Shown in pieces: positions 1 through 64,000 of a stretch of 64,000 nt of DNA. This DNA is from Capitulum mitella. Lineage: Eukaryota > Arthropoda > Thecostraca > Pollicipedomorpha > Pollicipedidae. The stretch's first letter is position 1, and every line of letters starts with the position of its first letter. Both the position numbers and the translations under genes were made by a program. The notes below the pieces were generated by a model. That model made no database searches and was not told the DNA's origin. It saw only the letters and a list, made by a program, of their open reading frames with translations. The stretch covers positions 4,464,001 to 4,528,000 of the forward strand of contig CP099840.1 in the NCBI GenBank assembly GCA_030062745.1, in the 5' to 3' direction.

Positions 1-2341
1 CGTGGCGCCGCAGCACCGCTGGCTCCAGCTCAGCTGCCAAAGACGCTCGAACCCAGCCACGCGACCGGCCGCCGACCGGTCGGCCACACCAGGATGCCTC
101 CTCGGCCGGTCTGGTGAGAAGTTTCTCCCAAAATACCCGCTGATCAAGGCGCGCGGGTCCTCTGTTCACGAGACACTCCCGACTTAACTCAATGTGGAGT
201 CTGTTGCCAGCTGGCGGTTTTTGGAGGCGAGGGGGCAGGTGGGAAAGTGACAGCCGGGCTCAAGAACTTCCAAACCTGGCTCTCGCATCCCGTCAGCAGA
301 TACGCCCTCTGTGCGTCGGCAGACAGGCGTAACACAGACGTTTGAGCGGTTCCATCCATCCAGCGCGCAGCAGGTGCCTGGGAACGTTCCCGTCGATCCA
401 AGCGTGCTGATTTTTGGATTGCGTGGGTTCGACTGAACTAGGTTTAATCATAAAGATCGTTTGGCCATCATGCATGATTCAAGGTTATGGATAATCATCG
501 CCTTGCCAAGAAACGTTTGTTTTGGATGGCAGCTGTTTAAACTATGGATTCGGTATTCACGGCCTCTCTCGACAGCGACATGAGAATGAAATCACTGATG
601 TCCCAACACATTTCCTACGCAGAACAAACGTTCTCTGGTATGACAAGGGTGACGCAGCGGGCTCAGGTATTTGGTATTCGTAGGTGAAACCACCCTCGGA
701 ATTTTCCCCGCGACTAAAACACGTTAAAAATAATTGCAGTCCAATTAAATACGGTCTTTGTGGAACGTCTGCCTGACACTTGGGGCCGGGCTATTGCAAT
801 GACTGCCGTCTACAGGCGGTGAGACTGCACACGCCGGCAGTCGATTGAACTATCATTAATAATGCGTCTCACTAATTGGGAACACCCATACTACCGAACA
901 GCCGTTTCGAGTACTTTCGATTCCACACGCTGGTCGTTATTTTACGACTTTGAAACGCTGCTTTGAAATACCACAGGTAACGTCAAATGACGTTACTCTG
1001 GCGTTTTGACGTCTTCGTAACGCACCAGTACAGCCAATTAACGTATCGCGTACCCAGTTATGACTGGACTCATACTTTTCATGCAGTCCGAGGCTTCTGT
1101 CCTCGGGCCTGAACAAAATTCTTTTAGAGCAGACCAAACTTTATTTCAAACACCCGTAAGTAACAACATATAAAATTAAAGGCTTACAGCCACCATTGGT
1201 GAAACGTGATAATTCTGTCCGCCGTGACTAAGAGTTGTTTCTTAAACAAACCCTACAAATGAAAGCTCCCTTATCCTCATGGCATATCATGCTTCAGGCT
1301 GAATAAACAGCGATCTGCGTTGCTTTATCGCAAATCACTGACCTCCACGTGCATATTTAGCCGAACAACATATAATCCTGACCACAGTTTTAGAACTACG
1401 CGAACTATGCACAAGGAACATCTTTTGCAACGGCATTCGCGACTCTGGCTACAAAAATATCCAGATTTCTAGTCACTACGTTTTTGGCAGCATCGACCAA
1501 AATTCTTCACAGAGGGAGGCATAACAAACGCAAAACGGTTCAACTGCCCGCGGCATTTCCAGGTATTTCACGGATCCCGCATCAATGAGTACCAAGAAGG
1601 GATTCCAGGCCACTGGCTATATATCCATAGAAAGAGTACCGAAAACCACACACCGATTTACGTAGAAACAGCACGTCCGCTTTGGCAGAAGACACGCACG
1701 AATCAAGCAAAACCAACATGGCAAGTCCAGAGACGACACAGCAGCAGAAGAGGTCGCGGCCAATTTTGCCGCTCTGGCGTAGCATCTTGCGGCTCATCAC
1801 CACCATGCAGGATCCAGCGCACAAACCAACAGACCACACAGCGCCAAACAAGCATCACCAGTCTCCGACCGCGGGGCCTCCTCTAGCGTACAAAACAGCC
1901 GGCGCTCGCCGCAGGAGTCGTTTCGCCTCGGGGAAATATCAAACGCGAGTAAATGCTGCACACCCAGCGCGGCGCGGCGGCCCGGCGTACGGAAAACAGA
2001 CGTCCGCTCGGTCCAGCGCGCGCCGTCTTCCCCGGGGCTCCTCGCTCTCCGGAGACGCGGCCTCCAGCGGCGGACAGGCGACGGCGCCGCACACAGCGAC
2101 CCGTAGGACAAGGCAGGACGACGAGAAGACGGCGGCCGACGCCGACCGGTCGCGCCCCGAGGGCGACAGAGAAGCAGAGGCGGCGGCGCAGGCGGGGCGC
2201 GACGCCCGCCAGACCGGCGGACGGTCGGACGAGGGACCGTCCGGAGACGCCAGGCGGTCCGGACGGACCACAGAGAGTTCCGGGGAGGCGTTCGGCCTCC
2301 TACAGAGGCGGTGGGACGTGCCGGTGGGGACGTTGAGGCAG
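1..2341. other. Vps13 3' UTR plus intergenic sequence
   Basis: No coding exon could be supported here. From about 1860 to 2340 the sequence is very GC-rich and open on both strands, giving Arg/Pro/Ala-rich translations that look like composition effects. The part from 2341 down to about 1120 probably belongs to the Vps13 3' UTR; the rest shows nothing recognisable. Confidence 0.5.
1140..1145 (-). terminator. Possible Vps13 polyadenylation signal (AATAAA)
   Basis: A minus-strand AATAAA lies about 1.2 kb downstream of the Vps13 stop codon, which is a reasonable 3' UTR length. No other strong signal was seen closer to the stop on this strand. Only the hexamer supports it. Confidence 0.3.
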
Positions 2342-3869
2342 TTAGACGTTGTACTGCCGCATTGTCTCTGTTATCTTGTTCTGCATCCACTGCGGGGAAG
2401 AAAACGCGATGGAGAGTGATTCCACATTCAACAAAATAAAGTGCAGCCCGCCTACGAACATACCCTAAAGCACCTACAATCTCATGTCACGTCCATCCTT
2501 CTCCGAAATATTGTTCAGGTAGCCCTGCCTCATGCAGTAACTATCACGACGCCATTCTGCATTTACCAGTCACGAACTATCATGGCCTCACCACCAAATG
2601 CCCCACAGTTTGGCAGCGTCGCAGCGACCCCGGTCAACACGCTGGCCCCGCCCAGCACACCGTCCTGGTCCCAGCGGCGGGCCGGCCGGCCACTCACCTC
2701 CGCAGTGGTCCTGTTGGCCAGCGGCACGGTCCGACGGTTCTCCGCGCCGCCGAACAGGGAGAAGCCCTTCTTGGGCGCCGTCACCGGCAGCTCCAGACCC
2801 TTGTCCGTCAGCTTCGGCGGCCCCTTCAGCTCCTTCCACATGTAGGTCCACTCGACCTGGCAGTGGGCAAGGCGACCGTGCAAGAAGTCGCACGCATGGT
2901 CACATCGACAAAATGACCTCAACGAGCGCCAAAAACACCAGGAATCATCACAGATAACGCCGACTGCCAAAGACAGCCATACTCCTCCCCACAGTCCAAC
3001 AAACGCCATCACAACGAAACGGAATGCACGCCCTTTCACGGACAATACCCCAAGGGACGTGGTAACAGTAATATCGAACGGCAGGGGAGTTTTTCACTGT
3101 TCGGCCGTTCCGGCCACCTCCTCCCCGGCCGAGCCCAGGCAGCAGCGCCACTCTCGACACTCACCTGCCAGTTTCCGAAGATCTCGTTCCGGCTGAGCAT
3201 GAGCACCCTGAAGTCCGTGATGAGGAAGACACTCCGGCGGTCGGGCCTGCAGATGGCGTGTGCCACGTACGAGTCCGTGGAGGCGTACCGGCCCTTCTCC
3301 AGCTCCTGAACACGGTCACGGAAGTCGATACAGGGGCGAACAAAGCCCAACGGCGATGACAGCAATATACAAATGCCCTCACAAATAGACAAAAATCAGC
3401 GGCGATGACGGGATTTACGTCCAAAGCCTTGCGCGGTGACGTCTTGAACTACACTCCACAGATCTGCATCCTCGTCGCAGTGACGGTGTTCCGCACAGAC
3501 GAAAGTGGCATGAAAAGAGCACGCCGTCTGGAGGTCAGACATGACAACGTCTGGGCATGTGATCCGCACGGTGCAGCTCAGCCCGCACCGCCGTCTCTCA
3601 GCCTCTACACAGGCTCTCCCACACCGCACCATCCACCAATTTTCCGCAGGACTCCGTGCTGCCCCGCCTCCGCCTGCCCCCCTCCCCCCGCCCGCATCGG
3701 ACCCGCGAGAAGTCGGCCTGCTGCCACCCCGCGCCCCGCCCGGCCCACAGCACGCACCAGCAGCATCTTGGCGCCCTCGGCCTCGTGTCGCACGTACGGC
3801 CGGATGATCTTGTCCGACTGGAAGTGCCGGGCCGGGCGGAGTCGGGTCACCTCGTCCTGGTCCATCGTC
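2342..3869 (-). CDS. Vps13: Vps13 exons 40–43 of window: C-terminal PH-like domain and stop
   Basis: Exons: 3869–3758, 3305–3165, 2856–2698, 2389–2342. They encode [17 protein letters not shown], a short loop, [20 protein letters not shown] ending [35 protein letters not shown], and the terminal helix [15 protein letters not shown] with a TAA at 2344–2342. This is the PH-like module that closes VPS13A/C and targets mitochondria or other organelles in studied species. All four junctions are clean: gtgcgt, gtgagt and gtgagt donors, cag acceptors. Confidence 0.96.
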
Positions 3870-6800
3870 CTGTCGGCGGCGGCCACGCGGCGTCACCGGG
3901 CCACCAAATCAGGCCGGGGGGGGGGGGACACGACGCTGGAGAGTCCTGACGCGCCGGCCGGTGCGTGGAAAACGACCGACTACGTGAGTGGTCGTCTCAC
4001 GATGTCTTGTTTTTTTTGATCTGACATGACTGCAGCACGGATTGCAACGGGAAATTATTTAAAACTGTTGTATGAGGGGCCAACAGCGACAAGTTAATCT
4101 TCCGAGCACAACACGCATCTGTGCTAAAATCTGAGAGTTCAATGAGCTCAGTACAATCACTCTGAAAAAACCGTCACCAATTCGTGCATCACTTCTACGG
4201 ACACATCCAAACCTATCGCAGACACGCTGTGACGTTAACAGGAAAAGTCAAACCTCACCAGCTTATCCAAATATAAATAGCGTGCGCCTCCACCAGAAAT
4301 TCGTTCCCACATCTACTACTCACGACCACCCCATCCTCCGTACACCTTACTATACCGCAAACAAAACAAAACGAAGTGAAAATCCCATTTCTACCACCCC
4401 TCGCGTCATTCGTAACTACCCGTCAGCGTTTGAACAAGGGTTGGCACGAAGCCCATCTGCCCATCTGCAACACACCAACATTATTTTCCCAGAGTCAACC
4501 AGAGGAACAGGGACGGATTATCTTTTTCTACTCCACTGAACACCACAGCGATGACGACCCACCCCAAGTTGTCAAAACCGTACACCAGCACTTCGAAGGA
4601 CTGATACCCATGATACACCTCATGACGGGGATGGCGGGATTGGAAGGTGAGGATTCTTCTCTTGGAGCCCTTATGCGTAACAAACGGACACGCAGGCAGC
4701 GCACAACTGATGCTACATTAACCTGTTCAGCTTTTTTACGAACTTAAGATCCGTTTGCTTTCGCCAACTGAAAGAAGAACATAGCTCCAGACAAAATCAC
4801 GAATCGTTCACGATACCGAAACATCGAATTCATCGGTCCTGGAATCACGAGTTACACCCAGAGACAAAAACGCACTTCATATACAAGTCAGGCTTCCAGA
4901 AACAAAACCATTTTTAGAAACAACCACAAGTCACGAATGAATTCGCACCAACTTGGGGAATATGATAGCCAAACTGAATATTCCTCAACAGTATTTACTG
5001 AGCGCCAATGAAATTGCATACACTTCTATACATACAATGGACATCATACGCAAACATAGTTTCACAGAGAACAAAACGCCTGCTAGCCGAACAATCGCAC
5101 ACTCCTCACACCCTCACCGTTTTACGGCGTCGAAGGACCCGCTGGCGAAGTCGACCACACCGGAGGTGGGGCGGGTGAACAGGCCGACCATGCCCTTGCC
5201 CATGCCCTTGACGAAGCCGAGGGCGCCCTCCTGCTCGGCGCCCTCCAGCGGCTTCTTCACCACGCCGGTGACGCCGTCCACCACGCCCTAAGGCACAGCC
5301 GACCCCGGTCAGCGGACGCAGACTGTCCGGACACCGCACGCGTCACGTGGACGGTGAGCTTCTCGGCTGATGGGCATCAGGAAATGTCGCGCCACCACGG
5401 CGCCACGACGCAGCAAATATTAGAAGTCGTACCAACGTGCGCGTGAGCACCACGGTTCCAACACTGCTGTTGTACCCATACGAATGCTACGCATGACTCA
5501 ACCCATAATGTATACAAACCAATGATACACACAGCTAAATATAATTCGCGCACTGCAGACAACTCTGCCAATTGCAGACGGAACGGCGCCTGGCCGACGG
5601 GGCAGGTTCAGTCGACTCGGCGGCCGGGCCGGATCCGGCGGTCACGTGACAGACCGGCTGGCCGGAGAGCGGGCCGTCGGCGGCTCACCATGAGCAGGCC
5701 GCGGCCGCTCTGGGCGATGCCGGTGGTGAAGTCGGCCGGGCGCCGGTTCAGCGCCTCCCGCCGCCGCTGCTGGTACTCCTGGTCCAGAGTTAGCGCCGCG
5801 ATACCCTTACCTGCCGACCGACAGGGGGGTCAGCACGGGACGGAGACGGACGAGGGTGGGTCAGCACGGGACGGAGACGGACAGGGTGGGTCAGCCCGGG
5901 ACGGAGACGGACAGGGTGGGTCAGCTCGGGACGGAGACGGACAGGGTGGGTCAGCCCGGGACTGAGACGGACGGTGTCCGCACGGGACAGGAGCAGGCGG
6001 ACGGCAGGACGGTGCACGCAGCGGACGGATCAATAAAATGGACGACAAAAATGCGAGTCAGGCGTCGTGGCTACAATGCGGTCAACCACGCGGACGACAC
6101 GTTCTTCGACCATCGGAACACATGGGCGCCGTGGATCAGATTGACCATTTCGTCAGAAAGATCGACGACCTCCTCGTCAAAAGGAAACCGCAGCGCTCAG
6201 GTTCGGATGCCATGTCACCTCCTACTCCAGAAACCATCCCAACGACGTCGCCATCAACGGCTTCTTCTCTTCCTGTCGAGGGAAACGAAGGGTCCGAGTT
6301 GACAACAGGTACATCGGAACCCAGCCGCAGCGTCGGAGCGGACCAGCACGTACCGAGCGTGCCCGTGATGCGAGACACGGCGCCGGCCGTGCCGCCCACG
6401 GCGTGACTGAAGAGGCTGGTGACGCCCAGCGCCAGACCCTCGGCAAACTCGCCCGGACCCTGGATGGCGCCCTGCGGGTCCGAGCAGCTCAGTCAGCGGC
6501 CGCACAACGGATACAGGGATACGGTCACTCTCACAGCCAGGATACTGTGGATCCGGACGGCTCAGTCAACGGCGGTAGAGTGGATACAAGGATATGATGA
6601 CTCTCACAGCCAGGATACTGTGGATCCGGACAGCTCAGTCAACGGCGGTAGAGTGGATACAAGGATACAGTCAGATACGCCAGGCCCTTGGATGGCGCCC
6701 TGTGGACTCCAGCAGCCCAGTCCATGGAGACAGTGCAGATACAGGGATATAGTGAAGCTCGTCTAGACCCCGGGAAACACTACAGCTACGGATGGTAACA

Positions 6801-9800
6801 CAGATGGACTAACCACCACGGGTCAAACAAAAGGAACTGAGCTCGCTACCATTCTCTTGCCACCCGCGGCAACTCAGTTTTAAAATGCACTGGTTCTTGT
6901 ATTATCACTGCCACGCAAGGAAAGTAAACTTCACCTCTGTGCCTAATCCGTTTTGAAACATTCTTTATGAAGGCAACTAATTACTGGCTTTTGAGCGCGG
7001 AAGGCACCAAACATAAGGTCCCGAATGTCGTCATTCGAACCGAAATAACATTAGATTTAAATCACCCTTCCCAACACCCGTCCCACGGACCGGCCAACTC
7101 CCCACACACCGCGAAACAGGGCCCGGCCGCAGCGGGCGTCGGCCGGCGCTCCGCACCTGGACGGGCTCGTAGAAGAGGTCCGACACGCCGTCCGTCAGGC
7201 CGACCACCAGGCCGAACGGGTTGCCGATCACGTCCAGGCCCAGCACGAGCACGTACAGCTGCTTGATCGCCTGCCCCGTGTAGTGGGCCGTCACCTCCGA
7301 CGTCAGGTCCGACTGAGACAGGAACTGGTGGTCCCGCTGGAAGTAGGCCAGCCTGGCGGCGGCGGCGGCGGCCCGGGTCAGCACAGGGCAGCGCACGGCG
7401 GACACCAGATCATCAACGTCAGCTCGGCCCATCACGAGGCCATGGAGCGAAGCGATGTCCGCCAGATGCCATAACCAACCAACCAACATAAACAACCAAA
7501 AAAAAAAACATAAAGGTGGTTTTTTAGGAACAACTACGATGATTTTACGGTAAAGTCTGGCGTGTAAATTGAAATGACGGGACTGCAAGCGAAGCAAGAT
7601 CAAATGATGCACAACTGCTAAAGTCAATGGCGTCCCATGGGAGAGGATGATATTTACTATGATGTCAAAACTGAGATAAGACCTTCACGGCCCGTACACT
7701 AACTCCTTGACCACCCCGTCCCCAGAGCAGTTTGACCCACGTCTCCAGGACGACCGGCCTCGCACCTGAAGACGACGTCCTGGATCTCGGTAAGCGTGAC
7801 GCCGACGCTCTGCAGCAGCAGGTTGATGAAGCCGGACGTGATGGGCGGGCTGCCGGCCGAGCTCGAGCTGGCGCCGCCCGTCATCGAGAAGCTCACGTGG
7901 ATCTGGGGCGGGGGAGGGGGAGGGCCCGTCAGACGGGGAGCACGGCAGAGCCGGGCCCGCCGTGTGACGGAGGCCAGAAGCCAGGTCGCACGGAACAGCG
8001 CCAGCGCCATCGACACGTTCTCAGCCCACCGAAGCGTGCTCGCTGTTGGCGACCCACGGGCCGTAAATGTTGACACTTCGAGTTTACATTTACTATTGAA
8101 GTTTCCTTACTATTTACTATTTATTTGAGGTTTATTTATTGTTTTTTACGTGTTTCGAGTTTATTTACTATATGCTATTTATTTTAGGGCGAGTCTAGTT
8201 GTTTAAGGCTCTGAAAAATGCCAAGCAAAAACAATGGATACTTCCATTTTAATCTGCATTTGGGTGGCCCTTCCAAACAGGGTGCTCACGGAGACCACAG
8301 ATAGCATACTCTTTTCAGCAACATCAAGGATACAGTAAAGTACCAAACACAATGAAGTTTTAAACAAGTTCAAAGGACATGCATATGTAGACGCAAGATA
8401 ACAACTAAAGAAATCGGATTTTCCCAACTTCCTCATAATTCACAAATGCGACAATGAACGTCAAAAACGAGGAAGCTAAGACACAAACAGCCATCTCGCT
8501 CGTGGAAGCCCATGCGTACCTTGAGAGGCGAGAAGTGCAGGTGGTCGTAGAAGTTACGTTGCTCTTGCATGCTGCGAATGGCCACCTTCTGTTTGAGCTC
8601 CTCCCTCGCCACCTCGAGGTCATCCTCTACCAGCTCTTTCTGCGCCGACCAAATGTATCACGTCATGTCGATCAAACGATGAGCCATTGCTTTTTACCAC
8701 GTAAATGATTCGCGTATTCGGCAAGACACTGACTCTACGATAGCAAGGTCCTCTTCAAAAAAAGACATCAAAGCGTCAAAAATGCGACAAACAAAAGCGC
8801 CACCTTTAGTGACATATCACAAACGTCCAAGCTAATGCGAAACAAACCAATGCAACAATGAACAACAGTGCAGTACCATTCCATCAGAACAACCGCTACT
8901 GGTAAATCAGGATTAACGAACAACGTATTTAACTCCTTTACGTACATCATACGCTGAAATTCCACAACGCATCCCAACGCCCCACGATAACAGCCGTGTT
9001 CCAGTACGCTCCTTTTCGCAACATACCAGAAATGAAACTTCCCAGCCCCGTCATAGACGCCACAATCCGAATTTGCAGCATCTCGCTTCCCACTACGCAC
9101 CGCGCCGCCGCCGCTCACCGTGTCTCGGTTCAGCTTGTCCACGCTGAAGACCTCGACCAGGGCGCTGATGAAGCCCTGGTCCAGCTTGACGTGGAACTCC
9201 TGCACCAGCATCTTGAAGTACTTGAACTGCTTGATCATGGTGTGCTCGGCCAGTCGCTCCACCACCGAGGCCTCGACAAAGGGTTTCGGCACTGCGGCAC
9301 GCGCGGGACGTTCAGGTCACCAACACTGATCACGCCGGGCAAGGTATGATCGTCACCGGTCAAACTTAATCGCAGGTCACGTATTAATAGAATCGCATCT
9401 GGAAGGCAACAGGATTCAACAAGAGTCAAGATTTTCCATACCGGATAACTGCTATGAACCTGATGAAAAACGCCTGACAAACTCAGCTGTGTTCATAGAG
9501 AGATACAGATGTCAAACGATGTCTTATTAGTCGCCGACGGCTTCAAAAACAAATACACAATCACCCAACAAAACATCCTGCAACCATGCTTCGTAGTATT
9601 AACCCACAACTTTGCACTTTTTGGTTAAAAAAAAACCCTACGTCAGCTGTTCTCACATACTTTAACCTTGTGTCTTTTCTAACCGTGATTGCAACCGACA
9701 TTGCGCACAATTTTCGTCCAGCTACAGCTCAATGTCTGTCATTCGCAACGTCGTAAAAGGTCATCCACCGCGTGCTACACCACCACCACAACCGCCACCA

Positions 9801-12800
9801 TCACACGCCACCCACCGCTGTCGGCGGCGATGGACTTGGGCGGCGGCACCGGCGCCAGCACCACGGGGAACACCGAGTCGCGCAGCTGGTTGTCCAGCTG
9901 CAGCCGGTTCAGCTTGGCGTGCAGCTGGCGCTGGTGGGCCGAGGTGCGCAGCTGCAGCCAGAGGCCGCTCTGGAAGGTCCGTCGTAGGTAGCGCCGGTTC
10001 GGCTGCAGCAGCTGCATCGAGGAGAAGTCCGCCTGGCGGGCACGAGGGAGGGGCGGAGTCAGGGGCGGCGGAGCAGCCGCGGGAGGAAAGGCTGTACTGC
10101 GGGCCCGGACAGGGCCAGCACAGCACGGCGTGCTTTTCATTATCCGTTTCAGATTCACTCTGAAAGAGACTTTCATGGACGCTCGCATCGAACAGAAGAC
10201 ATCGTCAACACGTCGTACCAAAGTAGCAGGTTCGAAACGTGCTCTGGCGTGTAACAATGAACATGTATCCGTAACCTTCGCCATAAGCTCCAAAAAACGC
10301 CAATGCTTGTAAGCATCGCCAGACCCGACGCCTTCAATCAAATCCCAACAGACACCGTGGCCGGACCTCAAACACGCCGCTCACCTCCATCTTGTTCTCC
10401 AGCGTGACCACCGGGCTGGGGTTGGCGCCCACGTGCACCTGGTTGACGTACTGCTGGTGAGCACGCTCCAGGTCGGCGCACTGCAGGCTGGTCATGGCGC
10501 GGAACCGCTTGCCGTGCGCCTTCTGCGTCTCCCAGACCACCCCGGAGCTGCGGCGCCCAAGCGACAGGTGACCGTGGGCACAGCGCACCGCCGCCGGCCG
10601 GGGAGGACGGCGGACGAACGCAGAGCGACCGGGCCGATACCACAGGGAGTTAAACTGACGAGAGCTTACGGCCGAAGCAAGCACGCAGGCGTCTCCTGGG
10701 CTAGTTATGTCCCCCCCCCACACACACACACGCAATTCCTTTTAAAAGACAGCAGCCAAAAGGACACTAAAAGAAGCCTGAAACAGGCTGTTTCATGTTC
10801 TTTTACGCATCATAGCAGAACATTACAGACCGTCACAAGCTCCGGAGAGACGTCTCACAGAGGGTGGAAACAAGCCGACTTAAACTGGATTTATGCCAGC
10901 CAGAGGCTTTCATTAATTTAAGCCGGTTTTAACGGCCTGAAATTAATTAAAGCTGGCTTAAATTACCCATCAGAGGAACTACCCTTGGAAAATTTATGAC
11001 TAGCTATGTATTAGCTAATTAGCTGTTCACAACCCATGGAGAGTCCAGGGGAAGCAGTTATTTAGGCATAAAGCTATTTCAGTACGTATATTGACTTAAA
11101 AACACTACCTCCATGAACATCCATTTCTGGGATTTGCGTTCAAAGCCTTTTTACTGCGATGTGGTGGCAATGTGGCAGCAATGAAACCTAAATAAATATT
11201 CCACGCTCGCGACAAACAGCAGGAATCAGTTATCCGGTCTCTGACCTGAACTCGGCTTCATGGCATGTAGAACAGCCTGAAGCCAAAACTGCATGTTGTG
11301 CTCAGACAATTGACTGACGCCAGACGAGACACCAGACTTGACTCAAATCACAGACGCTTAAGAACAAGACGCTGTGCCTCCTGATTTGCTACTAACTAAC
11401 AAACAAACAAACATGTGATAGGTGGTGATAGGTGCAGCATTGATGGTTGGTTGGTTATTGGGGCTTAGGGGCGCACCGACTACAGGGTCATTCGGCGCCC
11501 AGGGGTGCAGCACTGAAGCACTCAGATAACCACTTAACTAGGCAGGTGGAAGGACTGGTGGGTAGGTATAGGTAGAAGCATGGTACTCTGGAATAGCTGC
11601 TACTCTACCACACTTGTCTTTTGGTTGTTTGGATGGAACTTTCATCACCTGGCCACATGAGCATTCTTGTTTTGGTCATTCCGCATTTGTTCTTTCCTTT
11701 CCTTGCAAGCATTCTGTTCTTTGTTCTTTTAACGCACGAGGTGAATGTCATTTCACAGTAATGGCATTTCTGTTCTATTCAAATTTCAAACGCTTTTGAT
11801 TTCCACCTACTCATAGGTACACTTTCCCAGCACTTAACAAGATCAGGAGTTTGATTAATGAACTCACTTACCTCCCACTAATAGAGTTGTACTCTGCAGT
11901 TGTACTCTGCATGCCCACATTCCTTTGTCTCAGCATCGCAACAAGAAGCCGTAAGTGGCCGAAATTAAATTGTGAAATTAAACTGTCTGATTTAAACCAC
12001 CAGGTGGCTTAGATTAATTCAGACCAGCTGGTTAAAACCATTGTTTAAACCGGTTTAAGCCAGACGCTGGTTAAAATCTGCCAACCGTGGTCTCAAATAA
12101 ACAAGGTTCTGGGATCGCCATGGAGTGTCAATGGCACACAAACTATGTCCTCATCGCCGATCCAGGCCAGGGACTGAGCTCACCTGGTGATGCCCATGTA
12201 CATGACGTCCGTTTGCGTGATGTTGTTGACGAGCGACAATCCAATGCCTTCGATTTCAACGGTGATCTCCTGGTCGACTCTCTCCAGTTCCACTGTCAGA
12301 GCGCACGCGGGAGTCAACGGAACCGCTGGGGGATGACGCCTCCCGATGCGACCAGACACACAGTGGCGGGGCAAGGACCCAGACAAACCTCTCCCCCTAA
12401 TGAAGTCAAACCCGAAGATGAAAACCCCAGGACGCCGCATAGGACGTACATGAACCCTTAAAAGACTGGTTCGCAAGACGTACTAAGTCTAAGCCGCAAG
12501 CCAAGAAGGCCTGAGGAGTTTGTTCCGACGTAACGTGCTCTGGGTACGGAAAACAGACAAAGGACGACAAAACTTCCACGAGCTCAATGAAATGCATGCG
12601 AGCCGAGCCACTCACGCCACTTATTTCTGGGACAGCCTAACCTCAACGGGAACTCACTCGTCGGCCGAAACGCATCATGTCAGCGCCAAGTGGCCTGACA
12701 TTGCGCACAATCATCTCTAATCACCACCAAATCTACTTTGGGATGGACGCACCTTCTCTATTCCCCAACCCATGTCAATCTCGTGATCATTACCACTCCG

Positions 12801-15800
12801 ACGCTACCGCAACGCACACTCACCGCAACCTAACCTAGCTTCACACTGAGCTGTTCACAGCTGACGCCAACGCCCGCTCGGCACGGCGACCTCACCAGGA
12901 CGGTGACTGGCCAGCAGCGGTTACCTGCGTTCTGCGCCTGCGTGGCCACGGCCAGATCGGTGGTGAACAGCAGCGTGCGCTGCATGCCGTCCAGGAAACT
13001 GACCCAGTAGAGCACGGTGCCGTCCGAGCTCTCGAAGTCCTCAATACCGTCCTGGGAACGAGGGGTGCCGTCAGCGGCCGTACGGACGTACCTGTGGTGA
13101 AGCGGCCAGGAGGGACGAGCCGTTCAGTGTTCGGAAGGAGCATGAAAGGCAGGCTAGATTGTGCTCCTTCCGTCCACCCAAAGACCACACATTACTTGCA
13201 TGCGTCTGCTTTACTGCAAACTATCATCCCACGACCAAAACCATGGATAACAGTCAAAGAAAGGATACTGGACACGTGCAGAAAAGCCCAGAAAATCGTG
13301 AAAGATGCCAGACTGGCAATGACCGCTGGAAGACTACGTGGTTTATGCCTTCGCTAGACGTCAGCTCCGCACGTCCGTGCCGTCAGCCCGGCCGGCAGAC
13401 GTCACCGACCTTGACCAGGGCGTCCTGCTTGTCCTTGACCTTGCCGCAGCTCCAGGAGAGGATGCGCTCGCTGGTGGGCCGCTCCCAGGTGTAGAGGCGC
13501 ACCTCTCCGGGCCGCAGCACGCTGTCGGGACGGACGGCAGGCGTCAGTGGGGTCAGTTCTGCGCGGGACGCCCGGGCAGGGGCGAGGAGTGCAGGCCAGG
13601 GGTCAGCGAGAGCGGCAGTCCGTAGTCGAGAGCAGGCAGTCGCCGATCCTGTGGGGCTCACGTCGAGGAACAACGCCCGCGGAACAGGGCGGCGCGAAAC
13701 TAACAGTCTGGACGCACTGAAACCAGTAGTCTGCGCCAACTGACGTACGCGTTACACAGCAGATGCTGCCAATACTGGCGTAGACCTCTGGCGGTCCTGA
13801 GTGGGCGCCAGAGGACAACGAAGGCGGTGAGCCCTCAAACCCCGACAATCAACAAATCTGACGGTCAAGAATACGGCTCGAACGAATGGTCTGCTACTTC
13901 TTCGAGAAATCCGAGTCGCATTACACAATACCAACATTACAAACAGCTCAAGACGCCAGATAAACGGACGGATAACGTGTAAGTACCATAATATAATAAC
14001 GAGACAGGGACTGTAACGAAGCTTGGTTGCAGTAAGTCCAACAGTACTTTAACCCTATTCCCGGAGGGCTAGACGGTATGGTCGATTCCCGGCAGGGGAG
14101 CGGATTCGGCCCCCCTCGAGATCTCGAGAACTACACATCCGATTTCATCGCAACAAACGGCAATCAATTTGCCATGACTTGAACTACATTTTCATAAAAA
14201 AATTCAAAATTTTTAAATGTGTGGATACAGGGGTGCAAAAGTGTCAAAATTAGGGGCATTTTTGGGCTTCTTATAACTCCGTTGTTTATCCACCGATTTC
14301 AATGAAACTCGCATGAATCGAGAGATTATGGGTAAGGCTTTTAGCATGGGTATACAAATCTGAAGTTTTGAGAAAATTCATGGGCGTTCACAGGGTTTCA
14401 AAAACAGGAGGATTAGTTTTCTAACAAATGAATGAACAAAAGAGGTAAAAACACTTTTTTGGCTTCTGCTAGTCATGTTATGCTAAAGAAGTACAAATCG
14501 CATCACATTGTTTGTATAATGTTAGCATAGGCGGTGCCAGGGACATGAAAAAGGGGAAACTGTCATGGTCATACGTTCTTCAGATCAACTTATGACCTTT
14601 GGCCTTCAATGACCTCCAGTGACCTTGGGGTCACTTGGAATGGTCTCGTGTGCATTTAATATTAACGATAAACGTTTTTAATCATTTGAATTAACTCTAT
14701 TTGAAAAATTTCATTTCACGGCTATTGCGATAAAGGGTATGCGCACTGGCATTTTAAGTCATAGCTCCGTGAACCGACCTGATATCAAGCTGAAACTTGG
14801 TACACAAGTAGAGGGCATCGTTCTACGTCATATATATTCCGGGTTTGGCATTTAAAAAAAGAAAACGGCGCCGAAATTATTGCAAAAAAAGCAAATCTTG
14901 ACTTTTGAACTTGACCTGATCTTGTAAAGTGACCTCAGACGAACAAAAATCTTAAAAACTCTGTTTCTGGCAGACATTTTCCTTCTACCCTCAACATGGC
15001 CAAAAATGGCTTGAGGTTCCTCCCAAAGACGTTGCCTGGCTCCGCCCCTGAGCAAAACAGAATTTTGAAATTTTGTCACGGCGCGTAGAAAGCATAGCTA
15101 GGAAAAGTGACCAAGTTTCGTGAAGCTTCGTTAAAAGCCTGGAATTAGCAAGCAAAAAACCCGAGGGGACGGATTCAGCCCCCCTGCCGGGAATAGGGTT
15201 AAAACCCACAAGGCGACACAACTATCTCATGCAGACGCGACGCCACAAACGTTGGCAAGACCACAAAACTGAACGCAACCAGTGACCGAAAAACTGACCC
15301 AACTGCGCACTATAGTCATCAGCCGCACAGGGCGACGTTTTCTCCGATTAGCTCGACTGGACTGAACCCACCTGCCGGGTGCTCCCACGCGGACCAAACA
15401 GCGGAAGGACGCAGACGCAACTGAAACCGAACACAACGCAACAAAAACCGACCACAGCGCCCGACACCCCAACGGCAGCCACGGAGCCTGCAACTGCACA
15501 CAGTCCGACGCGCCCGCCTGCCGTGCGGTGACGTCACAGCGCAGGAGGCCGCCGTCTACCGGGCGTCTCTGTCGTCCGTCGCCTTCCGGAGGCGGTTCAG
15601 CTCCCGCTCGATCAGCGTCTGGGAGCGGGCCAGCCGCTCCCGGCTGGAGCTGTTGCAGCTCTTCAGTCGGACGCTGCGGCTCTGCGGCCGGTCGGCCAGC
15701 CTAGGAAACACACGGCCGGATCGGCTGAGCGCACGCTCGTGGCTCGAGTTCCGCGCCGCCTCCGCTCCGCCGGGCCGGCACACGGGCGCCGGCCGCCTCC

Positions 15801-18800
15801 GATGACGCCACCGGAGGCTGTCCGGCAACGGCTGGTGACGCGCCGCGGCGGCCCGTTCACCGCACCGCCACCACAGCCTGGCCTCCCGTCACAGGCGGAG
15901 TCTTCCCCCTGACCGCACGGACCGGAGGCCCAGCAGGTCACTCGGTCACAAGCAACGTCACACGGCGCACCGCTGCACGCCTCAATCGACCACATACACC
16001 AAACCCGAATCTCAGACGCAGCCGGCGACGCCGGCGCGACTGTCGCGACACTCCACATCTCGTCTCACTGCCGACACACGACCGTGAACGTCGCCGCCGC
16101 CGGTCGCAGTCGCACTGGGCGCCGCCCCGGCCCACAGCCGGCCGCTGCTGTCACGACCCCCTCCCCGGTCGCCGCTAACCTGGCCTGCTCGAAGCGTTTC
16201 TGCCGGTAGAGGACGTCGTCGTGCGCGGTGTGGTTCACCAGCCGGACGGCGGCCATGCCATCCACGTAGTCGTCCAGCGTGATGATGGTGGACGCCTCGG
16301 ACACCTGCACGCTCACGCTGACGCCTCCGTACTGCAAAATACGTGGGGACGGACTCACACTGCTGTACGTAAGAATTCGGGCTATGTATAATTTATTGCG
16401 AACGACAGGTTCACAGCCTTCCATGGGGAAATTAAAGCCACTGAAGACGATGCTATTCATGCCGAACCAATTGTTCAGACACGTCCAGCGCTGGAAAGAA
16501 ATGTAATTTTTCGGCATAAGCATCTTTATCCATACTTTAAAATCCGTTGAGACAGACCCTTGTAACAAGCGAGGGTCAAAATACGATGGAAACCCGCAAA
16601 TCACCAGCACCCTCCCCGCAAAAAAAACGTTCGCAGATGGCCAGTACCGTGTTGGCCAGATAGAGCAGGCAGCTGTTGGTGGCCTTGTACGAGAAGTAGG
16701 TGGTTTCCTCCTCGGTGTCGGCCACGCGGCAGCGCAGCTCCTTGTTCCGGTCGCGCGGCCAGAACGGTAGGCACGAGTCTGCACCGGTCGGCGGGCGGCA
16801 GGTCAGACGACCGGACACGTCAGCCGCACACAGGACCCGACCGGGACCGCACCACTACCACTGGCCATCTCTATCCATGTGATCCACGGGAAATAATGCG
16901 CTCAAACTTTGTGTCACGGCAGTGAGCCACGAGGAGGTAATGAGAACGCCCATAGAGGTATTGTGCATGCATGTCCTAACGTAGCCCATTTCCATCAAAT
17001 CAACTAGCTTTATGAGCCGATGGGTGGCGAAAAGAAAACAAACGAAAAACGACAACGAGACGCACGCAATACAGCGATAAACAAACACGGAAACACGGAG
17101 ACAGGCATACAGAGTCAGAGACAGAGACGGGGACGGAGACAGAGAGCCACTGACTGGCCGGCACGGTAGTCCAGTCCTCCTCCGGCGCCGGCTCGTGGAC
17201 CTGGATGTCGTAGGGCGCGCTGTTGGCCAGCACCACGCTCGGCAGCAGGTACACCTGACGCGTCAGACCGGACCGGCTCAGCTGGATCTGCACGCTGATC
17301 TGCCGGGCGAAGAGCAGACACGCCGTCAGCGAGACCACACCGGGTCCGGCAACGCTGCGGCATGTTTTCACACATGCATGCCCCAAAACCGTTGTACGCC
17401 GTCCGATATCTGAACAGTCCGGACGTACGGTCGTTGAAGAATGCGCACAGGGAAGACGACGTGGTTATAATGACCAACGTTATTGTTGGACATAGTCTGA
17501 AGAATGCGGGCAGCGCAAATCCACAGGCAATACTAAAATCAGCTGTCTGGTGTCTTTCGAGGATACCACGACCGTCTGAAGGAAACAATTTGCCATTAAA
17601 GCCAACTATCATCTATTTCATGGCAGTCTGAAGCAGTTCCATCCTCTCCCGTATCGTTGAACCCATCCTTCCGTACGCCAACGTGGATCCTTGCGCACTT
17701 ATCCATACCGCCCTCACACTCATTTTTACGCAGCAGCCACAAGGCTTGTACACTTGGCACTGCTCACAAAGCAGGCGCACGCTCATCTCTCAAGGCCAGT
17801 AACAGCGTAGCTGTACACTCATCTTCCTGGGTCGGTCCACTCTCTACTGCCTACAGCGCGGGTGTGGAATCATCCCAGTGTCGCGGCCGCAAGGGCCGTA
17901 ACCTCTCTACCGTCCACAACCAAGCTGCACACGCATCTCTCAGGGGCAACAAACGTTCCACTGGCTACAAGGCGAGTGCGCACTCAACATTCCGTTCCCG
18001 GACCGTCATTTCTCTACTGCCCAGAGCGCAGCTGTGCACTGATCTCTCAGTACCAGCGCGGGGTCCATGAACTCTCCACTGCCCGGAGGACGGGCGTACA
18101 CTCAGCTCGCGCCGGCGCCGGGGACGTCCGTCGCCCGGCCGCCGCCACAGCGAGGTGGTGGTCACGACCTGACGATACGCCGCCAGCCGGCCGGCCGACC
18201 CCTGCTGGCAGCCGGACGTCGACCGGGAACAGGTCATGCTAGGTCAAGGCAGGCGAGGTCAGGCCAGGTCAAAGCAGGCGAGGACATGGAGGCCAGGACG
18301 GGACCTTGCAAGACACCACAGGGCAGGCGAGGTCAGGCCAAGAGAGCGCAGGTCATAAAAGAACCGCACGGATCAGGGACAGGGCAACAAAGGCCAGAGA
18401 ATATCGCGCGCGAAAAGCCACCACTGCCAGCGGTCACGGCTCCACGTCCTCGTGACCAACCGCTGGTCGTCTACTGACTGACGCCGCTGACCAACTCCCC
18501 ACGCGGACCGGACCCTGGCGACCCCGCGCGGCGGGCCGACGCCGGCGGCGGCCGACTCACCCCGTAGTCCCAGTTGTGGCAGGCGCAGGTGACCGTGCCG
18601 CCGCTGCCGACCGTGTCCAGCGAGAACTTGTCCGACCACTCCGAGTCCTCCACGCGCACCGACGCCTTCTTCTTGGAGAAGAACGAGCTCGGCTTGAAGG
18701 AGAAGAGCACCGGCTCCGCGTAGCTCTCCGGGTGGTAGATCAGGTTGGAGGTGTCGCCCACCGACTGCGGGTTCCCGGCGACATTGGTCAGGTTCCTCCC

Positions 18801-21800
18801 ACGCCGGGGGACCGGACCGTACGCAGCATCACGGCCCGATTCGGTCCACGTGGTATGCGCAGATGCCCCGCAAAATGGGCACGGAATGGCGCTGTAGCCT
18901 TGGTATTGCCGACAGCGCTAAGTCAGAAAGGTGTGTTTCGTGATGGCTATGCGTTAGTATCATCTAAAGGTTAAACTGGGCCGACCTAAAACGTTCCGAC
19001 GTGGTCGTATGCCGTCACATTTCCCTTTTTGAGATTCACGATGCCTCTTTGAAAAATGGTATCGCGAATGTATGATGTCATCACGGGGCTGTGGCGAATG
19101 AACACGTTAAATTTGTCTTCAGGTATCTTCAAACCAGACTTCAGTATTTTCTGGCTTACTGTATGTTATATGATACTTGTTCAACAAATCATTCGTCAGA
19201 AATGTTTTAACTACGTGAGGTTCAAATAGTGAGCAAGATAAGTGGACCAGTTTCATACATGAGGAGGACGACCTTTTCTATTTAATTAAGATGAAAAAGG
19301 CTGACAGAGTGGCGAACAATGCCATTCGTAAAAATAATATATACATGACCGAGAAAATGTCGAAATCGAGTTCCCATCCAACTGCAGGAAATTGTCAGTA
19401 CTTCTGAAATTTTATATCGTGCATTTACAACATACTGCTTTAGTATTTCAGAAACCTTTATCGATTTACTATGTATAATTTTTCCTTTCCTATACCCTCT
19501 TTTAAGTTTCGTACATTTCTTAACAAACTGAGCATGATTCAGCGGTGCAAAGGCATCAGCTAGGGTGTCTGTGTGTTTGAACGGCATGCAGAAACTGCGG
19601 AAGCTACTAACGATAAGTAATAACAGAAAAGTGTTCATCCTTGGCAGTCGCAAGACTAGGCGTGATACTTGTGGTATCACAGAGAATGGCAAACTGGCGA
19701 ATTTGAATCAGCGTATTTAGGAAAACATCGCAGGATTTCAGAACAAAGTCGTCGCAAAGAACTGCCATTGCCAGAACTGGGCACAGGATGCAAAGAATCC
19801 TATTCCTGCTGACGGTTAAACTGGTTTGAAGCGGTAAAATGACTACGCTGTGAAATATAAAAAAAAACATGGCCAACACATAAACTGGGTACCCAGCCAC
19901 GCAACAGTAGTCTTCACCTGTGTCGAGCTCCAATGCCGCCACCCCTCGTCCAACAACAGTTTTCACTCGTATTCCCCAACGAAAGCCCACCACCAACTAC
20001 AAAAAAATAATCCAACGTAGAACATCTTGTTTGAAGTCCACCATCAGCTAGCCAAACCTACCAATAAAACCTATCGCTATCCCACCACCAGCTAGCCAAA
20101 CCCACAGATGGAACCGATCACCACCCCCACGAAAAACAATCGGTAAATCATGCGGAATCTCATGCCGTCTCATCCGAAACATCTTATCCCTCCGAAGCGA
20201 GTTCAACTGATAACACAAAACACCGACTGACAATTCGCTCCTATCTCCAGCGACAGTGCATCGCGGCGGAGTCTGTTCCGAACACCGCCGTCGCAACAGA
20301 GGAAGCAGTCGTGTCAAGTGGGGTGCACACGCAAACCAGGCCTCACACCCGATGGGGCGCCCGGCGGGGCCCCACTTACGTGAACCTCATCAATGCAATT
20401 CTGAAAACGACACACGACGCCGTCAGTGGGCGCGTACCGCGGCGCGGGCCGGCCGGCGGGCCGGCCGCGGCGGCGCACAGCACAACACGTCTAGCAAGAG
20501 GTCGGCGTTACTTGGCAGCGCGGCCAGCAGGGCCGGGTACGGTCGCCACTTGAGCAGCGCCTGGCCCGGCACCTGGGTCACAGCGGCGCGCCGGTCAGAG
20601 CGCGGCCGCGGGCACCCTCGGCGGCGGGGGGGGTGGTGCCCGGCAGTCACAGGAGGCCGGTCTAGCTCGGGGCACTGTGCTGTCCACGGTGCAGGGGGGA
20701 CGGAGGTGCCCTCTCGCTCAGTCATCAAACAAGACGAGCAAAATAAAGCCATCGTGGTATACAAACGGCATTAAGCAACTCGGATTATGCAATCGAGAAC
20801 AGCGTCGTAGACGTAAACGTTGTAATGATGAAGACGCCGGTCTTCAGCACATAACCGAAGGTAAATATGACGTACATGTGACATTATCTTCTTCATACCT
20901 GTACAGACAGGAAAACAGTCTGAAAATGTCAACGTTTCTGCTGAAGGCATTAGTGTTCTGCATGTAACCTTCCTGTCGTGTGGTGACGATTATATTTGGA
21001 AGTCAGTCGGAGAATCACACAATTCCCCACGCTTTACGTTAAAGCTCGCGGGACCGCGACCATTAACCAATTTAAATTATAACTATTGACCGCGACCCGG
21101 CTGGTGTTAAAACTCCTAGCACGAACCTGGTCGCTATAAGTGACAGAATCTAGACTCCATCATTTTGGAGGCATTTCTACGTTTAGCAAACTGCTACACC
21201 GGCCACGGTGCACAGGAACCCTTACAAAGCTAATGACGCAACGAAGTATCGGCAAATGACGGCCGTGTACAGGCCTGCTCCCGCTGTCCCGTGCGAGAAC
21301 TCAGCGTGCGCCGAGGTCATTTAGATTTTATGCTGCATCCACATGGTACCGGAACTCGTCGTTCACAACATAAGAACTGGGTGACGAGCGTTGTCTCGCC
21401 CAAACGCGATGATCGTCAGGTCCTTTAACTACCTTTTACCTACTGGTTTAACTACCTGGGAAAAGTGTCCCACGGAAATCCACGCCGTTTTACTGTGAGC
21501 GTACATTGTTGTGCAAAGCTGCATCGCGGGGTCATATGCCATGTATGATGTTCTGACGTACTCTTCTTGGTGTGTCATGCACTTTTTGTGTCCCGACTCT
21601 CACAAGCAACCTGACTTTTTGCACTTTTTGTGCAAAGTCAGGTTGCACTTTTTGTGTTCTGACTGTTACACATGTCATGGCAATGACCCATGACTGCCAC
21701 AATGTGGATGACTACGACCGTCAATAAGTAAGCCGTACGTGACGCATAACGTAATTAGCTGTCAATATAACATAAGGACGTACAGCAATATATAGCAACT

Positions 21801-24800
21801 GAAGTTGCTTCGTCCCTCCCCCTCCCACCACCACCACAAAACTGGGAGACAGCTGATCCTCCGAACTCTATCGCCCTGTCCATTTTGCATCCCGAGTCAC
21901 GCGCAGCCGCCACCTTTCCATGAAAGGCCTGAGAGACCTCAAGTCTCCGAGATGTACTCTTTTCCCAGCCTCGAGACCCTCCCGTCAGTGGGGTAACTGG
22001 TGACATTTACGGTATTTGGCGTTCAACAAATCTTCCCAGCGCTTTTGCACACGTAATGAGCATGCCGTCAACATAATTAGCACCATTAAAATAGCATCAT
22101 CAAAAGAGCAACATCAAAATAATTATTATGAGTTCAGCTTAACCAGAGATGAAAGAATAGGTTTAAGATGAAGAGAGCCCTCGAATGTTCATCTTTACCC
22201 TATGTCCAACTAACAATATTTCTTTTGAAGCGAGTATGTCATTACCTATCTGAAAATGACACATAACGGAAACATTAGCATGTCATTAGCTACATGAAAA
22301 TGAAACACAATTACTTACAATCCACATTCAAAAATTTGTCCACGTTAGTAGGGAATAGCGTCAAAGATATATACAATTTATATAGTTCCTTATATGTAAT
22401 TTATACATAAATATAAATTACAAGTATATTACATATATACACTTATATATAAAATGCATATACAAACTGAATCACAAATTTATACAAACTGAAAATTTAT
22501 ACAACTTTACATACAAATTTATATAAATGTATGTAACAAGTAAAAAGTAGCATCGGACATAAATCATGTTGGAAAAACCTCTTCAGCCCGATCCATGTCA
22601 CATGCAACCTTCCAGCTACGGTCAGGTTTTACCATAGTTCCGGTTAAAGCTTTTACACGCTGCACTGACGATATTCTGCACAACTAAACGTCATAAGACC
22701 GATTTCACGTCGTTCGGATCATAAAACGGTAATGGAAGACCTTAATGCTCTACAACCTGACATGTTGCTTTAATTATAAACGCGCAAAGCCTGGTTCCTG
22801 AAATCGATGCAACAATCATACTTCACATAGCATAAATCAAAGGAGCAAGCCTGTCGCCGCATAAAAGGCCAAAGAAGGTTGCTTTTAAAGAATGGCCACC
22901 AATCACTTCCAACAAGCATTCCAACGTAAACTAGACATTGAAAAAACGGACGGTAAAAGATAAAGTGCGCCGATAAGTACCGGCACCAAAAGCACGGCGA
23001 CCGCGCAAAAATCCAGCCATCGCAACATGTTAATCCAATCCCGCCGTCCCTCAGCACCTCGCTGAGTACCTTCGGGACCAGCTAAAGAATCCGTCAGCGT
23101 AAGACGGACACACGGCGAGGGCAGGTCGGGTCGGGCCGGGTCGGGCAGGGGATGCGGCGGGTTAACGGCACCGCACGAGACACCGTTAGCGACAGCTGTC
23201 TGTGGCTAGCGAGCGCGGCACGAGCAGGCTGCCACTGGGTCTGCCAGGCGCTCCGGGACGGACAAGACTAGGGCGGACGAAGGGAGGTCCTTACCGGGTC
23301 CCCCTGCTGGGATATCATGGTCAGGGAGGAGGCCCATCTCTGAAAACAACCGCCAAATGCCGGCTTGACATGTGCAACGGTGAGCTTTCGGCATTGCACA
23401 TGCGCTTTAACTATTTGACAGCAAATGTTTTGTGCAGACTCGTCGCAGCAAATAACAATATAACAGCATTCCTCGTTCCTGGTCAACAGACCATTAAATG
23501 ACAAAGTTGCTGTGAACGAATTTGGACGATGCTTGCAGAAAGCATGCAAGTAAGCTGACGGTTAAGGTATGACAGCAAGCAACTCAGCTAACGCAGACCA
23601 TGAGAGGGTCTTTTTATCTGCTACCTGCAAGGATTGCAGGGTCCCTGTTTCGGTCTTCTTCTCCTGATATGGTTTTTTACACCGCTGCAATTTTTGAGGA
23701 AAAATTAAAGGACAATGCCGATGCCTGCAAGACGCCACTGACAACGTGGAAACATCACCGATCCATTTTTTTTCGACTGAAGCTAACGAAAGGCATGATG
23801 CGGTTAGTGTTTAATTCTCCACAATCCCTAACATAGCCTGCTAATTCTGCACTCTCCAAAAACCCACAACACAACACATTCTCAGATTCACTAATCCTTC
23901 GTCACAACACGTCAGCACATCATCGTCACGTGTACGTACGCACAAAACATATGTACAAAACAAACGCACAAAACATAACCATCAGCCTGCGCCACCAGCA
24001 GACGTGTCGCGGCCGGCGCGTACCTTGTAGGTGAGCATCTTGCCGGTGCGGTTGATCATCCAGAACGGGGCGTAGAGCGACATGAGCTGCGAGCCGTTCA
24101 CCGTGCGCGTGTGCATGCCCAGGCTGAGGTCGGACCGGTAGTCGCCGTCCGCCGAGACGAACGTCCACACCGTCAGCTCGTTCGGCTCCTGCTCCAGCTT
24201 GTGGCTCAGCGACCACCGCCGGTCCAGGTAGTTGGCCAGCTGCGGCGGCGGACGGTGACGTCAGCGGAAGGTGCAGCCGGGACAGAGTGCAGTCCGGTGA
24301 AGCCAGGACAGACCGGAGTCTGGCGCAGCCGGGACAGGCTGCAGTCCAGTGAAGTCATTACAGACCGAGTCTGGCGCAGTCGGGACGGACTGCAGTCTGG
24401 TGAAGCCAGGACAGACTGGTGTCTGGTGCAACCGGAACTGGAGTCTGGTGAAGCCGAAACAAACTGGAGCATGGTGCAGCCGGGACAGACTAGAGTCTGG
24501 CGCAGCCGGGACAGACTGGAGTCTGGACTGCAGGTGACGTTGACACACTGGTGCCAGTACACGGCAACGCCACAAAAAATTTTCAGGGCGCCTGGTGACG
24601 GACGAAGGAGTGCTCCCCCCATGGCTGGTAATGTATGACAGACCGCTGTCGGGACATATGGCGCCGGATGACAGACAGAGACATCAGGACGGCAGGTAAC
24701 CGGTGACGGACGGCCGTCAGGATGGCTGTATCGAGCGGCCCGCAACTGTTCACGGATTCGGGTCGAAGATACGCTCCGGACTGGTGCTCGTTCCGCTGTC

Positions 24801-27800
24801 TACCGGCAGCGTCAAGGACAAAGCCGGTGACACCGACGGCACACAGTCCACTTGGTGGACATTAAAGACATAACTAGACGACAGCTTTAAGCTGTTCGCA
24901 TGGAAGTCGAAATGGGAGTTGCTCGCCGGTTACCGATGATCAGTACCGATCGAACCGTCAAATCAAAAGCGTAATCAGAAGAACTGCCGGCTTTTCGCCC
25001 ACAATAGAGGCAAAGAGGCACCTACACACGGACAAACTGATCATGAAGCAGGCAAAGCCGCCGCCAAGGGGAAAAAAATTGTACAAAACCCACTGGAGTT
25101 CAGGAAACGTCGCCCGTCTCGCCACAAAGCCCATACAAGGCCAAAAAAAACACCCCCACGCGCCGCCGCCGGCGCCGCGTCAACCGGTCGCACCTGGAGC
25201 GAGATGCTGTTTCCGGCCTGGGCGGTGGGCATCTGGCACGAGCCGCCCGGCTCCAGGACGACCGGGTCCAGGTCGCCGGGCCGGACGTACGTCAGCGCCA
25301 CCGGCAGCAGGTTGCTGAGCACGGCCGGCGGCCGCAGGTGGACCCGGTACGACCGGCTGGCCAGCGTCTTGGCGCGCGATGTCTCGAACAGGATGGGCTT
25401 CATCTCGCCGTGGCACTGCCGCAAGGAGCGCGCGCTGGTCACGGGGAGGTCAGGTACGGCGGCCGAGCCGAAAAACGGGAACAGGTGGAAAGGGTCTTTG
25501 AAATTACTACGGCTTCCTTTGGCTAGCAAACGGAAAAATGTCTGCCCCACGGTTGTGGGTGAAATGCAGAGCGCCTGGAGCCCATTCGACGCGTTTTTAA
25601 AACAGCCGACTTAAAAATGAGACGGGGCATATCATTTTGCATGGAAGAACTGCACCCGAGCCGACACTGTACTGTGGAACGAATGCATTCTCGAACAGAA
25701 TATAATTAGAAACCTACGCGAGTGTTCATCATCATTCCTGAGAAATTTGAAATTCGGCGTACTGGAAAAGCAAGCAGGATTCAGTTTACGTGGAACGTGC
25801 TACGATATGTTTTGCTATCTGACAAAAAATAGGGAAACGTGAACAGTCCGGAGCCAACGTGACCCTGCGCGGGAACTTGCTTTGTCGGTATGACAAAAGC
25901 ATGACGGTTAAATTGCGGAAGCCTATGACGTATGTCGTTCATCCTGCCGCTCTCACGCAGGGCCACCGCGTCACCACTGACCATCATGCAGAAGGGGTAG
26001 CCGGCCTGGCTGCTCTTGCTGCCGCACTGCAGCGTCTTGGTGACGTCCGGGTTGTTCTGCAGGTCGCGCCACACGAACGGCTGCACCGACACCGTGTACC
26101 TGTCCAGGCAGGGCCGCACGGTCAGCCGCAATAACGCCCGCTACAACGGCAGGCCGACGAGGCTTCAGCAACGGCTTGACGTAGACACATTACGGCGAGC
26201 ATCGGCGCACGCGGGGCAAAATGAGCCAGTGCTGGTCCGTAATGATCAGCGATCATAGCCGAGATCTCCGGCAAATAGGAGAAAAATCCACGAGTAAAAA
26301 CATATGGTAATGGGACCTTTTGTCATTAGGGAAGCTGCGTTAGCAAGGACTCACGATTACCTAATCTGTCACAGGTCCAACACAGGTGCTGCAGATCGTG
26401 ACATACTCATTAAGAATCCCATTTATTTTCCCCGGGGTGCGACACTTACATGCTCCAGCACATTTGACCGCCGTAAAAGACCCCGAGAGAATGCGGAACA
26501 CTGTTTTCATCGCGTAAATAACCCAGCAGACCCGACTTCTACATAATGAAACTGGGACGCCCCTCAGTCTCAGGCCTGCCGACCGTCCGGACTTCCTGCC
26601 CTCAACCGACCATGCCCGACATTCCGCGAGCCGCCCCTGTCTCTGACCCGTCCACGCCGAAGAAGAGTTCAGCCGTGCTGGAGTACACGGCCGAGAACGG
26701 CAGCGCCAGCAGACCGTCCGGCTCCGCCACGCCCACGCACTGCAGCTCGTTCCCGCCGCTGTTCATGTAGTACACCTTGACCGGCACGCTCTGGTGGTTC
26801 TCCACCTGCCGACGGCCGCGGAGCGCGTCACACCTCGTCACAGGCGCGGCGTCACACGGCGCCGCGTCACACGGGGCGGGGTCGGGCCGGGCCTTTGTGG
26901 CAGACCGTAGGACGAGGTCCAGTGGGGCGCAACAGCCGTTTCATGCCGCTGGAAGAGCAACAAGAGCAGCCGAGGAGTCATAAGACAGGCGGCGAACAGC
27001 CGCCGCCACCACACGAACGAATGGTGCCACGTCGAAAACATCAGTGTTGGATGAATGGGCGGGGTGGTTGACAGGTATACGAGCGTCTACTCAGCGGCGA
27101 CTGTCCATGCACGAATTGGAAGTGCACGTCTCATACCTACAGCGTTTATGTGATGCATGACATTACTTGGCCTTATGACACAAGGTCTGCATTAGTTGAC
27201 GTAGCGGCGGATTGTTTGGATCCACAGTTCAGCTGTAAGCACGTCACTTTATAATAACACAGCAGCTTTGTCACCGCCTTCGCCGACGGCTTCCAACACC
27301 CATTAAGCGTCGTCGGTGTCCAACGAACAAACCAATAAGACGGAACCGCCGCTCATCAACCCCAGCGTGACACCGCCGGCGGTAGCCGGCCACTGCCTGC
27401 CGTGCCGGGCGGCGCGCCGACCTGCAGGCAGCTGCGGATGGTGACGATCTTGGAGTCGAAGTGCGCCTGGATGTCGGCGACCAGGCCGCACGTGTCGCCG
27501 CCGTCCGGCCGCTTCCGCTGCACCCGGAAGTAGCGGCTTTCCGCCCGGCTCACCGGCACATCGGCGCTCCAGCCGAGCGACGGAATCTGCCGCGGGGGGG
27601 GGGGTCAGGGAGGCGACGTCACGCAACGGAAGCCCGAGTTCTCCGGCACGGGTCCAACACAGTCCCCTGCAGCGACGGCCGCCGCCTGGACGCATTCCCA
27701 GACCAGACCGCGGCGCGAGTGAATACCACACTGACGAAACGGGACTTCACCACGGCACGAAACCCGCGATAGGTCCACCGCAAAGAAACGACAGGAGGCC

Positions 27801-30155
27801 GTGCAAGTGCGGCCGGCCGCGCGCTGACCTTGATGAGGACGGTGCGGCTGGTGTCAGCCGCGGCGACGCCGGCCCGCTGAGAGCCGGTGGGCCGGTCCCG
27901 CACCATGAGCGGCGCCTCGGCTCCCTGGTCCAGCACCACCTCCTCCACGTCGGACCCGTGCACCTGGCGACGGTGATACGTGCCGTAGACGCCGAGTAGC
28001 CCTCCAATCACACAAAGGGTCCGTTCGTGGACGTCGTAAGACAGAAACCAAACACAAAGGCATTCAGATTACTAACTGTGGGACACCAAACCGCTTTGTC
28101 ACTGGCGATGAATGACCCCTGTTACCGTTACCAGCAGTGTTATCATCACACAAAAGAACAAAATGATCACGAGCATGGCTCTCTCCGCAGCCACGACATG
28201 CACCCAGGTTTTGCTACGAACCGACAACGGAATTCGCAGCACGTTCGACAAAGCTACAAGGGTAAGATCTTTGAAGCTGATGGGTTTAACATAAAAATCC
28301 CCTACAACTCCTCATTTTGCGGCGCCACTGGGACCTTGCCGGACAGCATTTGCCTCATGCCCAGCAATGATGGGGTGAATTCGAAATTTTGTGATTTTGA
28401 CCACGATGACAAGGTCCACCTACGGCACGGTTCACGCCGTATAGGTCCGTTCATCTGCCTCCAAACGCCACGACAACACTCTGCCATTTGCCGCACCCCA
28501 GCCGTTTCAACCGCGACCAACGCTGCGACTGTCACTCGCTCCGCACGTGACCACCGGTCCGTGCCCACTCCCCACCGCCGCCTAGCACGGGAGCCCGGCG
28601 TCACGATGGTGAGACGCCGCCGTGTCGCGATGGCGCCGGAACGCCGGTACTGTCAGCGTCCCGACGGCCACCGACGACGGCACAGCGCCGCCCGCCCCTG
28701 CCTCGTTCCTCACCGTTTATTGGTTGCTGGTGACAATTACGGCCCGGCACTCACCGTATACAGGCCGTTGGTGACCACCACGGCCCGGCAATCGCCGTGT
28801 ACTGGCCGTTGGTGACGACCACGGCCCGATACTCACCGTGTACTGGCCGTTGGTGACGACCACGGCTTGGTACTCGAGGTAGTTGCGGACCAGGAAGTCG
28901 GCGTCCGTGTCGCCTGGCGGCGGCGGCGCCAGCTCCAGCGCGTTCGTCAGCGACTCCTGCAGCTCGGTCAGCACGTCCAGGCAGGTCCGCGTCACGGTCA
29001 CTTCCAGCGGATCCTGCGGGAGGGGTCAGGTCGGCGCGGGTCAAGCGCGCGCCGCCTACGTTGATCACGACCATCTAGCGCAGGGTCGGCAGCGGCCAAA
29101 CGGAGACTGGTCGGCCATAAATGGCTGCAGAGGTTTACCTCTCTAGCTGAAGGTCGCAAATGCATCACTCCGGCCATCAAAGGTCGTTGAGAAACTGCTT
29201 CGGAGACACGGTCAAGGCTCATTTACGGGGTGTGCCATCAGGTAATGGATCAACGAAGGCCAGGACACGGCAACGGCATACCGCGACGGGGAAAAACGGC
29301 ACGAAACAGGATTGCAAAGTGATGTGACAGCACACAGCTGTTCCTCATACAGAGAGATCGAGCCTATCGCCCTCGCCAATTGACCCAGCTGGTCCATGGC
29401 CGTGGCATTGCTCCGACTGCCAACATACGCCGGCTACACTTCCCACGCCACAAGTGACGCTGACAAACAAAAGGTGAGCATACAGGTGACCTTAGAGTTC
29501 TAGCGTCACAATGCCGACCACTCTCACTTGATACCTGCTGGGTAAAATACTCCACGAAATATTCGCTGTACTAATGCAATACGTGGCTCGCCTCTTTGTC
29601 TGGCGCTGCAGACACAGTGAAGGGCTACCCGATTCGGATTTCCCGAAGAAAAGGAAATCAGCTCTGAGAACAAACCATGTCCCCTCAGTCCAACGGCAAA
29701 AGTGCAGGCCCACCTCGGCAACGCTTTTGCACATCCATCTAACCCCACAACCGTCCACCTCCCCCCCCTCCTTCACGCACTGCCCACCCGCATCCGACGA
29801 GCGCCGACACCCATCCATTGCAGCGAACTCTGCCGCTGCCGCACGCCAGCCCCACAGCACCCCTCCACACCTTGCCCGGGCGCACCTTGGTGCTGACGTG
29901 GACGCTCATCACGGGCGGCTGGAAGTTGATCATCTCGGTGTCCGAGCTGACCGAGACCGGCGACAGGGGTGACGTGATGCTGGTCACGTCGTCGTTCTTC
30001 TGCACCTGGGGACACGGCGGCAGAGGGTGTCAGCCGCTCCAGGCCAGGCGCCACGGCTGTCCGGGACGGCACCGCCTCCGGGCACGGGGCGCTGGAGTGG
30101 CGTGACCGCGTCAGTATGCCACTGCGGCATCCAGTTCATCATTTATATATATATG

Positions 30156-30205
<50 letters not shown>

Positions 30206-30248
30206 CACTGCGAAACGGATCGTATGCTCAGATTACGATATATATATA

Positions 30249-30290
<42 letters not shown>

Positions 30291-30309
30291 GCCAACGGGG
30301 CACGGGGAA

Positions 30310-30368
<59 letters not shown>

Positions 30369-33300
30369 TAATCTCAGCGTACGATCCCGTTTTGCAGCGG
30401 TCAACACGCATGGCCGATCTGCTTTCAGCGTAAAATGCGACGTCCTCTGGCCACCCGCTCTGCCTCGCCGATGGTTAAACAGCAGCAAGGTGCAGTCGGC
30501 AGCTCGTTTCATTTAGTTCTCCACGCGAAGCGACAGTCGATGCAGGCCGGCAAACGGAGCGCGCAGGTCCGCTCCCCTCCGCTCCCGGGCGGGCCGCGGC
30601 GCGCCGCGTCGGACGTGTTGTGGCACACGTGACATGCGGCGAGCCGTTACGGCCGGCTGTTACGGCCGCGATTTGAGGGCCGGCGCAGTAAACAGGCGCT
30701 CCGGCTGTCCGCCCGATTTGTGTTATTCAGCCGAGGGACAGAGCGCGGGGCGTTTCAGTGTGACGCTCGCCTTAGGCCAACATCAGGATACGTTTGTAAA
30801 GCAAACGAATCGTAGAGGGTGAAGAAGACAAGCTACGGAAAAATATGAAAGGGAAAACAGTCACGGAGAAGTAGGGCGTACTGCTTACTGAAGTACCGTG
30901 TATTCTTAGGCGTCAAGGCTGTAATAATACCCAAAAGTCCTAGTGCCAAAACACTACTGAAATCATTAAATCACCGTTATTCCTCGATGCTGCCCGTCTA
31001 GCGACGCACTGAACCACCACAGCCGTACGGTGACGGTCTCACCTTCATGTGCAGCTCCCAGGGCGAGAAGTTCACCATATCGTTGTCCTTGCGCTCCACG
31101 CACTCCACAATGGGCTCCCAGGCGGCCAACTTGCTGTTAAAGTAGCCCAGCTCCAGAGTGAGCGAGGACTCGACCAGCAGCTGTCGGGGGAGGACAGATT
31201 CAGAGAGGACTCCACCCGGGGTTGGCGGCGAGAGACGACCTCCGTGAGGACCCAACTGGCAGTCCGCACTGCAACGACTGCTTCACACAGGACTACACCG
31301 GCAGAAAGCTGCGATCCTTGCCGATCGCTTCAGAGGAAGCTTCACCGGCAGGCGACGGCGGCAAGACAACGTTACAGACGATTCATGCACCAGCTGACCG
31401 AGACCAGACGCCGTCAGCCAGCCACCCGGCCCGGGCCGACCACCCGCGGACGGCCGGGGGCGGGGGGGGAGGGGTCAGCGAACTGCCGCACATCTTCAGG
31501 TAAAAAGAGCCCGCGATGGTTCGGAGAACATCCCGCATCTTCGCCGTCCAGTGGCTGAGACGTGCTAACGCGGCGTGGCACGCCAAGGTGGCGAGCTGTC
31601 GCCACACGGTCGGCACAGACGGCGGCCTGGACCTGATCGCCAGGCAGGCTGGCGCTGTCCAGGCCAAACAGACGCCCGGCCAGGCGGCAGCTGCGGCGCT
31701 CCACCCACCTTGGAGCTCCAGTTCTTGACCTCGGCCTGGAACGAGGCGTCGAGCAACACCAGCGGCACGTTGCGCGTGCCGACCACCTGCTCCACGGTGA
31801 CGCTCAGCGTGCGCGCCTTGAAGATCAGCTGCTCCTGCTGGCCGGTGGCGGCGGCGACGGCGGCGGCGGCGGCGACCGGCCCGGCCACGGCCGGCACCGC
31901 CAGCTCGTCCTGCACGGCCTCGTCGGCCATCTCTGCGGCAACCGAGCGACGGCTGCCCAGTCAGACCGCGGGAGGACTCCGAGGTGGACTCGGCGTCGAC
32001 ATGAAGGCAGGCGATGAGGTGTGGGAGGGAAGGGGCAGGATACGTCATAAGGGGAAGGTGGAGTTTTGCCAATGCCAGAAGAGCGCTGATACCTAACAGG
32101 CAGGTGGCGGAAAGGCCAATGGATAAACCATGGATACGCATCACCCATTTCTCGAAAGTTACGTTGAATATCATATGATTCGATGGGCGTATAATGTAAT
32201 GTGCCATCATGCAAAATATGACGCGCAAGGATGACTCCGCTTCCCGGATGACGGAATAACGGCCCTCGTGGTTTAAGGAATAAAAACCATTTACAAAATC
32301 GGCGAATTATCACTTAACATACCGGCAAGAGCAAACAGCTGACAGATCGTGAACATTTGAACCACGCCATAATCATTCCAAAATTTTAATACCATCATCT
32401 CCCTAAACTTCTTCTCAAAACCAGAATTCCAACACGGCGTGCCGTGTTACTTGCACAATACTGCGCTCCAACAAAGCGGACCATTTTTTCGATAAGTACC
32501 CACGCAAAGCACCAATGACCCCATCTGTAACGTATGCACAACACAGTTTGGGAAGCCAACACTGGGAAAGATCCTTCACTGTATCCGGTAAAAAAATCCC
32601 TCGACAATTCCCCTGAACATGCTTTTCCACGCTGACTGTGTGAACCAACCCCTGGCTGGTGCCGACAACACAAGTAGTGGGAATAATTCATCGCATCGCA
32701 CCACAGCTATCCAACGATCATTTCTACATATTCACGGGGCCGCTGATGAGGAATGAGCCAATGTCGGAGGTCTTGTACCACGTAATGCAAAACGAATATA
32801 CCGAATGTTTCGCATTTCACCGTGACAGCGCCACAGATGGCTGGAAGGCACGGACTACTTATATCCAGCGTACAACAATCCGTGCAATGTGGCAGCACGG
32901 CATTCAAATATCAGCCAAACAAGAGAGTAAAAACCGTTCAATGTGTAACACACACCTGCGAATGACACCTTTTCAGAATCAACCAAACCGCCGCCCCGGC
33001 CGCTGCGGTGTGGCAATGTGAACAGCAGGCGGTACACCTGTTCCAACACCTGACCCTCGATAATCTGGCTGACGCAGGCCGCGAACAGTCGGCAAAAACG
33101 TCCATCTCCGCGGCCTACAGCCGATGGTAGGGCTGTCCCGCCGCCACCTGTTCCCGAGAAGGAACCTCACGCCCACTGACGACGTCGGAGGGTGCAGGGA
33201 AAATACACAGGACGGGGTGTGGCAGCGGATAAATGCATACAGCGGCCAAGCCCGATCCTTCCATCGTCCTTGATCAACGAGAACAAAAACGCACCTGTCG

Positions 33301-36300
33301 TCTATCACTTGAAATAGGGGGAAGGAGACCGAGGCAGCAACTTGACTGTCGTGATTAACTTTTCACGACGTCCACGTATCTGCGACTGCAACTAGAGCCA
33401 CGCAAAAGGCCCACGGCGCACAACTGTACTGCCGTCGCAGGCATGCGTAACTCAAGTACGGAAAACAAGGATACCACCTGCCTGTGCATACCCTAATGAC
33501 AGTACAACGAAACACACGGGATTCGTCACTCTCACCGGGCTGCAGGAACCAGAAGTTGAAGCTGTGCACGTCGCGCGTGTCCCACAGCTGCCCCCAGGTG
33601 GGCCGGGCGGCGGCAGGTTCCTCGGCTCGCGCCGGGGAGCCGGCCAGGCCCGAGCTGATGGACGCCAGGAGGTGGATGGCGGCTGCCGGCAGAGGGGCGG
33701 CGAGGCGGGTCAGACGGGGGTCTTACGGTCCCGGCCCCGGCCCCGCCCCGGCCCGGGCCGCCACAGACAGACGGGCAGCGAGGGGGGTCAGACGGGGGTC
33801 TTACGGTCCCGGCCCCGGCCGCCACAGACAGACAGATGAGCAGACAGACAGACAGACAGGCACGGGTCGACTCGCCGGGGTGATGTCACGCCGGCAGGGG
33901 CAGCGTCAGATAAAGGGGCGGCGTCACGACGGTCGGCGTTACAGCGGAGACCGCACGTCACAATGGCAATGGCAACGTTGCAGATTTGTCTCACGTAAGG
34001 GTGTTCTGATAATGTCACGCATGGACGTAGCTCACACCCGTGAAAAAAAACCTCCAGTGAAACGTTCAATGGCGTGAAAAAATGTGCAATAATGAGACTG
34101 AAATCCCATGAATTGCGTTTTCGTTTGCGTGACTATAGCACCGTTTACTGCGCAGCTGCATTAATAAGCAATGACCCAAACGCAAGATACGAAAAAAGAA
34201 CGCCTCAACACACACGTTACATGTTATCAATGCCCAACAACCCACAATCGTACAAAACAACGTGTCAGGGCTTAGCACCTTCAACAAGACTCGTCAACTT
34301 CTATCTACACTTGGCTCAAGATAACCCGTTTAACAGACAAACAGGCCTCAGTCCACATCACTGGCTTTGCAACCCTTAACTTAATCTGATAGGCCTTTCT
34401 CCGTTTCTGCAAGCTTCCTGTTGGCATTCTTCGGGGTCAATGAATGCAAGTGCCTGTATCTGCAGTATCGCCAGTCACACCTGATTACAAGACATACTGT
34501 CTGCTAATCAAACAAGTCGAGAGCCCCCCGAGAGTGCCGATTAGCACACTGAGCCCACACGGAGCGGCCTCGCCAAAACGGACGGCGGCGCGTGCTGGTG
34601 GTGACGAGAGAAGTATCGTTTGCGCATTCTGAGACCCCCGCATGCCCTGTCCACTACGACACGACTAAACTGCGTCAAAGTCGGCGCCAACGAAGTTTTC
34701 CGATTTTTTCGAAGGCTTGGTCCTAGCCCGGACTTGGGCCTGTGTGCACGGAACATTCTCGCACCCACGTTATCACAGCGCAACGTCATTTCCTGGACAG
34801 CCCCGCAGTGGTGCTGGGCTCACAGGGTCGAAAAAGACTAAACTTTGCGCCACAGTGAACCTCAAGTGCATGCAATTAGATGGGCTTAGCCGCGTGGGTC
34901 CGTACTCTTTTCGGGGGCCTGTGGTCGCTGAGTACACGTGACCTTTTTCAAGGGAACGCGAGGAAGTGGTGGTGCTGGGTTCACATGATCAAAAGAAACT
35001 GAACTTTGCACCACCGTCGACTTCAGGTGCATGCATCGCATGCACCTGATGGGCTCAGTCGCATGGGCCCGGTGCTTCCTGAAAAGCGTTTAGGGTCGCT
35101 GAGTACACGCGACCTTGTTTCAAGGGGTCGTGGGGGGAAATCTTTTTCGAGGGGAAACCTGGCCAATATTACGCAACGAGCTGTTCGTCATTATGGTTCT
35201 CTCGCTATTCTCTCCTGCGGTTTGAAGCTGCAATATGGGTTCGTTTAACGCTTCCGGAAGACAGGAAAATATGAAAACTATTACAAAAAACGACGTTAGC
35301 CGAAACTTAACGCGCACGGATAACACAATAACCGGCACGGACATTTGTGGGAGGCCTGTCTTCTCAAGGTGAAGGCTGGTGAACGGTGAAGACATCACTT
35401 CTGCCTCTGGTTTGCATACCCCACTGGCACTACGCCACCAGTCACATGTTACAACAGCATCCACGTTACTCAAACTAAAACTGATGAATCGATTCCCATC
35501 TGCGCGGTTTCAGCAAGTGCCATTCGCACTCTCGACACTGTAGACAGACGCAAATCTTTCCAATGTCGCCGTTCCTTATCCAATCCAGAAGCAAACTCGA
35601 CCTGACATAGGACTGAAGAGTCTCTCAGCCGAAACTCAAAACACGTCCATTTCTTAGGGTGGTAATTTTTCTTCGTGAATATATCATTCGTCGTCAACCT
35701 ATAATGACTCACCAACCACGTTGTCGCATGAGAGTTCGCGGCACAAAACAAACTTACATCTCCCCCAAAAACCAAGCAAATGTTACAACAGACTCCGTAC
35801 GGAGAATTCCCATCTCACCGGGGACAAACACCGAGCATCCCGCGCATTGCTCAACGTCACTATTCCTTTCACCAACGTCGTCCGTCGCACCGCCGACCCA
35901 CGACCAAACGGAGCCATCCATCTCTTCCTATTAGCCAATTCTGGCGGAGACAAAACTTCCCAGAGAGGAGGTGCATGTAATGTGCATCTCTGATTCCAGC
36001 TACGAGCAGCCGTGACCGCACGCAGCACTTTCGGCGTGGCAAGAGCAGCGACTTCGACTGCATGCGTGGTCTTTCGGCGATCACGCGGGTGATGGCGACG
36101 AATCGGGAGCACAGTAATACCATTTACAGTGTGTCATAAAACCAAGAAAGAACGGGTCTCGATTTGGCAGAAGCTGTGAAGGCACCTAAAAGAATGCCAC
36201 GTCACAAATGGGAGTCTCAAACTTGTTTTTATCCTTCGGAACGGTCAAGGTACGCTGAGGTCTTACGGCAGGCCAAACATTTTCTTCAACTTTGATACAA

Positions 36301-39300
36301 ACATTCGTTCAAAGAACCAAACTTAACGAATGGCATACGCCTGAGCACTACCTAAATTCGAGGCGAAATTCAGGTTTAGCGTGGGTCAGCAAGGACCGCC
36401 GGCCGACCGACAAGCCTAGGCGACGCCGCCGGCCGCAGGCGGCCCTGGCTGGAGACGAGGCCTGCACTGCGGTACAGTATCGCGCAGGGGGGCGGCCGAC
36501 TGCGTGTCTCGGAGCCTAGGTCATGACCAGAGGCGCCGGGCGAGTTGAATGATCGGACCTCGGAATCACACGCTGCTCTGCTACCTGCCGCCCATGGTTG
36601 GGTGCCGACAATACAGCACCCGAGAAAGAATCTGGCGCAGCCACGTGTGGATTAAAAACATGCCTGGCACACTGCTCGCATAACAAGCCACCAAAATACT
36701 GCAACACCGCGACTTGTGACGCGTCAAAAGCTTGAGCCGACTCCAAACCAAACGAAAAACGCTGGCCTCTGCCAGCAGCCATCACGTCATGCCCTCGGTC
36801 ACCAAACTGTTGACGAGGCTGCGACAGCCAGACGGGGGGGGGAAGGGGTGAGACCGACAGGGCAGCCGTCCGGCGGCCGCCGGCGGGCCCGCCTCCAGGT
36901 GGCGCGGGTCGCACTGTCCTCGGCGCGACCGCCGGGCCGCCGCCGGCGCCAGTAGCTGAGGAGACGGCCGGCGCGCGCGCGACCGGTCACGGCGGATCGA
37001 TCGACGGGTCGGCCGACGCGGCCCGGCGCCGGCCAGTGCACCGCGACACCGGCGGCCGCGCGCAGGCCGGGGCGCCCCGGCCGGCCGAGGCGGCGCTGTC
37101 CTCCTGCAGACCGGCACTTCCGGACTAGGCCAGCACGCGTCCCGCCGGACACGGACGCAGGTGAGACTGGAGGGTCAGCGGAGTCTGTCCCTTAGACAAA
37201 GACGTCCCCTAGACGGTCGGACCAAGGGAGATGTCCCCTGAGGCACGGAGACGGCTGGGTCTCCGTAATTTGCTCCCTCAGACAGAGACACATGTGACAG
37301 ACCGCACCACGGGAGTCTATCCCTTCAGACAGAGATACAGACAAAGGGAAGACGGTTGGACCACGGGAGCATGTCCCCTTAGGACATAGACATAAGTGAG
37401 CCATGGCAGCATGTCCCCTTCAGCACGGACACAGATGAGAAGCCACAGAGATGAGAAGTCTGTCCCCAGACAAAGATACAGGTGAGATGCCATACCGGGG
37501 GGCGTGTCCCTCAGTCAGTGACCCCGGTAAGAGGACACATTATGGAAGTCTGTCCCCAAACAAAGATACAGGTGAGGCGCCATACCAGGGGGGCGTGTCC
37601 CTCAGACAATGACCCCGGTAAGAGGACACATTATGGAAGTCTGTCTCCAGACAAAGATACAGGTGAGACGCCATACCAGGGGGCCGTGTCCCTCCAGACA
37701 CTGACGCCGGTAAGAGGACACATCATGGAAGTCTGTCCCCAAGGCATGGACTCAGGTGAGAGGCCACAACAGGGTCTTTCACTTGAGTTTCTTGCATTTC
37801 TGCACAGTGCTTCCCATCTCTAGGGGCAATATCTTCCCACACGGCACAATGGGGACTCCGATACCTCGTCACCATCGCAATCGCACACCCAGCACCATAA
37901 CACGATCTGTAGTGACACTTTCCCTCCTCCCGTGACAAGAACCCTTCCCATACCGCGTCCCCGCACTTATCACGTCCTTCTGATGTCCGGTTCAAAAGTG
38001 CGAGCTGTCTCCCAAGCGATATCGAAGCTTACAGCTCTTCTTTGGCCTGTCACATGTCATGCTTGGTTTCCCTCCTCCAATAACGCACAGTCCTATCTCG
38101 AGGAGAGCGGCGTCACCAATATCGCGAAGTGACGGCGACCGACGTCAGGGTTCGCTGATCTGAGACAACAGTCCGGCGGTACTGTTCAGAGACCTGCTAC
38201 AAACGCAGGACTGTCCATGTCAGGCCGCAACACCTGCCCCCCCCCCCCCGCAGTGTGTCTGCCCTGCGGATGATTTGAAAGGGAATATTCCACCTTAGTT
38301 GGTTTCTTTGAGATAAGATAATTCGAGTTGGTAAAGCATTCACCGGTCGGTTTTTCAGTATTCGTTTCTCTGAGAAATCCCTCGGCATGGAACTTAAGTA
38401 AATACAAGATTACCCACCTACGTGAAATATTATGATGCCATTGGCGATGGTGAAGTCCACTTTGCGATGGCAATGGCGGGTTTAATATCCGGTAACAAAG
38501 CCTTGCCGGTATTTCGAAGAAGTTTCTGTGATGCTCCACGGGTTTTCGCATTAGGTTTAAGCAGTGAGGATCGGTGAACGTTGCAATTATGTGAAGGCCT
38601 TGTTACTTCATTGTATAAGCCGTTTCATCGCCAGAAAAACACAAGGAACCAAACAAAGCACGAGACCAAGACCGCTTGATTCCACGCCATTCTTTTTTGC
38701 TATTTATTGCAGGCCATCAATCGGTCTCCTCGGCATCTACTCGACATGCAACAGCTGTAGCGGCAGCTGCTAACAGCATGAACACCAACCAACGTCCAAT
38801 CACCCGTTACACAGGTCAAAGAAAACCGTTCTGAGCCCCCGAATCATGCGATGTTCAGACATCAAACACATCTGTGGTCGATGCCAACTTCTATGGTCTA
38901 CAACTTGGCTACCTCAGCCCAAAACACATAATGAATGCGGAACGATCATCTCAACCCCCGCTTCGAGTGCGTTCAACCCCCACTTCGGGTGATCACTTTA
39001 ACCCCGCTTCGGAAGCATAATCTCCCCTTTCCGTATAAATTCGCCACCCTTGTCCCAGCTCCAAACATGTTGTCCTGCCAGGCTTCCGCAATCTTTTCGA
39101 TTGCCGACGAATGCGCGATTCACCGAGGCGCGTTTATCGACTTCTGCCGCACCACGGCGAGGCGGGGCGTGGCTCTGCCTCCCCACCCCGGCCACCGTCA
39201 TGTTGTGCTCCCGTCGCCGGGAGCCTGCGACCCGCGCGCGGCCCTTTCAGCGCCGGACACCTCGGCCGCCGCCGCCGCCGGGCTGCGAGCTGCGAGCTCC

Positions 39301-42300
39301 GGCGGCCACGCGGCCGGCAGCCAGCGCTGGCACGGTTCCCGGAGTGTCCGCCGCCGCCGGCTAGACGGAAGCCGGCCGCCGCCACGCACGCTATCTCGCG
39401 CCGATAGCGGAGATCAGCCGAGATCCTGTCCGGCGCCACCACAACCGCCACCCGACGCCGCTCAGTCGGCGCTCGCTCGCTGACCCGAGCTGACCTGAGT
39501 CAGCGCGCCGGCCGGACGTGAGGCGCTCTCACGCCTGCGTCGGCCGGACGGCGGCGGACAGAACGACAGCTGCGGCCGGGGGCGTGGTGTGCACGGAACC
39601 CGCGGCAGCAGTGCCGGTAAACGGAGGCGCAAGGTGGGTACACGACAATTCGTCGCAAGAACTGGTGGGTATTCCAATCCGCATGGCTCCGTTTTCCACC
39701 GATATGACCGATGCGCACAGCTATCGCATTTTGACGTCGTAGCCGATGTGTTTTTAACAACGAACATAACCCCTAGCCACAGAGTATCCTTTTAGTGCAG
39801 AACAGACGAGGCTTGGTCGATGTGCATAAGACTGAGTCCACACCGACAAAACCTACCGGAACATCACGCATTTTACACATGCATTCCGTCTGAATGAATG
39901 ATTCAGCTTACCGATTTTGGTCATGTGCCGCTTACCGTACTGTGATGCATACCCGCACGTTGCAAAGGTATGGACATTTGGAAAAACACGATAACGATCG
40001 GGTAGTCACAGATCACGTGAGTGGGCACAGCGTCATGTCTGACCTACAGCAAATATACACGAATATCACCCCGCTAGGAAAACGGCGAGTACGATTATCC
40101 ACGAACACATGCCGAACAATGCAGTGTTGCAGCGGACGGCATGGACGTTTTTAACATTTCCAATGAGGTCCAATATGCATCACGCGATGCACTACGTCCC
40201 TAAGTACAAAGGAAAATCTGTCCTTACTATGAGCATGATCAGATACTGCAGCACGTTCATGGTCAAAACAGGCATCCGCTGCAATTATGCGATATCGCCC
40301 CAAGAGTTGCGAAATTCGCAACACGGTACAGTACAGCATTACCGTGCTGACAATACCATCAATAAATCGTCCGTTTTCACGCCAGCAGGCCACTCATAAG
40401 TGCTGCCATAACAGCTGTCCCCACCATAGGGCAGTGCGTATGGTTAACACACGTCGGAACCTGATGTGGCACAACAAAATGAATGTAAGGGTATCGGTTA
40501 ATGCCGTACGAGCCCGTTCTCAGACGATGTCGAAGTGACGGTGAACGAATAGTAATGGCTAACGCGAGTAACATCTCACGCCCTCAATGAAACTAAGTGG
40601 GGGAAATGGAGCAGCTAGCTAAACCTTCGAACAATAAATTTGCGGAACAACTTCAGTTGGTGTTAACCTTGCGCAACGCCGGCAAAGCCTTCCTTTCTTT
40701 TGATGATGAAAGAAAGATGTAAGGTACCTACACGCTCTTACATTTTAGGTCATAGCTCCGTGACCCGACCTGATATCAAGCTGAAATCTAGTACACAAGT
40801 AGGAGGGCGCCATTTTACGTCATAAGTATTGCGGATTTGGCGTTTGAAAAAGTAGCGCCCGGCAGGGGGCGGATTGAGCCCCCTGCCGGGAATAGGGTTG
40901 AGCTGGTGCTAGACTGGATTTTTCACGGACGAATTTTGTCCATGGATACAAAGACGCCCCATCGTTAAACAACGGACATTGGCATCGTGCGCACTTATGA
41001 CAGGATGTGGGCGCCCTTCTGTTCAAAAGGCGTCCAAGCAACGGTGAGGGAGAAACCGAAGACATGTATAATACTGTAGGACCGTCAGGGACGGCGGACT
41101 GCATTTTCGGCTGGGGGGGGGGGGGCAAGTTCTGTCGGATCAACAGCCGACCTCATTTGGGTTACCTTCTTCTCCCATCCCAAAAAACTGAACTTCGTTC
41201 TTTTTGTTATCGCCCAATTTTTCTTTTAATAAGCAAACCTTTTTTCCAGGTTTTGGCGCTAGTGCATACTTGTGTTCTCCAACATGCGTTGATTTTTCTG
41301 TTCAGGTCTGTACCCATTGTCATTTTCCAGGTCTTTGACTTTGGGTATCCATCTTCAAAATGGCGAATGATACACACTTCTGCTTGTTATGATGTTTGCG
41401 TTTACATCACGAATTCAACATTATTATGAAATACATTTGTAAACGGTTGAAAGGCAATTCCTCCCACAACATTAAGTTATAACTCGACGTAAGAGTAAGG
41501 TAAGACGACGACTAAGACGTAAAGCTTTTTTCCAAGCACTCCTTTCTGTACGGGCAGGACAGCGGGAAAGCGTATTGCGGAACTTGTAGAGTACAGTGAG
41601 GTTCGGCAGCGAAGCGTTCGGTCGGCTCGGTCGGGTTGGGTCGATCGGGTCGTATCCGCTCCGCTGGCTGGTCAGCCCTAGGACTGAGTCAGGTCCGCTT
41701 GTCCAGGTCATCAACGGAGCCATGCAGTTAATCGTGTCGATAGCTCAATAGACAAAGCGTCTGTCAATGCTACCACGCACCATGGCACGGTGGGTTCAAA
41801 TCGCTTAAAATTTCGCCTTAAAATAAGCTGGTGATCTCGAATTGCATGATAGGGTAAAGGGAAGCCGTACGACAAGCACTGCTTAGCGCGGCCTCTGGTC
41901 CCATATCGCCCTGGCAAAGCATTCTAATCAAAAAGCCCGCACACAAACCGTTACCGCCGCTGCGCGCCACGACAGGAAGGAAACCCACCGGGCGTGAAAG
42001 GGGTATCCGGGGAGGGCTGTCCACACGTCATGACTGCGACATGACAGGTCCCCGTGACTGACAGGCCGCGCGGCCGACCGCCAGCGCGGCGGCGCGCGCT
42101 CACCTGCGTTGACGTGCAGCTTGACGTCCGTTATCTCCACCTGCAGGCGCGTGCCCTGGCCCTCGGTGACGCTGCCCATCACCGACACCGAGAACGGGCT
42201 GACGATCTGGCGGCGGAGGACGGACGTCGGCGATGGTTCGGCCCGTGCAGGTGGGGGCCGCCCGCCGCCGCCGCCGGTGCCGTCTCAGAGCGACGCCCGC

Positions 42301-45300
42301 CACGGCAGCTCACGAGCCCACCCGACACGGCGACCGACGTCAGCGCACACTCGCACGACTCGGCACCTCTTAACGACACCAGTTTGTGAAATGTCTAATT
42401 TTCTGAGCAGAACTGAGCTTGAGACTGCTATAAAACATACAACAGAAGTTGGGTTACCTTATCCAGCCGAAGAATGGCGACTCAAATTAAAAAGAGCATA
42501 CAATGCACCTATTTACCTGCTTACTGCCTGCTTAAAAAATCTGCCCATATAAAAACACTGCAAACCAACATCTGCTAAGAATCGCACCCACTAACCACAT
42601 TCAATAAATATTTCACTATTTTTCTGTAAAGTTACACAGACGAAAATCAGACAAAAGAAGCCAACCGACGAATTAAGCCGATGACTTTCGTATTCACCTT
42701 CGCGACACAAAACAGAACCCTAGTCGCCTATTCCGAGGTGCTGTTATTACTGTGACACGAGGCAAAAATAGAACATCGAAGACAATTTAATGGAGCTGTT
42801 CTTCGAAATGCGGCGCCAACCCCGCATCTTCACTGCACACTTATGTCTAAAACTCGGCACTTCTGTGATCCCAAAAGTTGGCGATGTAAAAAACGATATC
42901 CACCTTTTGTTTTAAAGAAATTATACGGATTGTGGAGCTGAATGGGAAATAACATACCGAACAGGAATGGAAGGGCGGGAATGGCAAATAGGGATGTAGA
43001 AGACTGCCATGAAAAGTGGGAAGACAAAGCAAAGAAGACGAGCCGAGACTGGTTTCATTTCGCCAAACTGCGAGCGAATCTATTACAGCTATGGTGCCAA
43101 GATATGAAACTGAGTGACTGCTTAGGTCGTCCTTTTTTGTGCCCGATTACGTAGAGTCCCGGCTAAATTATGGAATGTTTTCAGGCGACAAAGATCCGGC
43201 GGATCAGCAACCGGTGCATGGTGGTGGGCATCGTGGCGCTGTGCATTACCGTCCTGTTCATGCTGACAGTGAACAATATCAAATCGTCACAGCAGAAGCC
43301 GAGTTCAATCGCCGGGTGGCTGCAGGCAGCACGAAAGCATGTTCAAGCGTTCAGCACTGGCCCTAACCGGAAGGGATCCACCGACAGCGCCACGGTGCAT
43401 TTCAGTGAACCGCTGAGGCGGCCAGGAAAAACAGACCAAAATCCAAAAGCCGGCGCTGTACCCCGAAGGCTTCCGGCTTTCCGACCTCGAGAACTTCACC
43501 TTCGTCGTCAACAATGACGTGTGCGGCGACGACGTGGTGGACCTGGTCATGGTGGTCACGTCCGACACGCGCAAGCCGTCCTGGCGTGCTGCCATCCGCT
43601 CGGCGCTTCCACAGAGCACGCTGGACGAACTGCGCATCCGCCGCGTGTTCCTGTTGGCGCAGCTGCCGCCGGCACCGAGGAACGTCTACGACCGTCGGGC
43701 GGCAGCCGTCCAGGCCGAGAATCACGAGCACGGGGACCTGGTGTCGGGCGCCTTCCAGGACGCCTACCGCAACCTCACCTACAAGCACCTGATGGGGCTG
43801 CACTGGGCCACCGCCTACTGCCCGCAGGCGCAGTACATCATCAAGATGGACGACGACATCGTGCTGGACGTGTTCCAGCTCCGCGAGCGGCTGGCGACGG
43901 CGCCCCGCAACCTCACAGCCATCGGCGCCGTCTTCGCCGGCACGGGCCCCATTCGCGACCCCAAGAGCAAGTGGTACGTGACGGAGACGGAGTTCGCGGG
44001 CGACACCTACCCCACCTACTTGTCCGGCTGGATGTACGCCATCACGCCGGACGCGGCCGCCCGGCTGGTGGCCGCCGCCGCCCGGCTGCCGTTCTTCTGG
44101 GTGGACGACGCCTTCGTCACGGGCGTGGTGCGACAGCGGGCGGTGTCGGAGGTCCGACTGCTGGACATGGACCAGCTCTGGGCCACGGCGGACGGCGCGG
44201 GCGCCACCAGCAGGTGAGCCGGCGTCCGGCCGACGCCGTTCCGTTACGCCACTTCGTCGAACTGCACCTCCCCGCCACAGACAGATATCCTCCCGTGGCT
44301 GAGCGCCCCACTAGGGGTTTCAGGGTAGGGCGTGATCAGAAAAAGGAAACTAACTACATGTAGAACAACAGCCTTGTCTAATACTAACCGTGTGCCTTCA
44401 TTTCTCCGCTTGCCTTTGGCACCACGGCCGACCGTCCTTCTAAGCGCATGTCCGTCTCAGGCGTAAACCCGCGCGCGTCCGCTCCGTTTTTCAGTCCGTT
44501 CACCATGGAGGCCGCCTGCGTCTACGAGTGCGCCGCCGAGCCGGAGGCGTCGCGGGGCCGCTGCGACACCCTGGTCGGGCCCACCTGGTCCAACCATCTG
44601 CTGCTGCGGCTCTTCTTCAAGCAGGCCGAATACTGCTACCGGCGCCGGTGCCGGCGGCGGCGCCGCATGCCGGCCATCTGCCACGACGGAGACGCGCCGC
44701 GGCGCGGCGGCATACCGCAGACGATGGCCGAACTGGGCGACGTGGGCCGGTAACGGCGGTACGGCACCAGTCGGGGCGTCCCGGGACAGGCCGAAACGCC
44801 CCGGGGCAAGCCAGGACTTCCCGGAACCGGCCGGGACGTCCCGGGTCAGGCCGGGGTCCCATGACCGGCCGGGGCCCCGGAGCCGGCGACGAGGTCCCAG
44901 GACTGGCTGGGACGTCATGGGACCGGCCGGGACGTCCGAGGACGGACCGGGACGTCACAGGACCGGCCGGGACGTCCCGGGACAGGCCGAGGTCCCATGA
45001 CCGGCGAGGACGTCCCGGGACCGGCCGGGACGTCCCGGGACTGGCCAGGCGCGCGGCGGGAACGGGCCAGCGTGAGCCGGGACCGACGGGCGACGCTGCG
45101 GGTCCACAGCTACCGGTCGCGGTACCAAAGGCACGACCCGGCGCCGCGTGCGCCCGGGAGGCAGGGCATCGGCAGCACTGTGCTGACGGAGAAAACCCTG
45201 CCGTCGACGGAACGCGACCGGGTCCAATGTTCGGTAAAAGGCTGGCCGGCATCCCTCTGGTCGAGTCGCATGGGCCTCGGGCTCGCGGCGTACTGGGACA

Positions 45301-48300
45301 GAAGGCAGGTGGAGTGCGGACAGCGAGACCCCTGCGATCGCTGGATCAAGTCTTCGTCTTTCTATCGCTTGCGTGGGAGCGTTGTTTTGTTTCTGCTGGC
45401 TCCAGCCGTGAATGTTTTAGTAAAATAAACACGAGATTTACGGTACGTGTTCAAAATGGTACACCTAAAGAGGATGGCAATGTAGCATCAGGGAGGCGAC
45501 ATTACATCTGTCCGAAAAATTAACGAAATTCTATACGTTGCCAAAAGTACGCAGTTACCTACAATCTAATGCGGATATGATTTACGGTTATTTTGACTCG
45601 CGGGCTGTGAGCACTTATCCGCCTTTGAAAATCGCTTAAACCAGTCAGACAGGTGAAACATTCCGATTCCTCGAATAATCAACTGCAAACGCCAGCTTGG
45701 TAATGTTTCAAAGCGAATCAGATACTTTGTCATTTCCCGACCAAACACACTGCGTGGATGAAACAATTATGAAGCGTAGGAAAGTGATAGAGTCGGACAC
45801 TTATAATAATACCGACTGGATAAGGAACACCGTCAGTGCGAGCCACAGATTACTGATTAAGAACGGATAGAAATTCACTAACGTTTTCTTTAGTAAAGGT
45901 CTTAATTTTCCCTCTATAATTTCCTTTTACTTCTTTGCAACGAAATTTTAGTCTGTTCTGGCTGGTTCACCAACAACATTTCCAGGTATCCTGGTGAACG
46001 CCTGGTGGTTACCTGCTTATCTGCACGGGGCACCAAAGTCGCGAGCAACGGATAAAGCCATGTTTGGGGGCACTGCCCAATACAGCCCGCTGATAAGATT
46101 ACGGCCTATCTTCCATGCGGCATCTGCAGCCCTTTCAAGCACGGAGGGGCGGCTGCCGCGGGAATGTTGCCAGAGCCTGAACAGCCGGCCAGCACAGGGC
46201 CGACAAGCACCCACCTCGTTCATCGTCTTGTCCCGCTCCTCCGGGTTGTAGACGCAGGTGAACAGCTGGATCCTGCTGATGTCACCCATGATGTTGGTCT
46301 TGGCCTCGGCCTGCTGCACCTTCAGGTCGATCTCGTTCTGCGGCAGGGCACGAATCGAGGGGGGGTCACGACAGCCCAAATCTCTCGGGGAGGTCAGCAT
46401 GGAGTGACGGGATGTCGAGAATTAGGTCCCGTCCACACGACCGTCACTCATAAAACGAGCCACTCGTAAGTCCCAACACTCTTGATTCTGGACAGACATT
46501 GCATTGAAACTCCGAGCACTGCATGCCGACCTTCTCTTCGTTTTCCACGACAGCATACAATCCAGACATCACAGCATTTTAAAACTGCATGGTGCTAAAC
46601 ACTGCACATCCAGATGAGATGAGTAAATTCAGTTGCAATAGCTATCTGGCAATGCCAGCAGCGCGTCGCGCAACGACAATTACATCGCCACCAGCGCACC
46701 GAAGACAAAACAATGCAATTTATCGCCACCCGTTGGCGATAACGGCTGACAACTACGCAAGGAATCGCCGTTCGGGAGGCACCCTGGTGAACAAAGAATG
46801 TGCTGCGATCATTTCTACGAGCGGTTGTAGCGAACGCTTTGGTTCGACAACTCATACTGCGACTTATAGCACTAATTTTTCGCCAGCGTTAACAGAACTG
46901 TTACGCCGATTTCTCCACCATATCGCTTTAAACAATAATGTGGAATCATTTGCAATAACCTGACCACCTGACATTTGGTGCTGGGCGTTTTTCTTACAAT
47001 GTGACCTTCCAATATTCTTACAATACCTGGCGGAACTCGCATAAGCTTTCCCAATGGCCAGGCTTAAAACGTAAAACGTATTAAAATGTATAAAAGCAGT
47101 CATGCCGCTGGATCTCAATGAAATGAGGACAAGTCTCGTTTTGCATTCAATTCAAACCTGAGCACGTTAAGTGTTGCGCCACCCGAGCTCTGCTTTACTC
47201 CATCGGGACGACACGTTTCCAAGATGACACAATGCCAAACCCTGGTTACAGAAGGGATCACGACAAAACGGGGATAACCTGCATTCCTTCGGAATCCATA
47301 GGCGTGTCTGATCCAGCCAATTAAGCCAACGCCATGCTCCAAACTCCAACGTCCGCGAGCCTTCCCATGTTGGACGGCCACCAGTCCAATACTCACGTCA
47401 AACACCACGGCACGCGTGTTGATGTCGCTCAGATCCTCCACCAGGGCGATGTCGGGCCGGTCCACCTTCAGCAGGATGGTCATGCGGCCCTTGGGGGCGG
47501 CGGCCGCCTTTTTCGGCGGCTCCAGTGTGGACGGCCGCTGTGGCTTCCCCGTGGTCCTGCGACGGCACGGCAGGCTCAGTGGCAGAACGGCACACACGTG
47601 GGCTCGCCGCGCGGTGACCAAAGACACTCACAAAGCAGATCAGGCGCTCGACAGCGGTGTAAAGCCCACACACATTCCATAAGTCTGGTCTGGTCCGGCC
47701 TGGTCCGATTATGAAAATATACAACTTTCTTTACACCGGGAAAGACGGCCTTATGCTGCGTGTAAACCCAAGCCTCTCCCGGTATAAAGAAGGATGTATA
47801 TTTTTATAATCATGACTAAAAATCAGGAGCCTGTGCACACCACTTTTGCCATATTTGGTCTGGTCCGGTCTGGTCTGATCCCGTCTGGTCCGGTCTGGTC
47901 TGGTCTGGTCTGGTTCGGTATGGTTTGGTCTGGTCTGGCTTGTTTTGGTCTGGTCTGCTGTGTAACACCTTACGACTGGTCGCCATTATGTCAATATACC
48001 ACGCAGACTCCCCTTCGCCGGGCCGGGGGATGGGCACCCACCCTCAGATGTCGAGCACTTAAGTCTGACAGCAAAAGGAGAACAGCATTGGAAAGCCTTT
48101 GGCGGAACTAGAAGAAAGCACCTAACTTTTTTCAGATGCGGTCTAATGAGGCCACCAGACGTCATCATATGTCGAATGAACCTGTTAACCTTTCTGGCAG
48201 AAAAAAAAGATAACCAGGCTTCTACGTGGCTCCGAAAAGGTTTAACAGTAAAAAAGGTCTGATTTACCTATAAAGGGCGGAAAATGGGTGCTACAGCCGG

Positions 48301-51300
48301 AATTTGACCATTTCAAGCCAAGCGTAAAATGAAGGCAAAAAACCTTTTGGAGTGGGCAAGTCTTGTTTTTTTTCTAAATAAATTAGTAAGCGCCGTGGAT
48401 GGAATACACTGCAAATGTGCTTGACGTGCATACGAACCCTGCAACTATCATATCAAAGTTAAACAAGGTCAAACTACGTGCAGGTACTGGCGCCGATATG
48501 TCCGGCATTCCTGGTGTCTGTCGTATCATCAGCCACGCTACCACTTTCAGACACTATATGGCATGAAATTTTACAACATCAAGTCATACGATAATCTTTC
48601 TAAATCATGAAGCACGTGCCGAAAAACATTTCTAACGAAGTCACTCAGATACCGGGCGACAGGTAGGGCCGCAATACAAAAGCCTAATATTTAGTGGGAT
48701 GCCATTTTCGCGACGGCAAAAGTTTTCATTTCGGCGACCACAAATAAGAGAATGTGGCAATACAAACTGCAGAGAAGCAAGCGATGGCTGAAGTTCTTAA
48801 TATTTCCGGCCATAAGGAGTGTGTTCGCGCTGAAAACGGGCACAATGTTTCAAAAGGTTAAATCCGGTAGGCCTGGGTCAAACTGAATTGGGTCAGCCTT
48901 GACAAAGTTTTATCATCTTTTAGTACTTCCGAAGCACATACCACCATTAGTAAGCACTACCCGACTGTGTTCGGTCGCGAGTCTGAAAATTTAGAATGAA
49001 CGTCACCTGACCGCAGGTCGCCAGTCAAGTGAAACAATTACGCGCGCAAATGACATGAAAAGCACCACAATATCCAAGCCTCAGAACCACCGAACCAGTC
49101 TCACAATCTCCACAGCAAACATAAAAGATGCCCCAAGTTTAGCTGTCCTCAGGCCACTGACCTGGATGTTTCCGCAAAATTCGAGATACCAAAACTGTTC
49201 CATTTGTCATGTTCAATAAACCTCCAAAGTTCCACGTACATCGATGCATTCCACAAAATTCTACGCCAGTTTCATTTTTTGGAGGCATGGTCTTACTTGA
49301 CCTGTACTAGGTCAATGGCCTGAGGTGACTATGAGTTTGGAAATCCACACAAGGTGCAAACATTATGTATAAAAAGGTGCACCAAGTTTCGTATCCCTTC
49401 GCCTTTTCAATTTGTTGCTATCCTCCAAAAACCAGAGGGTGTTCACTGTTCTTCCCCCCTGACGCGCCCAAGGTTAATACCTGGACCTAGTGAAGATCTA
49501 GTCCCAATTAACAAAGTGGGTCTAATCCGCCCTGGACCACGCAAGGCACCATCACCCGTCCACAGCACGCACACATGCACGAACGCACGCAGGATAACCA
49601 AGTCTCCATTAAGACATCCCGCATGACAGGGGCGTCGATTTCTGTAAATGACTGGGGGGGCATGTGAGGGCCGACAACCTAATCTCCCCCTCAAATGCGT
49701 GTTTTTCAACGGATTTAGCCCACTTTATTTTGACGAATAGAAGTTTATAGGCTTTTGTTACTATTCATCAAATAAAAAAACGCATTTATCCCCATGTAAA
49801 TAGGTCTATACACATGCAGACAGACGACAGTTCTTTACTTCCTGTCTATTTCTTATCTATTGCGGTTGTTCTTTTCGTTATTATCCATTCCCTTTAAAAT
49901 TGGCAAAAAGCATTGGAGGGGCCCAAAACAACATTGGGTGGGCCCAAATCAACAATGGATAGGCCAGGGCCCTCTCAAAAGAAAACAAAACGACATCCCT
50001 GTGGTATGACAACCCCCGGCACGACATCAGCCGATACGATGGAGGAAGGGACTCCACAGATGACCACAACTCCTGACTCTATCACTCGCGAACAGTGCAT
50101 GGACAACATCCACCAACCGGCCAGCCAGGAGGCGGAACTCACGGTTTCGGAGGCGGCGCCACGGCCGGCTTCTTCGGCGCCTCCGGCATATTCTTGGTGA
50201 AGAACTCCATCAGAGACATCAGGTACGGCAGGTACAGGATCAGCGACACGCTGGACACTTTGGCGTCCACTGGAAGTGAATTTAGGAAGCCAGTCAGCAC
50301 ACCTGGGCAAAAAACATGTAGTCCTATTAAATTCCCTGCTCGCGTTTCTGAACTGTTTGTCCTGATGGCTAATCAAGGGTCGTTATGTTGAAGAAGATTT
50401 ATGATTCCCTATGTGGTAGTTATAATAGCAACCACCTCGCTCGTGCAAGTCCTTCTCACGAGTTCCAATATCAACTACTAAAGAAATCATCTATTCCAAA
50501 ATTATTTCTATTCCTGATGTAAATCATTCAACTCTGCATCTACACGAACACCCGCACTATACGGAGATCCTTCAGTTGCAAGTTCTAAAAGTGTTTTTTA
50601 TGACTGCAACTGAGCTGCTTTTTGTACCTCCAGGGGCATTCCTGGGCAAATTGACCTGTCAGGAAGGCCACTGTTCATCTCCCAAATTTTGATATGTTGG
50701 TGCCAGGGGTTGTCTTGGGCATCAAACGGCTATTCGAATTTCAATTCGTCGAATTACGTTTTGGGAGTTATTGCCTCCGGCATTTTAGGTCATCGCAGAA
50801 AAGGGGTGTCGTTCATGGTAGGAAGACCGGGTAAAATAAATCCAATCACCACGACAAAATAGATCGTTTGCTTCCAAAAGGACGAATGAATCCATTTCCG
50901 GCATTGCTGTTTCTCTTAATTTATTGCTGTTTCTCTTAATTGTTTCTCAAATTTAAGGAGGTGAAATGGTGGCCGTAGGTCATACGACCTTACGCCAAAC
51001 ACAAGTGCCTGTTTTTCAAGTTATTATCTAACTCGGATCTACGTTTTAAAAGAGCAAACAAGGATAATCGCGACCTTGCTCCAGGATTTGGCCGCTGAAC
51101 AGCAACTGAGTCGCAACCTATGCAAAAAATGGATGCAGGTTCGATAGATAATAAGAATGCGTTGCAGACCATGGCGATTACGTCCACAACAGTTTTCAAC
51201 ACATACATTGGACAGGTCATGTTTCCGGATTCCGTGACATGAGGATAGGTCACAAATAGGCTATGTCTGAAACAACGACCTGAGAGAACGCCATTACGGC

Positions 51301-54300
51301 CCTAATGACGTCCTGTCCAGCATCCGGATGTCAAATGACAGTTATACAGTGTCAGGTGCAGAAGAAAAGATGTCCATACTATAGCACAGAGGAACACAAA
51401 GACACAAAATAGTTAACCCGACATAATTCGCAGCGTTGCATTAACTCCATTTCCGTCCTCATAACGCTAGAGCGCTGTCCCTTAAAGGGGGGACTTATTC
51501 GCCCTTTCCCCTCCCCCCCCACCACGTGAGATCTCGAGAAACACCCGTCCGATTTCATCGCAACAAACACCAAACTCTTGATTCGCCATGACGTAAACTG
51601 CATTTTTTCATAACAAATCATTTTGGAAATCTTCAAAAAGAGGTAGGTATTACGAGGCAAAACATTCATATAGGCGGATATTTACTGGCTTTTTGCTTGC
51701 TTGACAGTTTATATGCCGATTCTGATGCAAATGGCATGAATCGAGAGCCAATCGACGGGACTTCTCCTCGGCCCATACATTTGAGGAAATTCATAGGCGT
51801 TCCCAGAGCCTGGAAAATGGGAAGATTACATTTTCAAAACTGAATAACATAAAAGTTAAAAATATTTTTCAGCATCTACTAGTCATATTATACTGAGGAA
51901 GTACCAATCGAAATACTGTATTCGTATAATAGTGGCATAGGCGGCGTCACCGAAATGGAAAGGGGGTAACTCTTACGGTGGCACGTTCATCAGGTCAATT
52001 TACTATCTCTGACCATGAATGCCTTCTAATGACCTCAGGACATGGAACATGGAACACAGACACGGAATGGCCTTGAGTTCGTTTCACTGTGTTTGAGTTT
52101 CCAAATATCTGAGCTGACTATATTTCAAAAGTCCTGTTTATGGCCGTCGTCACATCGGATACGCGCGCACATCTTAGGTCACAGTTCCGCGATCCGACCT
52201 GACATCGGGCTGAAACCTAAAGCAAGAACGGTACACTGCGCTGAGTCACATACGTTCTGGATGTTGCATTTTGAAAATTCACAGTGCAACTACTTACATA
52301 AAACAAATTTTTAGCTTTGCCCTTAACCTGGCCTGCTGAAGTGGCGTCAGCTCGACAAACGTATTTTTTTGGCCCAGCTTTTTACCTACACACTTATGTA
52401 AAGCTTTAGGTTCTATCTTAATAACCATCTTTCAAGTTAGTTTCCTTTTTAGCAGCCATTTTCCTTTTACCTGCAACAGCGCCAAAAATGGCCTGAGGTG
52501 CCTCCAAAAAACTTGACCCTGTGCAACATAAAATAACGAAAATTTGGCATAATACGTAGAAAGGATCGATGGGAAACGTGGCCAAGTTTCGTGACGCTGC
52601 ATCGAAAACTCTGGAAATTGCGAGCAAAAAACGGGGGACGCTTCTGAAACCCTCCCTCATACGCGAAAAGGGTCCAGGGATTTTTAAGGGGACATCCAAG
52701 AGGGGACAAGCCATAGGCGAATTCAAACCATGTCGTTGCTCATGCCAACTTTACATGCCAACACTCCAGCAGTCTGCCTGGATGTGCAAGAGTCAAAGAA
52801 TCGGGGAAGAAGGAAACTACCTGCCAAAAATCTATGCTTTTTATTTCAATCCCCGCCCCGTTCGGAAAAATACTGGGTGCGCCCTTGACATCATTTCTCT
52901 GTTCGCACAGGGAAACCAAGCCAGAAATGCTCAATATCTTAAACTGACGGAAAATGAGCCACGGCGAGCGTAAATAAACCACGTATATGCGCATAATTCG
53001 CGAAAACAACTATCACGTTGCTTATGGAGATAAAAGGTAACTTGGCAACTACCTTCGACTTCGAAGAAAGCTAAACCACGAAGCACTAGTCAGATGGCAA
53101 AAGGGAACGAATGGACACACGGAAATCTAGGAACATAAGCTAGATGCCAGTCTGGGTTGCAGTTACTACGACTGCCTGTGTTAAGCCGCGAAAAGTGAAA
53201 ATCTTGCTCTTAATTTTATTTATTTCGACGGCTGCGGATAAATGCATTTCGGATCCCGGAAAAATGCATTCAGGCCATTTCACTACAGTTTAACACTTAC
53301 GTTCGAAAGTTTCGTGGGAATATTCTCTTTGTAAGCATTTAAGAAAAAAAACCAAAGGAAGTCAGCGTTTCCAAACATCCGCATCTTTTACTTTGTTTTA
53401 ATACCGATCAAACTGACTGCGCTTTCATTGTAATCCTGCAATTTCATGTTTTGCTTAGCTTAAGGTCAAGGTAGGTCCCCGAGCATTATGTCACAAGGTC
53501 AACTGAATAAATGCCATCAAATTAAAAACTGACACGTCATTTAGATCATTTGAACATTCTTGGATATCGCAGTGCATTCTGGTACAATATTGTTGCGAAT
53601 TTTGTCAGTTTCACTGACTATCAAAGATGGTGACTTGAACCGTTGATCTGAGACACGAAATATTTTGTCAGCCATGTCTGGCGTCCCGGAGACCGATTTT
53701 CATCAAAATCTGAGAAATGCGGATGTCAGGCACTAGTCGATCTGTTGTGGCAAGCTCCACCTACAAACGGAAATGGTCCCCGACGGAAAGTACAAAAATG
53801 ACGTAATGTCAACCAATACGAGACGACTAAGTCAGCGAATGAAGGGTGTGGACCGTTGGCCTGAAGCACGTAAACCGTCCGCTACACCAATCAGAGCTAT
53901 TGTTGTCGCCTTGCATTTCCAGGAAATACCGGACGTCGGCCTGCCTTGTTTGCCGCTGAAACAAGCCTAAGGGAATATCTGGTCACATTATTAGTACAGA
54001 ATGCTAATAGTCCTATTCCCATAAGTGAGACGATCGTGAATATCTTTGTCTGGGACGATGAACTCGGCCTTAAACACCTGGCTCTCGGACAGTTTCAGTG
54101 GTAGAGATATTTGTAGGAACTCTATATTTTACTCGAAACTACTTTGGAAAAATGGCGGATTATTGGGGTATCGAAATAATTTTGCTGCGATATTTTTCAT
54201 ATCAAAATCCTGTTTCGGCTAACCACCGACAGTTCGCCTTATCCCTCAGACAAAGTTATCGCTTGGTCTGGGAAATGTCGAAAGCAATGACACGTAGAGG

Positions 54301-57300
54301 CGCGGAAAGTCCACAGTTAGAGTGTGGGAGGCAAAAGCATTTTGGGTCAATTCTTTCCAATCAACGCTCATAAGACTTAAATGGGGTAATGCTAAATTCC
54401 AAAGGAGTTTGGGAGCAGCTTTCCTGCTACCTACCTTCCCATCCCCCACCCCACTTCCCGCGTCCTTGATGACACCCATCACTAACCACGTTAGACGATT
54501 CCCACAACTACGATGTTTTCTCTATTTTTTCACCGTTTTTCGTTGAGTAATCAGGTGAGTTCTGACAAGAGATAATTCTTACGACAGCTGAAAACGCATA
54601 CGCAGTCAAAGCAAGAGGCAAATTTCCCTGAATTATGAACTGCTAGTCGAGGCATTAATGACCCGAAGCCAGCGTTGTGTGAGGCGCCTGACTAGCGACA
54701 ATACACACCCGCTATCCATCCTGGTCGTGGCATATGGCGAGTGGAAACACGGTCAGCACGTAGTAGATATATGCGCTGGAAATATCATGCACGTCATGGT
54801 TTTGCCGCAGGGACCAATCGGGCAGATGCATTAGATCGACCAAGAACACTAACTGGTCGGAGCCGGCGTTACAATCACTGAGAAGTGCGATTCCAGTACG
54901 GCGATTCATACAATTCATCATGCACATGAGACGTGGTCCGGATTTTTGGGTCGTGTGGAAATTACCAGTACGCAGCGGCCTTCAACAGCCGCCGACTTAC
55001 GATTCATGTCCTGGTTCGCCTTCTGGCCGTACACCACGTTGATCATGCCGGCTTTCGGCTTCCCCGCGCGGGTGACCTTTTCCATGAGGCGGGGGAAACA
55101 GGTCTGCGTATCTGAGACGAACAAAAGGGCCTTTCCAGCACCAGAAAACCAAACACGTGTGCTGGAACCTGACGCCGGACAAAACGTCAACGTCAACAGT
55201 GTTAGGAGAACCGAGACGACCGAGACTGATATTACGGATGTTTTAGATATCTCCCATGCTGGGCGCCAAGTGCTTCAGCACACTGCGAAACACTAATCGT
55301 ACAAGTACACTAACCAACACAGACAGGATAGCCACACCAGACGGGTTAAGCAAACATGTCGCGGACACTTGCTAGATTACGTTATCATCCCTGAATTCCC
55401 GTTCACAGCCCAGAGCACGACGCTGCGGCCGGCCACTGACCGGCCCTGGTGTCCTGCAGCACGCAGTCGTCCAGCGAGACGCGGCAGCTCAGGCCCCCGT
55501 CCGACTCCATCTGGCCGTCCACGGCCAGCCGCTGCAGGCCGAAGGTGGCCAGCGACCAGCGGCCGCGCTCACCCTCCCGTCCGCCCTGAGGACGGCGGCG
55601 GCGATCACCGTCCGCGACACGCGAGTCGAGTCACAACCAGCGTCAGAGTCAGCAGAACACGTGCCGCACGTGTTCGGCACGGCCGACGCCGGACGCAGAC
55701 GGGTCCGACCGGATAAACGTGGCTCAAGAACAGCAGAACATCAGCGATACCGCTGGTGACACCAGTCAGCAACAGCAGAACAGAGGTCACTTAACGGTCT
55801 ATAGGGAAATACCACTAGCAGGCTAGTTCAGGCCACGTGAAAACACTAGCAGAATATGGCTCACACTATGGTCAATATTGTGTGTCAATATTCTAACATA
55901 CCTCACTTCACCACTATGATACACACCATGCTTCACACACGTCAAACACAGTAGCACTCGACCTCCCCACACTCGTTACAGAACAGCCGGCCTCCGGCCC
56001 GGGCTGCGGCCCGCTGGCGGCCGCCCTGCGCCGGCCCGGCGGCGGCACCCACCTCCCGTTTCGGCCCGCTGTTGAACAGCTCCACGCCGACGAACTTCCA
56101 GTCGAAGCTGAACCGCAGCTTGGTGTAGGCGCCGGCGTCGGCGGCGCCGGCGGCCGCGGCGGAGGGGGGCGCCGCCTCGGTGCGGGTCTCGACGGTGGCC
56201 GAGACGCGCTCGGAGTCGGCGTCGGCCGGCCCGGCGGTGGCCGGCGCCGCCGGCAGGGCGTCCAGCCCGGCCGTGCCGCTCTCCGACAGGTTCTCGTTGA
56301 GCGTGCGCATGATCTGGGCGAAGTCGTCCTCGCTCAGGACGACCTGCGTCGGGCGGAGAACGGCTGGGTCAGCGTGCCGGCACGTAGCGGCAACACGGGC
56401 AAAGCGACGACAACAGGTTACAAGGACTCCTATGGCTCCCTGAGGATTTCTCCTGCTTGAAGTATCTCGTGTCCTTGCGATGACAGGACCGGGCCGAAAG
56501 CAACAGTGGCATTCACGACCGATGCTGATGATTCACCTCCTCGGAGTACGCAGGATCAAGATAACAAACGTCCAAGCATGTATCAAACTGCCGCCGAGTC
56601 ATCGCTCCTTGCTAGCCTTCCTAGGACGCTACGACAACGCACCCTCTACGGACGACGGCGGCGCGGTTCTCACCGTCAGGTCGCCCAGCGTGGCGCGCAG
56701 GGCGATCTCCGGCTTCTCCTTGTACCAGGCGATGCTGAGGTTGCGAGCCACCTGCAGCGACAGGGTGACCGGCCGCAGGATCAGGCACTCGGACAGCACC
56801 TTGCCCTCGTCGGACAGCCGACCCCTGGCGGCAGCGAGTCCCTGGTGAGCGTGAGGCGACAGCCGGCCGATCGGCGGCCGGCGGAAGCAGGCGGACCCCG
56901 TCACACGAGCGCGCAGAAGACTACCGGCCAACGCGACGAAGACGACGAAACTTAAAAACAAAGGTGGTTTCGGCACTTCCAAGTGTAACTGACGGGCAGA
57001 AAAGGTCAATATCGACAAGACGTCCAAGAAACGTTGTCGATATGTCATTGTGGCGCACTTTTTGATGTTTCACAGTTAATAACTGTCCACGCACATCATG
57101 ATGAACAAAACGTGGCAAAGTTTTTAGCATGTCTTATCGAGTCGCTTTCAAAGGTGGGCAGCAGAAGAATCACACGATCCGCTTCACCGTCGACAGCCGG
57201 GGACCATCACCTGGAGAACTTGAGATCGTCCAGTTTCAGCGTCAGCACATCCATGACGGCCGGCACGCCGAGCTGATCGTTGTGCGGCCCCATCTCCAAG

Positions 57301-59121
57301 GCGTTACTGACGCTCAAGTTCCCCAGATCGGCCACCAGCGCCCATTCGGACTTTGAGTTCTGCGGCACGATGATCACAGGGGCCTGCGGAAGATACAGAG
57401 AATCGATTACGAAGTGGGTCTAAGCGTGAGCTACGACCCAAGGAAGCAAACATCGTAAAATGCAAAAGAATCGTTCGAAACCCCGTCACTACTGCGCGCT
57501 GAAGGCCAATTATGCTACGTCCCGTTCCCGGTTATGCCGAAAATTGCCCTGCGACGTCCAGCGCCCAGCAGCCTTCGCCCCGTCACGGCTTGCCCCATTG
57601 GCGGCCAACAACCGCATATTCGAACCAGCAAGGGATCTCCCTCACACAAACATCTCCTGTTGCCCTGCCTTAGCTCCCAAACCGCGATCCAGAAAGATTT
57701 ACGACATACACCGCTGTACAGCTCTACGTCATGCCCATCTCTCCGGCATCGCCAGCCAGAGTAATGCGGACAACCGTCTGTACTCTTTCTTAAGGCCAGC
57801 AGTGCCAGCAGCAGACACAATGGAACGACGGTCTGCCTTCATATTGATGCTAAGCTTGGCCTTGAACGCCTGCGAGTAGGCGGTCTGCATGGCCTGCTGC
57901 GCCGCCTCTGCCGCCGTCTGCGACGCTTCGGCCAGCGCCGCCTGCGTGGCTGAGAACGGCGTCATGAACGCCTGAAACACATGGATTTGACTCGTCACAG
58001 ACACACGGTGACACAGACACACAGACATACGTGACACCTATCGGCGCCAGCGCATGCCTTATTCTTCTACTGCCAGCCACCTTTGTTAACCGCATTATGC
58101 ACTATTACAAAACCGATGCTGGCAAGAAGCTGAGAACGTTCGGTCCAGATTTTCGCAAAATACGCAACGGATTCCAATTGACGGCACGGGCAACGGCTCC
58201 AGACACCGAACCAACCAGCCCGCACCATTCGGCAGCGCAGCCGACACTCCAGCAGACCGGCGGCGCCGGGCCGACAGCGCTGCCATCTGTCGGTCGGCGC
58301 CGGCACCTCCAACGACGACAGCGCTCACCAGCAGGTCGGTGACGAAGCGGTTGACGAAGAAGAGCTGCGCGCCGCCCAGCTGCGCCGACAGCTCCAGGTC
58401 GATGAAGGCCGGGTCCAGCGGCTCTGGCCGGCTGAAGAGGCTAACCTCGGCGTGGAACACCTCGTCTGAGGTCATGGAGAGGATCTGGCGACACCACGGT
58501 CAGGTCTCATCCGGGGCAGACGGGGAACTCGACTCAAACGAAAGACCAATACAGGGAGATAAATGCCACGGATACGGAGAAGACATCGGCCAAACAATGT
58601 CAAAATTCCGCATTTTCCTCAGTCTCCACATGAGTCTTTTTGTACCAACACCAAAAGTTTTAGGAGACATAGGAAGGCGTTTCATCAGACGACAGGGAGG
58701 GAAACCCCGAAGAAAAAACGCCACACGGCATACATACAGGCAGAAAGAGAAGCATACAAAACGAGGGTGAGTCCAGATAGACCCAATGCCGGTCTGAAAC
58801 ACGGGTACACACGTACCGAGAAAGGCAAACATACACATACGACGCGGACATTGAGACAGAGACAAGAGACGGGAGCCGGCGCTTCGGCGCGCTCACCCGG
58901 TCGTGCTTGATGTCAGGCGTCAGGTCGATGACCGACAGCTGCCTGAGGCTGGCCGTGATCTGCGTGCTGCCGGGACGCAGCTCCACGCCCACGTGCAGGT
59001 TCGCCATGTCCATGTCGGCCAGCCAGACGCGGCTCGACGACAGCTGCACGCGGAAGTCGTTGAAGCAGGCGTCCAGCTTCATGTCGATCTCGGCGCCGCC
59101 GCGGTCGGCGCCGGCCCGGCG
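2342..59121 (-). CDS. Vps13: Vps13 (VPS13A/C-type) bridge-like lipid transfer protein, 43 exons, 5' part outside window
   Basis: VPS13 proteins are long rod-like proteins at membrane contact sites that carry bulk phospholipid through a hydrophobic groove; adaptors dock on the VAB domain and the C-terminal ATG2_C/PH region binds target membranes. I joined 43 minus-strand exons by their homology to VPS13 and by AG/GT borders; every junction keeps frame and the sum is 6,576 nt including the stop (2,191 residues). Diagnostic blocks include GIGLSLVNN (12184–12292), [20 protein letters not shown] (7157–7352), [17 protein letters not shown] (6354–6471) and [19 protein letters not shown] (18561–18764). 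The A/C-type call rests on these; VPS13B and VPS13D differ strongly here. The N-terminal chorein domain and the first third or so of the protein lie to the right of the window. Introns are large and hold two plus-strand genes. Weakest junctions: the first exon's acceptor, the GC donor at 57836, and the donor at 13409. Confidence 0.96.
3870..5117. other. Vps13 intron
   Basis: Begins GC-rich beside the 3869 exon and turns AT-balanced; a short G run lies at 3917–3927. I see no gene or clear repeat. Confidence 0.6.
5118..6471 (-). CDS. Vps13: Vps13 exons 37–39 of window: ATG2_C-like amphipathic helices
   Basis: Exons: 6471–6354, 5810–5689, 5287–5118. They encode [20 protein letters not shown], the Gly/Ala-rich [18 protein letters not shown], then [20 protein letters not shown] and [20 protein letters not shown], and [20 protein letters not shown]. 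These amphipathic helices are shared with ATG2 and associate with membranes or lipid droplets in VPS13A/C. Junction phases are 1 (G|GT), 0 and 2 (CG|G). The 3' splice site of the 6471 exon has a near-copy at 6699, and a 30-bp minisatellite starts 16 bp upstream of the 5810 exon. Confidence 0.96.
5827..5975. repeat. 30-bp minisatellite at a Vps13 3' splice site
   Basis: Units beginning gggtcagc start at 5827, 5858, 5888, 5918 and 5948 (periods 31, 30, 30, 30) with few changes. The array begins 16 bp upstream of the 5810 exon acceptor on the minus strand, so it occupies the pyrimidine-tract side of the intron (C-rich on the minus strand). Confidence 0.9.
6499..6750. repeat. 73-bp tandem duplication plus copy of a Vps13 exon edge
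   Basis: Two near-identical 73-bp units start at 6527 and 6600 (actctcacagccag…), with a partial unit before. Beyond them, 6680–6750 repeats the sequence around the 3' splice site of the 6471 exon, including an AG and the first seven codons (GAIQGPG) at 6699. Confidence 0.8.
7157..10547 (-). CDS. Vps13: Vps13 exons 31–36 of window: last groove repeat
   Basis: Exons: 10547–10385, 10032–9816, 9291–9119, 8639–8520, 7902–7766, 7352–7157. The phase-2 end of 12184 (AG) plus C at 10547 gives S-S-G-V-V-W-E, the VPS13 'ITSSxxxWE' block. Then come [20 protein letters not shown] with [72 protein letters not shown], and [20 protein letters not shown]. All are highly conserved in VPS13 just before the C-terminal helices. 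The exon 7766 contains a short Ser/Ala/Pro insert after SMTGG. Confidence 0.95.
10875..12080. mobile_element. Possible repeat element with diverged terminal inverted repeats
   Basis: The segment 10905–10985 (ggttttaacggcctgaaattaattaaagctggctt) resembles the reverse complement of 11970–12060 (ggttttaaccagctggtctgaattaatctaag). The interior includes a block at 11430–11500 beginning gatggttggttggttattgg that looks like a dispersed repeat. No coding frame. It fills most of the intron 10548–12183. Confidence 0.3.
12184..29013 (-). CDS. Vps13: Vps13 exons 17–30 of window: VAB adaptor-binding domain
   Basis: Exons: 29013–28837, 27963–27829, 27586–27422, 26805–26648, 26099–25982, 25415–25194, 24239–24024, 18764–18561, 17299–17155, 16778–16648, 16331–16180, 13521–13410, 13051–12925, 12292–12184. 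The VAB (formerly SHR-BD) domain has six beta repeats, each with an invariant Asn that binds the PxP-type motif of adaptors or holds the fold. I see six such sites: [59 protein letters not shown] and [14 protein letters not shown]. The domain ends in [17 protein letters not shown] and [20 protein letters not shown], both strong VPS13 signatures. The 28837 exon's donor edge has been copied into a minisatellite; an extra exon may sit between 16180 and 13521. Confidence 0.94.
14053..15198. mobile_element. piggyBac-like non-autonomous DNA transposon (MITE), copy 1
   Basis: An AT-moderate block framed by TTAA on both sides (14049–14052, 15199–15202) and by terminal inverted repeats CCCTATTCCCGG … CCGGGAATAGGG. 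TTAA target duplication with CCC…GGG ends is the hallmark of piggyBac-type elements. The 1,146-bp interior has no transposase frame. Subterminal GC-rich blocks (cggcaggggagcggattcgg near the left, ggacggattcagccccc near the right) are also inverted. Two related copies occur in the window. Confidence 0.75.
15560..15700 (-). CDS. Vps13: Candidate extra (cassette) exon of Vps13 inside VAB
   Basis: A minus-strand block with a good acceptor (tttcctag, exon starts at 15700) and a GTAGAC donor after 15560. It is 141 nt, begins in phase 2 and ends in phase 2, exactly fitting the neighbouring exons 16331–16180 (ends AG) and 13521–13410 (begins C). Included, it would place 47 residues with the Arg/Ser/Glu-rich helical stretch [20 protein letters not shown] between [11 protein letters not shown] and [12 protein letters not shown]. 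Skipped, the two known exons join in frame as A-S-V. If read through its donor it meets a TAG at once (15558–15556), so it could also be an alternative last exon. No such insert is expected from the general VPS13A/C pattern at this point. The splice fit could be chance in a GC-rich region. Confidence 0.4.
21608..21644. repeat. Hairpin with 11-bp arms and nested stem
   Basis: AACCTGACTTT at 21608 is matched by AAAGTCAGGTT ending at 21644; within, GCAC–TTTTT–GTGC forms a second stem. The flanks repeat gcactttttgtg (21580, 21645), so the hairpin sits in a small repeat cluster. Confidence 0.75.
22365..22540. repeat. AT-rich low-complexity tract
   Basis: Dominated by tata, ttata and acaaatttat words with short local palindromes. 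No coding potential. It lies in the large intron 18765–24023. Confidence 0.6.
24270..24535. repeat. Diverged minisatellite, about 24–25 bp unit
   Basis: Repeated gcagccgggacagactggag / tctggtgaagccaggacag modules alternate through the stretch with point changes. It lies in the intron between the 25194 and 24239 exons, close to the acceptor of the latter. Confidence 0.8.
28714..28877. repeat. 41-bp minisatellite built from a Vps13 exon end and its 5' splice site
   Basis: Four units at an exact 41-bp spacing. On the minus strand each unit carries the coding edge (GTGGTCGTCACCAACGGCCA) and a splice-donor position: boundaries at 28837 (gtgagt, used), 28796 (gcgatt), 28755 (gtgagt) and 28714 (gtgagg). 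Confidence 0.9.
29886..33682 (-). CDS. Vps13: Vps13 exons 13–16 of window: groove end before VAB
   Basis: Exons: 33682–33536, 31932–31709, 31180–31043, 30005–29886. They encode [13 protein letters not shown], the aromatic [11 protein letters not shown] ending in phase 1, then [32 protein letters not shown], and [17 protein letters not shown] ... [10 protein letters not shown]. The last motif (W-E-P-[IL]-[VL]-E ... W-x-L) is the well-known VPS13 block just before the VAB domain, also found in human VPS13A/C. The 31709 exon contains an Ala-only-like run (residues about 16–28 of the exon), a GC-rich low-complexity insert. The preceding intron, 33683–42103, is one of the largest. Confidence 0.92.
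30141..30405. repeat. (AT)n microsatellites inside an imperfect inverted repeat
   Basis: Three AT runs (about 30144–30200, 30236–30286, 30312–30366). The unique arms 30203–30246 (…atcgtatgctcagattacg) and 30361–30404 (cgtaatctcagcgtacgatc…) are inverted copies with a few mismatches. Confidence 0.85.
33700..33850. repeat. Two-copy tandem repeat in a Vps13 intron
   Basis: The block ggtcagacgggggtcttacg followed by gtcccggccccggcc and gccacagacagac occurs twice (from about 33709 and 33786), ending in a (CAGA)n run. It starts within 20 bp of the 33682 exon acceptor. Confidence 0.8.
34806..35115. repeat. Diverged 161-bp tandem duplication with an embedded palindrome
   Basis: ggtgctgggctcaca at 34810 recurs at 34971, and the following landmarks (aactttgc, ggtgcatgca, ctgagtacac, ttcaaggg) recur in order. 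The second copy contains a perfect 11-bp inverted repeat with a 3-bp loop at 35024–35048. Confidence 0.8.
37440..37765. repeat. About 91-bp minisatellite, 3–4 copies
   Basis: The module agtctgtccc…agacaaagatacaggtgag…accccggtaagaggacac recurs at 37457, 37548, 37638 and 37730 (periods 90–92). Less ordered relatives of the same module extend back to about 37170. Confidence 0.85.
40741..40899. mobile_element. Truncated copy 2 of the piggyBac-like MITE
   Basis: The sequence from 40741 (ggtcatagctccgtga…) matches 14756–14860 of copy 1, then jumps to the right end, CTGCCGGGAATAGGGTT. The subterminal block here forms a perfect 13-bp inverted repeat with a 7-bp loop (40858–40890). The left part of the element is missing; the flanking TTAA reads TTGA. 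Confidence 0.65.
41734..41806 (+). repeat. tRNA-like sequence, probably head of a tRNA-derived SINE
   Basis: TAGCTCAATAGAC at 41741 resembles the pol III A box and GGTTCAAATCG at 41793 the B box, at tRNA spacing (about 52 bp). An anticodon-arm-like pairing AGCGT/ATGCT lies between, but the loop is short and the acceptor stem is poor, so a working tRNA is unlikely. Confidence 0.4.
42104..50269 (-). CDS. Vps13: Vps13 exons 9–12 of window: lipid-groove segment
   Basis: Exons: 50269–50143, 47556–47397, 46337–46215, 42206–42104. Phases: the 55001 exon ends in phase 1 and is completed by TG at 50269 (Leu); 50143 ends in phase 2 and is completed at 47556 (Pro); the next two junctions are phase 0; 42104 ends in phase 1. 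Peptides include [32 protein letters not shown] and [17 protein letters not shown], which match the repeat pattern 'P-I/V-F-V/L-x-D-L' seen before the middle of VPS13 proteins. A Pro/Lys-rich linker ([19 protein letters not shown]) straddles the 50143/47556 junction. The intron 42207–46214 holds the nested GT31 gene on the other strand. Confidence 0.9.
43170..44753 (+). CDS. GT31 beta-1,3-galactosyl/N-acetylglucosaminyltransferase, nested in Vps13 intron
   Basis: Type II Golgi enzyme that adds beta-1,3-linked Gal or GlcNAc to glycans. The start at 43170 gives a short basic tail (KIRRISNR) and one membrane segment ([15 protein letters not shown]). The catalytic part runs from [17 protein letters not shown], with [12 protein letters not shown] (R..AIR motif), [20 protein letters not shown], the metal-binding [27 protein letters not shown] and [11 protein letters not shown] (the ED/DD acid block). 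The last intron is clear: donor after 44213, acceptor before 44495, phase 2, stop TAA at 44751–44753. The first intron is inferred because the membrane segment and the catalytic part are in different frames; 43269–43425 (gtgaac…ccag, 157 bp) restores frame and gives about 381 residues, normal for the family. The gene lies antisense in the 42207–46214 intron of Vps13. Acceptor specificity cannot be read from sequence; the C-terminal exon is Arg/Cys-rich and less conserved. Confidence 0.85.
44754..46214. other. Vps13 intron left of the 46337 exon
   Basis: The first 300 bp are the GC-rich minisatellite; the rest is AT-balanced and shows nothing recognisable. Confidence 0.5.
44790..45065. repeat. 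GC-rich 20-bp-class minisatellite after the GT31 gene
   Basis: Runs of ggccgggacgtcccgggac-type units follow the GT31 stop codon. The unit contains its own inverse (gacgtc, cccggg), so the array is palindromic and likely to fold. It may lie in the gene's 3' UTR. Confidence 0.8.
47683..47962. repeat. (TCTGG)n microsatellite interrupted by a hairpin element
   Basis: tctggtctggtccgg-type repeats occupy 47683–47706 and resume at about 47857–47962. The sequence between is unrelated and includes the inverted repeat at 47707–47811. Confidence 0.85.
47707..47811. repeat. Hairpin element (inverted repeat, about 42-bp arms)
   Basis: Left arm GATTATGAAAATATACAACT… and the reverse complement of the right arm GATTATAAAAATATACATCC… match along about 42 bp, with the shared core TTCTTTA-ACCGGGA. 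The loop is about 20 bp. Confidence 0.8.
47963..50142. other. Vps13 intron between the 50143 and 47556 exons
   Basis: Mostly unique AT-balanced sequence. Short relatives of dispersed repeats may lie at 49280–49520 and 49915–49965 (gcccaaaacaacattgggtg twice, diverged). No gene seen. Confidence 0.5.
50270..55000. other. Vps13 intron with MITE copy 3
   Basis: Apart from the element at 51474–52704 no gene or clear repeat was found; open frames here are short and show no domain. Confidence 0.5.
51474..52704. mobile_element. Diverged full-length copy 3 of the MITE family
   Basis: Shares with copy 1 the left block gagatctcgagaa…ccgatttcatcgcaacaaa, the middle blocks (ttcatag/gcgttc, ggcgg/ggtgcc), the block ggtcacagttccgcgatccg and the right block ccaagtttcgtgacgc…gcgagcaaaaaac. 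The order and spacing are the same. The ends differ: TGTCCCTTAAAGG at the left and its inverse near 52690, so this is an older or sister subfamily. Confidence 0.6.
55001..59121 (-). CDS. Vps13: Vps13 exons 1–8 of window: lipid-groove (RBG) segment
   Basis: Exons (minus strand, start to end): 59121–58897, 58484–58329, 57971–57837, 57383–57211, 56824–56674, 56343–56053, 55585–55441, 55111–55001. They encode beta-strand-rich groove repeats. Recognisable VPS13 stretches are SVIDLTPD (58897 exon), [11 protein letters not shown] (58329), [10 protein letters not shown] (57211), [18 protein letters not shown] (56674) and [11 protein letters not shown] (55001). The 56053 exon carries an Ala/Pro/Glu-rich insert of about 50 residues between its conserved ends, an expected loop outside the groove. 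The first exon's acceptor could be the cag ending at 59122 (phase 0, used here) or one ending at 59127. The third exon appears to end with a GC donor (AAG then gcagac), because the conserved K–A junction falls exactly there and no GT is near. Confidence 0.9.
58597..58766 (+). pseudogene. Second copy of the lectin gene's leader region, with a splice donor
   Basis: The 140 or so bases from the ATG at 58597 match the start of the lectin gene at 59985. The leader [17 protein letters not shown] is 17/23 identical over the signal peptide to MAKFCIFLILHVSIFVI, and the next stretch (tcatcagacgac and gaagaaaa blocks) also matches but with small length changes, so the frame after residue 23 differs. 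The match stops near 58740. A strong donor (GTGAGT at 58767) follows in the open frame, so this may be either a relic of a partial duplication or a real alternative first exon supplying a signal peptide. It lies in the Vps13 intron 58485–58896, separated from the lectin gene by a Vps13 exon on the other strand. Confidence 0.6.
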
Positions 59122-59984
59122 CTGAACTGGAACCGGGGGCAGGCGGCGGCGCGTCAGGCCACGCCGCCATCGGGTCGGGACACAGCGCCGAACACGAGCC
59201 CGCGCTCCGCGTGTTCCGGACGCCGTGCACTGCGGGCGAGCGGTGGACTGACCCTCGGACTGCGTGGTCGCCCCAGATCCTTATTCTGACAAACAAGGGC
59301 ACAGTGGAAGATGATCCCCGGAGGGGGTTAGTGGACGTTGCTGGACTTGCAGTGCACTTCACTTAGATACAAGTTTGTTTGCTTTTGTCGCGAGTCCTTG
59401 GGTAATCATGATACTGAATCCCGTCACTAAACTCAAGTTTCTGTTCCGTAGTGCGTTTTCTTCGCTGAAGACGGTGCATTTTGTACCCCAAGTATTGGTT
59501 TGCATTATCTTAAAGTAGGGCTTCATATAACTAAAAATATGCCAATTTGATGTTAAATCGTGGCAGTTAAGGCCAACACTCTGACAGCACAGTTTCGGTG
59601 GTAAGGTTTCGACATCAACCACTTTCGTGGAATACACGCCTAAGACGGCCCGTTCCAGCGTCGCCAGTCCCGTGCCGGAATTCAAGGAATAACACCTGTC
59701 ACCCGACCAAAAGCCACAGCAGCACGGCCAGCAGAAGACGGTGACAGATCCTTCATAGCCGTGATATTACCAGGGAATCAGTTAAAACGAACCATGCCTT
59801 CGAAGGAGAGCCATACAAAAGAATGCAAATGCTTTACCACGCGCTGCAAGAAACTCGACAAAGATAAACAAAAGCAAACGATCAAAAAGCCTGCAAATCC
59901 TAGCCAGCTAGCTACTTACTGAAAATTACAGAGTATGATTATGCATTGTAGTAATTAATTTGAGTCCAAATAAGAATTTTAGCG

Positions 59985-62900
59985 ATGGCAAAATTCTGCA
60001 TCTTTCTCATCCTTCACGTAAGTATTTTTGTAATAACACCAAAAGTTTTAGGAGGGACATACCACGGCGTTTCATCAGACGACGGGAAAGGAAAAACCGA
60101 AGAAAAGAATGTCACAGGGCATACTCTTGTTTTAAAATACGGTCATTCTTTAAAAGATCTGGCAGAAAAGTGCCGCCTCAAAAAAAATCTCACAGATTAC
60201 GAGAAGAGGTGTTGTCGGACAATGGAATCGAATGGAGTTCCAGGACCCGGTGGATTTTCAATAATCAGACAAGAAACCCAGGTAATGCAGTTCGGAAAAA
60301 ACATATCCCAAGCTCTTTTAACACTGCTGAGAAGGCTGAACGGCAGCCCCAATGAAAAAGAGAATGCACCAAATTCCTGCAGTGACGAAAAACAAAAAAT
60401 TATGTCTGACCTTCAACAATGCTCCAAGAAAAGAACTGAATGTTCTAATGAACTGATCAAGGTTCAAGTTAATATTCAAACTTTAAACACACAATATAAA
60501 GCGCAAAACAAAGAAACAGAATCACTCAAAGAAGACCACGAACATATCACCGCGGAGTGCAAAAAACTAAAAAAACAGCTTGAAAACATCGAAGATGACC
60601 GAGACGAAAATAGTAAGAAAATCGACCAGTTAATCCTGGACATAAAAACCACTGAGACAATGCGCGTCAAAGATCGTGAGAATACATTCAAAATATCTAA
60701 TAAACTTATAGCGTGCGAAGTTAAACAAGAATATACTCAAAAACGTTTGGAAGAAATCGAAAAAGAAAATTCCGACCTCGACAAGGACCTAGATCACGAA
60801 AAAGACCAACTGGAAGCGTGCAGACATGATAAATCTCGTCAACACGCAGCGTTAGAAAAGCTGGGACCTATGAAAGGAAAACTAGAAGCTATTCAAGAAA
60901 CAGTCGACAGATTACATGGAACGTTGAATACTTGCCAAAGAAAAGAGCAAAAAAGTGAAGAAGAATTAAAACAATGTGCCGAAAAGGCCCAAAAGTTACA
61001 ACGCTGCGAATCGGAGAATGAACAATGCAGGAGGAACCATCTCGATGGGCCACAGCAGTGGCGTGACAAATACCACAACTGTTCAAATCACATCATGAGA
61101 ACCGCGTTAGACCTAGCAAACGCTAAACATTCGCTGGGAGACGTGAAAAGGCGCGCGCAACACCTTGAAAAACAACTGGAGCAGTGTAAAGACGAATCCC
61201 GAATGCTGAAGAGCAGCAATCAGGACTTACAGCAGAAAAACGACGATTTTTACAAACGTTTAAGAGATCTGGAGGCACAAAATAACGCTCTGAAGCAACA
61301 AATAAAAACAGCACAAGAGAACCACGAAACCTGTGAAAGAAAAAAACAAAGCTTTGTTAAAATGTTAGATGAAAGGAACGCTGGACTTATCAAGGTATCA
61401 GAAAATAATAAACACCTTAAAGAAAAACTTACACAACAAGAAAGAAAAGTCACGTCGGAAAAAGAACGCAGAATCGAATGTGAAGGAACTTTCAAAACAC
61501 TGCAAAGAACACAAAGTGAATGCTTACAGCTTAGAAAAGAGGATAAAATACAACGTTCACGAAACATCGAAGAACTGCAAGAATGTAAAAGCAGCCTTAG
61601 CGAATGCAGCACACAGTTAAGCATGCTAAAAAACAGCACAAAAGAATGTGACAAGGAAGACAACAAACTGCAGTCTCTGTATGAGAAATGCCTATATCAA
61701 AAGAAGCGCATAGAAAAAGGGTTGGCAAAGTCTTCTGATAAAATAAAGGATGAACAGCAGGAACATTCCCAATGCCAGGAAAGACTTTCCTCGGTACAAA
61801 TTGAGCTAAAACAGTGCCGAGACCAGAGCCAGGACTCTGTGGATAGGTTGAAAAAACTTTCTGAGTCCCATGCTGATTTAGCAAATCAAGCACTGCATCT
61901 AAGTGAGGACCACAGCGTCTGCACCAGCAAACTGGACAAAGCACTAACGGCTCTGGATCGATGCAACACATCACTTGAAGTGGCAAATGGCGCCAAGGAA
62001 ACATGCGTGGAGCAGAAGACATTATTAAACACAAAACTGCGTGATTTAGCATCGTTCAAGAACGATGCACTACCGCAGATGGAAAAGGAAAGGGTGAGGC
62101 TTGAGTCGTGCCTGAGCACATTAAAAACTGCACGAAATTCGGATGCCGCGACAAAAGAAGAGTTCAAAAAGTGCGAAAACAAACTGAGTGGCGCCATGTC
62201 AACAAATAAGATGCTTCACATTGAGCTGGAACAGTGCAGAAAGCATGACAATATGACAACAAGCCACATCGACCAGTGGGAACAACGTCACACCCGTTGT
62301 GTTAAGAGCAAGGAGCAGCTGGAAGAAAGACTGAGCCATTTTAAACGGGAATGCGAAAACCACAAAGAACATCATGAGAAATGCCAAAAAGCATTGGACG
62401 AATGTCAAAAGGGAGCTAGTAACATGAAACAGATGGCTGAAAAATGCAACTTCCAGCTCGACGAAGTCAAAGAAGACCTGGAGCAAGAGAAGATGGCCAA
62501 AAGGCAATGCGACACAAAGTTCCTCACTTCCTCGGCATCACTGCGCAAAGCAAGAGAGCAGGCAGAAACTAGTGGCAAACTGCTCAGCTCCTGCACCAAA
62601 AAACTTACATCATGCACCAACGAAAACGTACCATCTAATGCATCCTCCCATACAACCTGCCCCAAAGGCTACACTGCTGTCGGCACTCATGGGGAAAAAC
62701 AATGTATGCTACTCTCTAACATTAGGTCGAATGGTTTTGCCATGCATGAGTTCTGCGGGAAACATGGCGGACAACTGCTGCACGTTTCCAGCTTCGACGA
62801 CCTGCAATTTGCGAGCGATTTGATTGCAAAGCGAGGGCTGTCGGGAAAGTTTTTGGTCGACCCCAGCCGCTATATGGTGCAGAAACTGGGAGTAATTGCG

Positions 62901-63065
62901 GGCAATATTCGTCCACAAGACACGTGCTACTTCGTCGACAGCCGACACCACCAAAAACCACTGACGAGCCAATTAGCCTACGACAAATGCACCGGGGAAA
63001 CGTTCGGTGCCTTATGCTGGACACAATCCACCAGCCTGAATTCTGAAGACTTTCTCTTCAAGTGA
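59985..63065 (+). CDS. Secreted giant Cys-studded coiled-coil protein with C-terminal C-type-lectin-like domain
   Basis: One open frame of 1,026 codons without introns. Residues 1–23 form a signal peptide (KFCIFLILHVSIFVITP core, cleavage near VLGG). Residues about 50–880 are a Lys/Glu/Gln-rich heptad coiled coil carrying some 40 Cys, roughly one per 20 residues, usually in an acidic/polar context such as ELQECKSSLSEC or KCQKALDECQ. No membrane segment follows the leader. The end (about 890–1026) is a C-type-lectin-like domain: CPKGYTAVG, QCMLL, HEFCGKHGGQLLHVSSFDDL, CYFVD, KCTGETFGALCW, giving the six Cys of the long form. The EPN/QPD and WND calcium–sugar motifs are missing, so sugar binding is doubtful. 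The codons are A-rich, unlike the GC-rich Vps13 exons. The gene sits antisense, apparently within an upstream Vps13 intron. A stalked oligomeric lectin or matrix protein is the likely role; no family match by name is offered. Confidence 0.85.
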   Translation: MAKFCIFLILHVSIFVITPKVLGGTYHGVSSDDGKGKTEEKNVTGHTLVLKYGHSLKDLAEKCRLKKNLTDYEKRCCRTMESNGVPGPGGFSIIRQETQVMQFGKNISQALLTLLRRLNGSPNEKENAPNSCSDEKQKIMSDLQQCSKKRTECSNELIKVQVNIQTLNTQYKAQNKETESLKEDHEHITAECKKLKKQLENIEDDRDENSKKIDQLILDIKTTETMRVKDRENTFKISNKLIACEVKQEYTQKRLEEIEKENSDLDKDLDHEKDQLEACRHDKSRQHAALEKLGPMKGKLEAIQETVDRLHGTLNTCQRKEQKSEEELKQCAEKAQKLQRCESENEQCRRNHLDGPQQWRDKYHNCSNHIMRTALDLANAKHSLGDVKRRAQHLEKQLEQCKDESRMLKSSNQDLQQKNDDFYKRLRDLEAQNNALKQQIKTAQENHETCERKKQSFVKMLDERNAGLIKVSENNKHLKEKLTQQERKVTSEKERRIECEGTFKTLQRTQSECLQLRKEDKIQRSRNIEELQECKSSLSECSTQLSMLKNSTKECDKEDNKLQSLYEKCLYQKKRIEKGLAKSSDKIKDEQQEHSQCQERLSSVQIELKQCRDQSQDSVDRLKKLSESHADLANQALHLSEDHSVCTSKLDKALTALDRCNTSLEVANGAKETCVEQKTLLNTKLRDLASFKNDALPQMEKERVRLESCLSTLKTARNSDAATKEEFKKCENKLSGAMSTNKMLHIELEQCRKHDNMTTSHIDQWEQRHTRCVKSKEQLEERLSHFKRECENHKEHHEKCQKALDECQKGASNMKQMAEKCNFQLDEVKEDLEQEKMAKRQCDTKFLTSSASLRKAREQAETSGKLLSSCTKKLTSCTNENVPSNASSHTTCPKGYTAVGTHGEKQCMLLSNIRSNGFAMHEFCGKHGGQLLHVSSFDDLQFASDLIAKRGLSGKFLVDPSRYMVQKLGVIAGNIRPQDTCYFVDSRHHQKPLTSQLAYDKCTGETFGALCWTQSTSLNSEDFLFK

Positions 63066-63204
63066 GACATGTAGCCAAAAGACATCCACTTTGCGGAGGC
63101 AGAACACCCACCGCACTTTCAATGTGCTCACAACAGAGAAGAAAATCGGTCATCGTCCCATCATCGCCTCTTATGTCCTGAGAAGACGTTTGTTCAAAGA
63201 CATC

Positions 63205-63210
63205 AATAAA
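63205..63210 (+). terminator. Polyadenylation signal of the coiled-coil lectin gene
   Basis: AATAAA occurs 140 bp after the stop codon at 63063–63065, in a suitably A/T-rich stretch, giving a short normal 3' UTR. Confidence 0.6.
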
Positions 63211-64000
63211 AACTATTATTAAAGCAGAGTTAAAACATTGCCTCGAGGATACATCATGTACTCAGTCTTAAACCTACTGAGCAATTACGAACTCAGTACG
63301 TCAACCGAAAACTGACTTATATGACACAGCAGTTTTGAAGCAATCGGTCAATGAGTACGCAAGGTAACCCAGTTATCACACCATCATCAAAGTTACCTGC
63401 TACGTCGGCACAAACGCTTTGAAACGTAGCTTCCGATAGCCAAACGATTTCGATGCAAATGGAAGGTCGCTTCAAGTTCTAATTCCAGTTCAGCTAGGTT
63501 CATTTTTACTTTATTTCAATCGGATTTCATGGTGTCAAAAAAAAACTAAACAACATGCCACAACTTCAAAGATGATAGTTAACAACATTTCAAAATGCAT
63601 CCGTTTATAAAATCATTCGTTTTTTTGAACGGTTGCATACATCCGAAAATCACCTCTTAAACAGAACCAGTGAATTATATCGACGGGAAAAAAATACCAA
63701 AATGCACCTTCACATCCACATGCTTTAAATAAGCCCATAGGACAGCATCGGTGAGCACCCAACTGTCTTAACCAGTCCGTGTATTCCAATGCCAAAGGGT
63801 CCTTTTTGGGCGGAACAACTCAACCTCAAAATAACAGTACTTCGCCATCTCCGAGTAACTCAGGCCTAATTTATAGAGCTAGCGAATCCCACCACAAAAT
63901 CCACTGAATGTTTTACCTCTCCTATGCCATGAAACAGTGGACCTATTTCAATGATGTCCACGATTAATATTTCTGAGCTTGTGTGGCAGGCATCATGTTC
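63211..64000. other. Downstream of the lectin gene, probably Vps13 intron
   Basis: AT-rich, with no supported exon on either strand. Vps13's upstream exons must lie further right. Confidence 0.5.

Follow-up and report, generated by a model that had tools for sequence, protein, structure and literature searches.

In the barnacle Capitulum mitella, the stretch of 64,000 nucleotides analysed here (GenBank assembly GCA_030062745.1, contig CP099840.1, positions 4,464,001 to 4,528,000, called the window below) holds near its end a long intronless reading frame with many regularly spaced cysteines. The questions raised by this locus are what kind of protein such a frame may encode, whether it stands alone in the genome, what keeps its cysteine pattern in place and where the gene may have come from.

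Gene A and its predicted product

The frame, named gene A, lies exactly where a preliminary description of the window had placed an intronless gene, and its parts are as follows (coordinates within the window).

59985..63065, plus strand: gene A, one uninterrupted frame coding for 1026 amino acids, with a TGA stop (product P0001)
59985..60056, plus strand: predicted signal peptide, residues about 1-24, from hydropathy, cleavage site placed by eye
60057..60374, plus strand: N-terminal Cys-bearing region, residues 25-130, with Cys 63, 76 and 77 and four N-glycosylation sequons
60375..62639, plus strand: Cys-ladder coiled-coil stalk, residues 131-885, with 35 Cys mostly at heptad position d
62658..63023, plus strand: putative divergent long-form C-type-lectin-like domain, residues 892-1013, with six Cys
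63205..63210, plus strand: poly-A signal AATAAA, downstream of gene A

An in-frame stop is found directly upstream, at 59961. In 300 order-1 resamples of the gene A stretch, read in three frames, the longest stop-free run was 245 codons, so a frame of 1026 codons is not a product of chance. The predicted protein has a mass of about 118 kDa and a pI of 8.5, and carries 45 Cys in total (35 in the stalk and six in the end domain) together with nine N-glycosylation sequons over its whole length. Its 19-residue hydropathy peak begins at residue 4, and the hydropathy scan gave no transmembrane-like stretch past residue 40; the predicted secretion signal and the secreted nature of the product, both proposed earlier, thus agree with these results. 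The N-terminal region matched no Pfam family. Matches to the NCBIfam SMC and Rad50 models were far under their cut-offs and were rejected, as they indicate a coiled coil and nothing more.

The Cys ladder and the heptad register

The composition of the stalk (residues 131-885) includes 13% K, 12% E, 10% L, 9% Q and 4.6% C. Its cysteines are strongly periodic: 27 of the 34 gaps between successive Cys are exact multiples of seven, while random placements of Cys in the same stalk gave on average 4.2 such gaps and 14 at most (none of 20,000 reached 27). The strongest period is 3.5 residues and the second is 7.0. Similar ladders are present in two further genes described below, B and C, with 27/32 and 20/28 gaps being multiples of seven, respectively, values that were reached in none of 20,000 random placements for either gene.

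The position of Cys within the heptad was determined in several ways. Between residues 355 and 780 of gene A, one heptad column holds Leu at 22 of its 61 places and no Cys, the column three residues further on holds 18 Cys and 16 Leu (also of 61), and the other columns are free of Cys. A Leu-rich column followed three residues later by the Cys column identifies the latter as position d. When the register was fixed piecewise by hand, 33 of the 35 stalk Cys of gene A fell at d and two at a. A vote of neighbouring residues taken with no preset register assigned 24 to d, four to a and left seven undecided in gene A; the corresponding numbers were 19, three and eight for the 30 stalk Cys of gene B, and 18, one and six for the 25 of gene C. 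Around the 90 pooled stalk Cys of the three proteins, L, I, V, M or F occupy 53% of positions -3, 39% of +4, 49% of -7 and 47% of +7, against just 13% at -4 and 7% at +3. Cysteines of the stalk therefore occupy core heptad positions in all three proteins.

The heptad and Cys pattern of the stalk is hence stricter than the regular spacing stated in the preliminary description. The coiled coil proposed there is retained, with its extent corrected: instead of some 830 residues with about 40 Cys, the core-periodic stalk covers approximately 755 residues with 35 Cys.

A family with three or more members

The preliminary description dealt with one gene. Open-frame reading of the next 10 kb, beyond the end of the window, and a genome search with the gene found there added two more:

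C2:4533315-4536629, plus strand: gene B, intronless, 1105 amino acids, about 6.2 kb downstream of gene A, outside the window
C3:18187251-18190577, minus strand: gene C, intronless single open frame, 1109 amino acids, on another chromosome, found by the genome search with gene B

Both repeat the plan and the ladder of gene A at 16-24% identity. The relation of B and C is clear: gene B used as a genome query retrieved gene C at E 8e-102, and in the one-to-one BLASTP comparison (E 5e-105) they share 24% identity across about 1,030 residues. Their best-kept part is the N-terminal region (46% identity, E 4e-15), while the end domain, at 32-33%, is modestly above the stalk. Direct similarity of A and B is weak, with the best BLASTP E of 0.008; their proposed kinship rests on the neighbourhood (the two genes are neighbours on the same strand), on the shared plan and on the link between A and C, whose end domains match at E 1.4e-4 in a one-to-one comparison. 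Taken together, these comparisons show, at the level of sequence, that the genome holds at least three such genes, related as one family.

Genome searches reach across the family only in part. With P0001 as query the only match was gene A itself, its N-terminal part adding a broken copy located upstream, and neither B nor C was recovered with gene A or with its ends. The end of gene C retrieved B at E 5e-16, with A absent up to E 10. No significant fourth member was obtained with gene C, the N-terminal region of B or the C end as genome queries; the genome protein search scores the best candidates only, so more distant members may exist. One locus (L040) came up at E 0.13 and 0.8 in gene C searches, and its Lectin_C match stays below threshold (E 0.002); it may be distantly related, but we do not claim it as a relative. 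Genome matches to the gene A end domain at E 0.13, 0.42 and 7.3 (L003, L004 and L005) were dropped as not significant, and so were L030, L031, L048 and L049 as possible relatives. In the prokaryote and virus collections no relative of gene A was found, and the whole P0001 matched nothing at E 0.001 in the PDB sequence search; the PDB sequence matches of its end domain were RecA chains only, through a short chance stretch, and were discarded.

Conservation of the ladder

An ordinary alignment rewards matched Cys, therefore the stalks were also aligned without a Cys bonus (the Cys-blind alignment). For B and C this alignment shares 150 of 777 non-Cys residues (19%), and keeps 18 of 29 Cys. Random picks among the 147 d-like positions kept 4.5 Cys on average, and none of 20,000 reached 18. 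In the ordinary, Cys-rewarding alignment, 30 of the 38 Cys of gene C are kept. Retention of Cys positions between B and C so far above chance argues for selection on the ladder, and, as judged from these alignments, the design of the family is retained while most of the sequence drifts.

Gene A behaves differently. In the Cys-blind alignment it shares three of 30 stalk Cys positions with B and two of 33 with C; in the Cys-rewarding one, 23 and 19 of 41 Cys are paired with B and C, respectively. Either the ladder of gene A is differently laid out, or alignment of A is unreliable at such a distance.

The end domain

Pfam Lectin_C (PF00059) gave no match in A, B or C, in the end domains or in the whole proteins. 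The same model gave at least 134 matches in the genome at E 0.001 or better (among the best 150 of 208 candidates, which were scored), and none of these falls at any of the three genes.

The spacing of the six Cys is nevertheless similar to that of lectin domains from the same genome: 15, 17, 57, 21, 9 in gene A, 15, 17, 47, 23, 8 in gene B and 16, 17, 47, 23, 8 in gene C, as compared with 13, 17, 69, 19, 8 and 11, 17, 74, 15, 8 in two recognised domains (L010 and L011). A wide long-form spacing pattern, set after the domain was known, was fitted by 25 of 100,000 shuffles. A single-sequence test of the gene A end against an HMM of ten genome lectin domains was not significant, with one of 2,000 shuffles scoring higher. 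A profile built from A, B and C, compared with a profile of the ten lectin domains, gave an hhalign score of 28.6 over 105 columns, while the best of 200 column shuffles in the same comparison reached 18.1; hhalign itself gave the match a probability of 41% and left the fourth Cys unaligned.

AlphaFold2 modelling of the gene A end domain from the sequence alone resulted in a mean pLDDT of 37. A model with pLDDT 64 was obtained from an input alignment which held nine genome lectin domains and is biased for that reason. The best 50 of the 565 PDB matches of this lectin-biased model are all C-type-lectin-like by title, with a best E of 4e-4, TM of 0.45-0.61 to the query and rmsd of 3.9-10.

Because of the profile comparison and the Cys spacing, and despite the Pfam miss, the long-form C-type-lectin-like end domain of the preliminary description is well supported as a prediction, in a very divergent form. 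Triplets of the EPN/QPD and WND kind, the motifs of calcium-dependent sugar binding, are missing from the final 175 residues of all three proteins, which for gene A is what had been noted before.

Proposed working and its alternatives

From the features above we propose how the product might work. Two chains would form a long parallel coiled coil of about 755 residues, which at the coiled-coil rise of 0.15 nm per residue gives a predicted length of roughly 110 nm. In a two-stranded parallel coil, Cys at position d face their twins on the partner chain. In the oxidising secretory pathway such facing residues would bond across the chains, at intervals of about one to seven heptads, and close the rod like a zip. 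The lectin-like heads, one pair per rod at the C-terminal end and with no recognisable calcium or sugar site, would probably bind proteins or surfaces, and the Cys-bearing N-terminal region may join rods end to end. A rod cross-linked along its length had been suggested for gene A before; heptad position d and the same kind of ladder in B and C point the same way.

We thus consider it probable that the product of gene A is secreted and forms a parallel rod, about 110 nm long and zipped by disulfides, which would work in a PLVAP-like manner with many more bonds and most likely serve as an extracellular structural or adhesive component. Within this reading the parallel dimer, its disulfides, the rod and its length are deduced from the sequence pattern, and the structural or adhesive use is our guess, for which immunity is the main rival.

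According to that rival, the rod would act in immunity, in pattern recognition or as an opsonin, and would somewhat resemble LRIM1/APL1C; recognition would fall to the lectin-like head. A secreted product with a lectin-like head, the rapid drift among the three genes (16-24% identity) and a genome so rich in lectin domains (at least 134 matches among the best 150 of 208 candidates) are all consistent with it, but a recognition head would fit poorly with the lack of EPN/QPD/WND-type triplets from the C-terminal 175 residues in every one of the three proteins and with a head just modestly better conserved than the stalk (32-33% between B and C). We regard an immune role as unlikely.

The cysteines at d might also remain partly free, as latent thiols which cross-link neighbouring rods or partners on curing, and the result would be a network and not single stapled rods. 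The ladder does seem far denser than one dimer requires. Tests of oxidative crosslinking exist for the cement proteins of barnacle cyprids, though with lysyl oxidase in place of thiols (PMC8639568). Core position d, however, points to the partner helix and away from solvent, which favours bonding within the dimer, and A, B and C all keep their Cys at core positions. A thiol-cured network seems to us quite improbable, and we keep the zipped rod as the preferred reading.

Genomic surroundings and origin

The arthropod nature of the genome agrees with its content of chitin_bind_4 domains, with at least 150 matches (all of the best 150 of 627 candidates, which were scored). Two features lie upstream of gene A:

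58597..58733, plus strand: broken partial copy of the first 140 bases of gene A at 81% identity, its first base matching that of the ATG, with frame-shifting length changes
58897..59126, minus strand: putative exon of a VPS13-like gene, assignment and borders by eye, with no Pfam match of its own

On the far side of gene A, minus-strand matches to VPS13_N lie at C2:4557143, 4556834, 4556521 and 4548361, and two further pieces (L022) extend this series in rising model order to about C2 4542.8 kb, which places the 5' exons of the VPS13-like gene about 16-30 kb beyond gene A. As these matches and the by-eye exon are all on the minus strand and lie on both sides, genes A and B are probably nested in one intron of the opposite-strand VPS13-like gene.

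A retroposed origin, suggested in the preliminary description, would make gene A a retrogene of a spliced parent inserted into this VPS13-like intron. Its lack of introns and its probable nesting in an opposite-strand intron, the latter judged partly by eye, would suit such an event. Protein searches of the genome with queries from A, B and C gave no intron-bearing parent, though only the best candidates were scored and the searches with A had missed B and C, so a distant parent could escape. Introns are likewise missing from genes B and C, and elsewhere in the genome single frames make up at least three unrelated lectin-domain genes (L012, L015 and L017, of about 400 codons each from Met and with a signal-like start; two Lectin_C stretches were confirmed in L012). 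Many other lectin-domain matches of the genome sit in short frames, so spliced lectin-domain genes probably exist too. On this evidence the suggested retroposition was not borne out, and we hold it to be very unlikely.

That gene A might be a decayed or silent gene of intact look, as its broken 5' copy 1.4 kb upstream could suggest, is highly implausible in view of its 1026 open codons and its poly-A signal, and because two further intact frames show the same kind of ladder and order of domains.

Comparison with known systems

The closest parallel to the proposed rod is the ectodomain of PLVAP, a component of vertebrate endothelial diaphragms solved as a dimer with a long parallel coiled coil, which likewise has several symmetric interchain Cys bonds (in gene A the bonds are predicted) and N-glycosylation sites, but holds nine ectodomain Cys against 35 in the gene A stalk and is anchored in the membrane (PMC10083539). 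The PDB search at E 0.001 gave no sequence relation of PLVAP to P0001. To our knowledge, PLVAP has no lectin-like head.

In tetranectin, CLEC4F, langerin and insect secreted lectins, as in gene A, a coiled-coil stalk leads to a single C-type-lectin domain at the C-terminus; their stalks are shorter, often trimeric and not known to carry a Cys ladder. The domain of gene A, in contrast to theirs, escapes Pfam. Olfactomedin-1 (PMC4463452) and mosquito LRIM1/APL1C (PMC6592522) are secreted, disulfide-linked coiled-coil proteins with other head domains, and the portions of these two sources drawn on here mention no ladder of a density like that of gene A.

Barnacle cement proteins are secreted too, some being cysteine-rich and some having a C-type-lectin domain; the main text of PMC8371367, which treats them, has no word that begins with 'coil'. 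According to the same paper, the cysteine-rich cement group was seen in the acorn barnacle A. amphitrite and not in the stalked P. pollicipes, which counts against an adhesive use. A literature search for the architecture of gene A found nothing among the matches listed, in open-licence papers.

If the bonds form as predicted, few staples in natural coiled coils would stand as close together as in these proteins, and the rule of Cys at d with Leu at a could be used by protein designers for stiff or redox-switchable rods. Similarity within the family fades to about 20% while the architectural pattern persists, so that ordinary similarity searches miss its members; the proteins are new barnacle candidates for components of an adhesive or other extracellular matrix and could sit unnamed in proteome lists. 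We suggest, tentatively and with somewhat more doubt than conviction, that they may form a class of extracellular fibre so far undescribed in animals, in which rods near 110 nm in length would carry dozens of d-position disulfides and a lectin-like head. Such rods would be stiff and switchable by reduction, the products of a fast-evolving barnacle family in which selection keeps the ladder over the sequence. Among the systems compared, a disulfide-linked coiled coil and a lectin-like head are already known, and what is new is the density of the ladder, its strictness and its persistence in a diverged family.

Relatives of gene A in and beside the window

In this analysis, we found a neighbouring paralogue of gene A, together with a partial copy of gene A itself:

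L021:5315-8632 (C2:4533315-4536632), just outside the window: gene B, intronless, 1105 aa
window 58597-58733: partial copy of the initial 140 bases of gene A, frame broken

Genes A and B share only about 20% identity, yet they have a Cys ladder of like kind and a common plan, and gene B served as a principal line of evidence in the analysis. The partial copy is 81% identical to gene A, and its first base coincides exactly with the gene A start codon.

Two further features were noticed in the window:

43519-44217: open frame matching Galactosyl_T (Pfam, E 2.4e-38)
30160-30366: three runs of AT dinucleotide repeats, close together

The former is a piece of an ordinary glycosyltransferase gene.

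Lectin-like frames elsewhere in the genome

The following loci carry lectin-like sequence:

L040:928-2319 (minus strand of C3): one 464-codon frame with a signal-like start
L012, L015, L016, L017 (C16, about 11.06-11.10 and 11.83 Mb): genes closely alike by eye
L041 (C2:11055501-11060500) and L042 (C16:4133501-4138500): long open frames, each with numerous near-alike Cys-rich 66-residue repeats, then a lectin domain

L040 gave one sub-threshold Lectin_C match (Pfam, E 0.002), and a helical stretch and a second lectin-like part were seen by eye. Its similarity to the gene C end is weak (E 0.13 and 0.8); it is perhaps a distant relative. The four C16 genes hold more than one lectin-like domain within a single frame. 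In L016 this open frame is 341 codons long, shorter than in the other three (L012, L015, L017), where it runs to about 400.

L041 matches both Lectin_C and Dickkopf_N in Pfam. Its 66-residue repeat is also present upstream in a different reading frame, which indicates a frame change inside the repeat array. L041 and L042 represent an alternative route to a lectin head on a disulfide-rich stalk.
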